Assembly: GCF_000817735.3 (NCBI RefSeq)
Contig: NZ_JTJC03000012.1
Span: forward strand, 29,689 to 84,104
DNA from: Scytonema millei VB511283
GTDB lineage: Bacteria > Cyanobacteriota > Cyanobacteriia > Cyanobacteriales > Chroococcidiopsidaceae
Length of the DNA: 54,416 bases
Direction of reading: 5' to 3'
The notes beneath the pieces are model-generated. The model did no database searches. It was given only the letters and a program-made list of their open reading frames with translations, and was not told the origin of the DNA. This document shows, in pieces, positions 1 to 54,416 of this stretch. How positions within the stretch are numbered: the first letter of the stretch is position 1; the number at the start of each line of letters is the position of its first letter. The position numbers and the translations under genes are program-made.

Positions 1-520
1 AATGAACTACCCCGCCGCAAGCGGACGGGGTATCAGAATCAAAAGAGAGATAATTGCTCATCTCGATGCAATTTGAGATAGTCATTCCCCTGTTTTTTCA
101 CATACCTGGCAATCATCCCTTCATCACCATGTTTTCCAACTGTACTCGCAAAATACCCATCACTCCAAAACTCGCCGCCCCACAGCTGTTGTTTCACTTG
201 CGGACAGCGTTTAAATACTTCTCTGGCTGTGAGACTTTTGAGCATTGTTACCAGCTTGGTCACACTATAAGTTGGCACTGACTGTACTAAGAAATGCACA
301 TGGTCTTTGTCCACACCAATTTCGACAAACTTGATTTCATAGCGTTTCTCAATCTCTAAACACACCTCCCTCAAAACTGCATCTACCTGTTCGTCGAACA
401 CAGCTCGTCTATACTTTGCGGGAAACACCAAATGGTAAAGCAACACCGTAACGTTATGACTTTTATGAATATATTCGCTCATTCCTCACATTTTACGCCG
501 CAGAGCGGCGGGGAATTTGA
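1..520 (-). mobile_element. IS200/IS605-family element, single-gene (tnpA only)
   Basis: A single Y1 transposase gene is framed by two short imperfect hairpins, as expected for IS200-type single-strand transposons. One hairpin is at 10-30 (stem CCCCGCCGC against GCGG-A-CGGGG, one bulged A). The other is at 496-510 (CGCCGC, AGA loop, GCGGCG). With the gene on the minus strand, 496-510 is the left-end hairpin and 10-30 the right-end hairpin. No tnpB is present. The exact cleavage sites are not determined; the right end may extend to or beyond the window edge. Confidence 0.75.
39..482 (-). CDS. tnpA: IS200/IS605-family transposase TnpA (Y1 HUH)
   Basis: This 147-residue protein has the usual length of IS200-type TnpA. 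The HUH motif is H61-V-H63 in 'DKDHVHFLVQ', and the expected catalytic tyrosine is Y127 in 'ARYVKKQ', at the same spacing as in IS608 TnpA. A 'GYFASTVG' segment typical of the family lies between. The enzyme is expected to cut and rejoin single-stranded DNA at the element ends through a 5'-phosphotyrosine link, recognising the subterminal hairpins seen on both sides. The frame is complete, so the copy may be active. Confidence 0.92.
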   Translation of the reverse strand: MSEYIHKSHNVTVLLYHLVFPAKYRRAVFDEQVDAVLREVCLEIEKRYEIKFVEIGVDKDHVHFLVQSVPTYSVTKLVTMLKSLTAREVFKRCPQVKQQLWGGEFWSDGYFASTVGKHGDEGMIARYVKKQGNDYLKLHRDEQLSLF

Positions 521-583
521 CCCGCAGAGATTAAAAGATGGGGCGGCTGTAAAGGTTAACAGTTGACGGCTGACAGTTGACGG

Positions 584-949
584 TTAGCGTTTCGATTGTC
601 TATTGAAGGAGTTGAGACAGGCGTTTAGTTTTGGAGATAAGTCTTTCACTATCGGTGTAAGTTTACTTACCTGTTCGGAAGTCAGCAAATTTCTTCTATA
701 TGCCAATCTCAACCAATGTCTTGTTTCATTTAAAGATCCCCTGGCGATTTTGACAAAACGCTGATTGTCCTGCAAATTATAGCGACCATTTCCCTCAGCA
801 ATATTTGCGCCAATACTATCAGCCGAACGGACAATTTGCTTACCAATCGTATCTTTAGCAAACCAATCCCATCCAGTTACAACATGCCACACTTCATTCG
901 CCAACTTTTCTGACAACTGATAAACCTGCAAATTCTCAAAATTTTCCAC
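584..949 (-). CDS. four helix bundle protein (23S rRNA intervening-sequence type)
   Basis: This 121-residue protein matches the small four-helix-bundle family first seen in 23S rRNA intervening sequences. It starts 'MENFENLQVYQLSEKLANEVW' and carries the family hallmark 'GKQIVRSADSIGANIAEGNGR' near residues 37-57, followed by 'ARGSLNETRHWLRLA'. Members form small helical oligomers; their role is unknown and they often sit in accessory DNA. Here it lies between an IS200-like element and a heptad repeat tract, not in an rRNA gene. The C-terminus ends next to the repeat stretch around 560-590. Confidence 0.8.
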   Translation of the reverse strand: MENFENLQVYQLSEKLANEVWHVVTGWDWFAKDTIGKQIVRSADSIGANIAEGNGRYNLQDNQRFVKIARGSLNETRHWLRLAYRRNLLTSEQVSKLTPIVKDLSPKLNACLNSFNRQSKR

Positions 950-1086
950 ATTAATTTTCCATATTTATTGATAGATATCAGTTAGATAGTTGATAAATAT
1001 TAACTAAAATTTAACGCTCGCCAATACATGAACTACCCGGCACATTTATTATTCCCAGTTCTATTCAAAGAACAACCAATATTCAG

Positions 1087-1157
1087 TCAACCGTCAACCG
1101 TCAACTGTCAACTGTCAACCGTCAACCGTCAACCATCAACCATCAACCATCAACCAT
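1087..1157 (+). repeat. heptanucleotide tandem repeat (TCAACCG/TCAACTG/TCAACCA)
   Basis: About ten tandem copies of a 7-bp unit with the third-from-last and last bases varying. The tract runs directly into the ATG of the RND permease gene: the last unit supplies the start codon region. This is the short tandemly repeated repetitive (STRR) type known in cyanobacteria. Confidence 0.9.
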
Positions 1158-4100
1158 GAATTTGATTGAAACAGCCGTCCGCTGGCGGCACGGTACTTTC
1201 GTGTTGTTTTGCCTGCTAGCTGTATTTGGGATCTTCTCATTGTTGAGTTTGCCTTTGGAACTGCAACCAGGAGGCGATCGCCCTGAAATTACTATCACTA
1301 CCACATACCCTGGTGCGGCTCCTACAGAGGTAGAAGATCTCGTCACTCGTCCGATTGAAGAACGGATGGAGGAAGTCTTAGGAGTACAGGAGATTACCAG
1401 CAACTCCCGTCCTGGTATTAGTGCTATTACGCTTGAGTTTACTTGGAACAGCGATGTGAACGAGCGGATGGTGGATGTGTTGAATAAGTTACAGCAGGTG
1501 GAAGAACTCCCCGCAGAAGTTGAAGAGTCTGATGTGGAGATGGTTGGAGGGAACAACTCGCCGATGATGTGGGTTGTCCTGACTCCAAGACAAGGTTTCC
1601 AGAGCAATCCCGATCGCTACCGCGACTTAGCCGAAGAAGTTATCGTCCCGAGATTGCGCCGAGTTGAAGGCGTGGGACAGTTTCTCATTCCTGGGGGTAG
1701 GGAACGAGAAGTTGAGGTGAGGGTTGACCCCAAAGCTTTGTTTGACCGCAACCTGACCATAGGCGATGTCGTGCGCGTGTTACGGGAAAACAATCGCGAC
1801 ATTCGCGGCGGTCCCCTAACGTTAGGCAGGCGAGAATACCGCGTGCGTACCCTCAGCCGCTCGCAAGATATCGAGCAAATTGCTGGATTTGTGCTGCGGC
1901 GCGATTCGTCGGGTACAGTCTACATGCGGGATGTGGCAACCGTGCAAATGGGGCGCAAACCTCTAGAGAGTGCTTTAATTTTTAACAATACTCCTGCCGT
2001 GGCAATTGGGATTATCCGGCGGGTTGGGGCAAACGTACCGGAGACATCTAGGGGAGTGAGGGCAACTCTGGCAGAGTTGGAAGCTCAATTCGATCGCCAA
2101 GGAGAAGGTATTCGCTTCGTCTACAACTACGATGAAAACGACTACATCGGACAATCAATTGCCTTGGTACAAGGCAACTTAGTCAGTGGGGCGCTGCTAG
2201 CAACAGCCGTATTAATTCTGTTTTTGGGTTCGATGCGGACAGTGGCAGTCGTTGCCTTGACGATTCCTACCACCTTAATAACAGTATTCATCGTCATGGC
2301 ATTTTTGGGGCGATCGCTCAACATCATCAGTTTGGCGGGATTAGCGTTTGCCGTGGGAATGGTGGTAGACAACGCGATCGTCGTGATTGAAAATGTCTTT
2401 ACCCACATGCAGCAGGGAAAAGGAGCAGTTCGCGCCGCGATCGATGGAACTCAAGAAGTTTGGGGCGCAATGTTAGGTTCTACCCTGACTAACGTTGTGG
2501 TGTTCGTTCCCTTAATTATGGTGCAGGGGGAAGCAGGACAGTTATTTGCAGATATGGCGATCGCTCTTTCTTGTGCTTCCCTATTTTCTCTATTTGCTGC
2601 ATTAACTTTAGTACCGATGCTCTCTGGTTTGTTTCTCAAACAGCATGAAGCAATGCAAATGCTAGAAGTCGAGAGCCGGGAGTCGGGAGTCAGGAGTCGG
2701 GGGCAAGGGGGACAAGGAGGACAAGGGGAACAAGGAAGAAAAATTACTGTCAACTGTCAACCGTCAACCGTCAACCGTCAACCGTCAGCCATTCTACAAA
2801 AAATAGAACGAGCTATTTTTCGCACTTCCGCCGTCTTTCGCCTGTTTCAGGGCAAATTAGAATCATTTCTAGCATCTACCGTACTTTGGTCGCTGGGTGC
2901 GGGTCGTGTTGGACGTAGGCTAATTCTTGTTGCTATTCCCGTCATTCTGCTATTTACAAGTATCTTTCTACTACCTCCTGCTGATTATCTGCCTGAAGGC
3001 AACCGCAACTTAGTCTTTTGGGTGGCAGAACCATTACCAGGAACCAGCATTCCCGAAGCTATTCGCCTATCTCAACCTGCGAGAGATTTCTTGAGCCAGC
3101 AACCGGAAGTCGAGCGCGTCATGTTTATCGAACGTCCTGGTAGGCGCGGGATTGCAGCAATCCTCAAACCTGAATTTGCCACTACCAACGGACTAGCGAA
3201 TATGGTCGAGCGAATGCGACAGCAGAGCAATAACTTTCCTGGCTATCGCTTCCTGATTCCGACACGCTTCTCGATTTTTCAAGACCCAGGTAAGGAGTTT
3301 GAAATTCAAATCGTGGGTGCAGATTTGCAGCAATTGAGCCAGTTAGAAACGCAGATAACCGATCGCCTGCGGTCATTTCCTGGCGTGCGCAACGTCCGGT
3401 CAGATTATGTCTTTGGTGCTGGGGAATTGCAGGTGATTCCCAACCGCGAACGTTTAGCTGAAGTTGGGTTATCGGAGGCGGAAGTCGGGGCGATGGTGGA
3501 AGCAGCGTTAGGTGGTCGGATCGCTTCTGATTTTATCGATGGCAAAGAAGAACTGGATGTTTCGGTGGAGTTACAAAATCTCTTTGTCGAAACTCCAGAA
3601 CAATTGCGCCAACTGCCTTTGTATACTAGTCGCGGACAGCAAGTACAGCTAGCGGATGTTGCTGAGGTGCGGGAGACGACTGGACCCGATGTCATCAACC
3701 ACGTTAACCTAGAGCGATCGATTACTCTGACAACTTCCCTCGAACCTACAGCACCTTTAGGATCGTTAGTCAATAGCGCAGAAACTCAAGTCTTAGCTCC
3801 ACTCAGAGCCAATCTTCCCGCCGGATATCGGTTGGATTTATCTGGCTCTGCCGATCGCTTGGCTGAAACCTTATCGCAATTATCCTCCGCTTTTATCCTG
3901 TCTGTTCTGATTATTTACTTGCTACTAGTAGCACTGTATCGCTCCTTTCTCTACCCAGTTGTCATCATGGCAACAGTACCGATGGGGATGAGTGGCGGAT
4001 TGTTGAGTCTGGCGATCGCCAACCGAATTCCCGGTGTTATCATCCCCTTGGATATGATTACGGCACTAGGATTTATCATCTTGACTGGGGTAGTGGTAAA

Positions 4101-4431
4101 CAACGCGATCTTATTGGTAGACCGCGCTTTACAACTCCAAGCAGAAGGTGAAGACTACGATAAGTCTCTTTACAATGCCACCCGCGATCGCCTCCGTGCT
4201 ATTTTCATGTCAGCTGGGACGAGCGTATTGGGGATGTTACCTTTAGCAGTTGTTCCAGGGCAAGGAGCGGAATTGTATCAAGGTTTAGGCATCGTCCTCA
4301 CCGGTGGCTTAGCTTTCTCAACCATCCTCACCCCTACAGTCGTTCCCGCCATTATGGGGTTGCTACGTGATTTGTCTGGACGCAAACAGTTATCAGTTGT
4401 CAGTTATCAGTTGTTAGGGAGCAGGGAGTAG
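1156..4431 (+). CDS. RND multidrug efflux permease (AcrB/HAE1 type)
   Basis: This is an inner-membrane proton-driven exporter of 1091 residues, slightly long for the family. It has the duplicated RND plan: TM1 near residues 12-30, a periplasmic porter domain, TM2-6 (about 335-495), then TM7, a second porter domain and TM8-12 (about 915-1075). The TM4 motif reads 'GMVVDNAIVVIENV' and the TM10 motif 'GVVVNNAILLVDRA', a variant common outside the strict AcrB group. The cytoplasmic loop between TM6 and TM7 is lengthened by about 40 residues encoded by repeat DNA (see 2662-2789), and the C-terminus 'LSVVSYQLLGSRE' is also repeat-derived. No membrane-fusion adaptor or outer-membrane gene is next to it. 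The start follows a repeat tract with no clear ribosome-binding site; substrate cannot be told. Confidence 0.9.
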   Translation: MNLIETAVRWRHGTFVLFCLLAVFGIFSLLSLPLELQPGGDRPEITITTTYPGAAPTEVEDLVTRPIEERMEEVLGVQEITSNSRPGISAITLEFTWNSDVNERMVDVLNKLQQVEELPAEVEESDVEMVGGNNSPMMWVVLTPRQGFQSNPDRYRDLAEEVIVPRLRRVEGVGQFLIPGGREREVEVRVDPKALFDRNLTIGDVVRVLRENNRDIRGGPLTLGRREYRVRTLSRSQDIEQIAGFVLRRDSSGTVYMRDVATVQMGRKPLESALIFNNTPAVAIGIIRRVGANVPETSRGVRATLAELEAQFDRQGEGIRFVYNYDENDYIGQSIALVQGNLVSGALLATAVLILFLGSMRTVAVVALTIPTTLITVFIVMAFLGRSLNIISLAGLAFAVGMVVDNAIVVIENVFTHMQQGKGAVRAAIDGTQEVWGAMLGSTLTNVVVFVPLIMVQGEAGQLFADMAIALSCASLFSLFAALTLVPMLSGLFLKQHEAMQMLEVESRESGVRSRGQGGQGGQGEQGRKITVNCQPSTVNRQPSAILQKIERAIFRTSAVFRLFQGKLESFLASTVLWSLGAGRVGRRLILVAIPVILLFTSIFLLPPADYLPEGNRNLVFWVAEPLPGTSIPEAIRLSQPARDFLSQQPEVERVMFIERPGRRGIAAILKPEFATTNGLANMVERMRQQSNNFPGYRFLIPTRFSIFQDPGKEFEIQIVGADLQQLSQLETQITDRLRSFPGVRNVRSDYVFGAGELQVIPNRERLAEVGLSEAEVGAMVEAALGGRIASDFIDGKEELDVSVELQNLFVETPEQLRQLPLYTSRGQQVQLADVAEVRETTGPDVINHVNLERSITLTTSLEPTAPLGSLVNSAETQVLAPLRANLPAGYRLDLSGSADRLAETLSQLSSAFILSVLIIYLLLVALYRSFLYPVVIMATVPMGMSGGLLSLAIANRIPGVIIPLDMITALGFIILTGVVVNNAILLVDRALQLQAEGEDYDKSLYNATRDRLRAIFMSAGTSVLGMLPLAVVPGQGAELYQGLGIVLTGGLAFSTILTPTVVPAIMGLLRDLSGRKQLSVVSYQLLGSRE
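2662..2789 (+). repeat. in-frame repeat invasion inside RND permease gene
   Basis: The coding strand here consists of the three repeat types otherwise found between genes: GGGAGTC-like units (about 2677-2703), GGACAAGG-like units (about 2704-2735) and GTCAACC/GTCAACT heptads (2749-2789). The frame stays open and encodes a low-complexity stretch containing 'GQGGQGGQGEQG' and 'STVNRQPS'. It falls in the cytoplasmic loop between TM6 and TM7. Confidence 0.85.
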
Positions 4432-4567
4432 GGAGCAGGGAGCAGTTATCAGTGACCAGCGACCAGTTATCCGCAACCAATGAGCAGAGGAGCAGGGGAG
4501 CTGAGGGAGAATTACTTCTGACTCCTGACTCCTAATTTTTGACTTTTGACTTTTAACTTTTGACTTG
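4387..4567. repeat. mixed heptad repeat tract
   Basis: The 3' end of the RND gene and the following spacer consist of AGTTATC/AGTTGTC, GGGAGCA, GACCAGC and TTTTGAC/TTTTAAC heptads in series. The stop codons of both convergent genes lie in or beside it. No separate terminator hairpin is evident. Confidence 0.8.
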
Positions 4568-4571
4568 TTTG

Positions 4572-6068
4572 TCACCCTGACTTAGCATCGGGAATCGTAA
4601 TATCAATCGGAATGACTTCTGAAGCGCTCGCGCTCAGTGGTGGTTGAATCGCGTTAGCATTACCAACAACTAGGGTGACGAGTTTTTCTGGCTGGAGATA
4701 TTTTTTGGCAACTCGTTGGACATCAGCCGCAGTCGTGACTTGTACGCCGCGCTGGTAGCGAAACAAGAAATCAGATGGATAACCGAAATATTCGTACCGC
4801 ATTAAACGAGACAGAGTTTGGCTGGGGTTTTCAAAATTGAAGACAAACGAATTCAACACCGATTCTTTAGCGCGTTGTAACTCGTCTGGTTGAACTCTGT
4901 CGGTTTGCAGTTTTTCAATTTCAGTCCGAATAGCACGCAGAAAAGGGACAGTCGCAGCCGAACGAGTTTGTCCCCCCGCCACAAATAACCCAGGATAATC
5001 AAAGCGGGGACTCCAGACACCATAGACAGAATAAGCCAAACCCTGACGCGATCGCACGGAATTAAACAACCGTCCGCCAAATCCGTTTAAGACTTGATTC
5101 ATCACGTCTAAAGCGGGATAATCAGGACTGTTGAGCTGTCCGCCTAAATGTCCAACTTGAATGTAGCTTTGAGTTAGCTGGGGGCGATCGACAAAAAACA
5201 ATCCCCCCAACTTAGACTGAGAGGCTGTGGGAATTTGGGGTTGGGATAGATTTGGTTGAGATTTCCAATTGCCGAAATATTTTTGAATCAGCGATCGCAT
5301 TTTCTGCGAGTCGAAATCTCCAACAATGCCCAAAATCAGATTATTGGGATGAAAATATTGACGATAAAATTTCACTAAATCCTGGCGGGAAATATTATCT
5401 AACGTGGCATATTCCACCGTTCGCGCATAAGGGCTATCACTGCCATAAACTAATTTTTGAAACTCCCGCCCGACGATTCCATTCGGATCGTCATTACGGC
5501 GAGCGATTCCGCCTCTAACTTGAGTTTTTGCCAAATCTAACTTTTCTTGAGCAAATATTGGTTGTTGTAAAACTTCTGCGAATAGCCCAAACACCATTTC
5601 TAAATCTTCACTCAAGGCGCTAAAACTAGTAGAACCAGAAGCATCATTAATTCCAACTTCTACCGCTGCTGCTCGTTGTTCCAATAACAGATTTAACTCA
5701 TCTGCGGAATGTTTCTGCGTCCCACCAGTTCGTAATACAACTCCAGTTAAATTTGCCAATCCTACTTTATCTGCTGGTTCCCAGCGATCGCCCGTCCGAA
5801 TTATTGCCGTTCCTCCCACTAAAGGTAAATCCCGATCCGGCATCAAATACACCACCATACCATTTGGCATTTCGTAGCGATCGTATTTGGGAATTTGTAC
5901 TGGTTTGAGGGGGGGGAATTCTAATTCTGTATAATGCTTGGCTGTAGCTGCGGTGGCTGGTGGATGGTAGACAAGTATTAATAAAAGCGTTGTGACAATT
6001 AAACTAATTCTGTAAAAATTACGGATAAGGTGTTTGTCCCGCGTCATAGTGATTTTGGATCTGGGCAA
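4572..6068 (-). CDS. M16-family peptidase-like protein lacking the zinc motif
   Basis: This 498-residue single-unit M16B (pitrilysin/processing-peptidase) fold protein has an N-terminal signal or anchor segment ('FYRISLIVTTLLLILVYHPPATAATA', residues about 18-43). The M16 N-terminal fold follows ('YEMPNGMVVYLMPDRDLPLVGG'), but the position of the HxxEH zinc motif reads 'GLANLTGVVLRTGGT', so it should not bind catalytic zinc. The M16_C part is well kept ('FHPNNLILGIVGDFD', 'GGRLFNSVRSRQGLAYSV'). In M16 pairs an inactive subunit usually partners an active one; the active two-repeat protein at 7733-10645 on the same strand is a candidate partner. Map and a cupredoxin lie between them. Likely periplasmic or membrane-attached. 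Confidence 0.85.
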   Translation of the reverse strand: MPRSKITMTRDKHLIRNFYRISLIVTTLLLILVYHPPATAATAKHYTELEFPPLKPVQIPKYDRYEMPNGMVVYLMPDRDLPLVGGTAIIRTGDRWEPADKVGLANLTGVVLRTGGTQKHSADELNLLLEQRAAAVEVGINDASGSTSFSALSEDLEMVFGLFAEVLQQPIFAQEKLDLAKTQVRGGIARRNDDPNGIVGREFQKLVYGSDSPYARTVEYATLDNISRQDLVKFYRQYFHPNNLILGIVGDFDSQKMRSLIQKYFGNWKSQPNLSQPQIPTASQSKLGGLFFVDRPQLTQSYIQVGHLGGQLNSPDYPALDVMNQVLNGFGGRLFNSVRSRQGLAYSVYGVWSPRFDYPGLFVAGGQTRSAATVPFLRAIRTEIEKLQTDRVQPDELQRAKESVLNSFVFNFENPSQTLSRLMRYEYFGYPSDFLFRYQRGVQVTTAADVQRVAKKYLQPEKLVTLVVGNANAIQPPLSASASEVIPIDITIPDAKSG

Positions 6069-6093
6069 TTTGAATTATTGTGTCATGTAGACT

Positions 6094-6121
6094 GTAGGGG
6101 CGCACAGCTGTGCGCCCCTAC
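6094..6121. repeat. 28-bp perfect palindrome (GTAGGGGCGCACAG family)
   Basis: A perfect inverted repeat of 14 bp per arm with no loop, between the map stop and the start of the M16-like gene. Diverged relatives occur at 7635-7662, 14838-14866, 30492-30519 and, inside a gene, 9796-9825. It could act as a stem-loop at the 3' end of map-strand transcripts, but no T run follows. Confidence 0.85.
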
Positions 6122-6149
6122 GATGATGCTTTCACGCAGCAAAATTAAA

Positions 6150-6980
6150 TTACACCAAAGAGCGATCGGTGAGGATTTCGTAACCGCTTTCTGTAACTAA
6201 CACGGTATGCTCGAACTGGGCAGAAAGACCATTATCTACCGTTACAGCCGTCCAGCGATCGGCAAGAATGCGCGTAAATCTCGATCCGGCATTCAAAATT
6301 GGCTCAATTGCTAGCGTCATTCCCGCACGGAGTTTAACGTTAGGCATTTCCCGGGTACGGAAGTTGAAAACCGAGGGTTCTTCGTGTAAATTGCGACCAA
6401 CACCATGTCCGGTAAAGTCTTCGACAATTGTAAAACCGTTTGCCTCTACGTGGTCTTGGATTGCCCCTGCAATATCCATGAGATAATTTCCAGCCTTAAC
6501 TTGCTCGATCCCTTTATACAGAGATTCTTCGGCAACGCGGATCAGTTTAGCTGCTGTTGGACTAACTTCACCAATAGCGATCGTAATGCAAGAATCACCG
6601 TGAAAACCTTGATGGAAAGCTCCTGTATCAACTTTTAAGACATCTCCTGTCTTCAAAACTTTTTTTGGATTGGGAATTCCATGTACGACTTCATTGTTAA
6701 CACTGGCACAAATTGAAGCGGGAAAACCGTGATAACCCTTAAAACTAGGAGTTGCATCCATTTCGCGAATGCGCTTTTCAGCATAGGCATCGAGATCGGC
6801 AGTCGTCATCCCAGGCTGCACCATCTCAGAAATCTCTTTTAATACCGTTGCCACAATCTTAGCTGACTGCCGCATAATTTCGATTTCACGGGGAGATTTA
6901 ATTTCAATACCCCGCCGTTGCTTTTTTTGGCGCTGAGATTGAGCAGGTTGTTGAGGAAGAAGATTACTGAGAATATTCAT
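6150..6980 (-). CDS. map: methionine aminopeptidase, type I
   Basis: Removes the initiator methionine from nascent proteins in the cytosol (M24A family). The 276-residue protein has a roughly 25-residue basic N-terminal extension ('[20 protein letters not shown]') before the pita-bread fold. The metal ligands are visible in order: D in '[16 protein letters not shown]' (two Asp), H in '[15 protein letters not shown]', E in '[10 protein letters not shown]' and E in '[14 protein letters not shown]'. The substrate-binding His is in 'VVHGIPNPK'. It lies 81 bp downstream of the M16-like gene start on the same strand, separated by a palindrome. A peptide deformylase gene, which acts one step earlier, is at 34725-35288. 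Confidence 0.95.
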
Positions 6981-7114
6981 GGAGTTTTATGGGAACAGAT
7001 GGGGTGACTGTGGAAAAACCAAGTTGGCTCTGAATTTGTTATCCAGGCTAACGATTCAAACACCTTTTCTATTTTAATTTACACTCCTTCACTTTGAGTC
7101 GATTGTGGTTTGAC

Positions 7115-7585
7115 TTATGCGGCGATCGCGATATTCCCCTTCATTCCTGCTTCTGTATGCCCGGGAATCGGACAGCGCAAAGCGTACTTGCCTGATTTCA
7201 AAGGTACAAATACCCATTCTGCCTTGGCTCCTGGTTTGAGTTCTAATTCGTGGATCGCCCCTTTAATCTCTACATTGCCAGCTTCTACTTTTTGCGTCCA
7301 AATACCATCAGCAAAGTCTTTTGCCGTAAAATAGTGTTTTTGCGGACTGGGATTGGTCAGTATGAGTTTGTAACGTTTAAAGGCAGATAAATCTAAAGAG
7401 TCTGGCACAAACTTCAGCTCGTTACTAGCAGTTCCCAAGCTGACGGAAATTTCCGTTGCTGGCTGACGCAACAAATCTACAGATGGGGTTGTACTCGTCG
7501 CCGCTTGAGCTAAATTTGGCATAGCGATCGCCGTACAGATTATCAACCCTGCCACAAAAAAGAATTTTTTTAAATAGCGCATCAT
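7115..7585 (-). CDS. secreted cupredoxin (blue copper) protein
   Basis: This 156-residue protein has an N-terminal signal peptide ('MMRYLKKFFFVAGLIICTAIAMPNLAQAA', cleavage probably after AQA near residue 28). A plastocyanin/azurin-like fold follows. The likely copper ligands are His in 'SPQKHYFTAKDF' and the C-terminal Cys, His and Met of 'RCPIPGHTEAGMKG' (C-x4-H-x4-M). The spacing suits a mononuclear type 1 copper site. The loop sequence is not the classical plastocyanin one ('YCEPHRGAGM'), so I do not call it petE; it may be another periplasmic or lumenal electron carrier. It is the central gene of a minus-strand run between two M16 proteins. A -10/-35 cannot be assigned with confidence. 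Confidence 0.85.
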   Translation of the reverse strand: MMRYLKKFFFVAGLIICTAIAMPNLAQAATSTTPSVDLLRQPATEISVSLGTASNELKFVPDSLDLSAFKRYKLILTNPSPQKHYFTAKDFADGIWTQKVEAGNVEIKGAIHELELKPGAKAEWVFVPLKSGKYALRCPIPGHTEAGMKGNIAIAA

Positions 7586-7634
7586 AAAATCTACCTGTGA
7601 TGGTAAATATCTAACTCGTTAAGGGCGGGAGTCG

Positions 7635-7735
7635 GTAGGGGCGCATAGCTGTGCGCCCGTACAAGGGAGCCGGGAGTTGGGAAAGTGGCTAAAATTGCTA
7701 CCTCTGCTCCCCTGCTCCTCACTCCTCACTCCTCA
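7635..7735. repeat. palindrome plus GGGAGCC/CTCCTCA repeat tract
   Basis: A copy of the 28-bp palindrome (7635-7662) with a few mismatches is followed by GGGAGTT-like and CTCACTC-like short repeats up to the stop of the M16 gene at 7733. Confidence 0.7.
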
Positions 7736-10645
7736 CTTCCCTTGTGCCGTAGCACTACCAGGACCAGCGGTCACGATCGCCAGCTTATCTGGTTGCAACA
7801 ATTCTTTTGCTGTCAGATTGACTTTTTCTAAAGTGACAGCTTGAATTTTTTGTGGGAAGTCACGTAATTCCTCTTCACCCAGCCCGAAAACAGCATTCAT
7901 TAAGATCGTACTAGCAAGAGCGTCAGGACTAGCAAGGGAAACAGTATAACTACTGGTAAGAGAGCGCTTAGCTGCCTCTACTTCCTCTGCTTTTACGCCT
8001 TGAGTTTGAATTTGTTGCATTAATTTGCGGGCGCTGGCGATCGCTTTTTGGGCATCAGTTGGGTCGGTTTGCATTCTAATTGCAAATGGTCCGGCGTGTC
8101 TGCCAGCTTGGAATGCACTATAGATGCCATATGTCAACCCTTGGCGATCGCGAATTTCCGTGCCTAAACGACTAGAAAGCGTATCGCCACCCAAAATTTG
8201 ATTCAACACTAAAGAGCTATAGTAGCGCGGGTCTTGGCGATCGATTCCCCGATATCCCAAAATCGTGACCGATTGCGTTTTTCCCGGCATAATCGGGTTA
8301 AACTGCTCGACTTTCGGTGGAAGAGATACGGTTGGGTAGGCGATCGTTGGTGGTTTACCCGTCCCTTGCCACTTTGCTAATTGTTGCGTCAACAGCGATC
8401 GCACTGCTTTTGGATCGAAGTCTCCTAATAAAGTCAAAATCGTTTGGTCGGGACGGTAATGAGTTCGATAAAACTCCAACACCTGCTGACGGTCAAGACT
8501 CTGTAAGCTTTCCTTGGTCGGGAAGGTATGGAAAGGATGATTCGCAGGATAAATTGTCTGTTGAAACTTCCGTTGCGCTACCCGTGCGGGGTTATCCAAG
8601 TCTAGCTTGAGTTGAGTCAAGGCGCGTTGGCGCGATAGCTCTAATTCGCGATCGGGGAATGTGGCATTTTGTACCACATCTGCCATCGTTTGAATGACTA
8701 CAGGCAGATCTGTTTTTAAACTATAACCAGCAATTTCTACGCCTTCGCGATTCGCAGAAAAACCCAAACTCGCTCCTCTATCTTCTAGCGTCTTGGCAAG
8801 TTGTAAAGCATTCTGACTCTTCGTCCCATTCATCAGGTTGTCTGCGGTCATGCTTGCCAAACCACCCGACCGATCTGGATCGAATTCCGTCCCTGCTTGG
8901 ATGTATCCGCTAAGAGTTACAGTTGGCGTACTGGAATCGGGTAAGAGCAATACTTGTAAACCATTGTCCAGAATAAATTCTTCCGGTAGCCGCCGCGCTT
9001 TCGGTGTAGCCGCAACATTTACAGGTGGTAGGTATTTAGCTACCTCTGCCGGATCGACAGGTGAACCCAAGTTAAAGCTTTCTGTCGTTTGACCAGTACC
9101 CGCTCCCCCAGCACCACCGGGTTGTCCGGCGATTTGGGTGGGTTCAAACTTCCCTACAGTGCGTTTCTCGCTAGCTAAGTAAGTATTTGCTACTCGCTTC
9201 ACATCGTCTACCGTTACCTTATCCAAAGCGGCTAGGTAGCGATCGATATAGCGATAATCGCCAGCCGTAGTTTGGCTATAACCTAACTGCGTTGCCTGGG
9301 AACTGATATCGCGATTGCTCAGAATTATCGTTGCTTTGAGTTGGGCTTTGGCGCGGTTGAGTTCTTCCGGCGTGACTCCTTTCGTCCGCAAATTCGCGAT
9401 CGCCTGCTCCTGCGCTGCTTCAATTTTATCTAACTGTTGCCCTGGAGCTGCTGTCGCTGAAAGTTCGTACCAACCCCCTGCCATCATATTCGCCGTGCCA
9501 CCACCCGCCGCACTCGCTAAACCCGATTCCACCAAAGTTTGATACAGCCGAGAACTTCGCCCTTCTGTCAAAATATAATCCATTGCATCCAGTGCGGGAA
9601 CATCAGGGTGATTCGCATCCGGCAAGGGATACACGACTTGCAACGTCGCCGCCGCCCCTGGCTCTTTGAGAACGATCGGCTTATTGTTAGGACGAGTTGA
9701 GGGAGCTGAGGAAGCTGAGAAGGCAGGGGAAGAGTTTATTCTTCCTTGTCCTCCTTGTCTCCCTTGTCCTCCTTGTCCCCCGACTCCCGACTCCCGTACG
9801 GACGGGTTTAGAAACCCGCCCCTACGGTCTCCCGCTCCCTTCACCCGATCCGGTACTTTGCCAAAAACCTCTTTCACTGCTTTTAGCGTCGGTGCAGTAT
9901 CAAAATCACCTACCACAATCAGCGTGGCGTTGTCGGGGCTGTAAAACCTGTTGTAATAATCTCTGACTTTTTCAGCAGTAAACTTTTCTACGTCAGCTTT
10001 AGTACCACCTACAGGCAATCCATAAGGAGAGTCAGGAAACGCAGCACGCCTCACGGCGCGATCGAGGCGATAAGTAGGACTGTTCTCATAACCCTGTAGC
10101 TCAGAAATGACAACTCGCTTTTCACTCGCTAGTTGTTCGTCATTGATTAGTGCATTCTGCATCCGGTCTGCTTCAAGTTCCAGCAGCGCCTTCAATTTAT
10201 TTCGTTCTACCGTGCCAAAATATGCTGTTTGGTCGAAGCTAGTAAAAGCATTGGACTCACTGCCTAAAGCACTAAACAGGCGACCAAATTGAATTGGACG
10301 GGTCGTTGTACCTTTGAATAGCATATGCTCCAATTGGTGGGCAATACCGTTTACCCCTGGAGCTTCATTGCGCGATCCAACTTTGTACCATACCTGGACG
10401 CTAACGACTGGTGCAGTATGGACTTCTTTAGTTAAAACCGTTAGACCGTTTTCCAGTATTGTTTTACGGACATCTTCCGTGACGGATAGAGGCGATCGCG
10501 TGACTGTAGCAGCAGGACGCTGAGAGTCAGCAGCAGCCGGAAAACTCAGCGTTATTCCATTAGCCAAGAACAGCACTCCACTCAGACAAAGAGTGAATGG
10601 AATCACAAATAGCCGATGACGGCGTAAATAAGTAAAAATCCGCAT
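7733..10645 (-). CDS. M16 family metallopeptidase, two-repeat, active
   Basis: This large 970-residue insulinase/pitrilysin-type zinc protease is made of two fused M16B units. It has an N-terminal signal or anchor near residues 12-38. The first unit carries the zinc motif HQLEH in 'GIAHQLEHMLFKGTTTRP' (about residue 105) and the downstream Glu in 'ELEADRMQN'. The second unit (from about residue 540, 'FILDNGLQVLLLPDSSTPTVT') lacks it ('GGLASMTADNLMNGT'), as in other two-repeat members where the second half serves only as the lid. Between about residues 275 and 320 there is a low-complexity insert encoded by repeat DNA (see 9690-9830). Probably works in the periplasm on small peptides. The nearby M16-like protein without zinc motif may be a relative or partner. 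Confidence 0.9.
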   Translation of the reverse strand: MRIFTYLRRHRLFVIPFTLCLSGVLFLANGITLSFPAAADSQRPAATVTRSPLSVTEDVRKTILENGLTVLTKEVHTAPVVSVQVWYKVGSRNEAPGVNGIAHQLEHMLFKGTTTRPIQFGRLFSALGSESNAFTSFDQTAYFGTVERNKLKALLELEADRMQNALINDEQLASEKRVVISELQGYENSPTYRLDRAVRRAAFPDSPYGLPVGGTKADVEKFTAEKVRDYYNRFYSPDNATLIVVGDFDTAPTLKAVKEVFGKVPDRVKGAGDRRGGFLNPSVRESGVGGQGGQGRQGGQGRINSSPAFSASSAPSTRPNNKPIVLKEPGAAATLQVVYPLPDANHPDVPALDAMDYILTEGRSSRLYQTLVESGLASAAGGGTANMMAGGWYELSATAAPGQQLDKIEAAQEQAIANLRTKGVTPEELNRAKAQLKATIILSNRDISSQATQLGYSQTTAGDYRYIDRYLAALDKVTVDDVKRVANTYLASEKRTVGKFEPTQIAGQPGGAGGAGTGQTTESFNLGSPVDPAEVAKYLPPVNVAATPKARRLPEEFILDNGLQVLLLPDSSTPTVTLSGYIQAGTEFDPDRSGGLASMTADNLMNGTKSQNALQLAKTLEDRGASLGFSANREGVEIAGYSLKTDLPVVIQTMADVVQNATFPDRELELSRQRALTQLKLDLDNPARVAQRKFQQTIYPANHPFHTFPTKESLQSLDRQQVLEFYRTHYRPDQTILTLLGDFDPKAVRSLLTQQLAKWQGTGKPPTIAYPTVSLPPKVEQFNPIMPGKTQSVTILGYRGIDRQDPRYYSSLVLNQILGGDTLSSRLGTEIRDRQGLTYGIYSAFQAGRHAGPFAIRMQTDPTDAQKAIASARKLMQQIQTQGVKAEEVEAAKRSLTSSYTVSLASPDALASTILMNAVFGLGEEELRDFPQKIQAVTLEKVNLTAKELLQPDKLAIVTAGPGSATAQGK
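9690..9830. repeat. repeat invasion inside M16 peptidase gene, with palindrome
   Basis: This segment of the coding region holds GAGGAAGCTGA units, a CTTGTCCTCCTTGTC tract, a GACTCCC tract and a 30-bp imperfect palindrome at 9796-9825 (GTACGGACGGG...CCCGCCCCTAC). The gene stays open across it and encodes a stretch containing 'GVGGQGGQGRQGGQGR' and 'SPAFSASSAPST'. Confidence 0.85.
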
Positions 10646-12021
10646 GAATTGTTTTAATTAACAGTCAGTGGTTGCTAAGTTAAGTAGTCTTATTGACTCT
10701 ACTGTAGTCCGCCGATCGCGACTTGGCGATTAGCATTTATTTACTTAGGCATTGACTTTTGTTTAAATTTTTTATCTCAATCTATCTGCGATCGCCTTGC
10801 ATTCAAAACCTACTTATTCGATCTCGGCTCAAATCAGACTTAAATAAGTGAGTTGAGAACCATAAATATTCATCAACTCATCTATTTATGTACGTAGTCT
10901 GCGTACTACTGACGAGATCGCCTATATTCATGAATCAATTTGCAATTCAATGCTCGCACCATGATTTATATATTCTTGAAATAAGTTGAGGTCATTTTTC
11001 ATCATTAATTTACAATTCACCCTAGTCATTCTCTGTAGTTTTACGCAATAATTTTTATTTAGTTAAAAAGTTGGATAGTCTATTTTGCTTAAAACACAAG
11101 ACTTAATTTTTATAGATTATAATAGCTTTATCTTAACTATGAATATAAAAAGAGTGCAATGAATTGAGTTAAATAATTTTGTCTAAATAATATAGATATA
11201 GAGCGTAAGTTTCGTCTTATTGCTGCATCTATAAACCCGATCTTTTGCAGCATTAATGGACACAGATTAAACCCTCAACTCTGTGATGAATAAATGGACA
11301 TAATTGCTGCACAGTCTTTAATTATTCAAAAGTTGTTTTTCAAATTCACTTGTATTGCATGAAAACTGACTACTCAAGCCCGTATGATTTAATACTTTAT
11401 TCGCTAGTGCTAGCTAGACATCAGTGATTACACTTACTAAATTTTAAGTATAAAAAATAACATAAAGCAATTTTATTTCTTACGGGAAACACTAGTTGAC
11501 AATCTTAAGAAATAATGAAATTATCGAATCATAACGAGTTTAAATCTTTGCGATAAGAAATTCTAAACTCAGTCAACTCAAACAACATAAATAGATCGAA
11601 AAAAGCGCTCCTTAGTTGCTTGAATATCTATATTATGCATTGAGGAAAAATCTCATCAATGTATGTAAAAATCATCTGCTATCCTTCATCTTTTATCGAT
11701 ATATATTCAGTGAGGCTGAAAAGCTACATGCATATTTTTTCATCTAAATTCTACCTATGTTGATAGCAGTGCATGTGTCATCTTCAGTTTGAAGTTTTGC
11801 CAAACATAGGGAAAAGGTATGATGAAAAAAATTTATCTTTGACAGCTAAGAGCTGTAGAAATAGTTTCTTTTACTCAACTCAGTAGTTTTCAAAATGTTC
11901 AGGTCACTTCTTTAGCTCTGGTATAGCCCTCATGCCCCAGCTATCTCAGGCTAGTCCTGTGCATTGCAAACTATGTTATTTCTCTTGACTTAACTCATTC
12001 ACAAATTACTCAGGACTATTC
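10646..12021. other. 1.4 kb AT-rich intergenic region between divergent genes
   Basis: No open frame over 60 codons with a credible start is seen on either strand. The base composition is clearly more AT-rich than flanking genes. Inverted repeats noted: GAGTTGA...TCAACTC at about 10852-10880 and GTACG...CGTAC at about 10889-10905. The region contains the promoters of the M16 gene (minus) and of the diaminobutyrate aminotransferase gene (plus), and is long enough for a leader RNA, a small RNA or a decayed gene. None can be assigned from the sequence. Confidence 0.7.
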
Positions 12022-13344
12022 ATGGTAACTATTATCAAGCGATCGACTCCCATTTTAGAAAGGCAAGCTCGCCGCGAATCGAATGCGCGAACATACGCTC
12101 GAAACTTGGGTTTAGCACTATCAGAAGCTAAGGGCATTTACGTTAAAGACGTAGATGGCAAAACATATATCGACTGCTTAGCCTGTGCAGGTGCATTACC
12201 ATTAGGACACAACCACCCAGCCGTCAAGCAAGCAATCTACGACGCGCTCAATAGCGATCTGCCCATGCAGACATTGGATCTGATCACGCCAATTAAGGAT
12301 GAATTTGTGTCCGAGTTGTTCGAGTCCTTGCCAGCAGAATTTAGCAAAAATGCCAAAATTCAATTCTGCGGTCCTTCCGGTTCCGATGCTGTTGAAGCTG
12401 CACTCAAGCTAGTCAAAACTGCTACAGGTAGACGGGCAGTTGGTGCTTTTCGCGGTGGCTACCACGGTATGACGCACGGTTCATTGGCGCTGATGGGAAG
12501 TTTAGGTCCCAAAATGCAAGTCCCAGGGTTAATGCCAGACGTTCATTTCTTCCCCTACCCTTATCATCATCGCTACCCCATTGGTGCGGGTGACTTCGAG
12601 CAAGATTATCAACAGTGCAGCCAATACCTAGAGACAACCTTGGGCGACCCAGAGGGTGGAATTTTACCCTTAGCTGGTTTAGTCATGGAAATCGTTCAAG
12701 GTGAAGGAGGTGTAATTCCAGCACCGGACGCTTGGGTGCGCGAGGTACGTAAAATTACGCGAGAACGAAACATTCCTCTAATTGTGGATGAAGTCCAAAC
12801 TGGTTTGGGTAGAACAGGGACGCTCTACGCCTTTGAACGTGCTGGAATCATACCTGATGTCATCCTTTTATCTAAGGCAGTTGGGGGTAGTTTACCGCTA
12901 GCAGTCATTCTTTACAAAGATGAATTAGATACCTGGCAACCAGGCGCACACGCAGGTACTTTCCGAGGAAATCAACTAGCAATGGCGACTGGACTCGCCA
13001 CCATTCGCTACATCCGCGAAAATCAACTCGCCACCTATGTCGAGCAAATGGGGATGCATTTTCAGATGCAACTGTGGCAAATTCAAGCCGAATTCTCCCA
13101 AATCATTGCTGACGTGCGGGGGCGGGGACTGATGGTGGGAGTAGAACTATCCGCACAAGTCAGACATCTCGCCCGCCAACTTCAAGCTGAGTGCCTCGAT
13201 CGCGGTTTAATTATCGAACTGGGCGGTCGTAATTCCAGCGTCGTGCGCTTTCTACCACCTTTGATTATTGAAGCGTCACAGATTGATGATGTCTGTCAAA
13301 TTTTCCGAGATGCAGTAGCAGCTGTTGCCCAGGAGAACATCTAA
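12022..13344 (+). CDS. dat: diaminobutyrate--2-oxoglutarate aminotransferase (class III PLP)
   Basis: Converts aspartate semialdehyde plus glutamate to L-2,4-diaminobutyrate (or the reverse). The 440-residue class III aminotransferase has the family landmarks: 'DVDGKTYIDCLACAGALPLGHNHP', 'CGPSGSDAVEAALKL' (phosphate binding), 'GGYHGMTHGSLALMG', 'LIVDEVQTGLGRTG' (Asp to the PLP ring) and the Schiff-base lysine in 'LLSKAVGGSLPLAV'. The 'QTLDLITPIKDEF' segment and overall pattern suit the Dat/RhbA subgroup rather than acetylornithine aminotransferase. The stop is 6 bp before the decarboxylase start, so the two are surely cotranscribed; the pair is the known dat-ddc arrangement. Subgroup assignment is by memory of motifs. 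Confidence 0.88.
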   Translation: MVTIIKRSTPILERQARRESNARTYARNLGLALSEAKGIYVKDVDGKTYIDCLACAGALPLGHNHPAVKQAIYDALNSDLPMQTLDLITPIKDEFVSELFESLPAEFSKNAKIQFCGPSGSDAVEAALKLVKTATGRRAVGAFRGGYHGMTHGSLALMGSLGPKMQVPGLMPDVHFFPYPYHHRYPIGAGDFEQDYQQCSQYLETTLGDPEGGILPLAGLVMEIVQGEGGVIPAPDAWVREVRKITRERNIPLIVDEVQTGLGRTGTLYAFERAGIIPDVILLSKAVGGSLPLAVILYKDELDTWQPGAHAGTFRGNQLAMATGLATIRYIRENQLATYVEQMGMHFQMQLWQIQAEFSQIIADVRGRGLMVGVELSAQVRHLARQLQAECLDRGLIIELGGRNSSVVRFLPPLIIEASQIDDVCQIFRDAVAAVAQENI

Positions 13345-13350
13345 TCAAAA

Positions 13351-14841
13351 ATGGACTTACAGCATTTTCTCAACCACAATCCTGAAAGCTTAGCCCAATA
13401 CGCTCAGACCGTACAGCAAACTCAGAAGCTAATTCAGGACTGCCTGAGCCAGCAAGAAAGCGTCTTCAGTGGTTTATCTCCCGCAACTCTCAGCGAGTTT
13501 CTCACTCAAAAGATTCTGCCAGAGCAAGGAATCCCGACTCAGCAAGTTCTACAAGAAGCAGTAGAGGCGATCTTCAGCCATTCGATCGCCGTGCATCATC
13601 CCGATTGCGTGGCTCACTTGCACTGCCCCGTATTAATTCCCTCTCTGGCAGCAGAAATGCTGATCTCGGCATTCAACCAATCGATGGACTCTTGGGATCA
13701 GAGTGGCGCAGCGACGTTACTAGAGCAGAATTTGATTAACTTCATGTGTCAGTTGTATGGTTACGATGCCAAGGCTGATGGCACTCTTACCAGTGGTGGT
13801 ACGCAGTCTAATTTTATGGGACTGATGTTAGCCCGAGATTATGCCTTGCAGCAGCATGGGTTTCAGAGTCAACTGCACGGATTGCCAAACTTAGCAGGGC
13901 GATTTCGGATTCTCTGTTCGGAAGTAGCACACTTTAGCGTGCAACAATCGGCAGCAATTTTAGGCTTGGGTATGGATGCAGTCGTGCGCGTCAAAGTCGA
14001 TCGGAACTATCGCCTCTGTTCGCAACATTTGGTGCAGTGCTTGGAAGATATCGATCGGCAAAATTTGATTCCGATTTGCATTGTCGCGACAGCTGGGACG
14101 ACAGATTTCGGTAGCGTCGATCCGATCGCCGAAATGAGTGCGATCGCCCGCGAACACAACACCTGGTTGCACGTCGATGCTGCCTATGGTGGAGCGTTAA
14201 TGCTCAGCGATCGCCATCGCCAGAAACTAGCTGGCATTCACCAAGCTGATTCGATTACGATCGATTTTCACAAACTCTTCTATCAACCGATTCCCTGTAG
14301 TCTGTTCTTGCTCAAAGATAAATCTCGCTTTGAATTGATGCGGCTAAATGTTGCTTACCTAAATCCAGAGCATAACGAAGACGAAGGCATACCCGATTTA
14401 GTCACAAAATCAATTCAAACCACTCGTCGATTTGATGCGGTCAAACCATATATTGCCTTTCGCTCCCTCGGGCGAGAATTCTTTGCTGGCGTTGTCGATC
14501 GCGGCATCGATCTAACCCAGCAAATCGCAGCACACATCGAGCAAGATCCGCAGCTAGAACTAGCAGTCAGCCCTGAGATGAGTACTGTTGTCTTTCGATA
14601 TCGGTCCACCAACGCTGTAAATTTGGGCATCAAACAAGCCTTATTACAAACAGGTAAAGCCGTCATCGGTCAGACCGAAATCCAAGGCAAGGCATATTTA
14701 AAATTTACCCTGATCAATCCCCTAGTCACCTTCGATCGCACTGTTGCCCTCGTCGAAAAAATCAAACGGCTAGGAACCATGCTCAGCGAATCGCCCAACT
14801 TTCTCCAACCTGCAATAGAAGCGGGAGTTGGGAGTCGCTAG
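13351..14841 (+). CDS. ddc: L-2,4-diaminobutyrate decarboxylase (group II PLP)
   Basis: Removes CO2 from L-2,4-diaminobutyrate to give 1,3-diaminopropane. The 496-residue group II decarboxylase has 'GTLTSGGTQSNFMGLMLARD', the PLP-stacking 'SEVAHFSVQQSA', 'ATAGTTDFGSVDPI', 'WLHVDAAYGGALMLS' and the PLP lysine in 'TIDFHKLFYQP'. The order dat-ddc with a 6-bp gap supports the diaminobutyrate substrate over glutamate or aromatic amino acids. In Anabaena-type siderophore clusters the same two genes feed schizokinen, but no siderophore synthetase or monooxygenase is next to them here. The C-terminus ('EAGVGSR') runs into a palindromic repeat at 14838. Confidence 0.87.
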   Translation: MDLQHFLNHNPESLAQYAQTVQQTQKLIQDCLSQQESVFSGLSPATLSEFLTQKILPEQGIPTQQVLQEAVEAIFSHSIAVHHPDCVAHLHCPVLIPSLAAEMLISAFNQSMDSWDQSGAATLLEQNLINFMCQLYGYDAKADGTLTSGGTQSNFMGLMLARDYALQQHGFQSQLHGLPNLAGRFRILCSEVAHFSVQQSAAILGLGMDAVVRVKVDRNYRLCSQHLVQCLEDIDRQNLIPICIVATAGTTDFGSVDPIAEMSAIAREHNTWLHVDAAYGGALMLSDRHRQKLAGIHQADSITIDFHKLFYQPIPCSLFLLKDKSRFELMRLNVAYLNPEHNEDEGIPDLVTKSIQTTRRFDAVKPYIAFRSLGREFFAGVVDRGIDLTQQIAAHIEQDPQLELAVSPEMSTVVFRYRSTNAVNLGIKQALLQTGKAVIGQTEIQGKAYLKFTLINPLVTFDRTVALVEKIKRLGTMLSESPNFLQPAIEAGVGSR

Positions 14842-14943
14842 GGGCGCTTTCTCTGCGCGCCCGTACAGAAGTCGGAAGTGATGACTCCCTGTTCCCTGAT
14901 AGCTGTCAACCATCAACTGTCAACCGTCAACTAATAACTGAAC
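14838..14943. repeat. palindrome relative plus heptad tract
   Basis: A copy of the GTAGGGGCGC palindrome family spans 14838-14866 and overlaps the ddc stop codon. TCAACCA/TCAACTG/TCAACCG heptads follow at about 14907-14932, just before the GcvT-like gene. Confidence 0.75.
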
Positions 14944-14944
14944 T

Positions 14945-16165
14945 ATGTTAAAACCAACACCCGTATATCCTAGAATCGCAGCACTATGTAAGTCTCGGAA
15001 ATGGCAGTCCTGGGAAGGTTACATCATGGCAGACACTTACAACTTCTCGGTCATGCCTGAGTATTTAGCAATCCGCAATACGGCTGCTTTGTTTGATTTC
15101 TTTCCACTGTACGTCTATCTCATTCGCGGTGCAGATGCGGCTTTGTTACTAGACCGACTAATTACGCGCAATATTAATAAGTGCAAAATCGGGCAAGTCA
15201 TGTATACAGCTCTGTGCGATGCTGAGGGTAAGTTACTCGACGATGGCACAGTTTATCGTTTTGACGAAACAACGTTTCAATTGACGACCAATACACCAAC
15301 CTTAGATTGGGTGCAGGCAAATGCCGCAGGCTTGCAAGTCGAGATTCAAGATAAAACTCTGACAACTAACACCCTTCCCTTACAAGGACCGAAATCCCGC
15401 ACTATCTTGAATCAAGTTGCTGCTACTAACTTAGATGGGCTAAAGTATTTCAATTTCGTCGAGACAAAAATTCGCGATATCCCCGTGGTGATTTCCCGTA
15501 CTGGATATACAGGCGATCTCGGTTACGAAGTTTGGTCGGAAGCGAAAGATGCGATCGCCCTGTGGGATATTTTGATGGCAGCAGGAAGCTCGGAAGGTAT
15601 TCAGCCTGCTGGTTTCTACGCGCTGGACTTGGCAAGAATTGAAGCTGGTCTAATTTGGTACGAGTACGATTACATTCCCTCTCGGCAAGCTCAAACCGAC
15701 GCAGAAAAAGTGTCTCCCCTGGAAGTCAGCTTGGCTTGGACTGTAGACTTTAGCAAGGCAAGTTTCATCGGTCGGGAAGCATTGCTGAAGGAAAAAGAAC
15801 AAGGAGTACAGCGACAGTTGGTAGGATTGGAGTTAGATCGCCAGTTTTTACATCAAACTTACGGCGAACAATCTTTATTTCTACAAGATTTACGGACTCC
15901 TTGGCGGACGAAGTTCCCCGTTCGTGTGGGAGAACAAATAATCGGTCAGGTAACGAGCGGCTGTTGGTCGCCCGCAGGTCAAAACTATATTGCGATCGCT
16001 TGTGTATCATCCAACTACGCCCAAGCGACAACTTCCCTCACCCCCAAAATGGCTGTGGAAATTCACGGGCAAAGCATCCCCGCCAGCATCAAATCTCTTC
16101 CCTTCTACGATCCAGACCACAAGCGCAGTACTGTAACTAGCGCTCCTACTTTGGCATTAGCTTGA
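14945..16165 (+). CDS. GcvT-like aminomethyltransferase / demethylase family protein
   Basis: This 406-residue protein has the folate-dependent GcvT fold (GCV_T followed by GCV_T_C). It shows 'EYLAIRNTAALFDFFPLYVYLIRG' near residue 38, 'GKLLDDGTVYRFDE' (position of the conserved Asp), 'ISRTGYTGDLGYEVW', 'ARIEAGLIWYEYDY' and 'ASFIGREALLKEKEQG'. Family members pass a one-carbon unit from an amine or sulfonium substrate to tetrahydrofolate; DmdA and sarcosine/dimethylglycine enzymes are relatives. It is not the housekeeping gcvT, because no glycine cleavage partner is nearby. Being 103 bp after ddc on the same strand suggests a joint role with the diaminobutyrate pathway, possibly demethylation of an N-methylated amine, but that is inference. 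Confidence 0.8.
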   Translation: MLKPTPVYPRIAALCKSRKWQSWEGYIMADTYNFSVMPEYLAIRNTAALFDFFPLYVYLIRGADAALLLDRLITRNINKCKIGQVMYTALCDAEGKLLDDGTVYRFDETTFQLTTNTPTLDWVQANAAGLQVEIQDKTLTTNTLPLQGPKSRTILNQVAATNLDGLKYFNFVETKIRDIPVVISRTGYTGDLGYEVWSEAKDAIALWDILMAAGSSEGIQPAGFYALDLARIEAGLIWYEYDYIPSRQAQTDAEKVSPLEVSLAWTVDFSKASFIGREALLKEKEQGVQRQLVGLELDRQFLHQTYGEQSLFLQDLRTPWRTKFPVRVGEQIIGQVTSGCWSPAGQNYIAIACVSSNYAQATTSLTPKMAVEIHGQSIPASIKSLPFYDPDHKRSTVTSAPTLALA

Positions 16166-16168
16166 AGT

Positions 16169-16630
16169 TTAGACTGATTGCAGTTTGGGTAAAGTCCGAA
16201 TAAATTCTAAGGGTAAACCATCAGTATCGGCGATAAATGCGACTTCATAAACGCGATCGCCGATTTGCTGTTGCGTGGGTTCTAATAAGACTTTTAAAGG
16301 TTGATACTGTTCTGGTTGGGTTTCAGCAGCTTGGGCAAATCTATCCTTTACAGAAGTTAACCAACTTGGTAAATCGGTAGCAGTCTCAGTCAAATCGAAA
16401 GATAGGTGATAGTATCCCACGTAATGCTCGTCACCAAACGCATCTGGGGCGGGGCGCGGCTGGGGAATTTGAATTAATTCAATCCGCCCCCCTAATCCTT
16501 CCATCCAGCAAGCCAGAGTGTAGCCCGTGGTAAAGCGATCGCACACAGTAAATCCTAACTGCTCGTAAAAGGCGATCGCTTTGTGAATATTTGCAGTCCG
16601 AATTGAGGCGTGGTGCATGACTAGGGGCAA
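16169..16630 (-). CDS. VOC-family (glyoxalase/dioxygenase-like) protein
   Basis: This 153-residue vicinal-oxygen-chelate protein starts 'MHHASIRTANIHKAIAFYEQLGFTVCDRF'. Possible metal ligands are the N-terminal His in 'VMHHASIRT', the mid Glu in 'GGRIELIQIPQP', His in 'GYYHLSFDL' and the C-terminal Glu in 'LPLEFIRTLP'. It converges on the GcvT-like gene with only 3 bp between stop codons. It could be a lyase, isomerase or binding protein; the substrate is not predictable. A GGACAAGG repeat tract lies directly upstream of the start. Confidence 0.8.
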   Translation of the reverse strand: MPLVMHHASIRTANIHKAIAFYEQLGFTVCDRFTTGYTLACWMEGLGGRIELIQIPQPRPAPDAFGDEHYVGYYHLSFDLTETATDLPSWLTSVKDRFAQAAETQPEQYQPLKVLLEPTQQQIGDRVYEVAFIADTDGLPLEFIRTLPKLQSV

Positions 16631-16735
16631 GGGGTGAGGGGCGCGGGGCGAGGGAAAGAGGACAAGGGGGACAAGGGGGAATGTACAACTACTTTCTTCC
16701 CCGACTCCTTACTTCCTACTCCCGACTCCCTATTC
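16622..16735. repeat. GGGGCAA / GGACAAGG / GACTCCC repeat tract
   Basis: Short direct repeats fill the gap between the VOC gene start and the stop of the next minus-strand gene: GGGGCGAGGG-like units, three GGGACAAG units and CGACTCC-type units. Confidence 0.75.
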
Positions 16736-17243
16736 ACTCAAATAACCGAAAGTAGGGATAGCGGACGGGGACTCCTGGTTCTTTCTCCAGATCGAAGTTA
16801 ATCACTTCCCAGCAGGGTTCATCTTCGGGAGCAGGGCTAAATTCTACGGGTAAGCCGTAAAGCCTGGGTTTGGTTTGGTCGGATTGCCCCTTCCAGGGGG
16901 TACTGCGCTCCAAGTAACCACTGATTAAGTCTTGATAGCGACGAGCGATAATCACCCGCGTGGCGCGATAACCCTGTGTATACAGCCTGTCCAGTGCTTC
17001 GTGAATTTCAAACCTAATCCCATCTGGGTGAGTATGTTGTCTGTACCACTCGTTATTCCAACGCCGCCAGTGGCGACCCGACTGGAGATGAATTAATTCA
17101 CCTGTTTTAGGATCGGCTTCAAAAGCCCCGTGACGCGGACATAGATAAGTATCCGTCAATGTTAGCGCCGGGATCGGTTGGCGACAGTGGGGACACGGAA
17201 TTTCTGGACCAAATATTGGGTACTGCAAGCCTGGATTGATCAT
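16734..17243 (-). CDS. conserved cyanobacterial protein (TIGR02652-like)
   Basis: This 169-residue protein resembles a family conserved in cyanobacteria, recalled as TIGR02652. It has an N-terminal zinc-ribbon-like part: 'PCPHCRQPI' (C-P-H-C, residues about 17-20) and 'YLCPRHGAFEADPKTGELIHLQSGRHWRRWNNEWYRQ' with C-x2-H. The rest is rich in aromatic and charged residues ('GYRATRVIIARRYQDLISGYLER') and ends 'RYPYFRLFE'. The starting ATG (17241-17243) has no upstream in-frame alternative of note. Function unknown. Confidence 0.75.
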   Translation of the reverse strand: MINPGLQYPIFGPEIPCPHCRQPIPALTLTDTYLCPRHGAFEADPKTGELIHLQSGRHWRRWNNEWYRQHTHPDGIRFEIHEALDRLYTQGYRATRVIIARRYQDLISGYLERSTPWKGQSDQTKPRLYGLPVEFSPAPEDEPCWEVINFDLEKEPGVPVRYPYFRLFE

Positions 17244-17420
17244 GAGGCGTAAACCAGAATACTGACTTGTCTACCACTGCCGTTGGTTCGATTCTGTTTT
17301 TGCGACCAACTAGAGCTTTTTAGACCCACCACCGCCTCCTAAAGACTATCACATTGCGATTATTTGTATAGAATAGCTACACCCTTATAGATTTGAAATC
17401 TTAAGGTTTTAAGCTAAACG

Positions 17421-17981
17421 ATGATTCTTAATCATCATATAGAACATTCTATCGTGTCTGCCCAATCCTACTGGTCAATTCCCGATCTTTCCCCGGCTGC
17501 CTTTGTTGCAGCTAATGCTGTCGTCATGGGTGCTGTCAAGCTGGCAAAAGGTGCGAGTATTTGGTACGGAGCCGTGGTGCGCGGTGATGTCGAGAGGATT
17601 GAAATTGGTGAATGCACTAATATTCAAGATGGTGCTATCTTACACGGCGATCCTGGGAAACCGACTGTTTTAGAAGATTATGTTACGGTAGGACATCGTG
17701 CGGTCGTACATTCAGCTTACGTCGAGCGGGGCAGTTTAATCGGTATTGGAGCAGTCATTTTAGATGGTGTCAGAGTCGGAGCGGGAAGCATTGTGGGAGC
17801 GGGAGCAGTTGTCAGTAAAGATGTCCCACCGCGATCGCTTGTTGTCGGAGTCCCCGCTAAAATTTTACGGGAAGTCTCCTCAACCGAAGCCGCAGAATTG
17901 ATCGAACACGCTCGTCGCTACGAAAAACTCGCCCTCGTCCATGCAGGAAAGGGAACCGATCTCGGGTTTTATCGAGAATAG
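17421..17981 (+). CDS. gamma carbonic anhydrase-like left-handed beta-helix protein
   Basis: This 186-residue trimeric hexapeptide-repeat protein of the YrdA/PaaY/CaiE gamma-CA class shows 'FVAANAVVMGAVKLAKGASIWYGAVVRGDVERIEIGECTNIQDGAILHGD', then 'YVTVGHRAVVHSA' and 'RGSLIGIGAVILDGV'. The expected zinc histidines are in 'AILHGD', 'VGHRAVVHS' (two). It lacks the RuBisCO small-subunit-like repeats of CcmM. It may hydrate CO2 or be an inactive relative; many cyanobacterial members are untested. The frame starts with ATG at 17421. Confidence 0.85.
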   Translation: MILNHHIEHSIVSAQSYWSIPDLSPAAFVAANAVVMGAVKLAKGASIWYGAVVRGDVERIEIGECTNIQDGAILHGDPGKPTVLEDYVTVGHRAVVHSAYVERGSLIGIGAVILDGVRVGAGSIVGAGAVVSKDVPPRSLVVGVPAKILREVSSTEAAELIEHARRYEKLALVHAGKGTDLGFYRE

Positions 17982-17989
17982 GGACAAGG

Positions 17990-18075
17990 GAGAACTCGTA
18001 AGTCGTAAGTCGAGGACAAGGGAGACGAGGGAGCAGTTTGTTTTGACTTTTGACTTTTAGCTTTTGACTTTTGAA
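17990..18075. repeat. GGACAAGG and TTTTGAC repeat tract
   Basis: GGGACAAGGGAG, GTAAGTC and TGACTTTTGACTTTTAGCTTTTGAC units between the gamma-CA-like gene and psbY. Confidence 0.75.
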
Positions 18076-18164
18076 AAGGACTAGTCAATTTGTCGTTTTC
18101 GGCTAACAATTAAAGATGAGAAAATTTCAAAAATCTTTAAACTCTATTTAAGAGAGGAAGACAT

Positions 18165-18290
18165 ATGGACATCGATCTGCGCGTTGCTTTTGTTCTGCTA
18201 CCAGTAATTGCTGCTGCTAGCTGGGCGCTATTCAACATCGCTCCCGCTGCAATCAGGCAAATTCAAGGCTTTTTCAACAAAGAAGCTTAA
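18165..18290 (+). CDS. psbY: photosystem II protein Y
   Basis: This 41-residue single-span subunit sits at the edge of photosystem II near cytochrome b559. The sequence begins '[20 protein letters not shown]' and contains '[19 protein letters not shown]', the typical PsbY pattern of a hydrophobic helix followed by a basic stromal tail. An AGAGAGGAAG purine stretch at 18151-18160 sits 4 bp before the ATG and can serve as ribosome-binding site. A strong palindrome follows at 18316-18343. Confidence 0.93.
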
Positions 18291-18315
18291 TTTGAGGAAC
18301 TGGGGGTTAGAAAGC

Positions 18316-18343
18316 GTAGGGTGCGTTCAATAACGCACCCTAC
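18316..18343. terminator. 12-bp stem-loop (GTAGGGTGCGTT family) between convergent genes
   Basis: A perfect 12-bp stem (GTAGGGTGCGTT / AACGCACCCTAC) with a CAAT loop sits between psbY and the convergent ycf37-like gene. No T run follows on either strand, so it is a dispersed palindrome that may stabilise 3' ends rather than a classical terminator. Confidence 0.6.
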
Positions 18344-18356
18344 ATGAAGCTTCCAG

Positions 18357-18887
18357 TTACGTTGCAACCCGCTTGCGAAGAGACTCAGCCCGTCGTTTTG
18401 CCGTACTGTTTTTTGGCTCTGACTCTAATACTTGCTCGTAAGCTTGTAGTGCTTGGGTAGTCAAGTTCTTTCGTTCGTAGGCGTGACCGACGTTATTAAG
18501 CGCTGTAGTATAGCTTGGATATAATCTCAAGGCTTCTTTGTAGTTGCGAATTGCCAAGTCGTATTGCTCTTGAGCAAAATAAGCATAACCCAAGCCATTG
18601 TAGATGAGAGCTAGATTTTCTGGGTTTTGCTCTTCTTGCTCTACTGCTTTGAGCGCTTTTTGAAAATTGACGATCGCCTGGGTGTAAAGTTTTTTATCTA
18701 AATAAATCCCACCCAACTCGTAATATTCTTCGGCTGTGCCTTGGGCTTGAGACAACTTTTTTTGCAGTTGTGCCAGAGTACCTTCAACGCGGCGTGTTTT
18801 AAAGACTTGGCGAAAGATAGCAAGTGCCGTTCCGCCCAGCAGGACTAACAAGATTAGCAGATAGACAGCTGCTAGATTTTTATCCAT
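18357..18887 (-). CDS. ycf37: Ycf37-like TPR protein (photosystem I assembly)
   Basis: This protein has one N-terminal membrane span ('LAAVYLLILLVLLGGTALAIFRQVF') then three to four TPR units ('EEYYELGGIYLDKKLYTQAIVNFQKAL', 'ALIYNGLGYAYFAQEQYDLAIRNYKEAL', 'TTALNNVGHAYERKNLTTQALQAYEQVL'). This plan and the size (176 residues from the chosen start) match cyanobacterial Ycf37/plant PYG7, which helps assemble photosystem I at the thylakoid. I prefer the ATG at 18885-18887 ('MDKNLAAVYLL') to one 14 codons upstream, because family members begin just before the membrane helix. It converges with psbY. The assignment rests on architecture, so another membrane TPR protein is possible. Confidence 0.75.
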   Translation of the reverse strand: MDKNLAAVYLLILLVLLGGTALAIFRQVFKTRRVEGTLAQLQKKLSQAQGTAEEYYELGGIYLDKKLYTQAIVNFQKALKAVEQEEQNPENLALIYNGLGYAYFAQEQYDLAIRNYKEALRLYPSYTTALNNVGHAYERKNLTTQALQAYEQVLESEPKNSTAKRRAESLRKRVAT

Positions 18888-19060
18888 TGGCTGTAAAAAC
18901 TCAAATGAAAATAGTGTTTCTATCTTCATTATCCTGCGACTGCGGTGGAGTTATTGCAATTTTGGTGGAATTAAACTTGTTTGAAGTCAATGCGATCGCC
19001 TCAGACTCAACTTCAGTGAATAGAATTCCTAGCTGCACGGACTCTCAGACAGATAGGAGT

Positions 19061-20407
19061 TCAGCGAATCAGTGAGGGAAGAAAACTAACAATTCCAGGA
19101 AAGACGATAATCGCCAATAAAACGAGCAGTTGCAGAATGATAAACGGAACCACACCGCGATAAATATCTCCGGTGGTGACTTCGCGGGGAGCAACACCTC
19201 GTAGATAAAACAGAGCAAAGCCAAAAGGCGGGGTGAGAAAGGATGTTTGTAAGTTAGCTCCCAATACCACGCCATACCAAATGAGATTCAAGCCTAATTT
19301 CTGCGCTACAGGGACAAACAGAGGTACAACAATAAAGGCAATCTCAAAGAAATCGATAAAAAAGCCGAGGATAAACACCACCAGCATACTGACGAACAAA
19401 AAGCCAATTTCGCCACCAGGAAGGTTGGTCAGAACGTCAAACATGAAGCGATCGCCATTTAAGCCGCGAAATACCAAACTAAAAGCGGTCGAGCCAATTA
19501 AAATGAAAATTACCATGCTGGTAATTCGCAAGGTGACATCGCAAACTTGCCAAAGCGATCGCCAACTCAATTGACGATTAAAACCAGCTAGTATCATTGC
19601 ACCCAAGCATCCCACTGCACCTGCTTCTGTGGGTGTGGCAATGCCAAAGAAGATACTGCCCAACACTAATAAAATCAACAGCAAGGGCGGAATCATCACC
19701 TGTACGACTCGTTTACCCAAATTTTTTCCTGCTGCTGCCCTGACATCTTCTGGTAAAGCTGGGGCTATTTCTGGCTTGAGGAACGCTACCACGACAACGT
19801 GGATGGCAAATGCTCCTGCCATCATCAAACCAGGAATGACGGAACCGATGAATAGATCTCCAACGGAAACGCCCAACTGATCGCCTAATACGACTAACAC
19901 TACGCTAGGAGGAATAATCTGTCCTAATGTCCCAGAGGCAGCAATCACGCCAGTTGCTAATCGTTTGTCGTAACCGTATCGCAGCATGATTGGGAGGGAA
20001 ATTAGACCCATTGCTACCACGGTTGCAGCGACTACACCCGTTGTTGCCGCTAGTAGCGCTCCAACCGCTACAACTGCTAAAGCTAAACCTCCACGCAATC
20101 GCCCCAAGAGAATTCCCATTGTTTCCAGCAGATTCTCAGCGATACCGGACTTTTCCAGCATCGAACCCAGAAAGATGAAATAGGGAATTGCCAACAGCGT
20201 GTAATTAGCCATGATGCCAAAAATTCGCTGGGGCATTGCCGTGAGAAAAATTGGGTCGAATACACCCAAACTAATGCCTAGCAAACCAAATAAAATCGCT
20301 ACTCCACCTAAAGCAAATGCAACTGGGTAGCCGAAAGAAAGCAGTACCAGCGCCCCTGCAAACATCAAGGGACCCAACCACTCATAGTCCAGTTCCAGGG
20401 TTATCAC
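19061..20407 (-). CDS. dctM: TRAP transporter large permease (DctM/TRAP-M)
   Basis: This is the large membrane subunit of a sodium-driven tripartite periplasmic transporter for small organic acids. The 448-residue protein has about 12-13 hydrophobic segments and the DctM signatures 'SGTLGQIIPPSVVLVVLGDQLG' and 'TEAGAVGCLGAMIL'. The start codon is GTG and lies inside the end of the small-subunit gene (26 bp overlap, 20382-20407), a sign of coupled translation. No substrate-binding DctP gene is in the window. Ligand unknown; cyanobacterial TRAP systems include glutamate and mannitol/lactate-like ones. Confidence 0.92.
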   Translation of the reverse strand: MITLELDYEWLGPLMFAGALVLLSFGYPVAFALGGVAILFGLLGISLGVFDPIFLTAMPQRIFGIMANYTLLAIPYFIFLGSMLEKSGIAENLLETMGILLGRLRGGLALAVVAVGALLAATTGVVAATVVAMGLISLPIMLRYGYDKRLATGVIAASGTLGQIIPPSVVLVVLGDQLGVSVGDLFIGSVIPGLMMAGAFAIHVVVVAFLKPEIAPALPEDVRAAAGKNLGKRVVQVMIPPLLLILLVLGSIFFGIATPTEAGAVGCLGAMILAGFNRQLSWRSLWQVCDVTLRITSMVIFILIGSTAFSLVFRGLNGDRFMFDVLTNLPGGEIGFLFVSMLVVFILGFFIDFFEIAFIVVPLFVPVAQKLGLNLIWYGVVLGANLQTSFLTPPFGFALFYLRGVAPREVTTGDIYRGVVPFIILQLLVLLAIIVFPGIVSFLPSLIR

Positions 20408-20960
20408 TTTGTTCCTCCTGCTGCATTTGATTGGTGATAATTGCTAAGTTTTTGATGGCTTCAGAAATCCCTTGAAAAATCAGTAACACCAAACTAACGA
20501 GAATCATCGTTTTGATTGGGTAGCGGAGTAATCCACCAGGATCGGGAGACGTTTCGCCAATTCTCCAAGAGATAAGAATGGTGTCCCAAGAAACAACCAG
20601 CACGATGATGCAAAAAGGAATCAGAAATAATATTGTTCCCAAGAGATCGGTAAAGGCTCTGAGTTTGGGCGACCAGTTACGATGGAAAATGTCTACTCGA
20701 ACGTGGTCGTTATATTTGAGGGTGTAGGCAGCACCCAAAAGAAATACCAGGTCGAATAAATACCATTGAGCTTCAATCAAAGCGTTAGAACTTAAGTTTT
20801 GTCCCACTGCTCGTCCTATGTAGCGACCGACGACGTTCCAGACTCCGACGAGTACCATGAGTAGGACGAAGCCAGCAGTGAAGCGTCCGATCCATTCGTT
20901 AATCGTGTCGATAATTTTTGATATGCGTAGTAGGCTTTGCAAGGTGTTTTCCCTCTCCAA
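20382..20960 (-). CDS. dctQ: TRAP transporter small permease (DctQ/TRAP-Q)
   Basis: This 192-residue protein has four membrane spans, including 'FVLLMVLVGVWNVVGRYIG', 'FDLVFLLGAAYTLKYNDHVRVD' (the DctQ hallmark 'HVRVD') and 'TILFLIPFCIIVLVVSW'. It docks with the DctM subunit encoded next. The start appears to be TTG at 20958-20960 and a repeat tract begins about 25 bp upstream, so the promoter must lie close to or inside repeats. Confidence 0.88.
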   Translation of the reverse strand: MERENTLQSLLRISKIIDTINEWIGRFTAGFVLLMVLVGVWNVVGRYIGRAVGQNLSSNALIEAQWYLFDLVFLLGAAYTLKYNDHVRVDIFHRNWSPKLRAFTDLLGTILFLIPFCIIVLVVSWDTILISWRIGETSPDPGGLLRYPIKTMILVSLVLLIFQGISEAIKNLAIITNQMQQEEQSDNPGTGL

Positions 20961-20984
20961 AGCGATAGATGTAGCATTCTATCA

Positions 20985-21046
20985 AAAAAGGGAGTAGGGA
21001 GCAGGGAACAGGGAAAATAAAGGAGACAAGGGGGACAAGGAGGCAA
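20985..21046. repeat. GGGAGCA and GGACAAGG repeat tract
   Basis: AGGGAGTA/GGGAGCA heptads followed by GAGACAAGGGGGACAAGGAGG-like units upstream of the TRAP genes. Confidence 0.75.
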
Positions 21047-21178
21047 AATGTATATTTTGCGATTGCCTACTTATTTTTGTTAAGAATTTACGTATCCTTG
21101 GTAAAGAATATTACTTATATAGCAAGAGAAAATTTTGTCAATAAATCAGCCGCGATCGCGCGGATAAGTAACATAAAT

Positions 21179-21208
21179 TGTAGAGACGTTACATGTAGCG
21201 TCTCTACA
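21179..21208. repeat. 30-bp palindrome (TGTAGAGACGTTACATG family)
   Basis: An imperfect inverted repeat with arms TGTAGAGACG and CGTCTCTACA around TTACATGTAG. Relatives are at 40081-40110 and, between two tRNA genes, 51655-51684. It sits 20 bp after the peroxiredoxin stop and may act as its 3' stem-loop. Confidence 0.8.
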
Positions 21209-21227
21209 TCAATCGGAATTATCGCAC

Positions 21228-21863
21228 TTATTTATTGGGCTGAGGAGTTACCCGTAAATATGGCTTAACTTCCTGAACTCCTTTGGGGAATTTTTGCTTC
21301 GCCTCTTCAGTTGACATAGAAGGTACGACAATTACATCATCTCCATCTTTCCAGTTCACTGGCGTAGCAACGCTATAGTTATCAGTTAGTTGCAGAGAAT
21401 CGATGACGCGCAAGATTTCTTCAAAGTTACGACCAGTGCTAGGTGGGTAAGTTATAGTCAAGCGCAATTTTTTGGCGGGGTCAATCACAAAAACCGAGCG
21501 AACCGTAACTTTAGCGTTCGCGTTCGGGTGGATCATGCCATACAAGTCGGAAACTTTCTTATCGGGATCTGCCAAAATAGGATAGTCAACCGTTGTAGAT
21601 TGAGTTTCGTTGATATCGCCAATCCAACCTTTGTGAGATTCGGCATCGTCAACGCTCAAAGCAATCACTTTGGCATTACGCTTGTCAAATTCCGGTTTGA
21701 GTTTTGCGACTTCGCCTAATTCTGTCGTGCAAACAGGGGTATAGTCAGCAGGGTGAGAGAAAAGCACTACCCAGCTATCACCAGCCCATTCGTAAAAGTC
21801 GATATCCCCAAATGAAGAGGACTGGGTAAAGTTAGGTACTGTATCACCAAGTTGAAGCGCCAT
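21228..21863 (-). CDS. 1-Cys peroxiredoxin (Prx6 type)
   Basis: Reduces hydrogen peroxide and organic peroxides in the cytosol. The 211-residue protein has the active-site loop 'SHPADYTPVCTTELGEV', with the peroxidatic Cys near residue 46. It also has the extra C-terminal domain ('TPVNWKDGDDVIVVPSMSTEEAKQKFP') that marks the Prx6 class. There is no second conserved Cys at the 2-Cys resolving position. The gene stands alone between the TRAP pair and a repeat-rich gap. Family members in cyanobacteria respond to oxidative stress; no operator is evident here. Confidence 0.93.
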   Translation of the reverse strand: MALQLGDTVPNFTQSSSFGDIDFYEWAGDSWVVLFSHPADYTPVCTTELGEVAKLKPEFDKRNAKVIALSVDDAESHKGWIGDINETQSTTVDYPILADPDKKVSDLYGMIHPNANAKVTVRSVFVIDPAKKLRLTITYPPSTGRNFEEILRVIDSLQLTDNYSVATPVNWKDGDDVIVVPSMSTEEAKQKFPKGVQEVKPYLRVTPQPNK

Positions 21864-21967
21864 TTTTGTCTTCCTGTCGTCAAAATGTCATAATTCGCCT
21901 ACTATACAGATCCTGCCATAAAACCCCTGTTTTCCGATAGGGGTTTGCCTGTTTTAAAGAAAAATTT

Positions 21968-22105
21968 ATGATGAGGGGTGAGGGGTGAGAGAGCTGAGGG
22001 AGCGCAAGGTTGCGCTCGGGAGCAATCGGGAGCTAGAGGAGAAGAATTACTTCTGGCTCCTGACTCCTGTTTGCTGATAACTGACAACTGATAACTGACA
22101 ACTGA
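21968..22105. repeat. mixed repeat tract
   Basis: Tandem GAGGGGT, GCTGAGGGAGC, GGGAGCT and TGATAAC/TGACAAC heptads upstream of the GNAT gene. Confidence 0.75.
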
Positions 22106-22194
22106 TTAGTAAGCAAAGCTTAGTTTACGACAGCGCGATCGCTTCGGAGAAGCTTTTCTATATTACAAGATGTGTAGAGATGCGATAAATAGTC

Positions 22195-22746
22195 ATGCCT
22201 GCAATTGAAACTGCTCGACTGCGACTGAGGTGTTTTACTGAGAGAGATTTAGAGGATTACGTGCGAATTTTTGCCATCCAGAATATACCCGTTACGCTTC
22301 CCAAGGGAAGCGTACCTCTGGAGCAAGTAAGGGAAGCAGCTCAAGCAGCTTATAACTACTTTACCTGCCATTGGCAGCAACACGGGTTTGGCGTTTGGGC
22401 AGTTTGCGATCGCGTCAACCATAAATTAATCGGACAGTGCGGACTCAACTGCTTGCCAGACAGCTATGAGGTAGAAGTTCTTTATCGCCTCGAGCGGGCA
22501 TACTGGAATCAAGGGCTGGCAACTGAAGCAACAAAAGCTAGCTTGAGATATGGCTTTGAGCAGGTGCAGTTAGACAAGATTGTCGCGCTGACACTACCAC
22601 ACCATTTAGCCTCCCGCCGCGTGATGGAAAAAGCGGGATTGCATTACAAGAAAGATGCCCATATTTACGGTTTAGATGTAGTGTATTATACATTACACCG
22701 AGTAGAATATCAGCCAGATGATTCTATGTATGTTTTGTTAGTTTAA
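22195..22746 (+). CDS. GNAT-family N-acetyltransferase (RimJ/RimL-like)
   Basis: This 183-residue GNAT fold protein starts 'METARLRLRCFTERDLEDY'-like (here 'MPAIETARLRLRCFTERDLEDY'). It keeps 'GFGVWAVCDRVNHKLIGQCGLN', the acetyl-CoA strand 'EVEVLYRLERAYWNQGLATEA' and 'LPHHLASRRVMEKAGLHY'. Members acetylate the N-terminus of ribosomal or other proteins, or small amines; the substrate is not inferable. A perfect 10-bp inverted repeat (22293-22314) lies inside the reading frame and encodes 'TLPKGSVP'. ATG at 22195 is the first reasonable start. Confidence 0.88.
   Translation: MPAIETARLRLRCFTERDLEDYVRIFAIQNIPVTLPKGSVPLEQVREAAQAAYNYFTCHWQQHGFGVWAVCDRVNHKLIGQCGLNCLPDSYEVEVLYRLERAYWNQGLATEATKASLRYGFEQVQLDKIVALTLPHHLASRRVMEKAGLHYKKDAHIYGLDVVYYTLHRVEYQPDDSMYVLLV
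22293..22314. repeat. palindromic element inside GNAT gene
   Basis: Arms TACGCTTCCC and GGGAAGCGTA around AA give a perfect 22-bp inverted repeat in the coding region. It looks like a small dispersed element of the type common in cyanobacterial spacers, inserted in frame between alpha1 and alpha2 of the GNAT fold. Confidence 0.65.
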
Positions 22747-22922
22747 GTATCTTAGAGATTGCCAGGAGATTATCAGTTACAGCTACAGAAGCGATACCGA
22801 TCGCGACTCGCTAAGATTAAATGAGTGAAAATGTAATAAAAATTAACGACAACGAAATTTTTTGTTAGAGTACAAAAAAAAGCATTAGCGCTGCAAAGCA
22901 AAACATTTCAAGGGAACGCTCT

Positions 22923-23147
22923 ATGTCACACACAATTGTTACTGAAGTTTGCGAAGGTGTTGCGGATTGCGTTGATGCCTGTCCTGTAGCGTGTATTCAT
23001 CCAGGTCCAGGGAAAAATATCAAGGGGACAGAATGGTACTGGATCGATTTTACGACATGTATAGACTGCGGCATCTGCATTCAAGTTTGTCCTGTAGAAG
23101 GGGCGATTGTCCCAGAAGAAAGACCAGACTTGCAGAAAACTCCTTAG
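22923..23147 (+). CDS. bacterial-type ferredoxin (4Fe-4S), 74 residues
   Basis: This small cytosolic electron carrier has a clear C-terminal cluster motif CxxCxxCxxxCP in 'CIDCGICIQVCP', plus an N-terminal group C10, C16, C20 and C24 ('CEGVADCVDACPVACIHPG'). The N-terminal group resembles the [3Fe-4S]/[4Fe-4S] half of 7Fe ferredoxins but lacks the cysteine expected at the second position of the usual C-x2-C. It resembles the short ferredoxins of cyanobacteria recalled as the Synechocystis ssr3184 type. The gene stands alone, with an AAGGGAA purine stretch about 10 bp before the ATG. Cluster type at the first site is uncertain. Confidence 0.88.
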   Translation: MSHTIVTEVCEGVADCVDACPVACIHPGPGKNIKGTEWYWIDFTTCIDCGICIQVCPVEGAIVPEERPDLQKTP

Positions 23148-23242
23148 CCAGCAGAGGGCAGATGTAAATGGTAGCGATCGCACTTGCTGAGTCATAATCT
23201 GGGATAAGCTAAATGCTAATTGCTGAGAGCCAACCTTGAGGT

Positions 23243-23974
23243 ATGTACAGTTCTGCTCCTCTATTAGAAGTTGAAGATGTTTGGGCTGGGTACGTCAAAG
23301 ACCTAGACATTCTCCAGGGTATAAATTTTCGGATTTTCCCTGGAGAAATCGTAGCGGTGATTGGTCCGAATGGTGCGGGAAAATCGACTCTAGCTAAGAC
23401 GATTTTTGGATTACTCAACCCGCATCGAGGCAAAATTACGTTTAAAAATCGGAGTATTGCTGGTTTGAAGTCAAATCAAATCGTGCAGAGGGGAATGTGT
23501 TATGTACCGCAAATTTCTAATGTCTTCGCCTCTTTAAGCGTAGAAGAAAATTTAGAAATGGGAGCATACATTCGCAAAACTGCACTAGCTCCTTTAAAAG
23601 ATCGAATTTATGGGACTTTTCCGGTTCTAGCCACTCGCAGACGGCAAAAGGCTGGAACTCTCTCTGGGGGAGAACGTCAAATGCTGGCGATGGGTAAAGC
23701 TTTGATGCTAGAACCGAGTTTATTATTACTTGACGAACCGAGTGCTGCCTTATCTCCTGTATTGGTATCGAGCGTTTTTGAACAAATTCAACAAATCAAC
23801 CAAGGTGGAACGGCGATTGTCTTGGTGGAACAGAATGCTCGTAGAGCCTTGGCAATGGCACACCGGGGTTATGTATTAGATACGGGACGCGATCGCTTTT
23901 CCGGTCCTGGGAACGAATTGCTCAACGATCCCAAAGTCGCAGAATTATATCTCGGTGCGGGTAGGGTTCATTGA
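23243..23974 (+). CDS. ABC transporter ATP-binding protein, LivF/NatE type
   Basis: This 243-residue ATPase belongs to the branched-chain/neutral amino acid (HAAT) family. Walker A is 'GPNGAGKST' (about residue 42), the Q-loop is in 'YVPQISNVF', the signature is 'LSGGERQM', Walker B is 'LLLLDEPSAALSP' and the switch His is replaced in 'VLVEQNARRAL', as usual for LivF. It ends with the LivF-type 'PKVAELYLGAG'. In cyanobacteria the N-I neutral amino acid permease (Nat) has such a subunit encoded away from the others; here too no permease or binding-protein gene is adjacent. A urea-transporter UrtE role is less likely without urt genes nearby. Confidence 0.88.
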   Translation: MYSSAPLLEVEDVWAGYVKDLDILQGINFRIFPGEIVAVIGPNGAGKSTLAKTIFGLLNPHRGKITFKNRSIAGLKSNQIVQRGMCYVPQISNVFASLSVEENLEMGAYIRKTALAPLKDRIYGTFPVLATRRRQKAGTLSGGERQMLAMGKALMLEPSLLLLDEPSAALSPVLVSSVFEQIQQINQGGTAIVLVEQNARRALAMAHRGYVLDTGRDRFSGPGNELLNDPKVAELYLGAGRVH

Positions 23975-24017
23975 AAAACAAAGGTCAGCGACAGATTAAT
24001 TGAGTTTACAAATTGAA

Positions 24018-24584
24018 ATGAAGCGAGTTTTTCTAATTGTGGCTGGCTTAATGCTTGCTTTCGACTCGCAATTTGCTATGGCTGGTTCGCTTGACCGAAA
24101 ACTCGGCATTGTTGTCGCGAAAGAAAATTTAGTTTGTCTCATTGCATCTGTGGCAAGTCTCAATATTGGCAGTCAAGTCAATCTCGTACTTCTGTCTGTG
24201 CCACAGAAAGTAGTTACTGGAACAGTTATGTCAGTTAGCGATCGCAAATGTACTGAGATATCAAAGCCACACAATATCCCTGGAAAATATTATCGGCTAT
24301 CAGTACCAAATAATCATACCCAACTGAGCGTACCTGCAATTGGTATTTTAAACTCAAGCAACCAACTGCGTAGAGTTGGGTTAAGAGTAGTAGGCGATTT
24401 AGATGGTGATGGTATCGAAGAATCGTTTCGTTCTTGTACGAGTTCTGAAGGATTTCATCTCACCGTCTGGTCTGGTCGAGCGTTGACTGGAACTAGAAAA
24501 TGGCACAGTTATTATTACCTTGGCTATGATGTTGAGCCGACCTGTACAACGATAGAAGTTAAAGACAATAATGATTTGAAATAA
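24018..24584 (+). CDS. secreted hypothetical protein with signal peptide
   Basis: I start it at ATG 24018, giving about 188 residues. The alternative TTG at 24000 adds six residues ahead of the signal peptide. The N-terminus 'MKRVFLIVAGLMLAFDSQFAMAG' is a signal peptide with cleavage likely after 'AMA'. The mature part has no recognised enzyme motif. It contains a calcium-loop-like 'GDLDGDGIEESFRSC' (DxDxDG pattern, about residue 140) as in VCBS/FG-GAP repeats, and four or more cysteines that could form disulfides. Probably periplasmic or exported; function unknown. It precedes the HAD gene by 15 bp, so the two may be cotranscribed. Confidence 0.65.
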   Translation: MKRVFLIVAGLMLAFDSQFAMAGSLDRKLGIVVAKENLVCLIASVASLNIGSQVNLVLLSVPQKVVTGTVMSVSDRKCTEISKPHNIPGKYYRLSVPNNHTQLSVPAIGILNSSNQLRRVGLRVVGDLDGDGIEESFRSCTSSEGFHLTVWSGRALTGTRKWHSYYYLGYDVEPTCTTIEVKDNNDLK

Positions 24585-24599
24585 TTCAACAGCAGCAGT

Positions 24600-25226
24600 A
24601 TGCCAGATATGTGTCTCATACCAACGCCACCCTATAGCGCCTTAATTTTTGACTGTGACGGCACTCTAGCGCATACTATCCCCACTCATATTCAAGCGTG
24701 GTTAGCAACGCTACGTCCTCTAGGTGTCGATCTCAGCCAGGAATGGCTTTACGATCGCCGAGGTATGTCATCGCTGGAATTAATCGAAACTGTAAATCAT
24801 ACTTTTGGATTCGCCTTAGACGCTAACGTGGTTAATCCCGCACGGAAAAAATATTTTTTAGACTTACTACATCAAGTGGTAGAAATTGAAGCAGTGGCAG
24901 ATGTTGCCCGCAGTCATTATGGCAAAGTTCCCCTCGCAGTAGCTTCAGGCGGCGATATTCGCGTGGTAGAACCTACCCTAAAGGCGATCGGGTTATATTC
25001 TTTATTTGATGCGATCGTGACTGTTAACGATGTAGAAAGGGGTAAGCCTGCACCTGATATTTTCTTATTAGCTGCCGATCGCATGGGCGTTACGCCTACA
25101 GATTGCATCGTTTACGAAGATAGCGATGCAGGTCTAGAAGCTGCCCACCGTGCGGGAATGCGGGCGATCGACGTGCGGGAATTGTGGCTAGCAGCAGCAG
25201 CGGAGATCGGAGTCACAGATAGTTAA
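24600..25226 (+). CDS. HAD-superfamily hydrolase (beta-phosphoglucomutase-like)
   Basis: This 208-residue phosphatase has the four HAD motifs: 'LIFDCDGTLAHT' (nucleophile and acid Asp), 'AVASGGDIRVV' (Ser of motif II), the lysine in 'RGKPAPDIFLLAA' and 'CIVYEDSDAGLEAAHRAGM' (motif IV). The cap is the small helical type of the beta-PGM/phosphatase group, and 'THIQAWLATLRPLG' is the usual start of that cap. Substrate unknown; sugar phosphates are common. Start is ATG at 24600, with a second possible ATG four codons on. Confidence 0.88.
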   Translation: MPDMCLIPTPPYSALIFDCDGTLAHTIPTHIQAWLATLRPLGVDLSQEWLYDRRGMSSLELIETVNHTFGFALDANVVNPARKKYFLDLLHQVVEIEAVADVARSHYGKVPLAVASGGDIRVVEPTLKAIGLYSLFDAIVTVNDVERGKPAPDIFLLAADRMGVTPTDCIVYEDSDAGLEAAHRAGMRAIDVRELWLAAAAEIGVTDS

Positions 25227-25302
25227 GAGACGAGAATGTAAAGATTTGTCACAATAAAAGTAGCATCGATTGTGCTTCTATCATCACCAGCTATTCAAAT
25301 TC

Positions 25303-26235
25303 ATGACTGCCTCACCTCTAACTGCATCCAGCTCATTTCCACCCGTAAAAACGTGGACTTGGCAGGGATTTTCGATTTGCTATCAACAACAAGGCGATAC
25401 CGGTATTCCCGTCATCCTGGTACATGGCTTTGGAGCTTCTTGGTGGCACTGGCGCAAGAATATCCCTGATTTGGCGCAGACTTGTAGGGTGTACGCTATC
25501 GATCTAATTGGCTTTGGTGGTTCCGCTAAACCGACTCCAGGTGAATTACAGCCAGGGAAACAAATCCCATATTCGTTTGAAACTTGGGGACGACAAATTG
25601 CTGATTTTTGCCGCGAAGTCGTGGGAACGCCAGCAGTTTTCATTGGGAATTCTGTCGGTTGTATTGCCGCAATGCAAGCAGCAGTGTACGCCCCCGATCT
25701 AACTATGGGTGTGGCAATGCTCAATTGTTCCTTACGTTTACTTCACGATCGCAAGCGCAGCGGCTTACCTTGGTATCGACGCTTCGGCGCGCCGCTGATT
25801 CAGAAATTATTAGCAGTTCAACCAGTTGGTAAATTGTTCTTTCAACAACTTGCCAAACCGAAAACAGTCAAAAAAATCTTGCTTCAAGCCTACGCTCATC
25901 CTGAAGCAGTCACAGATGAGTTAGTAGACCTGTTGATGGCTCCAGCGAAAGATGCTGGGGCTGTAGCAGTCTTTGTTGCCTTCACAGCCTATTCTCAAGG
26001 ACCGCTACCTGAAGACTTGTTGCCCCAGCTATCTTGTCCGGCAATTTTCTTGTGGGGAACAGCAGACCCTTGGGAACCAGTAGATTTGGGGCGAGAACTA
26101 GCTAACTATCCGCAAGTACAGAAGTTTATTCCCTTACAAGGAGTTGGGCATTGTCCCCAAGACGAAGCGCCAGAATTGGTGAATCCGATATTGCAAGAGT
26201 GGATTGAAGAGATAGGAGTGAGGAGTGAGGAGTGA
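25303..26235 (+). CDS. alpha/beta-fold hydrolase
   Basis: I take ATG 25303 as start (310 residues). A TTG 33 bp upstream would add a sequence unlike family members. The protein shows 'VILVHGFGASWWHWRKNIPDLAQ' (oxyanion-hole HGFG), the nucleophile elbow 'FIGNSVGCIAAM' (Ser in GNSVG), an Asp in 'LWGTADPWEP' and the catalytic His in 'QGVGHCPQDEAPE', giving a full triad. The pattern is common in cyanobacterial and plastid hydrolases related to pheophytinase-like enzymes; substrate unknown. The C-terminus ends in repeat-derived 'EEIGVRSEE'. Confidence 0.9.
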   Translation: MTASPLTASSSFPPVKTWTWQGFSICYQQQGDTGIPVILVHGFGASWWHWRKNIPDLAQTCRVYAIDLIGFGGSAKPTPGELQPGKQIPYSFETWGRQIADFCREVVGTPAVFIGNSVGCIAAMQAAVYAPDLTMGVAMLNCSLRLLHDRKRSGLPWYRRFGAPLIQKLLAVQPVGKLFFQQLAKPKTVKKILLQAYAHPEAVTDELVDLLMAPAKDAGAVAVFVAFTAYSQGPLPEDLLPQLSCPAIFLWGTADPWEPVDLGRELANYPQVQKFIPLQGVGHCPQDEAPELVNPILQEWIEEIGVRSEE

Positions 26236-26365
26236 GGGAAAAATGGCTGGTGGCTGGTGACTAGTTACTAGAAATGCTTCCTCTGTCTCTTCAGCTCCCG
26301 ATCGCTCCCTTGTCCTCCTTGTCCCCTCTTACTCGCTCCTCGCTCCTCGCTCCTCGCCCCTCATT
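26217..26365. repeat. mixed repeat tract overlapping two gene ends
   Basis: GAGTGAG heptads, TGGCTGG units, CTTGTCCTCCTTGTC and CTCGCTC heptads fill the space. They contribute the last codons of both the hydrolase (plus) and the LCP protein (minus). Confidence 0.75.
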
Positions 26366-27789
26366 TCTTGTTCCAACCAATCTTTGCCAACTTGAATGGT
26401 AATGTCAGAGCCAAGGTTGCCCGTGCTTTCAACGCGGACTTCACCTACGTTTAAGAGGTCGCGGATTGTTGTAGCACTTTCAGTATCGCCTTGCTGGGCA
26501 ACAACATGAGTTGTGTCTAATGGCTCAGACCACGATTTTGTGATGTATACATTGCGATAGCCTGCACCAGCAAGAGATTTGACCAAAGAGCGGACAGCGC
26601 GATCGCTACCCGTGCTGTTAGAAATTGCAATTCTCAATCGCGCCGGATCGAAGTCCACTGGCTCGGATTCAGACAGAGGGGCATCGAAATGCTGCGTTGC
26701 CATTTTGGCAATGCGATCGCTGTCTGGCAACCAGTAGCTAGCTTTATACTCTCCTACATTACTAAATCGTCCAGGCAACATCAACATTTGCATGTTGGAT
26801 CGATTAGTTTGTACGCCAAAATTCGCCAGTGCTACCAATTCATCCATCGATAAGTTCGTATCGAGGTGCGATTGAATCACAGAGAGAATCTGCGGCATCC
26901 GGGTAAGGGTATTCGGCGACAAGGTTTGTTCCGTTAGCGCCCGCATCACGAGTTGCTGGCGTTGAATCCGTCCGATATCACCGTTTTCGTCGTGACGATA
27001 GCGCAGTAGCTGGAGAGTCTTGTTCCCGTCAAGATGCTGCTTGCCAGCTTTGAGATTAATGTATAAATGCTGGCTATCATCTTGATATTTCATATCTTTG
27101 GGAACGTAAACAGTTACGCCACCCAAAGCATCGATTAACTTTTCCACCCCTTGGACGTTGATCCGAATGTAGCGATCGATCGGCACTCCATCGAGTAATT
27201 CGCTAATAGCTTTGGCACTACCTGCTGGACCACCAACGAGGTTAGCTTCATTGATTTTCGCTATGCCTCGACCTTCGATCTTGGTGCGGGTATCTCTGGG
27301 AATAGAAAGGGCAGCAATTTTTTTGGTCGCTGGGTCAAATCGCAGCAAAAGGATAGTGTCTGTCAAGCCGTCGAAGGAGTTGACTAACGCATGATATCCT
27401 TGCTTTTTGATTTCGGCAGCAGGTGTATTAACGTCTGTAGTGAGAACTTTTACACCTAGAACTAAAATATTAACTGGTCGGGTCAGCTCCGAAAGTTTGA
27501 AACCAGCCCGCGTTAAGCGATCGCCATGAGTCCCGAAAATTGCTTGTTCCTCAGGACTGAGCTGACTTTGCATCAGCGGCTTGGTTGACATAGTATAGGC
27601 TAAGAGCGCCCCTGCTGTGGCTGACAACACAGCGACACCACTCATGATTACCCAGAACCACAGCCAACGCCCAGTCCTACTCATAGCACTACTGCGCTTA
27701 AAATTTTTGGAATTACTTGTAGAATTGGATTTTGAGCCTGATATTCTTTGCACTGATACAACTTCCTCACACTTAACACTAGTCAGCAA
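26329..27789 (-). CDS. LytR-CpsA-Psr (LCP) family protein with LytR_C domain
   Basis: This membrane-anchored enzyme attaches polysaccharides to peptidoglycan or other carriers. One membrane span lies near residues 42-66 ('WLWFWVIMSGVAVLSATAGALLAYTM'). The LCP domain follows with 'DGLTDTILLLRFDPATKKIAALSIPRDTRTKI', 'GPAGSAKAISELLDGVPIDRYI' and 'LQLLRYRHDENGDIGRIQRQQ' (conserved Arg and Asp residues for the lipid pyrophosphate and metal). A LytR C-terminal domain is near 375-475. The start is uncertain: TTG at 27789, GTG at 27753 or ATG at 27684 are possible and only the cytosolic tail changes. The last ten residues come from a repeat tract. Confidence 0.88.
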   Translation of the reverse strand: MLTSVKCEEVVSVQRISGSKSNSTSNSKNFKRSSAMSRTGRWLWFWVIMSGVAVLSATAGALLAYTMSTKPLMQSQLSPEEQAIFGTHGDRLTRAGFKLSELTRPVNILVLGVKVLTTDVNTPAAEIKKQGYHALVNSFDGLTDTILLLRFDPATKKIAALSIPRDTRTKIEGRGIAKINEANLVGGPAGSAKAISELLDGVPIDRYIRINVQGVEKLIDALGGVTVYVPKDMKYQDDSQHLYINLKAGKQHLDGNKTLQLLRYRHDENGDIGRIQRQQLVMRALTEQTLSPNTLTRMPQILSVIQSHLDTNLSMDELVALANFGVQTNRSNMQMLMLPGRFSNVGEYKASYWLPDSDRIAKMATQHFDAPLSESEPVDFDPARLRIAISNSTGSDRAVRSLVKSLAGAGYRNVYITKSWSEPLDTTHVVAQQGDTESATTIRDLLNVGEVRVESTGNLGSDITIQVGKDWLEQEMRGEERGARSE

Positions 27790-28034
27790 AAATAGTTAAT
27801 AAGTTTTTAACATGATAATGGACAAAGGCACAGCTATATGCTGCGCTTTCTCAATTGGCATATTCTCTGCACGGGTAACGCTGGCTACTGAAACAGTACA
27901 TTTCATGACTTTGCGATCGAATTAGAGAATATTGCCTGGAGTCTACTGCAAATCACGCAGTGTCGCCATCTGGCTTATTACGGAATTCCAGCTAGAGAGT
28001 CGTACTTTTTACCGCTGCTGTCATACTATAAACC

Positions 28035-28541
28035 TCAGCGTTTGTCGAGCGCCCGCTCTGCAAGTGCCGAAAATCCTGGTAGACGTACTGACTTCCCAGC
28101 AGTCAATCGCAGCATTAACCACACACTGACTAAAAAATACCCAGATGTTAGTAAACTATTTAACATTAATAGACGAAAATTTAACAACTCTGAAGCTTCT
28201 GCTCCAGCACCCAACAAGAAATATGCCAGCAACCAGCTCAGTGCTAAGGTGACAGATAAACGGCTGACGGCGAGTTTTTCTTTTTGGTTGACAGTTGACA
28301 GTTGACAGTTGACAGTTGACGCTGGCGCTACACTGCGTGAAGACAGTTTTTGCTCCTCTGCTCCCTTGTCTCCCTTGTCTTCCCGATCTTCCCAACTCCC
28401 AACTCCCGACTCCCGACTCCCGCTTCTTTCATAACGATACAAAGTCCACAGTGAAGGAAAAAAGCCAATAATAGGAATCAGGTAAAAAAATAAATCCAGG
28501 CGATCGCGATTTAAATGCTCTGAGACTGTAAGCTTTTTCAT
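28035..28541 (-). CDS. small membrane protein with repeat-derived insert
   Basis: This 168-residue protein of unknown function has three hydrophobic helices: 'LDLFFYLIPIIGFFPSLWTLY' (about 16-36), 'LALSWLLAYFLLGAGAEAS' and 'LLTSGYFLVSVWLMLRL'. Between the first and second, roughly residues 40-85 are low-complexity and encoded by intergenic-type repeats. The first helix plus the segment after the insert would form a compact 120-residue membrane protein. It is divergent from the AI-2E-type permease with only 29 bp between starts, so the two share a promoter region. Confidence 0.6.
   Translation of the reverse strand: MKKLTVSEHLNRDRLDLFFYLIPIIGFFPSLWTLYRYERSGSRESGVGSWEDREDKGDKGAEEQKLSSRSVAPASTVNCQLSTVNQKEKLAVSRLSVTLALSWLLAYFLLGAGAEASELLNFRLLMLNSLLTSGYFLVSVWLMLRLTAGKSVRLPGFSALAERALDKR
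28288..28435. repeat. repeat invasion inside small membrane protein gene
   Basis: GACAGTT heptads (28288-28318), a small dispersed element CGCTACACTGCGTGAAGACAG (about 28326-28346, relative at 43917-43940), CTTGTCTCCCTTGTC units and GACTCCC heptads (about 28392-28425) lie in frame within the gene at 28035-28541. Confidence 0.8.
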
Positions 28542-28570
28542 ATGATGTAATCGAATCCGAGCTTGGGGGG

Positions 28571-29833
28571 ATGAGTTATGACAGCGGAGTTAGGGATAAT
28601 AGGCTGCAAGGGACATTTGATTTAGTTCGCTCCCGCACTGAGAAAATGCAGAAACGCATTATTATAGGTTGGTGGCAAGCAATGTCACCTTTGACGCGAT
28701 TTCTGGCGATCGCGCTATTGGCTCCACTACTCGTACTCAATGCTTGGGCAATCTCCTCCATCGTTGATTACTTCCACTCGCTGATTGTTATTTTAGTCGG
28801 TGCTTCTTTACTAGCATTTTTGTTGAACTATCCGGTAGGCTGGATGGAGCAGCAAGGGGCAAGGCGAGAACAAGTTGCTATTTTAGTCTTTTTGTTGGCT
28901 TTGTCGATTTTACTGGCGCTAGGTGTCACCCTCGTGCCTCTAGTGATTAGCCAGGCGCAGCAGCTCGTAACTCGCTTGCCAGAATGGATAGATTCGGGAC
29001 GCTATCAGTTGGTGTTGTTAAATGATTGGGCTGAGGCTCAGGGTTATCCAATTAATCTCGATGCCTTAGTGGTACAAATAAACGATCGCGTGAAGGGACA
29101 ATTACAAGCGATCGCCGTCCAAGCATTAAACCTAGCTGTGGTGACAGTGACAAGCCTGCTAGATTTTTTGCTGGGCATGGTTTTGACATTTTATTTGTTA
29201 CAGCATGGGGACGAACTCTGGCAAAGCTTAATCGCTTGGCTACCAACACCCATTCGCCAGCCTTTTTCCCAAACTATCCGGTTGAGCTTTCAAAATTACT
29301 TCATCGGACAGTTAATTTTCGGTATTTGTATGGGTTCTGCCCTAACTGCCATTTTCTTGTGGCTGAAAGTGCCGTTTGGTTTGCTGTTTGGAATCACCAT
29401 CGGGTTTATGGCTTTAGTTCCCTTCGGCGGTACGGTGGGAATTATTTTGACCACTTTATTAGTAGCGCTGCAAGATTTCTGGCTAGGTACTAGAGTTTTG
29501 GCAGCATCTGTGATCGTTCAGCAAATCTTAGATAACATTGTTGCTCCCCGTATTCTTGGTAGCGTCACTGGTTTAAATCCCGTATGGGTACTGATTTCCG
29601 TCTTAACAGGCGCTAGAGTTGGCGGTTTGCTGGGCGTAATCGTTGCCGTACCTACAGCAGTCGTGATCAAGACAGCCTTAAGTGCCGTGCGATCGCCCCA
29701 ACTAACTGAAACGAGTTCTACTATGGCACCAACTGAGGCAGAAAAAACTAGTCTTACAGGGAGCAGGGACGAGCTGGGAGCAGGGAGCAGGGACGAGCCG
29801 CGTAGCAGAGAACAAGTAGCGAGTAGCGAGTAG
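28571..29833 (+). CDS. AI-2E family transporter / PerM-like permease
   Basis: This 420-residue membrane protein of the UPF0118/AI-2E exporter family has about eight spans arranged as two N-terminal helices ('LTRFLAIALLAPLLVLNAWAIS'), a soluble stretch with 'LPEWIDSGRYQLVLLNDWA', then a C-terminal helical block with the family signatures 'PFGLLFGITIGFMALVPFGGTVG' and 'QQILDNIVAPRILGSVTGLNPVWVLISVL'. Members export small metabolites or exchange ions; few are characterised. The last 30 residues are repeat-encoded and not part of the fold. Its stop codon overlaps the next start by one base. Confidence 0.88.
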   Translation: MSYDSGVRDNRLQGTFDLVRSRTEKMQKRIIIGWWQAMSPLTRFLAIALLAPLLVLNAWAISSIVDYFHSLIVILVGASLLAFLLNYPVGWMEQQGARREQVAILVFLLALSILLALGVTLVPLVISQAQQLVTRLPEWIDSGRYQLVLLNDWAEAQGYPINLDALVVQINDRVKGQLQAIAVQALNLAVVTVTSLLDFLLGMVLTFYLLQHGDELWQSLIAWLPTPIRQPFSQTIRLSFQNYFIGQLIFGICMGSALTAIFLWLKVPFGLLFGITIGFMALVPFGGTVGIILTTLLVALQDFWLGTRVLAASVIVQQILDNIVAPRILGSVTGLNPVWVLISVLTGARVGGLLGVIVAVPTAVVIKTALSAVRSPQLTETSSTMAPTEAEKTSLTGSRDELGAGSRDEPRSREQVASSE

Positions 29834-29882
29834 TGAGTAGTGACCGCATAATTCCGAATTCCGAATTCCGAATTCTGAATTC
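29755..29882. repeat. GGGAGCA, GAGTAGC and GAATTCC repeat tract across gene junction
   Basis: GGGAGCAGGGACGAGC units, AGTAGCGAGTAG units and an ATTCCGA heptad run (29850-29882) cover the end of the permease gene and the start of the next gene. Confidence 0.8.
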
Positions 29883-30462
29883 AATCGCTCCTTGGCGATC
29901 GCCTTTAGCAAGGGCGCTGCACCTCAATCGCAGTCTACCTTATGCCCGCTACCTTCAACTGGCAACTGTCCGACTTGATGGTCGTCCTGCGAATCGAACA
30001 GTTGTATTTCGGGGTTTTTTAGATCGTAGCGATCGCCTCAAGTTTGTCAGCGATACTCGCAGTGAAAAATTCGCTCAGATTGAAGCTCAACCTTGGGCAG
30101 AGGCTTGCTGGTATTTTCCCAAAACCCGCGAACAATTTCGGATTACTGGTACGCTAAAGGCGATCGCCTCTGACGATCCCGATCCAGAATTACAACAAGT
30201 CCGTACCTCAAGCTGGCGAGAGTTGAGCGACTCCGCACGGCTGCAATTTGCTTGGGCGCATCCCGGTAAGCCAAGAGCTGCTGATGACACCTTCAATCCT
30301 CCAGCACCAAGCGCAGAAGTGCCATTACCGCACTTTTGTCTGTTGCTTTTAGAACCAATGCAGGTAGATCGCTTAGAATTGCGTGGCGACCCTCAAAACC
30401 GTACTATGTACACTTGGTTAGAAGGCGATCGTACTTGGTCTACTCAAGCCGTCAATCCTTAA
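29833..30462 (+). CDS. FMN-binding pyridoxamine 5'-phosphate oxidase family protein
   Basis: This 209-residue split-barrel flavoprotein is of the cyanobacterial Alr4036/Npun_F5749 type. The core starts 'APWRSPLARALHLNRSLPYARYLQLATVRLDGRPANRTVVFRGF' and continues 'DRLKFVSDTRSEKFAQIEAQPWAEACWYFPKTREQFRITG'. It is likely to bind FMN and act on an unknown substrate; it is not certain to be the vitamin B6 oxidase. The only in-frame start before the conserved core is GTG at 29833, which overlaps the previous stop and puts about 17 repeat-encoded residues ('IIPNSEFRILNS') ahead of the core. Translational coupling to the permease gene is likely. Confidence 0.82.
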   Translation: MSSDRIIPNSEFRILNSIAPWRSPLARALHLNRSLPYARYLQLATVRLDGRPANRTVVFRGFLDRSDRLKFVSDTRSEKFAQIEAQPWAEACWYFPKTREQFRITGTLKAIASDDPDPELQQVRTSSWRELSDSARLQFAWAHPGKPRAADDTFNPPAPSAEVPLPHFCLLLLEPMQVDRLELRGDPQNRTMYTWLEGDRTWSTQAVNP

Positions 30463-30491
30463 ACTAAGCCATTTTAAAAAACCAGACTCCT

Positions 30492-30519
30492 GTACGGGCG
30501 CACGGCTGTGCGCTCCTAC
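30492..30519. repeat. GTACGGGCGCACGG palindrome copy
   Basis: A 28-bp imperfect inverted repeat of the same family as 6094-6121, between convergent genes, where it could help end transcripts. Confidence 0.75.
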
Positions 30520-30537
30520 TTACTACTCGCTCTGCGA

Positions 30538-31272
30538 TCAAATCCCCGCACCATCGAGGAATTGTTGAATCACTTTATCTCTCATCTGACAGCTAGCAGC
30601 AGCGGGAAGAGACATGACTACAGAATCCTGGTGTGCTTGCTGCTGTTGTACTTTTTCTAGCTGTTGTTCTAACGCTTCAATTCTGTCAACGAGAGCGCGA
30701 ATGACCTCTGCTTCTGAGTCAGGTAAGCTACCGTGTTCCAACGGATCGACTCTAGCCCCAGAACGGTAGATAATTCGACCTGGCACGCCAACAACAGTGC
30801 AATTAGAAGGTACATCGCGTAAAACAACAGAACCCGCTCCAATTCTGACGTTACTGCCAAGTTCGATGTTACCGAGGACTTTTGCCCCCGCACCCACCAC
30901 GACATTATTTCCCACAGTCGGGTGACGCTTGCCGCTTTCTTTACCCGTACCACCCAGAGTCACGCCTTGGTAGAGCAGAACGTCATCACCCACGATCGCG
31001 GTTTCGCCAATCACGACCCCCATACCGTGGTCGATAAAAAAACCCTTGCCAATTGTCGCGCCAGGGTGAATCTCAATCCCAGTTAAAAATCGGGCGATCG
31101 CGGAAATAAAGCGTGGAATGAAGGGAAGACGCAGTTTGTAGAGTTGATGCGCCACTCGATGGAAGACAATTGCCTGTAAACCAGGGTAACATAACAGTAC
31201 CTCTAGCCAGTTACGGGCAGCAGGGTCGCGGTCAAAAATAATCTTGAAGTCAGCAGCTATGGTAGATAGCAC
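30538..31272 (-). CDS. cysE: serine O-acetyltransferase
   Basis: First step of cysteine synthesis: serine plus acetyl-CoA to O-acetylserine. The 244-residue protein has the short N-terminal helical domain ('[34 protein letters not shown]') and the left-handed beta-helix '[43 protein letters not shown]' with the catalytic Asp-His in 'FIDHGMG' and His in '[10 protein letters not shown]'. The C-terminal tail 'QFLDGAGI' ends in Ile, as needed to dock into cysteine synthase. The gene stands alone. Confidence 0.95.
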
Positions 31273-31412
31273 GGGTCAATGCCTAGCTAGGACAAAATTT
31301 TTACTTCTTTTATCTTATCTCTCACCGTGCGATCGATAAAGTTTATTTGCGTTCTTCTCAGTGTAGATATCTCGACCTCTTTTTTCCTAACTTCTCTACC
31401 TGGTTCCCAATC

Positions 31413-31577
31413 GTGCCTCCACTCCTATTAATTACCTTGCTACTATTTACAGCATCGATGGTGACTAATATATTCGTCCTAACTCCTATAGAGTTAATCA
31501 GGCACGTGAATATACCAAATTGGTTGATTTTGGGTGGGCTATTGTTAGTTTTTCTGTGGTGTTTTGGAGAAGAGTGA
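31413..31577 (+). CDS. small membrane protein (about 54 residues)
   Basis: Starting at GTG 31413, the frame encodes two hydrophobic helices, 'PPLLLITLLLFTASMVTNIFVL' and 'WLILGGLLLVFLWCFGEE', joined by 'TPIELIRHVNIPN'. An in-frame TTG at 31347 would add 22 residues of less typical sequence. It resembles small inner- or thylakoid-membrane proteins of cyanobacteria, but I do not recognise the family. It sits between cysE (divergent) and the GGDEF-EAL gene (convergent). Confidence 0.5.
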   Translation: MPPLLLITLLLFTASMVTNIFVLTPIELIRHVNIPNWLILGGLLLVFLWCFGEE

Positions 31578-31599
31578 AACGAAAGTTCTTTAAAGTTCT

Positions 31600-34224
31600 T
31601 TATGGCTTGATAGTCTTCGATCTCTTCCCCTGCACTGACTGAGCCATTGCGCGTAAATCTTGCTCCCAGTCTGGCTGAGTCATGAGTAAAGCTTCCACCG
31701 CCTCGCTATCTGTAGGCTTCGAGAAGAAATAACCTTGTCCGTACTCGGATTTGAGCGCTTGTAGTTGATACATTTGAGTCTTTGTTTCTACACCTTCGGC
31801 AACAACATTCATGCCCAAATTCCACGCCAAAGCAACTATAGTCCGAATAATTTCTATTTTCTCCGGTTCGCAATCGACGTTATTCACAAACGAGCGATCG
31901 ATCTTCAGAGTGTCGATTGGTAAGCGATGCAGATAGCTTAACGAAGAATAACCCGTACCGAAATCGTCAATAGAAAATTGAATGCCCATCGCTCTGAGCT
32001 GACAAATAACGGCAGCAGCAGCTTCGGCATTTTCTACCAGCACGCTTTCTGTAATTTCCAACTTCAAACTCGTGGGAGCTAAGCCAGTTTCCTGTAGAAT
32101 CCGATCTACCTGCTCAATCAGATTTGACTGAGTAAATTGTTTGCCAGAAACATTAACACTGATAGTTAAAGGTGGTTCGCTAGGAAAGCGCTCTTGCCAA
32201 TACCGCGTTTGCTGGCAAGCTTGTTGTAAAACCCACCAACCGATCGCGCAAATCAATCCCGTTTCTTCTGCTACCGGAATAAACTTAATGGGTGGAATCA
32301 TACCACTTGTCGGATGTTGCCAGCGGACTAAAGCCTCAAAACCTGTAATCTTGCCAGTTTTGAGCGAGACAATCGGCTGATAGAAGACTCGTAATTCTTG
32401 CCGTTCTAGTGCCTTGCGCAGATCGATTTCAATTTGCAATCTTGCCATAGCATGACCGTGCATCGATGGATCGAAAGTTTCCGTCCGCGCTTTCCCAAGA
32501 GTTTTGGCGCGATGCATTGCTGTGTCGGCATCTCTGAGTAAATCTTCTGGATATTCGTAGTCCAGCGTACTCAAAGCAATCCCAATGCTAGCAGAAGCAA
32601 ATACTTCGTGTTCTCCTAAGTAAAAAGGCAAAGCCAGCCGTTGTTGAATGCGTTCGGCAATTTGAAGCGCTTCTTGCTCGTCTCCTATAGCTTCTAGCAG
32701 TAGAGTAAACTCGTCTCCCCCCAAACGAGCAATTGTATCCCCAGGACGCACGCAGGTTTGTAACCGACTAGCGATCGCTTTTAACATCCGATCGCCGCAG
32801 CTATGACCTAAACTATCGTTAATCACCTTAAACCGATCTATATCTAGAAATAGCACCGCAAACAAATAATCTTCTTGGTATTTTTGTTTGTCAATTGCTC
32901 GTCGCAAGCGCTCCATTAGTAAAATTCGATTTGGTAGCCCCGTCTGCTCGTCGTGATAAGCTTGATATCGCAATTGCACTTCTGCTTGCTTGCGCTCGGT
33001 GATATCAGTTTGAGAGCCTGCTATGCGGTAGGGTTTACCCTCAGCATCGCGCAAGGCTAATCCTTGACACAATAGCCAGCGATCGCTACCATCTGCTAAC
33101 GTAATCCGATACTCGCTCTCAAACTGGGGCGTTCGTTCTGCTAAATGCTCGCCCAGGGCTATTTGTACGGCATTAAGATCGGCGGGGTGGATGCGTTGAA
33201 AAAATTCTGTGGCACTCGTTTGGGAGTTTTCCACTGCTAAATCCATCAACATTTGCGATCGCTTAGATAAATAGATGCGATCGGTATTTAAATTCCAGTC
33301 CCATAAACCATCTCGCGCCGCTTGCGCTGCTAAAGCATATCTTTGTTCGTCTTGCAAGGATTTTTGAGTAGCTCGCCGTTCTTCTTCAATACCAATAGCT
33401 GCGGCAATAATATCGATTATTTGGCGATCGATTTCGCTGGCAATATATGTAGTTGTGTACCAGGCAGACAAACAACCAACAACTTGTTGCTGGCATTTGA
33501 CAACTTTACCAATATATGTATTAATGTTATGCGCCTGAATGCTAGGCTCAGTCTGAGCGTATTTTGTTGTGAGTAGGTCTGATAATACCCAAACTTCATC
33601 ACTGTTTTGTTGGATGAGATCGTGACAAATTCGTCCCTCGGTTCGATTTACTCGCTCGAATTCGGATGGCGTTTGCCACTGTCCTACTGCACAAAGCTCC
33701 CCATGATCTAGAGAACTGTATAATGTGCAACTTGCTCCCAATAATTCCCCTAGCAATGCTGTTAATAGGTTAATATTTCCGCTTGGATCGGTACAAAAAC
33801 TTAATAAACATCGATTAATTTTCGTTAATTTTGCTTCTATCTCCTTTTCCTTATTTATAGTAATCTCAGCTTGACGAACGCTATCATCTCGATCGCTCTG
33901 TTCATCTGTTTGCGATCGCTCTAACGATTTCAAACTCGAACGATAAAAGAGACTAACTGCGATAATTGCAGTTGCGATACTAGCGATAGTGGAAACTGCA
34001 ATCTGGCGATCGGCTGCTGCAATGGCTGCTACAAGACTTTGAGCATGTTTAGCTAGCTGCTGCTCCATAGAACTGCTATGCGCCTCTACTGCAATGTTGC
34101 GATCGACTCTTAAAACCAAAGATTGAGTTTCTGAATTCATGGCGATCGCAATGCATCCAAGTAATCCTCCCCAGATGAACGTACAAATAAATATAAAATA
34201 TAATTTTTGAGGAATATTCATCAA
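31600..34224 (-). CDS. membrane GGDEF-EAL protein with GAF and PAS domains
   Basis: This 874-residue regulator can make and/or break cyclic-di-GMP. Two N-terminal membrane spans ('LYFIFICTFIWGGLLGCIAIAM' and 'AVSTIASIATAIIAVSLFY') bracket a short outside loop. Then come a GAF-like domain (about 150-290), a PAS/PAC (about 300-425, 'LWDWNLNTDRIYLSKRSQ', 'GSQTDITERKQAE'), GGDEF ('RLGGDEFTLLLEAIG', intact) and EAL ('GFEALVRWQHP', 'ITESVLVENAE', 'IDDFGTGYSSLSYLHRLPIDTLKID', intact). Both catalytic motifs are complete, so the protein may have either activity depending on the sensed signal. No chemotaxis or response-regulator gene is adjacent. Confidence 0.92.
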   Translation of the reverse strand: MMNIPQKLYFIFICTFIWGGLLGCIAIAMNSETQSLVLRVDRNIAVEAHSSSMEQQLAKHAQSLVAAIAAADRQIAVSTIASIATAIIAVSLFYRSSLKSLERSQTDEQSDRDDSVRQAEITINKEKEIEAKLTKINRCLLSFCTDPSGNINLLTALLGELLGASCTLYSSLDHGELCAVGQWQTPSEFERVNRTEGRICHDLIQQNSDEVWVLSDLLTTKYAQTEPSIQAHNINTYIGKVVKCQQQVVGCLSAWYTTTYIASEIDRQIIDIIAAAIGIEEERRATQKSLQDEQRYALAAQAARDGLWDWNLNTDRIYLSKRSQMLMDLAVENSQTSATEFFQRIHPADLNAVQIALGEHLAERTPQFESEYRITLADGSDRWLLCQGLALRDAEGKPYRIAGSQTDITERKQAEVQLRYQAYHDEQTGLPNRILLMERLRRAIDKQKYQEDYLFAVLFLDIDRFKVINDSLGHSCGDRMLKAIASRLQTCVRPGDTIARLGGDEFTLLLEAIGDEQEALQIAERIQQRLALPFYLGEHEVFASASIGIALSTLDYEYPEDLLRDADTAMHRAKTLGKARTETFDPSMHGHAMARLQIEIDLRKALERQELRVFYQPIVSLKTGKITGFEALVRWQHPTSGMIPPIKFIPVAEETGLICAIGWWVLQQACQQTRYWQERFPSEPPLTISVNVSGKQFTQSNLIEQVDRILQETGLAPTSLKLEITESVLVENAEAAAAVICQLRAMGIQFSIDDFGTGYSSLSYLHRLPIDTLKIDRSFVNNVDCEPEKIEIIRTIVALAWNLGMNVVAEGVETKTQMYQLQALKSEYGQGYFFSKPTDSEAVEALLMTQPDWEQDLRAMAQSVQGKRSKTIKP

Positions 34225-34724
34225 ACACCCTAAGAACAGTTTTCAATACTAAAGCAGCTCAAAAAATAAATCGTAAATAACGTATATTAATTTCTCCGCT
34301 TGCATCGGTCAGAAAAAACCTCAAAAAAATACTGAAAAACTCCTTTCATCGTGACAACAATATTATCTATCTTCAAGGAAGATCGTAATGATTTTCGGAG
34401 AGAGATCGCGACAATGGTAGTCTAGTATGACCAAATTTTACCTAAGTAAATTCAACGAATTTCCAGTCAAAACTATAGATGTAAAGAGAAAAATTACCGA
34501 TTTTTACATAGTGTAGTGCGTGAGAATAAGTCACAAGTCGCGCCTTCGCAAGTAATTCCCCCTGCTCGTGCGCTCATGCGCTCCCTATTCACTGACAACT
34601 GACAACTGACAACTGACAACTGACAACTGACAACTGACAACCAGTCCCTTTTCTGACTTCTACTTGGTAAAATTGGAATAATGTCACAATTTGCAAATTA
34701 GCCGACCGTAGCGAGTATATTCAC
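34225..34724. other. 500-bp spacer with heptad repeat tract
   Basis: Divergent promoter region between the GGDEF-EAL gene and def. Most of it is AT-rich with no open frame. From about 34590 to 34642 there are seven tandem TGACAAC units. A GCGCCTTCGCAAG stretch with CGTGCGCTCATGCGCTCC (about 34540-34580) looks like a small dispersed element. No further feature is evident. Confidence 0.7.
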
Positions 34725-35288
34725 ATGGCTTCTGAAATCGCAGTTGAAAAGAAAAAGTTAAAAAACCCTCCCTTAGATATCCGCTATTTGGGCGATCGCG
34801 CTCTGCGTCAACCTGCAAAACGCATCAGCAAAGTCGATGTAGAAGTTCGCCAGTTGGCGCGAGAAATGCTACAGAGTATGTATAGCGCAGACGGCATCGG
34901 CTTGGCTGCACCACAAGTAGCTGTATCCAAGCAAATCATCGTTATTGACTGCGAACCAGACAATGCCGCTAACCCACCCTTGATCCTGATCAATCCTACG
35001 ATCAAACGTACCAGCAGCGATATCTGCGTGGCGGAAGAGGGCTGCTTGAGTATCCCAGGCATTTATCTGAACGTGACGCGCCCCCAAGCCGTAGAAATTG
35101 CTTACAAGGACGAATACGGGCATCCGCGATCGCTACAAGCTACAGACTTACTGGCTCGCTGTATTCAGCACGAAATCGACCATCTCAACGGAATTGTCTT
35201 CGTCGATCGCGTCGAAAACAGGCTAGCTTTAACCCAAGAACTGGCAAAGCATGGCTTTTCCATGAGTGCAGTCAAACCTGTTGCTTAA
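34725..35288 (+). CDS. def: peptide deformylase
   Basis: Removes the formyl group from the N-terminus of new proteins. The 187-residue protein has the three motifs 'GIGLAAPQV' (I), 'EEGCLSIPG' (II, metal Cys) and 'QHEIDHLNG' (III, two metal His plus Glu). The short N-terminal extension 'MASEIAVEKKKLKNPPLD' precedes the core. A small membrane protein gene follows 11 bp after the stop, so they are probably cotranscribed. Confidence 0.96.
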   Translation: MASEIAVEKKKLKNPPLDIRYLGDRALRQPAKRISKVDVEVRQLAREMLQSMYSADGIGLAAPQVAVSKQIIVIDCEPDNAANPPLILINPTIKRTSSDICVAEEGCLSIPGIYLNVTRPQAVEIAYKDEYGHPRSLQATDLLARCIQHEIDHLNGIVFVDRVENRLALTQELAKHGFSMSAVKPVA

Positions 35289-35299
35289 GGAGATTTACC

Positions 35300-35500
35300 A
35301 TGAATGCAATGACACCCAAAAGCGGCTTATTTCTTGGCGGATGTTGTATTACGGCGATCGCAGCAGTTGGTTCGGTGTTCGAGCTAGCTTCCGGTCAACC
35401 CGATTTAGGTAACTTGAATACAGCGGTGATTCTTGCCATTAGTATCCCAGCCACAGTCCTCTTGTTTGTTGCTGCCGTGCGGAATGCAAACAGCGAGTGA
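35300..35500 (+). CDS. small two-helix membrane protein
   Basis: This 66-residue protein has a clear ribosome-binding site (AAGGAGA at 35287-35293, overlapping the def stop). The helices are 'GLFLGGCCITAIAAVGSVFELA' and 'AVILAISIPATVLLFVAAVR'. It follows def closely, suggesting an operon. Similar short proteins occur in cyanobacteria, but I do not recognise a named function. Confidence 0.65.
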   Translation: MNAMTPKSGLFLGGCCITAIAAVGSVFELASGQPDLGNLNTAVILAISIPATVLLFVAAVRNANSE

Positions 35501-35742
35501 ATTCAGAGGAGATAGAAGCAGATAGGAAGAGACAGGTAGTGCTGGGATTCGATTGACAGAGGCAATTGGTACAAGTCCTTAAATTTATCTAGCAATTACC
35601 GGACTAAAGTATAAAATGATTTTCTTGAGCACAAGAGCGCAAGTGCAAACAGCCTTGATTCTAAACCCATAAATATTTAGTTGTTAGATTCTCTCCTGTC
35701 TCTTGTCTCTTGCTTTCTGTCTCCTCTTATTACCGATACTAT

Positions 35743-37134
35743 ATGACCGAACAACATCTTGCTGAAGGATGGTTGCGGCTATTACCTAATGCAGGAGAAG
35801 CTGGACTGACATGCAGTTACAGCCTTTCACCCGAGCGAGAAATGACAATCGGGCGCGATCCTGCCTGCGATATCGTACTGGAATCGGAGCAGTATGGTAT
35901 GGTTTCTCGCCATCATGCCACTTTCTACCCCCTACCTCAAAATCGGTGGCAGGTGTGTGACATGAACAGTAGTAACGGTACTTTTATCAACGGACAGCGC
36001 TTGCAAGGCTGTCGGGAACTTGTTCCAGGCGATCGCATCACGTTGGGCGAAGGTCGCGAAGCGTTTGCGAAGCATGGTCGAAGAGCATACCGCCTTCGGC
36101 ATCGCGGTGCAGAATTCATTTTTGAATCTCATTCTCCTCACCCATCCAGCCTCATTCCGCCACCTGCATCACCGCTGACTGAAGCAGAAGTCAATTTTTC
36201 CCACTTATTTCCGATTATCTCTACTGCTAAAGACTTAACCCACAAAGCTTATTTAATTCCAGGTATTTTCACAGTTATATTTGTCGTCTTAATGTTTGCT
36301 ACTGTCGGTCAACCAAAAGCGATTCGTTTCAATCAACTATTGGTTGCCACCTACTTGAGTAGCGCCGCCTATTATTTTGTCTATCGGCTTTGTGGAAAAA
36401 TTAAACCTTGGTGGCTTCCAATTCTTGCTGCCACAGCTACAGCGCTCATTCTATTTAGCCCTATCTTACCCCTATTTATCTTTATCTTCCGTCGCATCTT
36501 ACCAGGAGATTTACCTAATTCTCTTATAGCGCTGAGCTTTCCCGAATTATTCTTGCGGATGTTCGTCGGGGCTGGCTTAATGGAAGAGTTTCTGAAAGCT
36601 TTACCCGTCTTGGGGGCATATGCTTTAGGACGACGACTTGCTTCTCCTTGGCGTGAATGGATTGGGGTCTGGGAACCTTTAGACGGCATTCTACTGGGAA
36701 CTGCCTCAGCTGTGGGCTTTACCTTGGTCGAAACGTTATGGCAATACGTGCCAGAAATTGCTCAAAACGTGGCGATGTCAGCCGGACAAGCTGCTGGTCA
36801 AATTGTGGGATTGCAATTACTGATTCCGCGTATCATCGGTGCAGTTGCTGGACATATGGCAGATAGCGGATATTTTGGTTATTTCATTGGTTTAAGCGTA
36901 CTCAAACCGCGTCAACGTTGGCAGATCTTGAGTGTGGGATATGTCAGTGCAGCCGCACTTCATGCTTTATGGAACTCCACCGCTGCTTTTAGCGGCTTGC
37001 TCCTAGTCGTGGTAGGTGTTCTATCGTATGCGTTTTTAACGGCAGCGATTCTCAAAGCTAGAATGCTCTCACCAACGCGATCGCAAAACTTTGCCACTCG
37101 CTTTTTGGAAAAGACACCTAAAAGACCAGATTAA
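35743..37134 (+). CDS. FHA domain fused to PrsW-type intramembrane protease
   Basis: Starting at ATG 35743 (463 residues) rather than an in-frame upstream TTG. An N-terminal FHA domain ('MTIGRDPACDIVLESEQYGMVSRHHATFYPL', then 'MNSSNGTFINGQRL') binds phosphothreonine. After a short linker there are about eight membrane helices of the PrsW/CAAX-like glutamic protease family, with the motif EExxK in 'GLMEEFLKALPVLGAYALG' and His in 'GAVAGHMADSGYFGYFIG' and 'AALHALWN'. It could cleave a membrane regulator in response to phosphorylation. An insert of about 17 residues ('REAFAKHGRRAYRLRHR') interrupts the last FHA strands (see 36051-36105). A CHAT-FHA and a PP2C gene lie downstream on the other strand. 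Confidence 0.85.
   Translation: MTEQHLAEGWLRLLPNAGEAGLTCSYSLSPEREMTIGRDPACDIVLESEQYGMVSRHHATFYPLPQNRWQVCDMNSSNGTFINGQRLQGCRELVPGDRITLGEGREAFAKHGRRAYRLRHRGAEFIFESHSPHPSSLIPPPASPLTEAEVNFSHLFPIISTAKDLTHKAYLIPGIFTVIFVVLMFATVGQPKAIRFNQLLVATYLSSAAYYFVYRLCGKIKPWWLPILAATATALILFSPILPLFIFIFRRILPGDLPNSLIALSFPELFLRMFVGAGLMEEFLKALPVLGAYALGRRLASPWREWIGVWEPLDGILLGTASAVGFTLVETLWQYVPEIAQNVAMSAGQAAGQIVGLQLLIPRIIGAVAGHMADSGYFGYFIGLSVLKPRQRWQILSVGYVSAAALHALWNSTAAFSGLLLVVVGVLSYAFLTAAILKARMLSPTRSQNFATRFLEKTPKRPD
36051..36105. repeat. small dispersed element inside the FHA coding region
   Basis: About 51-55 bp rich in GCGAAGC and CGCCTTCGGC blocks interrupts the FHA fold: removing the encoded 17 residues would join 'DRITLGEG' to 'GAEFIFES', a normal FHA ending. 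The length is a multiple of three, which keeps the frame. Confidence 0.55.
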
Positions 37135-37214
37135 GTGAATTTCAGATTTTAGATTTCGGATTTTGGATTTGGGACTTTAGATTCTGAGACGACTCATCCC
37201 TAACTCCTCGCTCC

Positions 37215-37859
37215 TCATTCCTCGCCCCGCTCAGCTTGCAATTGAGATATGGCGTAGCGAGCGATCGCCAAACTGATTTGAGCGCGTTCGATGTCAGATC
37301 GCACTTCCCAGTCTTGACCGTAACGATTGAGCGTGGATTCGATCGCGGTAGTCGATGGCTCAATATTACTGCGCATACTGTAGGCATATGGACGAGCGAG
37401 AATTAATAGATCGTCTTCCGAACAATTCGGTAATAATTCTTGTACGCACTGTACCAATTGTTGCGCCATAGATTTTTGTGTCGCTAACATGTCAGTTGCT
37501 TTATGAGCGATCGCTTGTAACCAAGCTGTCGGCATGTAAGCTGCAAATCGCTGTTGCAAAGTTGTCTGAAGAGACTGCTCGTCTGTCGCACTAGCAGACA
37601 CAGTTTTTGGCTTAGTGTTCTCCCATAACTGTTCCACGCTAGCGAGGAAATCTGGCGCATGGGCAGAGAGTTCCTCTTCCCACCAGTCTTCTTGCTGTAA
37701 TTGCTGTTCTTGTTCGAGAAAGAATGCTTCTGCTGCTTCTTCAGCAGGGTTCCAGGGATAAGTTGCTGTTTCAGAGGCAAGTAGTGTTTCTAATAACTCT
37801 AATTCAGTCAGCAACCGATGCCGTTCGTTAATTTCAGAAGACTTGAATTCGTTTGTCAT
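37215..37859 (-). CDS. conserved-looking hypothetical helical protein
   Basis: I start it at ATG 37857-37859 ('MTNEFKSSEINERHRLLTELELLETLL'), giving 214 residues. Longer versions from 37874 or 37982 add a Cys-rich sequence unlike a normal N-terminus. The protein is acidic, mostly helical and Gln/Glu-rich ('AEEAAEAFFLEQEQQLQQEDWWEEELSAHAPDFLASVEQLWE'), followed by a second helical part ('LQTTLQQRFAAYMPTAWLQAIAHKATDML', 'IERAQISLAIARYAISQLQAER'). No signal peptide or enzyme motif. It is the most downstream gene of a minus-strand run with the CHAT-FHA and PP2C genes. Function unknown. Confidence 0.6.
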   Translation of the reverse strand: MTNEFKSSEINERHRLLTELELLETLLASETATYPWNPAEEAAEAFFLEQEQQLQQEDWWEEELSAHAPDFLASVEQLWENTKPKTVSASATDEQSLQTTLQQRFAAYMPTAWLQAIAHKATDMLATQKSMAQQLVQCVQELLPNCSEDDLLILARPYAYSMRSNIEPSTTAIESTLNRYGQDWEVRSDIERAQISLAIARYAISQLQAERGEE

Positions 37860-38298
37860 TGTACAATTCATCATGGGTGTCTGCAAAAACGCTGTATGAG
37901 TAGCTACACCACCTGAACAGCCATTTCCGCAACTACATAAATTATGCAAATTAAGATTGGGATCGCAGTATCTCTGCTGCAATTTTGCAGTATTTCATTG
38001 CAGTTTTTGCATAAAGCATCTTGCTGTTTTCCTCTCTTTACTGCATGAAGTGCGGATTAATTCCAGCTTGAGAAGACAAAGGGTATTCTCATAAATCGGC
38101 GAGCAGGCAACCCGTTGCTACGCAAAGCTGCTTCACTTGCAGAAATTCAACAATTAGCTGGTACATTTACTTTTCTCCATAAAAAATTTACTTTGGTCTT
38201 AGTTGTATGGCAGCAGTTCTCAAGACAGAGCTTTACGCAAAAATATATCAATTTTTTCTTCTTTCTGCCCTCTGCCTTCTGTCTTCCTTCGCTCAACT
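37860..38298. other. 440-bp spacer, no gene recognised
   Basis: Upstream of the preceding hypothetical gene and downstream of the CHAT-FHA gene. It has a Cys-rich open stretch near 37880-37980 that is probably chance, and pyrimidine-rich CTGCCCTCTGCCTTCTGTC at about 38265-38285. No terminator or RNA gene is evident. Confidence 0.6.
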
Positions 38299-39924
38299 TC
38301 AGTCTTCAACAATAAATTCGTAGGTTTGACCCTTATGGCTGCCGAATTTTAACTTCATTCCCGATTTTAGCGGGACTTCCTCACGATATACATTTTGCCA
38401 GCGATCGCTACTGGGTATATTTGACAGCAAAGTCCCGAAACGAGAATTATCTCGTAAGAAAAAAGTCGTATCGCCGCGGTCTTGACGGCAATAGATTTCT
38501 GCGTGTCTTTGACTGACCCAGCCTTCTTGAACTACAATATCATTCTCTGCCAGACGACCTACCCTTACTAATCTCGTACCTAAATGCCAGACTTGCTCTG
38601 GAGCAGAAGTAGAGCGCAGTTGCGCCCTTACTGGTGGGTATACTGTTGTACCCGCGACCGTATCTTCTGGTAGCTGAGTAATTTCGTCGCGAGCGGGTGC
38701 GCCGAGCAACTCCCCATCAAACTCTGGATGCATGTAGAGGATGGGTAGCGTCCAAGCATGAGAAATATATTTATAAACAGCTAGTAGTTGCTGTCTGGCG
38801 ATCGCCGCCGCGCGATCGATCGGCGAACCTGCTGCTAACGCCTGGGTAAAAACTTGAATAAAACTTAAAGCTTCTTCATCGGCAATTTCATCTCGCATTC
38901 CCAGTACTGCTGGTACGCCGTGATGAATCAAGACTTCTGCTAAACTGCTACGCGGTAAAGGTTGTCCGTTATCAAACGCGGGTTGCGCTCCCCAACAGGC
39001 ATTAATCGCGCATAATTTGACTTGAGAACGTGCTAGTACATGGGCTAACTCCGTACCGTCAATCGCCACCCCAGGACGTAAAAACAACAATCCTCCATTT
39101 GGAGCGCTCAAACCATGACCGGAATAAAAGAAAATATTGTAAGCTTGAGTTTCTAGCTGCGAGATTAATTCTTTAGGAGTAGGTTGCAGCAAAGTGTCTA
39201 CCCGACAGGGAACCGTTGCTAAATTTCTCCTTTCAATTGGTTTGAGTTGTTGAAAGCTTCTCAGAGTTTGTTCGAGAATTTTTGCTTCTGTTTCCAACTG
39301 CAAGCTTCCAGCTTCGGTGTCTTGTCCCAAAACCAGCAAAACATTCAAACCCTGACTGGGTGGTAGCGAAATCAGGGAACCAACATCGTTAGTCGTGCGA
39401 CTGAAAAAGACTTGTGGTGCTTGTAGTGGTGAAGGTAGGGAGATAGCTGGTTTTCCAGCCTGAGGCTGCATAATTTCCCAAGGCAAGGCGATCAGATCCG
39501 GCTCTCGAATATCTATTCTTAGCCGTAACGGTTTTCCTTGTCCGATCGCAATCCCTTGGCTCTTCTCCAGACTCATTTGTACTTGTCCCTGAAAAATCCA
39601 CTGCCAAAGGTTGATGCATAAATGTTGCATCAAACGACCCCCTTGTCCGTTGGTTTTTCCGCCAGGATAGGCAACGATTTCTGGAACTAAATCCAAGGTC
39701 TGAGAAATTATCTCTGGAGAAATTGGTGGCGATGAACGAGGCGCAAACATTGCCTGCCAAGCTTGCCAAGCCTGCATCAATCTAGGAGACAAAACACAAT
39801 CATGCTTAACATATCCCCCAGGATAAGGGGCTTGCACTACCCAAATGGCAAAGTTATCTTTACCAGCATTGGCAAGACGTTCGATTGCTAAACTCAAGCA
39901 GGGAATGTCAGACTGGGACATCAA
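38299..39924 (-). CDS. CHAT (caspase-like) domain protein with C-terminal FHA domain
   Basis: This 541-residue protein has an N-terminal region ('FAIWVVQAPYPGGYVKHDCVLSPRLMQAWQAWQAMF') of unknown fold. A CHAT peptidase domain (about 180-400) follows with the His in 'IFFYSGHGLSAPNGGLLFLRPG' and the Cys in 'CAINACWGAQPAF', which form the expected caspase-type dyad. A C-terminal FHA domain (about 440-535) has 'RVGRLAENDIVVQEGWVSQRHAEIYC' and 'DNSRFGTLLSN'. It may be a protease gated by phosphothreonine binding. The PP2C gene lies upstream on the same strand (237-bp gap) and an FHA-PrsW protease is nearby on the other strand. CHAT proteins in bacteria often act in multi-protein stress or defence systems; no target is visible here. 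Confidence 0.88.
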   Translation of the reverse strand: MMSQSDIPCLSLAIERLANAGKDNFAIWVVQAPYPGGYVKHDCVLSPRLMQAWQAWQAMFAPRSSPPISPEIISQTLDLVPEIVAYPGGKTNGQGGRLMQHLCINLWQWIFQGQVQMSLEKSQGIAIGQGKPLRLRIDIREPDLIALPWEIMQPQAGKPAISLPSPLQAPQVFFSRTTNDVGSLISLPPSQGLNVLLVLGQDTEAGSLQLETEAKILEQTLRSFQQLKPIERRNLATVPCRVDTLLQPTPKELISQLETQAYNIFFYSGHGLSAPNGGLLFLRPGVAIDGTELAHVLARSQVKLCAINACWGAQPAFDNGQPLPRSSLAEVLIHHGVPAVLGMRDEIADEEALSFIQVFTQALAAGSPIDRAAAIARQQLLAVYKYISHAWTLPILYMHPEFDGELLGAPARDEITQLPEDTVAGTTVYPPVRAQLRSTSAPEQVWHLGTRLVRVGRLAENDIVVQEGWVSQRHAEIYCRQDRGDTTFFLRDNSRFGTLLSNIPSSDRWQNVYREEVPLKSGMKLKFGSHKGQTYEFIVED

Positions 39925-40080
39925 TAACCACGATCGCTATCAAAACTCGCAAATATGCAACTGTCTTAGTTTAATAGTTTATTTAACTGGGAGCTAGAGG
40001 CTAAGGTTATGAGAAACAAGTCACAAGTCACTCCTCATAAGTCACAATTAAAAACATGCACTACTCTTTGCCGATCGCTT

Positions 40081-40142
40081 CGTACAGGCATTACATGTAA
40101 CGTCTCTACACTGACAACTGACAACTAAAACTGATAACTGGT
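40081..40142. repeat. TGTAGAGACG palindrome relative plus TGACAAC tract
   Basis: An imperfect copy of the 30-bp palindrome at 40081-40110 is followed by ACTGACAACTGACAACTAAAAC-type heptads before the PP2C stop. Confidence 0.7.
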
Positions 40143-40160
40143 CGCCGTTTCTCTGCTCTC

Positions 40161-42533
40161 TTACTTATCATCTTGTCCTCCTGACTCTCGATTTCCACCT
40201 CCTGTCTCTGTTGGCAACACCTGAGATGTAGAACACGGATTGTTTTCTCCTGAAAATTCCTTGAATCGTCGATCTAGTTCAGTATTTGCAATCCAAGCAT
40301 TGTCTCCTCGTTTTAATAGCTGGCGATCGCCAGTTGAAGATGGGTTAGAGGAGGTGAGTGCAGGGGTTGAGCAAACTTGGAGTTGCGTCCAAGCAGTACC
40401 TTGTTGCTGAGAAAGCGGTTTTTGATTGCTCAGGACTTTCACTATGCTCCTCGGTGGCAAAATCAACTCAGGCGAATTGGGTTGGTGTAAATCGGTAGAA
40501 GAGTTTGCCGATTCTGCTTGGCGCTTGAGGCGAGTTGCTTGCTGAGCCTCATAGATTCTTTCAGGCGATCGCGGGACATTGGTAGTATTGATACTGCTAC
40601 CAGAAGTCACTGGTGATTCCTGTGGAGCAATCTGTTCCGTACCGTTACTACCTGCTGCTGTTGGGTTTCGCTCTCGCCAATTTTGGCTGTAAGCCAGCCA
40701 CAGTCCTCCTGCCGCACTCAAGAGTAAACCAATTCCCAAGACTAGCGGGAGCAACCACTGCCGCGATTGTTGCGGTGGTGGTAGTGGTGAGAGTAACTGC
40801 GTATTGGCGATCGGGACGTAGTTCTCGATCGCATCTTCCGTTGGTGGTTCTAAGAGAGTTACGGCAGATGAAGATGAGCTGACTGCGCCATGACTCGTTT
40901 TGTCTAGTGACTGACTGTAACCAAGCGGAGTTTCTGGCTCCTGCACCTTCACCTGACAATGTACTAAAGCAACAGTAATATTATCGTGTCCGTTGAGGTT
41001 GTTACCAAGTTCTACAAGGTGCTTAGTTGCTGTAGCGACATCGATATCCCCATCTAAAATTGGCAAGATTTCTGTTTGCCAGCAGCGATCGACTAAATCG
41101 TAATCGCTCAAGCCATCAGAACACAAGAGGAATACGCAGTCTTCATCCAACACAAACCGCTGTACCGTGGGATGTACCGATGCACTCATGCCGATCGCTT
41201 GGACGAGAGAACCAGCCGAGGGTTGTTGTAGTGCTTCCCGATAGACAGCATAACCCAACCGTACTTCACGGGCAGCTACGTCATCATCTAGGGTGATTTG
41301 ATGGCAACCCGTGCGCGTCACCCAGTAGGCACGGCTATCACCAACGTGAGCAATATATATTTCATGTTGATGCCCTACTGCCATCACCAAGGTTGTCCCC
41401 ATTCGCTGTCTTCCTTGACGATGCTCTTTGTCGTTACGGCTACTGATACATTCGTTTGTCTTGCGCGTAAACTGTTCTAGAGCATGACTGAGGGTATTCG
41501 GGTCTAAACTTGCTTCATCTAGCGGCAGCTGTTGTACCTGATGCTGTAGCGTTTCGATCGCTAGACTGGAAGCAACGTTACCTCCTTCGTGTCCGCCAAT
41601 CCCATCGCAGACAATTGCGATCGCTTTTGCTTCTGGTGGTTTAGCAAGCGTCGTACCGCTGGCTGGGTAGCAGGCATCTTCATTTCGCTGACGGCTAGGA
41701 CCAGTATCGGTGCAAGTACTAATCTTGAAGCTCCGACTGGGGACAATGTCTCTATGCGTAATGCTTTGCCCTAATTCCAACAATCCTCGATCCAGACACG
41801 CTAGCAATTGCTCCGAGTTGACGATTTCTCCTTGTTGCAAATCTTGGCTCAACTGTTCTATAAATCCAGTCACGCTCGGTTGAGCCTCTTTAGCGAGCTG
41901 CAACCAAGATTGACCGAGTTGCGCTAGCGTGGGACGTTCGGCATCATCCAATTGCAATTGCAACAGCCTTAATAACGATCCTTCTACTCGTAGAAACTGG
42001 GGGACGAGCAAGCTAGAGGCTACGCCTTCACTAGATAAGGGTTGCCACAGTTGAGCAATTTGCCATAACCAATTGAGTTGGCGCAAGCTAGAAACGGACT
42101 GCCAAACAGCGGTCATCTGCGGCATCAGTTGTCCTGCTGTTGACACACCGTCGGGATAAATCGGCGCTTGTTCCAACAGCAAAATTTCTTTTTCGGGTGT
42201 TTCGCGATCGAGCGAGATTAATCCGTATACCTGCGGAACTTGGAGACGATACGCTACCAGTCTCAAATAAGGTCTAATTTCATTAGAAATATCTAAATAA
42301 GGAGAGTCTAGCAGTAAACCAGGTTGAGTATCTAAAACAATTCGCTCGGCTTTGAGGTAAAAGCGCTCCGCGATCGATGTTCCGATCTCGTGGAGTTCTG
42401 CACCTTGCCCGACCACCCACAAGTAACGTTTAATTAAGGATGTACCGCAGCGCTGACAAAACTTGTCGCCTTCAGAGTTGGCAGCCTTACACAGATCGTT
42501 TGGACATTGGATCGTTACCTCATTATTTTGCAT
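40161..42533 (-). CDS. PP2C-type Ser/Thr phosphatase with zinc ribbon and kinase-like N-terminus
   Basis: This 790-residue membrane protein has a zinc ribbon at residues 10-29 (C10, C15, C26, C29 in 'CPNDLCKAANSEGDKFCQRC'). A region of about 40-245 follows that looks like a worn protein-kinase fold ('LRQLNWLWQIAQLWQPLSSEGVASSLLVPQFLRVEGSLLRLLQL' in the catalytic-loop position, but no HRD or DFG). The PP2C domain (about 275-525) has its metal acids in 'RQRNEDACYP', 'VCDGIGGHEGG', 'LCSDGLSDY' and 'NGHDNITVAL'. There is one TM helix ('WLLPLVLGIGLLLSAAGGLWLAY', about 615) and a C-terminal Gln/Ser-rich outer part. It should dephosphorylate Ser/Thr proteins. It is upstream of the CHAT-FHA gene on the same strand, so an FHA-PP2C pairing is plausible. 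Confidence 0.85.
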   Translation of the reverse strand: MQNNEVTIQCPNDLCKAANSEGDKFCQRCGTSLIKRYLWVVGQGAELHEIGTSIAERFYLKAERIVLDTQPGLLLDSPYLDISNEIRPYLRLVAYRLQVPQVYGLISLDRETPEKEILLLEQAPIYPDGVSTAGQLMPQMTAVWQSVSSLRQLNWLWQIAQLWQPLSSEGVASSLLVPQFLRVEGSLLRLLQLQLDDAERPTLAQLGQSWLQLAKEAQPSVTGFIEQLSQDLQQGEIVNSEQLLACLDRGLLELGQSITHRDIVPSRSFKISTCTDTGPSRQRNEDACYPASGTTLAKPPEAKAIAIVCDGIGGHEGGNVASSLAIETLQHQVQQLPLDEASLDPNTLSHALEQFTRKTNECISSRNDKEHRQGRQRMGTTLVMAVGHQHEIYIAHVGDSRAYWVTRTGCHQITLDDDVAAREVRLGYAVYREALQQPSAGSLVQAIGMSASVHPTVQRFVLDEDCVFLLCSDGLSDYDLVDRCWQTEILPILDGDIDVATATKHLVELGNNLNGHDNITVALVHCQVKVQEPETPLGYSQSLDKTSHGAVSSSSSAVTLLEPPTEDAIENYVPIANTQLLSPLPPPQQSRQWLLPLVLGIGLLLSAAGGLWLAYSQNWRERNPTAAGSNGTEQIAPQESPVTSGSSINTTNVPRSPERIYEAQQATRLKRQAESANSSTDLHQPNSPELILPPRSIVKVLSNQKPLSQQQGTAWTQLQVCSTPALTSSNPSSTGDRQLLKRGDNAWIANTELDRRFKEFSGENNPCSTSQVLPTETGGGNRESGGQDDK

Positions 42534-43058
42534 AGCTGGCGCACCGATTAGCCATATTAAATCAATTTAAAACAGCAGACGTAAGAGACGATTAAACTGC
42601 TCATTCATGTTTATATCTCTATATTTAGCTTCCCGCACGGCAATTGCGCTTCTGTTGTTATATTTTTGCAAGATCTGGATGCAGTTGTTACCTCACTTCC
42701 ACCCAGATGATTTGAGCATTAACTTTAACAAGCTTTGACTATCGATTGCAAACATGAATTTTGAATAAATTGTGATTTAATCGCTTGGCGCAAGCAGCTA
42801 AATCTGCTACAGTCCTACCCACTAGTGTAGTCTCTCGGATTCAGCCGAGTCTGATTCGCGATCTATCTACTACTTTAGCGATTTCAGTCCGATTGTTTAG
42901 CTTAGTACGCCCTGTGTTTAGAGCCGAGGCGAGCAACTTGCAGACCTAGCGTTTTGTAGGTAAGTATTTCCTACTTACGAAGGAGGCGATCGCGAACCGA
43001 TATTCTTAAATTTTAAATAGTGAATTGGTCATTACGTTTTTAAGAGATTACAACAATT
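42534..43058. other. 525-bp spacer upstream of PP2C and the small acidic gene
   Basis: Divergent promoter region. A short hairpin CTCGG-ATTCAG-CCGAG lies at 42834-42849. There is a GTAGGTAAGTATTTCCTACTTAC-like direct repeat (GTAGGTAAG and CCTACTTAC) at about 42957-42978. No open frame worth calling and no heptad tract. Confidence 0.6.
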
Positions 43059-43331
43059 ATGGATAACAACCAAGAAAAAGAAACGCATCGTGCAGTTAAT
43101 CCTGGTGATGTTATCGCTGATGAAGAGCAATCAGTTGAAGAGAAAAAGCAACAACTTGCTGTAGATTCCCCAGATATCACTGGCGACCATATTCAAGTTC
43201 CTACCTATTTTGCTGTAGAAGAACCAGATGGCGAAGAAAAAGCTTTACACCATGTCAAAGACGCAGAAGAAATTTCTGATGTCATTCGCCAGTCAAGAGT
43301 TGACGAAAACGGCGAACGCACTTGGTGGTAA
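43059..43331 (+). CDS. small acidic hypothetical protein
   Basis: A 90-residue, highly acidic and hydrophilic protein ('DNNQEKETHRAVNPGDVIADEEQSVEEKKQQ', 'VEEPDGEEKALHHVKDAEEISDVIRQSRVDENG') with no signal peptide or membrane span; likely disordered. It is followed by a good terminator at 43415-43447, which supports it being a real transcription unit. Function unknown. Confidence 0.6.
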   Translation: MDNNQEKETHRAVNPGDVIADEEQSVEEKKQQLAVDSPDITGDHIQVPTYFAVEEPDGEEKALHHVKDAEEISDVIRQSRVDENGERTWW

Positions 43332-43414
43332 CTCCCGTACTCGCTGTATTTCGCTTCAGAAAGAAGGTCTCTGTGAGATGAAAAGCAGTCACACTTGAGC
43401 GTGAAATAGTTATT

Positions 43415-43447
43415 TAAAAAAGGGGCGCATTGTGATGCGTCCTTTTA
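43415..43447. terminator. bidirectional rho-independent terminator
   Basis: A GC-rich stem (GGGGCGCAT, TGTG loop, ATGCGTCC, one G-U pair) flanked by an A run upstream and a TTTT run downstream. It ends the small acidic gene and, read from the other side, the ndhM gene. Confidence 0.8.
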
Positions 43448-43468
43448 ATTATCTGTTCCTTAACTCCT

Positions 43469-43825
43469 CTATCGATTATCTTCCACAGCAACTTGTGGTA
43501 GTCCCATACTGTAGTTGATCGCCCGACTATTCAAGTTGTAACTAATCCGACCGCTTTGTAGCAGCGATCGAATCAAGTGTTCCAAATCCGAGCCAATGCG
43601 GCGTAGATTGTAATCGGTCAAATCCGCGCCACTGTGAGACTCCACCAGTTCGTCAAATTTGCCGTATACCGTTTGTAACGCATCTTCATTCCAAGTTAAT
43701 TCATTATCGGGGTCAACATCTAGCGTCAACACCTGATTGCTAGGAACGAGTTCGCCATCTTCATTAACTTCCGCAGAGAAAATCCGAACGTGGCGGGTTG
43801 TGGACTTAAGTAGCTGCTCTTCCAT
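43469..43825 (-). CDS. ndhM: NAD(P)H-quinone oxidoreductase subunit M
   Basis: A peripheral subunit of the cyanobacterial NDH-1 complex at the thylakoid membrane, used in cyclic electron flow and CO2 uptake. The 118-residue sequence is a close match to memory of NdhM: '[15 protein letters not shown]', '[34 protein letters not shown]', '[21 protein letters not shown]' and '[18 protein letters not shown]'. It converges with the small acidic gene over a shared terminator. Confidence 0.93.
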
Positions 43826-43879
43826 AAGTAGGGATTCTAACTTGACTTTATGGTATTGAGTTTATTCTATAGGAGTTGG

Positions 43880-43990
43880 TTAACACTTGACAGTTAACAT
43901 CTGGCAGTAAACGCTCCGCTACACTCCGTGAAGACAGTTGTTGGTCAACTAGTCACTGATAACTGATAACTGATAACTGACAACTGACTA
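43880..43990. repeat. TGATAAC/TGACAGT heptad tract with small dispersed element
   Basis: TTGACAGTTAACA units, a CGCTCCGCTACACTCCGTGAAGACAG element (about 43911-43939, similar to 28319-28346) and CTGATAA/CTGACAA heptads reach the leuD stop codon. Confidence 0.75.
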
Positions 43991-44533
43991 CCGAGCAGCA
44001 ATCATTCCAGTCTGACGAGCATAAGCAAAAATACCACCTGCATCAATTACAGGTTTAATCTCTCCTAGAGACTTTAGAGAATAGGTGTGGTCTAGCGTAT
44101 GATTGATGATTTGATTTTTGTCAAAGTCAACCGTGACTTCTTGTCCAGTCACGAAGCGATCGCACAGTCGTTCGCCAGACTCCCAAGGATATAATTCGCC
44201 TGTAGAAACACAATTACGGAAAAATATTCGCGCATAAGATTGAGCGATGACTGCTTTCACTCCAGCAGCGCCAAGAGCGATTGGTGCATGTTCGCGAGAC
44301 GAACCGCACCCAAAGTTTTCTCCAGCAATAATAATTGGATAGCGTGTTTTCATTTCATCGGTAGCAATAAACTTGCCGTAGCGATCCGGTAAGCCAATCA
44401 TGGCGTAACTACCAAGCTTCTCATACTCATCCGGCTTGGAAGGAACTAGCGTTAAATATTCTGCGGGAATGATCTGATCGGTATCGATATTATCATCAAC
44501 TACAAAAATTAAACCGCGAACGCAAGTACTCAT
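43988..44533 (-). CDS. leuD: 3-isopropylmalate dehydratase small subunit
   Basis: With the large subunit it isomerises 2- to 3-isopropylmalate in leucine synthesis. Starting at ATG 44531-44533 ('MSTCVRGLIFVVDDNIDTDQIIPAEYL') gives 181 residues, the normal length; an in-frame start 24 bp upstream adds an unlikely extension. Signature segments are 'NFGCGSSREHAPIALGAAGVKAVIAQSYARIFFRN' and 'STGELYP'. No leuC is in the window. The stop codon borders a repeat tract. Confidence 0.92.
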   Translation of the reverse strand: MSTCVRGLIFVVDDNIDTDQIIPAEYLTLVPSKPDEYEKLGSYAMIGLPDRYGKFIATDEMKTRYPIIIAGENFGCGSSREHAPIALGAAGVKAVIAQSYARIFFRNCVSTGELYPWESGERLCDRFVTGQEVTVDFDKNQIINHTLDHTYSLKSLGEIKPVIDAGGIFAYARQTGMIAAR

Positions 44534-45356
44534 TAACAGCAGTCTCCAAAGGCTCATACCATGATATTTTACTTATCCTATCGCTGGAAGAGACGAGAGA
44601 AAGCCATCGAGAGTTACGGAGAATTTACCATGACTCACGGCTCGCTTCGCGGGAAGACAAATTTTTAACCAGTTATCCTGCCCTAAGCTACTGAGACAAG
44701 CTTAAACTACCGAAACAACTTAGTGTAATTATTTATACTGAATTGATTGAGTGACAGATAAAGTCCAGAATTGGCACGGGAAGGGTTTCAGCTCAAGAGC
44801 TTTTCCGGAAAGCATCAGCAATATCACCAATACTGCTGTATGCAAATTTGTAAAAATTAAAACCAAATCTTATCCGTAGTGAAGGCAAAATACAAAAAAC
44901 TATTGAAAGCCTTACAAATTCCTTACACAAACTTTACTGTAATTAATCTTAAAGGTTGAATAATAGTAGTTGTCTCTTAAATCGACTCCTAAATTTTCAT
45001 CATATAACCTGGGCTGGCACGCGCCGTTTACTGTATCTATGAACGTATAACGAGATCGGTAAATGCAAATACGACATTCTTTACAAAACTACTATCTGCT
45101 ACTAGCTGGAGCGCGATGCAAGCACTTTTTGCCTAGCAGGAGGTTTGGTAAAAAATACCACAGGAGGGAGACAAGAGCCAAGCACCGAGCATTAGTGGAT
45201 GGGGAAAGCTACTAGCAATAACTGCTTGAAGATGCTTTCATCAGCATCAGCTAGAGTCTCAACTAAATATTTGGTAAAGCTAGCAATGCTCAGAGCTATG
45301 TATTTCTAACCCACTCCACTAGCAACTGCAAACCCAACTAGAATTTGTTTAAAGTC
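44534..45356. other. 820-bp spacer with an NtcA-type promoter and long leader
   Basis: No gene of size is seen. From the NtcA-type promoter at 44725-44764 to the regulator start at 45357 there would be a leader of about 585 nt. It contains a possible hairpin AGCTC-AA-GAGCT inside a larger GGGAAGGG...TTTTCC stem at about 44779-44810. There are also purine-rich GCAGGAGG and CAGGAGGGAG stretches at about 45135-45175. A small RNA inside this leader is possible but not shown. Confidence 0.55.
44725..44764 (+). promoter_or_regulatory. NtcA-activated type promoter (GTA-N8-TAC ... TAN3T)
   Basis: GTA at 44725-44727 and TAC at 44736-44738 are exactly 8 nt apart, and a TAAAGT (-10 type TAN3T) begins at 44759, 20 nt after the TAC. 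This is the canonical layout of promoters activated by the nitrogen regulator NtcA, and fixes a likely transcription start near 44771. Confidence 0.7.
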
Positions 45357-45635
45357 ATGAATCCTGACGCAGCATCACATCCAAATCGACAGCTAGAAGT
45401 CGGTGTTTTCGAGTGTGAAATTCATTTGAAATTTCGGCTGATTGAAGAAAATTGTGTTTTGAACGATCGCGAAAAATTATTAGAACTCTTGATTGACGCA
45501 TTTACAGCGGGTGCAGATGAATACTTAGAGCCTTTGCACTCCTGCGTGAAAACCAAAGAGATCTCTGAGCTAGAAGCCTCTCCCCACATGCGTCGTCAAC
45601 TGATGCGACTGCGCAATTCTTCTAACCTCACATAG
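45357..45635 (+). CDS. Npun_R1517/asr1734-family heterocyst differentiation regulator
   Basis: A 92-residue protein from ATG 45357; a TTG four codons upstream is possible. It matches the small family named after Npun_R1517 (Anabaena asr1734), whose overexpression blocks heterocyst formation. Typical segments are 'EVGVFECEIHLKFRLIEENCVL', 'LLELLIDAFTAGADEYLEPL' and 'ISELEASPHMRRQLMRLRN'. The family is also found in cyanobacteria that do not form heterocysts, so it does not prove this one does. A long leader with an NtcA-type promoter precedes it and a stem-loop with a T run follows. Confidence 0.8.
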   Translation: MNPDAASHPNRQLEVGVFECEIHLKFRLIEENCVLNDREKLLELLIDAFTAGADEYLEPLHSCVKTKEISELEASPHMRRQLMRLRNSSNLT

Positions 45636-45636
45636 G

Positions 45637-45672
45637 CTCGATCTGCTAGAGATCGAGTGGAGCGAATTTTTT
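45637..45672 (+). terminator. probable terminator of the heterocyst-type regulator
   Basis: CTCGATC and GATCGAG arms (7-nt TGCTAGA loop) start 2 bp after the stop codon. A TTTTTT run follows 9 bp further on, at about 45667-45672. The gap between stem and T run makes it less certain. Confidence 0.45.
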
Positions 45673-45735
45673 CTGCTGAAAGCGTTGACAGAACTCGTTA
45701 GATTCGCTAACCTAGATAAGGTTGAACTCAGACGC

Positions 45736-45808
45736 GCCCCCATCGTCTAGAGGCCTAGGACACCTCCCTTTCACGGAGGCGACGGGGATTCGAATTCCCC
45801 TGGGGGTA
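45736..45808 (+). tRNA. tRNA-Glu (UUC)
   Basis: A full cloverleaf with acceptor GCCCCCA/TGGGGGT, anticodon loop CTTTCAC on a CTCC..GGAG-type stem giving anticodon UUC, and T loop TTCGAAT. No CCA is encoded. In cyanobacteria this tRNA also feeds tetrapyrrole synthesis. It is a standard stand-alone copy, unlike the Glu tRNA in the array at 51950. Confidence 0.95.
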
Positions 45809-45816
45809 TATGAAAG

Positions 45817-45853
45817 ACAAGAGTGGTAGGAAAAACTACCACTCTTGTTTATT
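45817..45853 (+). terminator. rho-independent terminator after tRNA-Glu
   Basis: A 13-bp perfect stem (ACAAGAGTGGTAG / CTACCACTCTTGT) with a GAAAAA loop, then TTATTT. It lies 8 bp after the tRNA end. Confidence 0.85.
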
Positions 45854-45887
45854 TGTGCTAAATACCCGGCGAGGATAAGTTAATCGA

Positions 45888-46520
45888 CTACAAGCTAGCA
45901 CTTGTGCCAAGACTTATTTCATCTGCTCCCTGCTCCCTACTCCCTACTACATATAACTCCTCAACGCGGCGGCGAATTGCTAGCAGGTTCGATCGCAAAT
46001 CCTGCCGCAGGCGGCGCTCGACAATTGCTACAGGCATAGTACGCTTGGGCAATACTCGCACTGTATAACAGAGATTTGTGCCTGGATTTTCACAAACAAA
46101 GTAAGGTTCTAGCAGCCACTTCCCAGAATAAGCTTTTAAATCTCCCTCAACCATGTCGAAATGAATTTCGTGGGGAAATTTTTCTTCTAAATCTAAAACG
46201 ACTCTGGCAGAAAAGTTGAAACGCAGCAATCGTTGAGTTCCAACTTGCTCTAGGCGAATGCCACCATGAGGATGAGCTAGCCGCCGACTCACTGCTAAGT
46301 TGGGAATAAAATCGGCTAAGGTGTCGTAGGCTGTCAAAACTTGCCACACCTTTTCTACGGGGTGGGAGATCTGAATTTTAGCGGTAATCTGGCGTTGGCG
46401 GTGTGCTAGTTCTTCTGTGTGTACTTCCACATCCTCGGTTGAAGATGCAGCATCGATGTCGTCGCCATTAGTATCATCAAGCTCGAAATCGAGATCGGAT
46501 TCGTCGTACTGTTGAGTCAC
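45888..46520 (-). CDS. SRPBCC-family (COQ10/cyclase-like START) protein
   Basis: A 210-residue protein with an acidic N-terminal part ('ESDLDFELDDTNGDDIDAASSTEDVEVHTEE') and one SRPBCC domain: 'ITAKIQISHPVEKVWQVLTAYDTLADFIPNLAVSRRLAHP', 'LRFNFSARVVLDLEEKFPHEIHFDMVEGDLKAYSGKWLLEP' and 'RVLPKRTMPVAIVERRLRQDLRSNLLAIRRRVEEL'. Such domains bind hydrophobic ligands such as quinones or pigments; cyanobacterial and plastid members are common. The gene is 35 bp downstream of the histidine kinase on the same strand, perhaps an operon. The C-terminal end is near a GGGAGCA repeat. Confidence 0.85.
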   Translation of the reverse strand: MTQQYDESDLDFELDDTNGDDIDAASSTEDVEVHTEELAHRQRQITAKIQISHPVEKVWQVLTAYDTLADFIPNLAVSRRLAHPHGGIRLEQVGTQRLLRFNFSARVVLDLEEKFPHEIHFDMVEGDLKAYSGKWLLEPYFVCENPGTNLCYTVRVLPKRTMPVAIVERRLRQDLRSNLLAIRRRVEELYVVGSREQGADEISLGTSASL

Positions 46521-46555
46521 TGTTCGATGATAATTAAACTTTAGATAGTTAAACT

Positions 46556-48697
46556 TTAACGAGCAAAGGTCTGTGGTAGGGTGAGAGTGAAGCAGGTTTC
46601 GTAGGCAGCAGAATCATCGGTCGGACTGCTAGTTACTTCAATATTGCCATTTAAATGCTGTACTAAGCATTTTACTAAAGCAAGTCCCAGTCCAGTACCC
46701 TGAATGGCTTGCTGTGTCACACCTTGACCGCGCCTAAATTTTTCAAATATATACTTTCTTTCTTCTTCAGAAATACCAGCACCAGTGTTGGTCAGTTGTA
46801 AAACAATTTGGTTGAGCTGAAGATCGACTTGATGCGTGACTTGCAAAACTACAGTTGTATCTGGGTGAGAATACTTCCCGGCATTGGTTAAAAGTTCTTG
46901 AAGAATGCGGTCGAACGCTTCCTCGTCTGTTTGCGCTAGTAGAGAAGATTTTGGGATATCTAACTGAATGCTTAATCCTTTATCTAGCCAAGTTTGTTTG
47001 AAAGACTGAGATAAGGCTTGCAGTTTAACTTTGAGATCTATAGTTTCTAATTTCAGCGGCGCTTGGTTTGATTCAAGTTGCTGAAGCTTGAGCAAGTTAG
47101 CAATCAAGTTGATTTCTCGATCGCACTGTTCTTCTAAAATATCCAAATACTTAGCCTGACGCTCTGGAGTAATTCCTTGTTGCCGTAACATCCGAATCGC
47201 CAAACTCATGCTAGTCAATGGCGTACGTAACTCGTGGCTCATCGTACTGAGGAACTCATCCTTTAACTGATTGAGTTGACGCAGTTGTTCGTTGTGCTTG
47301 CGGGTTTTCTCATAAAGTAGACTTTGAACTTCCAGACTGCGCTGAAGTTGTAAAGTCCGGTCGTCTACAAGAGATTGTACCTGACGTAGCGTTTGGTTTT
47401 GAATAATTGCCGTCCCAATTTGGGCGCAAACCAACTCTACCAGCGATAATTCTTCTGGATGCCAGTGGCGATCGCCACAGTGTTGCAAAACTAAAAAGCC
47501 TAATACTGTCCCTTGGCTTTCGATCGGCAAAATTAAGGCAGAGGGAAATTGCGAAAAATCAAAAATTGGAGCTAAACAGGAAGTTAGATCGCTCAACTGT
47601 AGATCGCTTTGACTGGCGATCGCTACTGGTTGCGGTGAATTCATGAGCGCTTGTTGGCACAACCCACACTCGGAAAGCCAAAAAGACTGTTCGGCGATCT
47701 TGTGATGATGCTCTCCACAAGTATATGCTTGTACATCCTGACTCCATTCACTAGCAATTGTCGCTTTAGCTCTAGGTAGTTTTTCTCTGACTCTATTTCT
47801 GAGTTGTGGCTCAACATACTTCAATAACAGAATCGAACCGCGACTGACTGCCAAAGCTTGAGCTGTACTCGCGATCGCCATTTGCAGCAACTGATTCAGC
47901 TCCATCGAGCTGCGGCTAGCAACTGTTAGTTGATTAAGTAAAGCTTTAGTACGAGCAGCGGTCTGGATTTGCCGTTGCAAAGTAGCTACAGATTGGGCTT
48001 GGGCGAGGTGAGCGATCGCGATTGATAGCGATGTCATTAGCTGTTGAGCTGCATTTGCAGCTAACTCTCCCCACTGATAGACATCGTAGCAAAGTAAGCT
48101 AACAACACCACTGAGCTTATTTTGCTCCCAAATCGGGATTTGTAATACTGCTTTAATTGTAGGTAGTAGGTCTTTATCTTCTGTCAGCACTTCATGGGTG
48201 AGAGCATGAAGATTGTCAATTGCCAGCAAGCTAGCTTGAGCAGGAATTGTCGCTGCTAACTTTTGGAGTGGCTGAAGGAGCTTTTGCTGCGAAACGGGGA
48301 CAGCAGCATTAAAATACCACGAACCAACTACCGATGTTTCCGTGACTCCTGGGGCGAACGTGATTATACAGCCATCGACTTGAAATGCTTCTCCAAGTAA
48401 TTTGGCAATTTGCGTGAGTGCTGTTTCTGAGTCGTCAGAGTGACTCAATGCGACTTGAAGGATTTGTTGTCCCAGTTGAGCTAAGTCTTCTGCTGGCTGC
48501 ATTCGTGTGAGGGAGAATTTGGGCGATCGCTCTGGTAAGGATGAGTTTGATGAAATGGAAACATTTTTCATCAGTGAGGTTTTTGTAGATGATAACCGGA
48601 CAACTTCCGTTGATAGCGATTTGATTGTATCCCTACTCCAGCGGTTGATAGCAGATTTTTTATAAACAGTCCAGTCTTGGCTAACACGCTTTCTCAC
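46556..48697 (-). CDS. GAF-domain sensor histidine kinase
   Basis: A soluble 713-residue hybrid-less sensor kinase with two GAF domains (about 75-235 and 260-445; the second has 'CGEHHHKIAEQSFWLSECGLCQQAL', Cys/His-rich), a coiled coil (445-480, 'QRSLEVQSLLYEKTRKHNEQLRQLNQ'), HisKA ('DEFLSTMSHELRTPLTSMSLAIRML', phospho-His in SHELRTP) and HATPase_c ('LLTNAGKYSHPDT', 'GAGISEEERKYIFEKFRRG', 'GTGLGLALVKCLVQHLNG'). No GAF Cys suitable for a bilin is evident in a phytochrome-type setting, so the signal is unknown. The first start is GTG at 48697; ATG at 48571 is an alternative. No response regulator is adjacent. Confidence 0.9.
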   Translation of the reverse strand: MRKRVSQDWTVYKKSAINRWSRDTIKSLSTEVVRLSSTKTSLMKNVSISSNSSLPERSPKFSLTRMQPAEDLAQLGQQILQVALSHSDDSETALTQIAKLLGEAFQVDGCIITFAPGVTETSVVGSWYFNAAVPVSQQKLLQPLQKLAATIPAQASLLAIDNLHALTHEVLTEDKDLLPTIKAVLQIPIWEQNKLSGVVSLLCYDVYQWGELAANAAQQLMTSLSIAIAHLAQAQSVATLQRQIQTAARTKALLNQLTVASRSSMELNQLLQMAIASTAQALAVSRGSILLLKYVEPQLRNRVREKLPRAKATIASEWSQDVQAYTCGEHHHKIAEQSFWLSECGLCQQALMNSPQPVAIASQSDLQLSDLTSCLAPIFDFSQFPSALILPIESQGTVLGFLVLQHCGDRHWHPEELSLVELVCAQIGTAIIQNQTLRQVQSLVDDRTLQLQRSLEVQSLLYEKTRKHNEQLRQLNQLKDEFLSTMSHELRTPLTSMSLAIRMLRQQGITPERQAKYLDILEEQCDREINLIANLLKLQQLESNQAPLKLETIDLKVKLQALSQSFKQTWLDKGLSIQLDIPKSSLLAQTDEEAFDRILQELLTNAGKYSHPDTTVVLQVTHQVDLQLNQIVLQLTNTGAGISEEERKYIFEKFRRGQGVTQQAIQGTGLGLALVKCLVQHLNGNIEVTSSPTDDSAAYETCFTLTLPQTFAR

Positions 48698-49097
48698 CTT
48701 AGATTACTCCTTCCTACTTAGGATGCCCAAATTAGCCAGAGCGCGACCAAGCAGGTACTAAATTTAAAAAAACTTAGAGCGACTTCTACTGCAACAGCAA
48801 AATTTGTATTTTCGATTATCTAGATTATCTTGCTTCAAAAATCGCTGGATCGGTATTTTCCCTGATTATAAAAGCTGTGAGTCGGAGGTACTCCGCAGAT
48901 TCCGTTAGGTAATTTCCCTCCATATCTTAAGTATACATTTCGTACCATTCAGGAGACAGAATATACGGCTTATGGGGGGTAGGGGGATGTAAGAGAGCTG
49001 AAGGGGATAAGGGAGACAAGGGGGACAAGGAGGACAAGGGAGACAAGGAGGCTGAGGGAGAAAATACTGCTCCCTACTCCCTGCTCCCTGCTCCCTT
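48698..49097. other. 400-bp spacer with GGACAAGG tract
   Basis: The first 260 bp are plain AT-rich sequence without an open frame. From 48961 to 49097 there are GGGGGTAGGGGG, GGGACAAGGAGGACAAGG and CTGCTCC-type repeats which reach the stop of the next minus-strand gene. Confidence 0.7.
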
Positions 49098-49436
49098 TTA
49101 TCCTGCCAAACTTTCCATACTTAAGGGTACTAAGTCGCCGTTGCTGGTAAATCCTAACATCATAGCCTCTTGTGGTTGGATTGTTTGTCCCGTTAAAACG
49201 CAGCGTTCCTCTGTTTGTGCTGTCGCTGGAATACTAGCGCGGATATCAGCGCGGGAAAATTTCGGTTTCCAATCACCTGATTTTTGCTGTACGTAATTCC
49301 ACAGAATATCTCGGATCAAAGCTTGATATCCCTGATTGCCGGATATCTCTTTCAATTTCTCTTTTAATTCCCTCTCTAGACGGATGCTAGTAACTTCCAT
49401 TTCTGTGGTAGGAATGCGAGTGAGTGTATGCATCAT
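49098..49436 (-). CDS. ribbon-helix-helix-like cyanobacterial protein
   Basis: A 112-residue protein whose N-terminal third ('MEVTSIRLERELKEKLKEISGNQGYQALIRDILWNYVQQ', from residue 13) fits a ribbon-helix-helix DNA-binding fold of the CopG/MetJ kind. The C-terminal half ('SIPATAQTEERCVLTGQTIQPQEAMMLGFTSNGDLVPLSMESLAG') is short and beta-rich with an isolated Cys. It may be a transcription regulator or antitoxin-like protein. No toxin gene is adjacent. The start may be at residue 1 or Met13. Confidence 0.65.
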   Translation of the reverse strand: MMHTLTRIPTTEMEVTSIRLERELKEKLKEISGNQGYQALIRDILWNYVQQKSGDWKPKFSRADIRASIPATAQTEERCVLTGQTIQPQEAMMLGFTSNGDLVPLSMESLAG

Positions 49437-49530
49437 GAATTCTCCTTAAAAGATCTAGACAACTCAGTAATACAAGTGTAGTATCTTTAAAGTAATGATT
49501 AAATAACTCTCTGCATTAGGTGTAACTTCA

Positions 49531-49794
49531 GTGAAATCTTTAGGCTTCATCTCTCCTCTACTGGCTTGCGCCAACTGTCTCGGCAGTTGGGAATCAGTAG
49601 CGATGGCGGTGGAGTCTTTATTTGTAGGTGGTGCAGCCAGATTTTGGCGGCTAGGCGATCGCCTCAGTCAAGCACAATCCGCAAGAATTAACGATAATTT
49701 TGGCTATGGAAGCATCGGGCTGCATTCGTCAGAACCACTAACACAACTAGATAGCGGGAGGTACAGGTATAAAACTGTACCGTCATCAGGATAA
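49531..49794 (+). CDS. possible small protein (87 residues) ahead of a terminator
   Basis: An open frame from GTG 49531 encodes 'MKSLGFISPLLACANCLGSWESVAMAVESLF' and a polar C-terminus. It has no recognised domain and no clear ribosome-binding site. Its only support is the strong terminator 22 bp after the stop. It could instead be part of an untranslated RNA. Confidence 0.25.
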   Translation: MKSLGFISPLLACANCLGSWESVAMAVESLFVGGAARFWRLGDRLSQAQSARINDNFGYGSIGLHSSEPLTQLDSGRYRYKTVPSSG

Positions 49795-49815
49795 AACCAC
49801 TTACAGGAATTTCAG

Positions 49816-49851
49816 CCCCCGCTTCTGAATTAAGCAGAAACGGGGGTTTTT
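49816..49851 (+). terminator. strong rho-independent terminator
   Basis: Arms CCCCCG-CTTCTG and CAGAA-ACGGGGG with a short AT-rich loop, followed by TTTTTATTT. It ends whatever transcript comes from the left, about 60 bp before the HNH gene. Confidence 0.85.
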
Positions 49852-49912
49852 ATTTGGTGTTTTCTACCTAGAAATTTCTCAATACAACATTTTTTATAGG
49901 AGGAGTACGGCT

Positions 49913-50455
49913 GTGATTAGCGCCAGTCAAGTGTTAGAGCAACCTGTGGTCGTGTTTTCGCAAAATTACCTACCCATTAGCCGCATCAACGTCAAGCGTG
50001 CGATCGCGCTGTTGATGCTGGGTAAAGCTGAAGCACTTGATTTTGGGCAAGAGACAGAATTATTTGTGCGATCGCCCAATTTAGTCATGGCTGTTCCCTC
50101 CTATATTCGTCTAACGTTTACCAGTACAGAACGAATTTGGAAGATTCCCCCTGTGAATCGCAGGGAAGTGTTACGAAGAGACAATTACGCTTGTCAATAT
50201 TGCGGTAATAGCAAGCGCTTGACAATCGATCACGTCGTTCCTCTATCTAAGGGTGGATTACATACGTGGAATAACGTTGTGGCAGCTTGCGAACAATGCA
50301 ACCAGTATAAAAGCGATCGCACTCCCCAGCAAGCAGGGATGTTACTGCACTCTAAACCTAAAGCACCGATTCATCCAACAGTTGCTTTTGCCGAAAAATT
50401 CTGGCGCTCGGAGCATCTCCCGCCAGACATAGGAGGAAACTCTATCTCATGCTGA
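49913..50455 (+). CDS. HNH endonuclease family protein
   Basis: A 180-residue protein common in cyanobacteria. The N-terminal half ('VLEQPVVVFSQNYLPISRINVKRAIALLMLGKAEAL') is followed by an HNH core: 'NYACQYCGNSKRLTIDHVVPLSKGG' (CxxC, DHV) and 'WNNVVAACEQCNQYKSDRTP' (second CxxC, N, K). A putative nicking or double-strand nuclease, perhaps in repair rather than restriction; no methylase is near. Start is GTG 49913 with a GGAGGAG ribosome-binding site at about 49901-49907. Its end overlaps the next gene by 7 bp. Confidence 0.9.
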   Translation: MISASQVLEQPVVVFSQNYLPISRINVKRAIALLMLGKAEALDFGQETELFVRSPNLVMAVPSYIRLTFTSTERIWKIPPVNRREVLRRDNYACQYCGNSKRLTIDHVVPLSKGGLHTWNNVVAACEQCNQYKSDRTPQQAGMLLHSKPKAPIHPTVAFAEKFWRSEHLPPDIGGNSISC

Positions 50456-50838
50456 AATTGAATTACACCGAAACTGGTTTTCACTTAGAGCATTTGACTC
50501 AATCCTTAGAAGAGTGGGTTGCAATGCGAGCCATCTTCGCCCTGCGCGTAGGCGAATCCATTTGTATAGAACCCAGTACGGCTTCATTTTTATTACCTGT
50601 CGATTTACCACAGTTAAATTCACTCGCAACCGCGATCGCCCGGTACGGCACAGATGAAGTTGCGCTAGAAAAATGCGATGCAGAATATGTGGAAATCTGC
50701 TTGCAAGGGTTTTGGTTAGCATCCGATGCTGAGAATGCCGCAGGCGTGTTTGTCACATCTTTGTCTTACGCGATCGAGTTGTTGTTATTTCATTTGTGGC
50801 AAGAATCTCAAATGAGCGCTGCAATGAGCGATCGCTAA
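50449..50838 (+). CDS. alr0857-family cyanobacterial protein
   Basis: A 129-residue protein of unknown function found in cyanobacteria and named after Anabaena alr0857. It has 'MLKLNYTETGFHLEHLTQSLEEWVAMRAIFALRVG', 'IEPSTASFLLPVDLPQL' and 'CDAEYVEICLQGFWLASDAENAAGVFVTSL'. It overlaps the HNH gene by 7 bp (ATG inside its end), so translation is coupled and the pair may work together. The C-terminus precedes an AAAAGTC repeat tract. Confidence 0.75.
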   Translation: MLKLNYTETGFHLEHLTQSLEEWVAMRAIFALRVGESICIEPSTASFLLPVDLPQLNSLATAIARYGTDEVALEKCDAEYVEICLQGFWLASDAENAAGVFVTSLSYAIELLLFHLWQESQMSAAMSDR

Positions 50839-51304
50839 GCAAGTCAAAAGTCAAAAGTTAAAAGTCAAAAAGAAGATCGATTCATGATGGATAGCTTTTT
50901 GGCTTAACTGTTCTTGCAAGTTGAACACAGCTAATTAGGGCGCATGGATTTATTTATGCGTCCTACTTACTGGTAATTGGTAATTGGTAGTTGGTAGTTG
51001 GCGTTCTTCTTTGCGTGTATTCTGTGAGAAACTACTTTGCGTCTTTGCGTCTTTGCGTGACACAGAATCATATCTATTGTTGATGCACGCATACCTAGTT
51101 CGATCTGTGATGCGATCGTGCCTGGATAAATAAACTACCAGTACCATCCATCTATAATACAATTCTGTAACACGTTGAAACCTAGTTTTTGCAATGATTA
51201 CAGCCAATTTCCAAAAAAGTTTCTCCAACCCCTTGACAATTTTGTAGCATAGTTTGTAGTATAAACGTAGTAAATCAAAAGACAAATCTAATCCCGAAAC
51301 GATA
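50839..51304. other. 470-bp spacer with three repeat types
   Basis: AAAAGTC/AAAAGTT heptads at 50842-50873, TAATTGG/TAGTTGG heptads at about 50972-51003 and TTTGCGTC octamers (CTTTGCGT units) at 51032-51058. Beyond these there is a promoter-like pair at 51233-51262. No gene is called. Confidence 0.7.
51233..51262 (+). promoter_or_regulatory. sigma-70-type promoter candidate
   Basis: TTGACA at 51233-51238 matches the -35 consensus in full, and TAGTAT at 51257-51262 matches the -10 at four of six bases, with an 18-bp spacer. It would start a transcript near 51270, ahead of the 64-residue gene and possibly of the tRNA array. Confidence 0.5.
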
Positions 51305-51499
51305 ATGTTTTACATTCAGATAATAAAACGAGGTGAAAATTCATCTAATTTTCCCTGCGATCGATTTGATTCTGATTGCGATCGCACAGCATTAGAATCG
51401 GCACAAAAGAGAAATTCCCGCCGTGCAAAAGCCAAAGCCATTGAAACTATCCGTAATATTCAACAGATTTATTACTTAGAAAATCAGTGGTGTTTGTAA
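51305..51499 (+). CDS. small basic hypothetical protein
   Basis: A 64-residue basic protein ('DRTALESAQKRNSRRAKAKAIETIRNIQQIYYLENQWCL') from ATG 51305, preceded by a promoter-like pair. No domain recognised. It is 54 bp ahead of the first tRNA of the array on the same strand. Confidence 0.4.
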   Translation: MFYIQIIKRGENSSNFPCDRFDSDCDRTALESAQKRNSRRAKAKAIETIRNIQQIYYLENQWCL

Positions 51500-51553
51500 T
51501 AGTTAAAAGCTTATTTTCCGAACCTTGAAAACTAAATATTGTCACCCATTTAT

Positions 51554-51649
51554 CGGGGTGTAGCTCAATTGGCTAGAGCGTTCCGTTGTCTGCGGAAAGG
51601 TTGCGGGTACTCTTCGAGAAGGCTTCGCCTACAAGTCCCGTCACCCTGG
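51554..51649 (+). tRNA. tRNA-Asp (GUC) with 22-nt insertion in the T loop
   Basis: Acceptor CGGGGTG / CACCCTG (one G-U pair, C1-G72 end), D stem GCTC/GAGC, anticodon stem TTCCG/CGGAA with loop TTGTCTG giving GUC, T stem GCGGG/CCCGT. The T loop is split after its first T by 22 nt (51609-51630). Without it the loop would be TACAAGT, close to TTCAAGT, and the gene a normal 74 nt. The discriminator is G73 as in tRNA-Asp. It may be a pseudogene or need removal of the insert. First gene of the array. Confidence 0.75.
51609..51630. repeat. small dispersed element inserted in tRNA-Asp
   Basis: Begins ACTCTTCGAGAAG and ends GCTTCGCCT; flanked by GGGT and ACAAGTCCC of the T arm. The first 13 bases are identical to the insertion in tRNA-Ser(CGA) at 52886. 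This resembles the very small mobile repeats (SDR type) described in Nostoc-group genomes. Confidence 0.8.
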
Positions 51650-51654
51650 TTTGA

Positions 51655-51684
51655 TGTAGAGACGTTACATATGGCGTTTCTACA
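51655..51684. repeat. TGTAGAGACGTTACATA palindrome between tRNA genes
   Basis: A diverged copy of the 30-bp palindrome at 21179-21208, placed between the Asp and Cys tRNA genes. Confidence 0.8.
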
Positions 51685-51692
51685 ATCATCAC

Positions 51693-51766
51693 GGCTGAGT
51701 ACCCAAGTGGTTTAAGGGAGAAGTCTGCAAAACTTCTATGCGTGAGTTCAAATCTCACCTCAGCCT
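51693..51766 (+). tRNA. tRNA-Cys (GCA)
   Basis: Acceptor GGCTGAG / CTCAGCC, anticodon loop CTGCAAA on a GAAGT/ACTTC stem, T loop TTCAAAT, discriminator U73 typical of tRNA-Cys. No CCA encoded. Confidence 0.88.
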
Positions 51767-51776
51767 TGGGTAACGT

Positions 51777-51848
51777 CGCAGCGTAACTTAAAGGTAAAGT
51801 CCCAAGCTCATAACTTGGTATATGCGGGTTCAAATCCCGCCGCTGCTA
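51777..51848 (+). tRNA. tRNA-Met or Ile2 type (CAU)
   Basis: Anticodon loop CTCATAA on CCAAG/CTTGG, D stem ACTT/AAGT, T arm GCGGG-TTCAAAT-CCCGC, acceptor GCAGCG/CGCTGC with an unpaired C1-U72. The anticodon stem is not the GGG/CCC initiator type, so it reads AUG as elongator, or AUA if the wobble C is modified. Confidence 0.8.
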
Positions 51849-51854
51849 CCTCAT

Positions 51855-51928
51855 GCAGGGATGGTGTAACTGGCTAACACGTCGGTCTCCAAAACCGAAG
51901 AATCTGGGTTCAAATCCCAGTCTCTGCG
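51855..51928 (+). tRNA. tRNA-Trp (CCA)
   Basis: Acceptor GCAGGGA / TCTCTGC (one G-U), anticodon stem TCGGT/ACCGA with loop CTCCAAA, T arm CTGGG-TTCAAAT-CCCAG, G73 as in tRNA-Trp. Confidence 0.9.
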
Positions 51929-51949
51929 TTCCCTTTTATTAACAAGCAT

Positions 51950-52022
51950 GGCTCCATCGTCTAGCGGTCAAGGACATCCGACTTTCTATCGGAGAACACG
52001 GGTTCGAGTCCCGTTGGAGCTT
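51950..52022 (+). tRNA. tRNA-Glu (UUC), array copy
   Basis: Acceptor GGCTCCA / TGGAGCT, anticodon stem TCCGA/TCGGA with loop CTTTCTA, T arm ACGGG-TTCGAGT-CCCGT. It differs clearly from the stand-alone tRNA-Glu at 45736, so it is a diverged second copy. Confidence 0.88.
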
Positions 52023-52028
52023 TTCTAA

Positions 52029-52118
52029 GGAGAGGTGGCTGAGCGGCTCAAAGCGTCCTCCTGCTAAGAGGAAACGGGCGATTAACGTCCGTCGCAGGTT
52101 CAAATCCTGCCCTCTCCG
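52029..52118 (+). tRNA. tRNA-Ser (GCU)
   Basis: Type II tRNA of 90 nt. Acceptor GGAGAGG / CCTCTCC, anticodon stem TCCTC/GAGGA with loop CTGCTAA, long variable arm with ACGGGCG/CGTCCGT pairing, T loop TTCAAAT, G73. Confidence 0.9.
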
Positions 52119-52289
52119 CCTTAAATCAGTTACCAGTTTTACAGTGACCAGTGACCAGTTTTTCAAGAGGGATGCGCGACCCTACTTGAAACTTGCTACC
52201 TGTAATACGTGGTTGACTCTGACTTCCACAGGAAAATTATTGTTTTCACTGGTCGCTGATAAATGGTTACTGGTCACTGTTCTCGTCAT
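52119..52289. repeat. 171-bp gap in the tRNA array with GACCAGT-type repeats
   Basis: TGACCAG/TTACCAG heptads occur at both ends (about 52129-52160 and 52250-52280), in inverted sense relative to each other. No tRNA is recognised in the middle. Confidence 0.65.
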
Positions 52290-52363
52290 CCCCTGGTAGC
52301 TCAGTTGGTAGTAGCGCCTGTGTGAAGAACAGGAGGGCGTTGGTTCGATTCCAACCTGGGGGG
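52290..52363 (+). tRNA. tRNA-Phe (GAA)
   Basis: Acceptor CCCCTGG / CTGGGGG with two wobble pairs, anticodon stem CCTGT/ACAGG with loop GTGAAGA, T arm GTTGG-TTCGATT-CCAAC. The D arm pairing is imperfect (GCTC with GCGC) and the discriminator is G rather than the usual A. Confidence 0.75.
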
Positions 52364-52370
52364 CTGTCGT

Positions 52371-52442
52371 TGCCTTATAGCTCAATGGTAGAGCGACGCG
52401 CTGTTAACGCGGGGGTTGTAGGTTCGAGTCCTACTGAGGCAG
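52371..52442 (+). tRNA. tRNA-Asn (GUU)
   Basis: Acceptor TGCCTTA / TGAGGCA, D arm GCTC/GAGC, anticodon stem CGCG/CGCG plus an A-G mismatch with loop CTGTTAA, T arm GTAGG-TTCGAGT-CCTAC, G73. Confidence 0.85.
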
Positions 52443-52445
52443 TAA

Positions 52446-52518
52446 AGCCCTGTGGTGTAATTGGCAACACATCTGAATTTGGCTCAGATGACTCCAGGTT
52501 CGAGTCCTGGCGGGGCTG
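52446..52518 (+). tRNA. tRNA-Gln (UUG)
   Basis: Acceptor AGCCCTG / CGGGGCT, anticodon stem TCTGA/TCAGA with loop ATTTGGC, T arm CCAGG-TTCGAGT-CCTGG, G73. Starts only 3 nt after the Asn gene. Confidence 0.87.
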
Positions 52519-52529
52519 TCAAATTATGC

Positions 52530-52577
52530 TTGCCAACGTCTGCGTGCGATTTCAAATCTCGCCGTCCGCTTGGCTAT
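52530..52577 (+). pseudogene. possible 3'-half tRNA remnant
   Basis: GCGA-TTTCAAATC-TCGC resembles a T arm, followed by CGTCCGC as a possible acceptor strand. No matching 5' half or anticodon arm is found upstream. It sits in the gap between tRNA-Gln and tRNA-Arg where another array gene would be expected. Confidence 0.3.
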
Positions 52578-52581
52578 TTAT

Positions 52582-52654
52582 GGGAGTGTCGCCTAAAGGA
52601 TCGGGCATCGGTCTTCTAAACCGATTTGTGTAGGTTCGAGTCCTGCCACTCCTG
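52582..52654 (+). tRNA. tRNA-Arg (UCU)
   Basis: Acceptor GGGAGTG / CACTCCT, anticodon stem TCGGT/ACCGA with loop CTTCTAA, T arm GTAGG-TTCGAGT-CCTGC (one G-U pair), G73. Confidence 0.86.
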
Positions 52655-52659
52655 CTGAT

Positions 52660-52732
52660 GGGTCTGTAGCTTAACTGGGAAAGCGTCTACCTTGCAAGTA
52701 GAAAGATGTGGGTTCAAGTCCCACCAGTATCC
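52660..52732 (+). tRNA. tRNA-Ala (UGC), imperfect acceptor stem
   Basis: Anticodon stem TCTAC/GTAGA with loop CTTGCAA and T arm GTGGG-TTCAAGT-CCCAC are normal. The acceptor GGGTCTG / CAGTATC has two mismatches (T4-T69, G3-A70), and the position 3:70 G-U identity pair of tRNA-Ala is not present. Charging with alanine is doubtful. Confidence 0.7.
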
Positions 52733-52737
52733 ACTTT

Positions 52738-52813
52738 GGTGTCTGAAGTCGAAGCGGTCGAGACACTGGTTTGTGAAACTAGCCATTAGCGAGTTCGAGT
52801 CTCGTCGGACACC
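52738..52813 (+). tRNA. tRNA-His (GUG) including G-1
   Basis: Acceptor GTGTCTG / CGGACAC with an extra G-1 pairing C73, as needed by histidyl-tRNA synthetase. Anticodon stem CTGGT/ACTAG with loop TTGTGAA, T loop TTCGAGT. Confidence 0.85.
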
Positions 52814-52817
52814 CCTT

Positions 52818-52930
52818 GGAAACTGCTGCTGAATGGTCGGTAACCTGTCTCGAAGGCAGGAATATAGCAGAGATGCTGTAGGGGTACTCTTCGAGAAGCC
52901 GCTCCGCGTCTACGATCCCTCCAGTTTCCG
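52818..52930 (+). tRNA. tRNA-Ser (CGA) with 26-nt insertion in the T loop
   Basis: Acceptor GGAAACT / AGTTTCC, anticodon stem CCTGT/GCAGG with loop CTCGAAG, variable arm with AGCA/TGCT, G73. The T loop is split after its first T by 26 nt (52886-52911), the same place as in the Asp gene. Without it the T loop would be TACGATC and the gene 87 nt. The D arm is also weak. Confidence 0.65.
52886..52911. repeat. small dispersed element inserted in tRNA-Ser(CGA)
   Basis: Begins ACTCTTCGAGAAG as in the Asp insertion, then CCGCTCCGCGTCT. Flanks are GGGGT and ACGATCCC, matching the Asp flanks GGGT and ACAAGTCCC. Confidence 0.8.
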
Positions 52931-52933
52931 TGT

Positions 52934-53016
52934 GGAAGATGCTGCCTAGTGGAGGGCAACTTGTCCTGAAAACAAGAGCAGGGTAATACCTGGGGGTTCG
53001 ATTCCTCCATCTTCCT
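52934..53016 (+). tRNA. tRNA-Ser (UGA) with C33
   Basis: Type II tRNA. Acceptor GGAAGAT / ATCTTCC, D stem TGCC/GGCA, anticodon stem CTTGT/ACAAG with loop CCTGAAA, variable arm CAGG/CCTG, T loop TTCGATT. Position 33, almost always U, is C. The discriminator is U where tRNA-Ser usually has G. Confidence 0.7.
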
Positions 53017-53020
53017 TTAC

Positions 53021-53091
53021 CCACTGGAAGCCAAAAAGTGCGGCGCTGTGCCGATAACGCAGAGTAGGAGGGGCAGTACCTCCCCAGTGGA
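53021..53091 (+). tRNA. tRNA-Ile-like (GAU) with abnormal T loop and C33
   Basis: Acceptor CCACTGG / CCAGTGG, D stem GCC/GGC, anticodon stem CTGTG/CGCAG with loop CCGATAA (C33), T stem GGAGG/CCTCC but loop GGCAGTA instead of TTCRANY. It is the least normal member of the array and probably not functional as a standard tRNA. Confidence 0.5.
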
Positions 53092-53105
53092 TGACTAATA
53101 GTAAA

Positions 53106-53178
53106 GGGGATATAGCTCAATCGGCAGAGCAGGAAACTCTTAATTTCAAGGTTGTAGGTTCAATCCCTACTATCCCCA
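53106..53178 (+). tRNA. tRNA-Lys (CUU)
   Basis: Acceptor GGGGATA / TATCCCC, D stem GCTC/GAGC, anticodon stem GGAAA/TTTCA (outer pair mismatched) with loop CTCTTAA, T arm GTAGG-TTCAATC-CCTAC, A73. Last gene of the array. Confidence 0.87.
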
Positions 53179-53185
53179 TTTTATA

Positions 53186-53232
53186 AAAGTCAAAAGTCAA
53201 AAGTTAAAAGTCAAGAGTTAAAAGTCAAAAAA
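53186..53232. repeat. AAAAGTC/AAAAGTT heptad tract after the tRNA array
   Basis: Six to seven tandem 7-bp units, the same type as at 50842-50873. No terminator hairpin is seen after the array. Confidence 0.8.
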
Positions 53233-53236
53233 AGAT

Positions 53237-53374
53237 ATGATATATGGCGACAAAATTTATGCTTTTAGTAAGAAATAGTGTAGTAAAAAAGCAATTAAAT
53301 TCATTCTTCAGCAACTACCTAGCTTGGAAAACAAGATTAAACTGGATGAACTAGGCTTAAAAAGTTCTGATTAA
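53237..53374 (+). pseudogene. short reading frame broken by an in-frame TAG
   Basis: ATG 53237 opens a 46-codon frame with TAG at 53276-53278 and TAA at the end: 'MIYGDKIYAFSKK', stop, then 'CSKKAIKFILQQLPSLENK' and 'IKLDELGLKSSD'. The pieces read like one small protein with a nonsense codon. No family recognised. Confidence 0.3.
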
Positions 53375-53389
53375 TAATGACACAAAAAT

Positions 53390-54349
53390 ATGTACAAAAA
53401 ACAAAAAGAACCTAACTTATTAGGTGCTGGCTGGCAACCCCTAAATCGAGATATTGACCTAAATTATCTTTGGGAAACTTGGTTGAATAATCCGTGGGAA
53501 GTCTCTCATAAAGCTTTGAATGTAGTTAGCTATATGGCTGATGCACTGGGGAGAGAAAACTATGCTTGGTGGGCAAATTTTTTAAACTTATTCTACGAAA
53601 CTACGCGAGAAGAAATTGATGAGTTCTGGAACTTCATCACGCCAGAACCACTTACGCCAGATTATCGGTATCGAGAGAGTTTATCGATTGAAGTACCTGT
53701 TGCTAAATCGGTGACACGCGATTTAATTCCGATCGAACAAGTTCTGTTAAAACTACAAGAGATTACGATTTTTAGACTCTTAAATTTTTTAGGTCGTCCA
53801 GATCTAATTACGCAGTACAGTACTGGAAAATATTTCTATTACCCACCAGAAAAATTTGTTGACTGGAATAAACTTAAAAGTATTGGTAGTATTTTCGCGT
53901 ATTGGTCGGAACATGAAATTTGGCTGAGGATCGATCCGTTGTATAGTGTGGAGCGCGATCGCCGTTATACGATAATGGCAAAGAAACTCGCACCATTGGT
54001 AAATAAAGTCACTTACGATCTTGCCGTGATGTTAAGTGGCTACCAAAGCCGGATCGGACAAATTCACAGCCAATTTACTATTAATTCTTTTCCATCTGAC
54101 GTACAAAGTTTTACTGATGCCGTTCAAGATAAAATTTTTACCCAAAATCAATTGGCTGTATTAGTCTATGGCAATCCTGGTACGGGCAAAACGGTTTGGG
54201 CGCAAGCGGTAGCAAAAGAAATTCTTGCACCATTGGGATATATTATCTTTATCCTCGACCACGCAGCTGTAGAGAATTTCGTTCCACCTAGCTATTTAGA
54301 ACGAGTTTGCATCATTATTAGAGGATGTTTGAAAAGTTTTGAAGGGTGA
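53390..54349 (+). pseudogene. P-loop ATPase gene interrupted by an IS element
   Basis: The open part encodes 319 residues, of which about 310 belong to the original protein. There is a long helical N-terminal region rich in Trp/Tyr ('LLGAGWQPLNRDIDLNYLWETWLNNPWE') and at residues about 261-268 a Walker A motif 'GNPGTGKT' of an AAA-type ATPase, then 'FILDHAAVENFVPPSYLERV'. The frame then runs into IS sequence at about 54321 and stops after 'GCLKSFEG', before any Walker B or sensor motif. The rest of the gene probably lies beyond the IS. A phage or plasmid-type ATPase is possible; function unknown. Confidence 0.75.
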
Positions 54350-54416
54350 GATTTTATGCCAGCCGCCTAACCATGATACGGATCATGGCAAGGTAGATAA
54401 AAGTCTCGGAGGTTTG
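54321..54416 (-). mobile_element. IS5-family element, right part (runs off the window)
   Basis: The element end starts GAGGATGTTTGAAAAGT at 54321, the usual look of IS5-group terminal inverted repeats in cyanobacteria. A 'TTA' just before could be the target duplication. The minus strand at 54354-54416 encodes 'TSETFIYLAMIRIMVRRLA' followed by a stop, the standard C-terminus of IS5-type (DDE) transposases. Confidence 0.8.
54354..54416 (-). CDS. IS5-family transposase, C-terminal fragment
   Basis: Twenty codons and a stop at the window edge read 'QTSETFIYLAMIRIMVRRLA', a highly conserved C-terminal segment of IS5-family DDE transposases. The remainder lies outside the window, so completeness cannot be judged. 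It reads towards the interrupted ATPase gene. Confidence 0.8.
   Translation of the reverse strand, partial: QTSETFIYLAMIRIMVRRLA

Follow-up and report, generated by a model that had tools for sequence, protein, structure and literature searches.

Small hairpin elements in the T loops of tRNA genes of a secondary tRNA array from Scytonema millei and of related cyanobacterial arrays

Small dispersed repeats (SDRs) are units of about 21-27 nt that insert into their own copies and into heptamer repeats; SDR families of Nostoc were reportedly described by Elhai et al. in 2008. The elements analysed here are similar to SDRs in size, in their small hairpins with varied paired stems, in the presence of copies within copies and in the use of heptamer and HIP1-like sites, a likeness in general traits. 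They differ from SDRs in that T loops of stress-type array tRNAs are recurrently hit and enriched per site, and in that one base is replaced. We know of no report of an SDR with a recurrent T-loop target and base replacement. The kind of element is known, but neither T-loop inserts nor T loops as an SDR target nor a recurrent one-point T-loop target with a replaced base were found in the literature searched; an earlier mention in papers on SDRs or trn operons is possible. SDR5 inside HIP1 is cited in the available part of PMC4390886.

The closest described system to the array itself is the TrcR-repressed trn operon of Anabaena PCC 7120, for which TGTAGTAT has been reported as the TrcR operator motif (PMC10272220, available part). 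The array studied here shares with this operon a redundant set of tRNA genes, a tRNA-Asp(GUC) gene and TGTAGTAT at the promoter, whereas its gene number is lower (about 15 compared with 26). The available part of PMC10272220 contains no insertion or T-loop terms.

The tRNA array and its two interrupted genes

The window, a stretch of 54,416 nt from a genome of 5.97 Mb in 17 contigs, ends with a secondary tRNA array of the trn-operon type (51554..53178, forward strand). Twelve of its approximately 15 genes were called by ARAGORN, Rfam added a tRNA-His (52739-52813), and our own scanner added tRNA-Asp and tRNA-Ser(CGA), both of which are split and were not called by ARAGORN. A putative promoter on the same strand (51233..51262) consists of TTGACA (51233-51238) and, 16 bases beyond it, TGTAGTAT (51255-51262). 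By its sequence this promoter resembles that of the Anabaena trn operon, with TGTAGTAT as a putative TrcR operator. The motif was detected within 600 bp upstream of 74 of 100 arrays, the full 600 bp being present for 82 of them.

Between the promoter and the first tRNA gene lies an open reading frame of 64 aa (51305..51499, forward strand) with no Pfam match. With tblastn it matched 17 loci, one of which is the window, and every match lay no further than 2 kb upstream of an array; the ORFs upstream of the 16 other arrays are weakly similar to it (27-42% identity). Further upstream, an HNH endonuclease gene (Pfam HNH_5, HNH) was found at 49913-50455 on the forward strand. Counting the window, 28 of 112 loci have an HNH-like gene no more than 2 kb upstream of their array, and the gene is possibly part of a unit carrying the array. 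A tRNA-like sequence with an acceptor-like stem of 7 bp (53021-53091, forward strand) is located between tRNA-Ser(UGA) and tRNA-Lys; it has GGCAGTA in place of the T-loop sequence TTCRANN, and several matches to the array run over it. A phage or plasmid origin of the array was considered and rejected. Matches were found in 257 phage records, none over more than 80% of the query and with at most 9% covered among the 30 matches listed, and in 30 plasmid records, again none over more than 80%. The first 16 of these plasmids are cyanobacterial with nearly all matches array-like, and 13 of the other 14 are non-cyanobacterial and match in short pieces.

The first gene of the array, tRNA-Asp(GUC) (51554..51648, forward strand), is interrupted in its T loop between T54 (51608) and C56 (51632). 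Comparison with uninterrupted genes identified the insert as a mini-element of 23 nt, A-CTC(TTC)GAG-A-AGGC(TTC)GCCT-A, which replaces T55 (51609..51631, forward strand); an intact Asp gene in the related locus L136 differs from the window gene in 1 of the 72 other bases. The T loop of tRNA-Ser(CGA) (52818..52929, forward strand) is interrupted between T54 (52885) and C56 (52913) by the 27 nt element ACTCTTCGAGAAGCCGCTCCGCGTCTA (52886..52912, forward strand), which replaces base 55. Dispersed copies of the same form are present in this and related genomes; no same-length intact relative of the Ser(CGA) gene was found among the genes of the 112 loci. The resulting T loops measure 29 nt in tRNA-Asp and 33 nt in tRNA-Ser(CGA). 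The earlier note had described a split at the same position in both genes by 22 and 26 nt: the position was correct, and the two figures are the net gain that results when 23 and 27 nt replace one base. Its shared core of 13 bases, ACTCTTCGAGAAG, was recovered in both inserts; the second hairpins differ.

All pairs of the acceptor stem (7/7) and of the anticodon stem (5/5) are formed in both split genes, and the T stem of tRNA-Ser(CGA) contains one mismatch (49-65). The inserts alone fold no better than shuffled sequences (z about -0.1). Intact housekeeping genes for tRNA-Asp(GUC) and tRNA-Ser(CGA) are present elsewhere in the genome, so that the split array copies are redundant.

Interrupted T loops in related arrays

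For comparison we assembled 15 plasmid stretches and 101 regions (4 + 97) from related genomes. The 112 counted loci comprise the window, L068, 12 plasmid stretches, 97 regions and L089, which replaced the plasmid stretch of PCC 7524; L077 and L081, copies of L126 and L124 with the same record length, and L069-L071, with 0, 0 and 1 tRNA, were left out. Our scanner recognises cloverleafs whose T loop is either normal or extended to the form T[A...A]C. It identified 1948 unique tRNA genes, 1864 of them normal and 84 interrupted. The interrupted genes belong to 28 anticodon classes and carry 58 distinct insert sequences. They are spread over 42 of the 100 loci that contain 8 or more tRNAs; in the other 58 loci the scanner found no T-loop insert. 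Among the loci without a T-loop insert are all eight of one genus (g58), one of which (L162) has an insert in tRNA-Phe. Since long loops beginning with TA and ending with AC were found 89 times in the array loci and 5 times in the reversed sequence, they are not due to chance; the corresponding figures for normal T loops are 2030 and 2 (duplicates included in both comparisons).

An intact relative of the same length and anticodon was available for 81 of the 84 interrupted genes and lacking for three. The mismatches to the nearest intact relative (n=81) amounted to 0 in 12 cases, to at most 1 in 31, to at most 5 in 62 and to at least 11 in 16. Base 55 of this relative is T in 79 cases and G in two, and therefore the insertion turns T-N-C into T-[A...A]-C at the cost of one base.

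Seventy-three of the 84 inserts are 20-28 nt long, ten are composites of 42-62 nt, and one of 13 nt in L203 is probably mis-parsed. The first hairpin is perfect in 42 of 48 unique simple inserts, and the paired stems vary by compensatory changes (CCC/GGG, CTC/GAG, CCGC/GCGG, CTGC/GCAG, TGCGC/GCGCA and others). In L203, elements in two T loops are located at TT^C in place of T^C. A T-arm insert without a recognisable tRNA body was observed outside the Nostocales, in Kovacikia (L087, Leptolyngbyales).

Closely related genes can carry different inserts. Five tRNA-Glu genes with bodies 93-99% alike contain four different inserts at one point, and the tRNA-Asp genes of the window and of L140, which are 94-95% alike, contain two. 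The tRNA-Cys bodies of L187 and L190 are identical, and in the L190 gene the loop of the first hairpin holds an additional element. On sequence grounds, differing inserts in near-identical genes may be read as turnover by repeated insertion. They also argue, together with the 58 distinct insert sequences, against a spread of one original insert by recombination between tRNA genes, as the earlier note had considered. Such a spread would account for the composite insert common to two tRNA genes in L186 (with one base difference), for another composite common to two genes in L176 and for a simple insert common to two genes of L076. The T stems around the shared L186 composite differ, however, so that gene conversion would require tract ends at T54 and C56. 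In the window itself, where the second hairpins of the two inserts differ and the related Asp gene of L140 carries another insert, recombination is not needed; it may act elsewhere, as in L186 and L176, and as a general explanation we regard it as quite unlikely.

Target sites in T loops, anticodon arms and dispersed copies

The elements are not confined to tRNA genes. Dispersed copies of the small form were detected in 10 of 12 genomes searched and of the larger form in 12 of 15. The window genome contains no exact match to the small form and five to the larger one, one of which is the Ser insert. The earlier note had suspected very small dispersed repeats, and the dispersed copies support this; an absence of similar elements from the rest of the genome, which it had named as evidence to the contrary, was not observed for the larger form. 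Of 42 unique dispersed sites located outside T loops, 38 have T before the element and 31 have C after it. Several dispersed sites lie within heptamer repeats, some elements are found in HIP1-like sites, and nested copies are present in the loops of other element copies. In L228 and L283 (centre, reverse strand), tRNA-like sequences away from arrays contain the same T-loop insert; L228 also gave two YrlA (Y RNA-like) matches that, at 37.7 and 35.8 bits, did not reach the cut-off of 69.

An element search free of the T[A...A]C requirement yielded 109 unique copies in the array loci, which had been chosen for their tRNAs; a strict test placed 93 of these copies in T loops. The other 16 comprise five in T loops with a changed form or position, four nested copies and seven at HIP1-like, other tRNA or spacer sites. 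Inserts at unrelated positions in related arrays, which in the earlier note would have spoken against its reading, are thus mostly missing, with a few present at other tRNA sites. Counts from the 97 'elsewhere' rows of a broad structural search were not used, many of these rows being reverse reads of T-loop elements or unrelated hairpins. Genome-wide, most copies are located outside T loops: 8 of 58 unique places (from 60 of 120 matches) are in T loops, and one of the eight is a tRNA-like sequence.

Per site, the picture is different. An element occupies the T loop of 84 genes out of 1948, compared with none of about 530 GTTCRA sites outside T arms (p = 2e-9; 893 sites outside scanner-found tRNAs minus 363 probably undetected T arms), which bears out the T-loop site preference proposed in the earlier note. 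Other GC-rich hairpins of the array loci with TTC in the loop were filled in 0 of 171 cases (p = 0.0015 compared with T loops); both zeros are based on manual reading of the 16 copies outside T loops. The sequence GTTCRA was therefore rejected as the sole target rule, and the hairpin loop as the sole rule was weakened. Neither sequence alone nor a hairpin alone is sufficient. Hairpins are modestly over-represented at dispersed sites (14 of 44 compared with 15%, p = 0.004).

A second position in tRNA genes is used on the other DNA strand. In six arrays (L086, L129, L138, L139, L162, L182) an element is located in the anticodon loop of tRNA-Phe on the opposite strand, whose loop sequence is TTC, compared with 69 intact Phe genes. 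After removal of the element, with one T restored in L138, L162 and L182, ARAGORN called tRNA-Phe(gaa) in five of the six; for L139, where no T was restored, it called a tRNA of undetermined anticodon. This excision test was used for the tRNA-Phe and tRNA-Arg cases, the rest being confounded by false queries and 6-base T loops. The strand that is hit in the Phe loop does not correspond to the tRNA, which makes DNA a likelier target than folded RNA, and the antisense position of these inserts favours a DNA target over splicing.

In L087, L089 and L184, tRNA-Arg(ACG) also has an element in reverse orientation following its anticodon arm. Group I introns possess a catalytic core of at least about 200 nt, and the inserts described here (13-62 nt) are too short for this class; an Rfam scan of the window array revealed no intron family. 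In the available part of PMC5733544, 'group I introns' of 22-49 nt are reported in cyanobacterial tRNA-Arg, Gly and Lys. The array tRNA-Arg(ACG) of Nostoc sp. PCC 7524 contains ttcgcgtagcgtggcgtagcc after the anticodon arm, and by its sequence the 'intron' of this gene is probably a reversed mini-element.

In archaea, tRNA introns can lie in T loops, and their removal needs the splicing endonuclease EndA and a bulge-helix-bulge motif. An intron-like insert that is cut from the tRNA precursor, with the halves joined by RtcB, would fit the position of the T-loop inserts at one point, their construction from small hairpins and the largely intact bodies of the interrupted genes. RtcB deserves mention because Anabaena TrcR represses both the trn operon and rtcB (PMC10272220, available part). 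Exact excision of the whole insert would, however, leave a T loop of 6 bases without base 55. The occurrence of the same elements in non-tRNA DNA, the different inserts of near-identical genes and the six antisense elements in the anticodon loop of tRNA-Phe likewise argue against an intron. The intron-like removal raised in the earlier note hence gained no direct support and met some evidence against it; we consider it highly improbable. As far as their sequences and positions indicate, the elements behave as mobile DNA and not as introns.

Condition of the split genes and significance

A full tRNA body was found for 69 of about 89 interrupted genes and for 1596 of 1881 others (p about 0.13, computed with 69/88); 31 of the 100 interrupted candidates have no full body, and 11 of these were judged by eye to be non-elements. 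The bodies of the interrupted genes are nearly as intact as the others and give no sign of impairment. A58, which the search did not require, is present after the insert in 93 of the 100 candidates (CAA in 68, CGA in 25). This conservation, together with acceptor and anticodon stems that are intact in most interrupted genes, would agree with an insert that is retained in a functional mature tRNA and bulges out at the elbow, directed away from the tRNA body. The near-normal intactness is equally explained by recent insertion, though, and the interrupted genes have no base 55. Folding predictions for both window genes preserve the T stem but pair bases of the insert with bases of the T loop. The loss of base 55 and this predicted pairing make normal function unlikely; a tolerated extension is thus an unlikely explanation, and the split copies are probably impaired.

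We consider it likely that the inserts are SDR-like mini mobile elements for which the T loops of spare array tRNA genes are an enriched and repeatedly used target, that most events are recent and independent, and that the split copies are probably impaired. The elements, mostly 20-28 nt with two tiny hairpins, would insert at T-N-C and replace the middle base; to our knowledge, no enzyme for the insertion of such mini-elements has been identified. Spare tRNA genes of TrcR-type arrays offer, in their T loops, a recurrent target that is strongly enriched per site, with most copies located elsewhere in the genome. Target recognition may take place on DNA, perhaps on an extruded hairpin loop. The inserts may persist because housekeeping copies make the array genes dispensable, and we infer that most insertions were recent and independent of each other.

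More tentatively, some of the smallest known mobile elements may have a structure-guided target, in which T-N-C in a tRNA hairpin loop is used on either DNA strand (the T loop in sense, the Phe anticodon loop in antisense) and one base is swapped for the element. If this is true, tRNA arrays are natural traps that record element insertion. The dozens of filled and empty pairs in nearly identical tRNA genes define the boundaries, the replaced base and the target; they make the insertion of 20-nt repeats testable with a defined target and bear on how such repeats move. In cyanobacterial arrays, some tRNA genes can escape a tRNA finder, as happened here, or have inserts that were earlier called introns, and the stress-induced tRNA pools may differ between strains.
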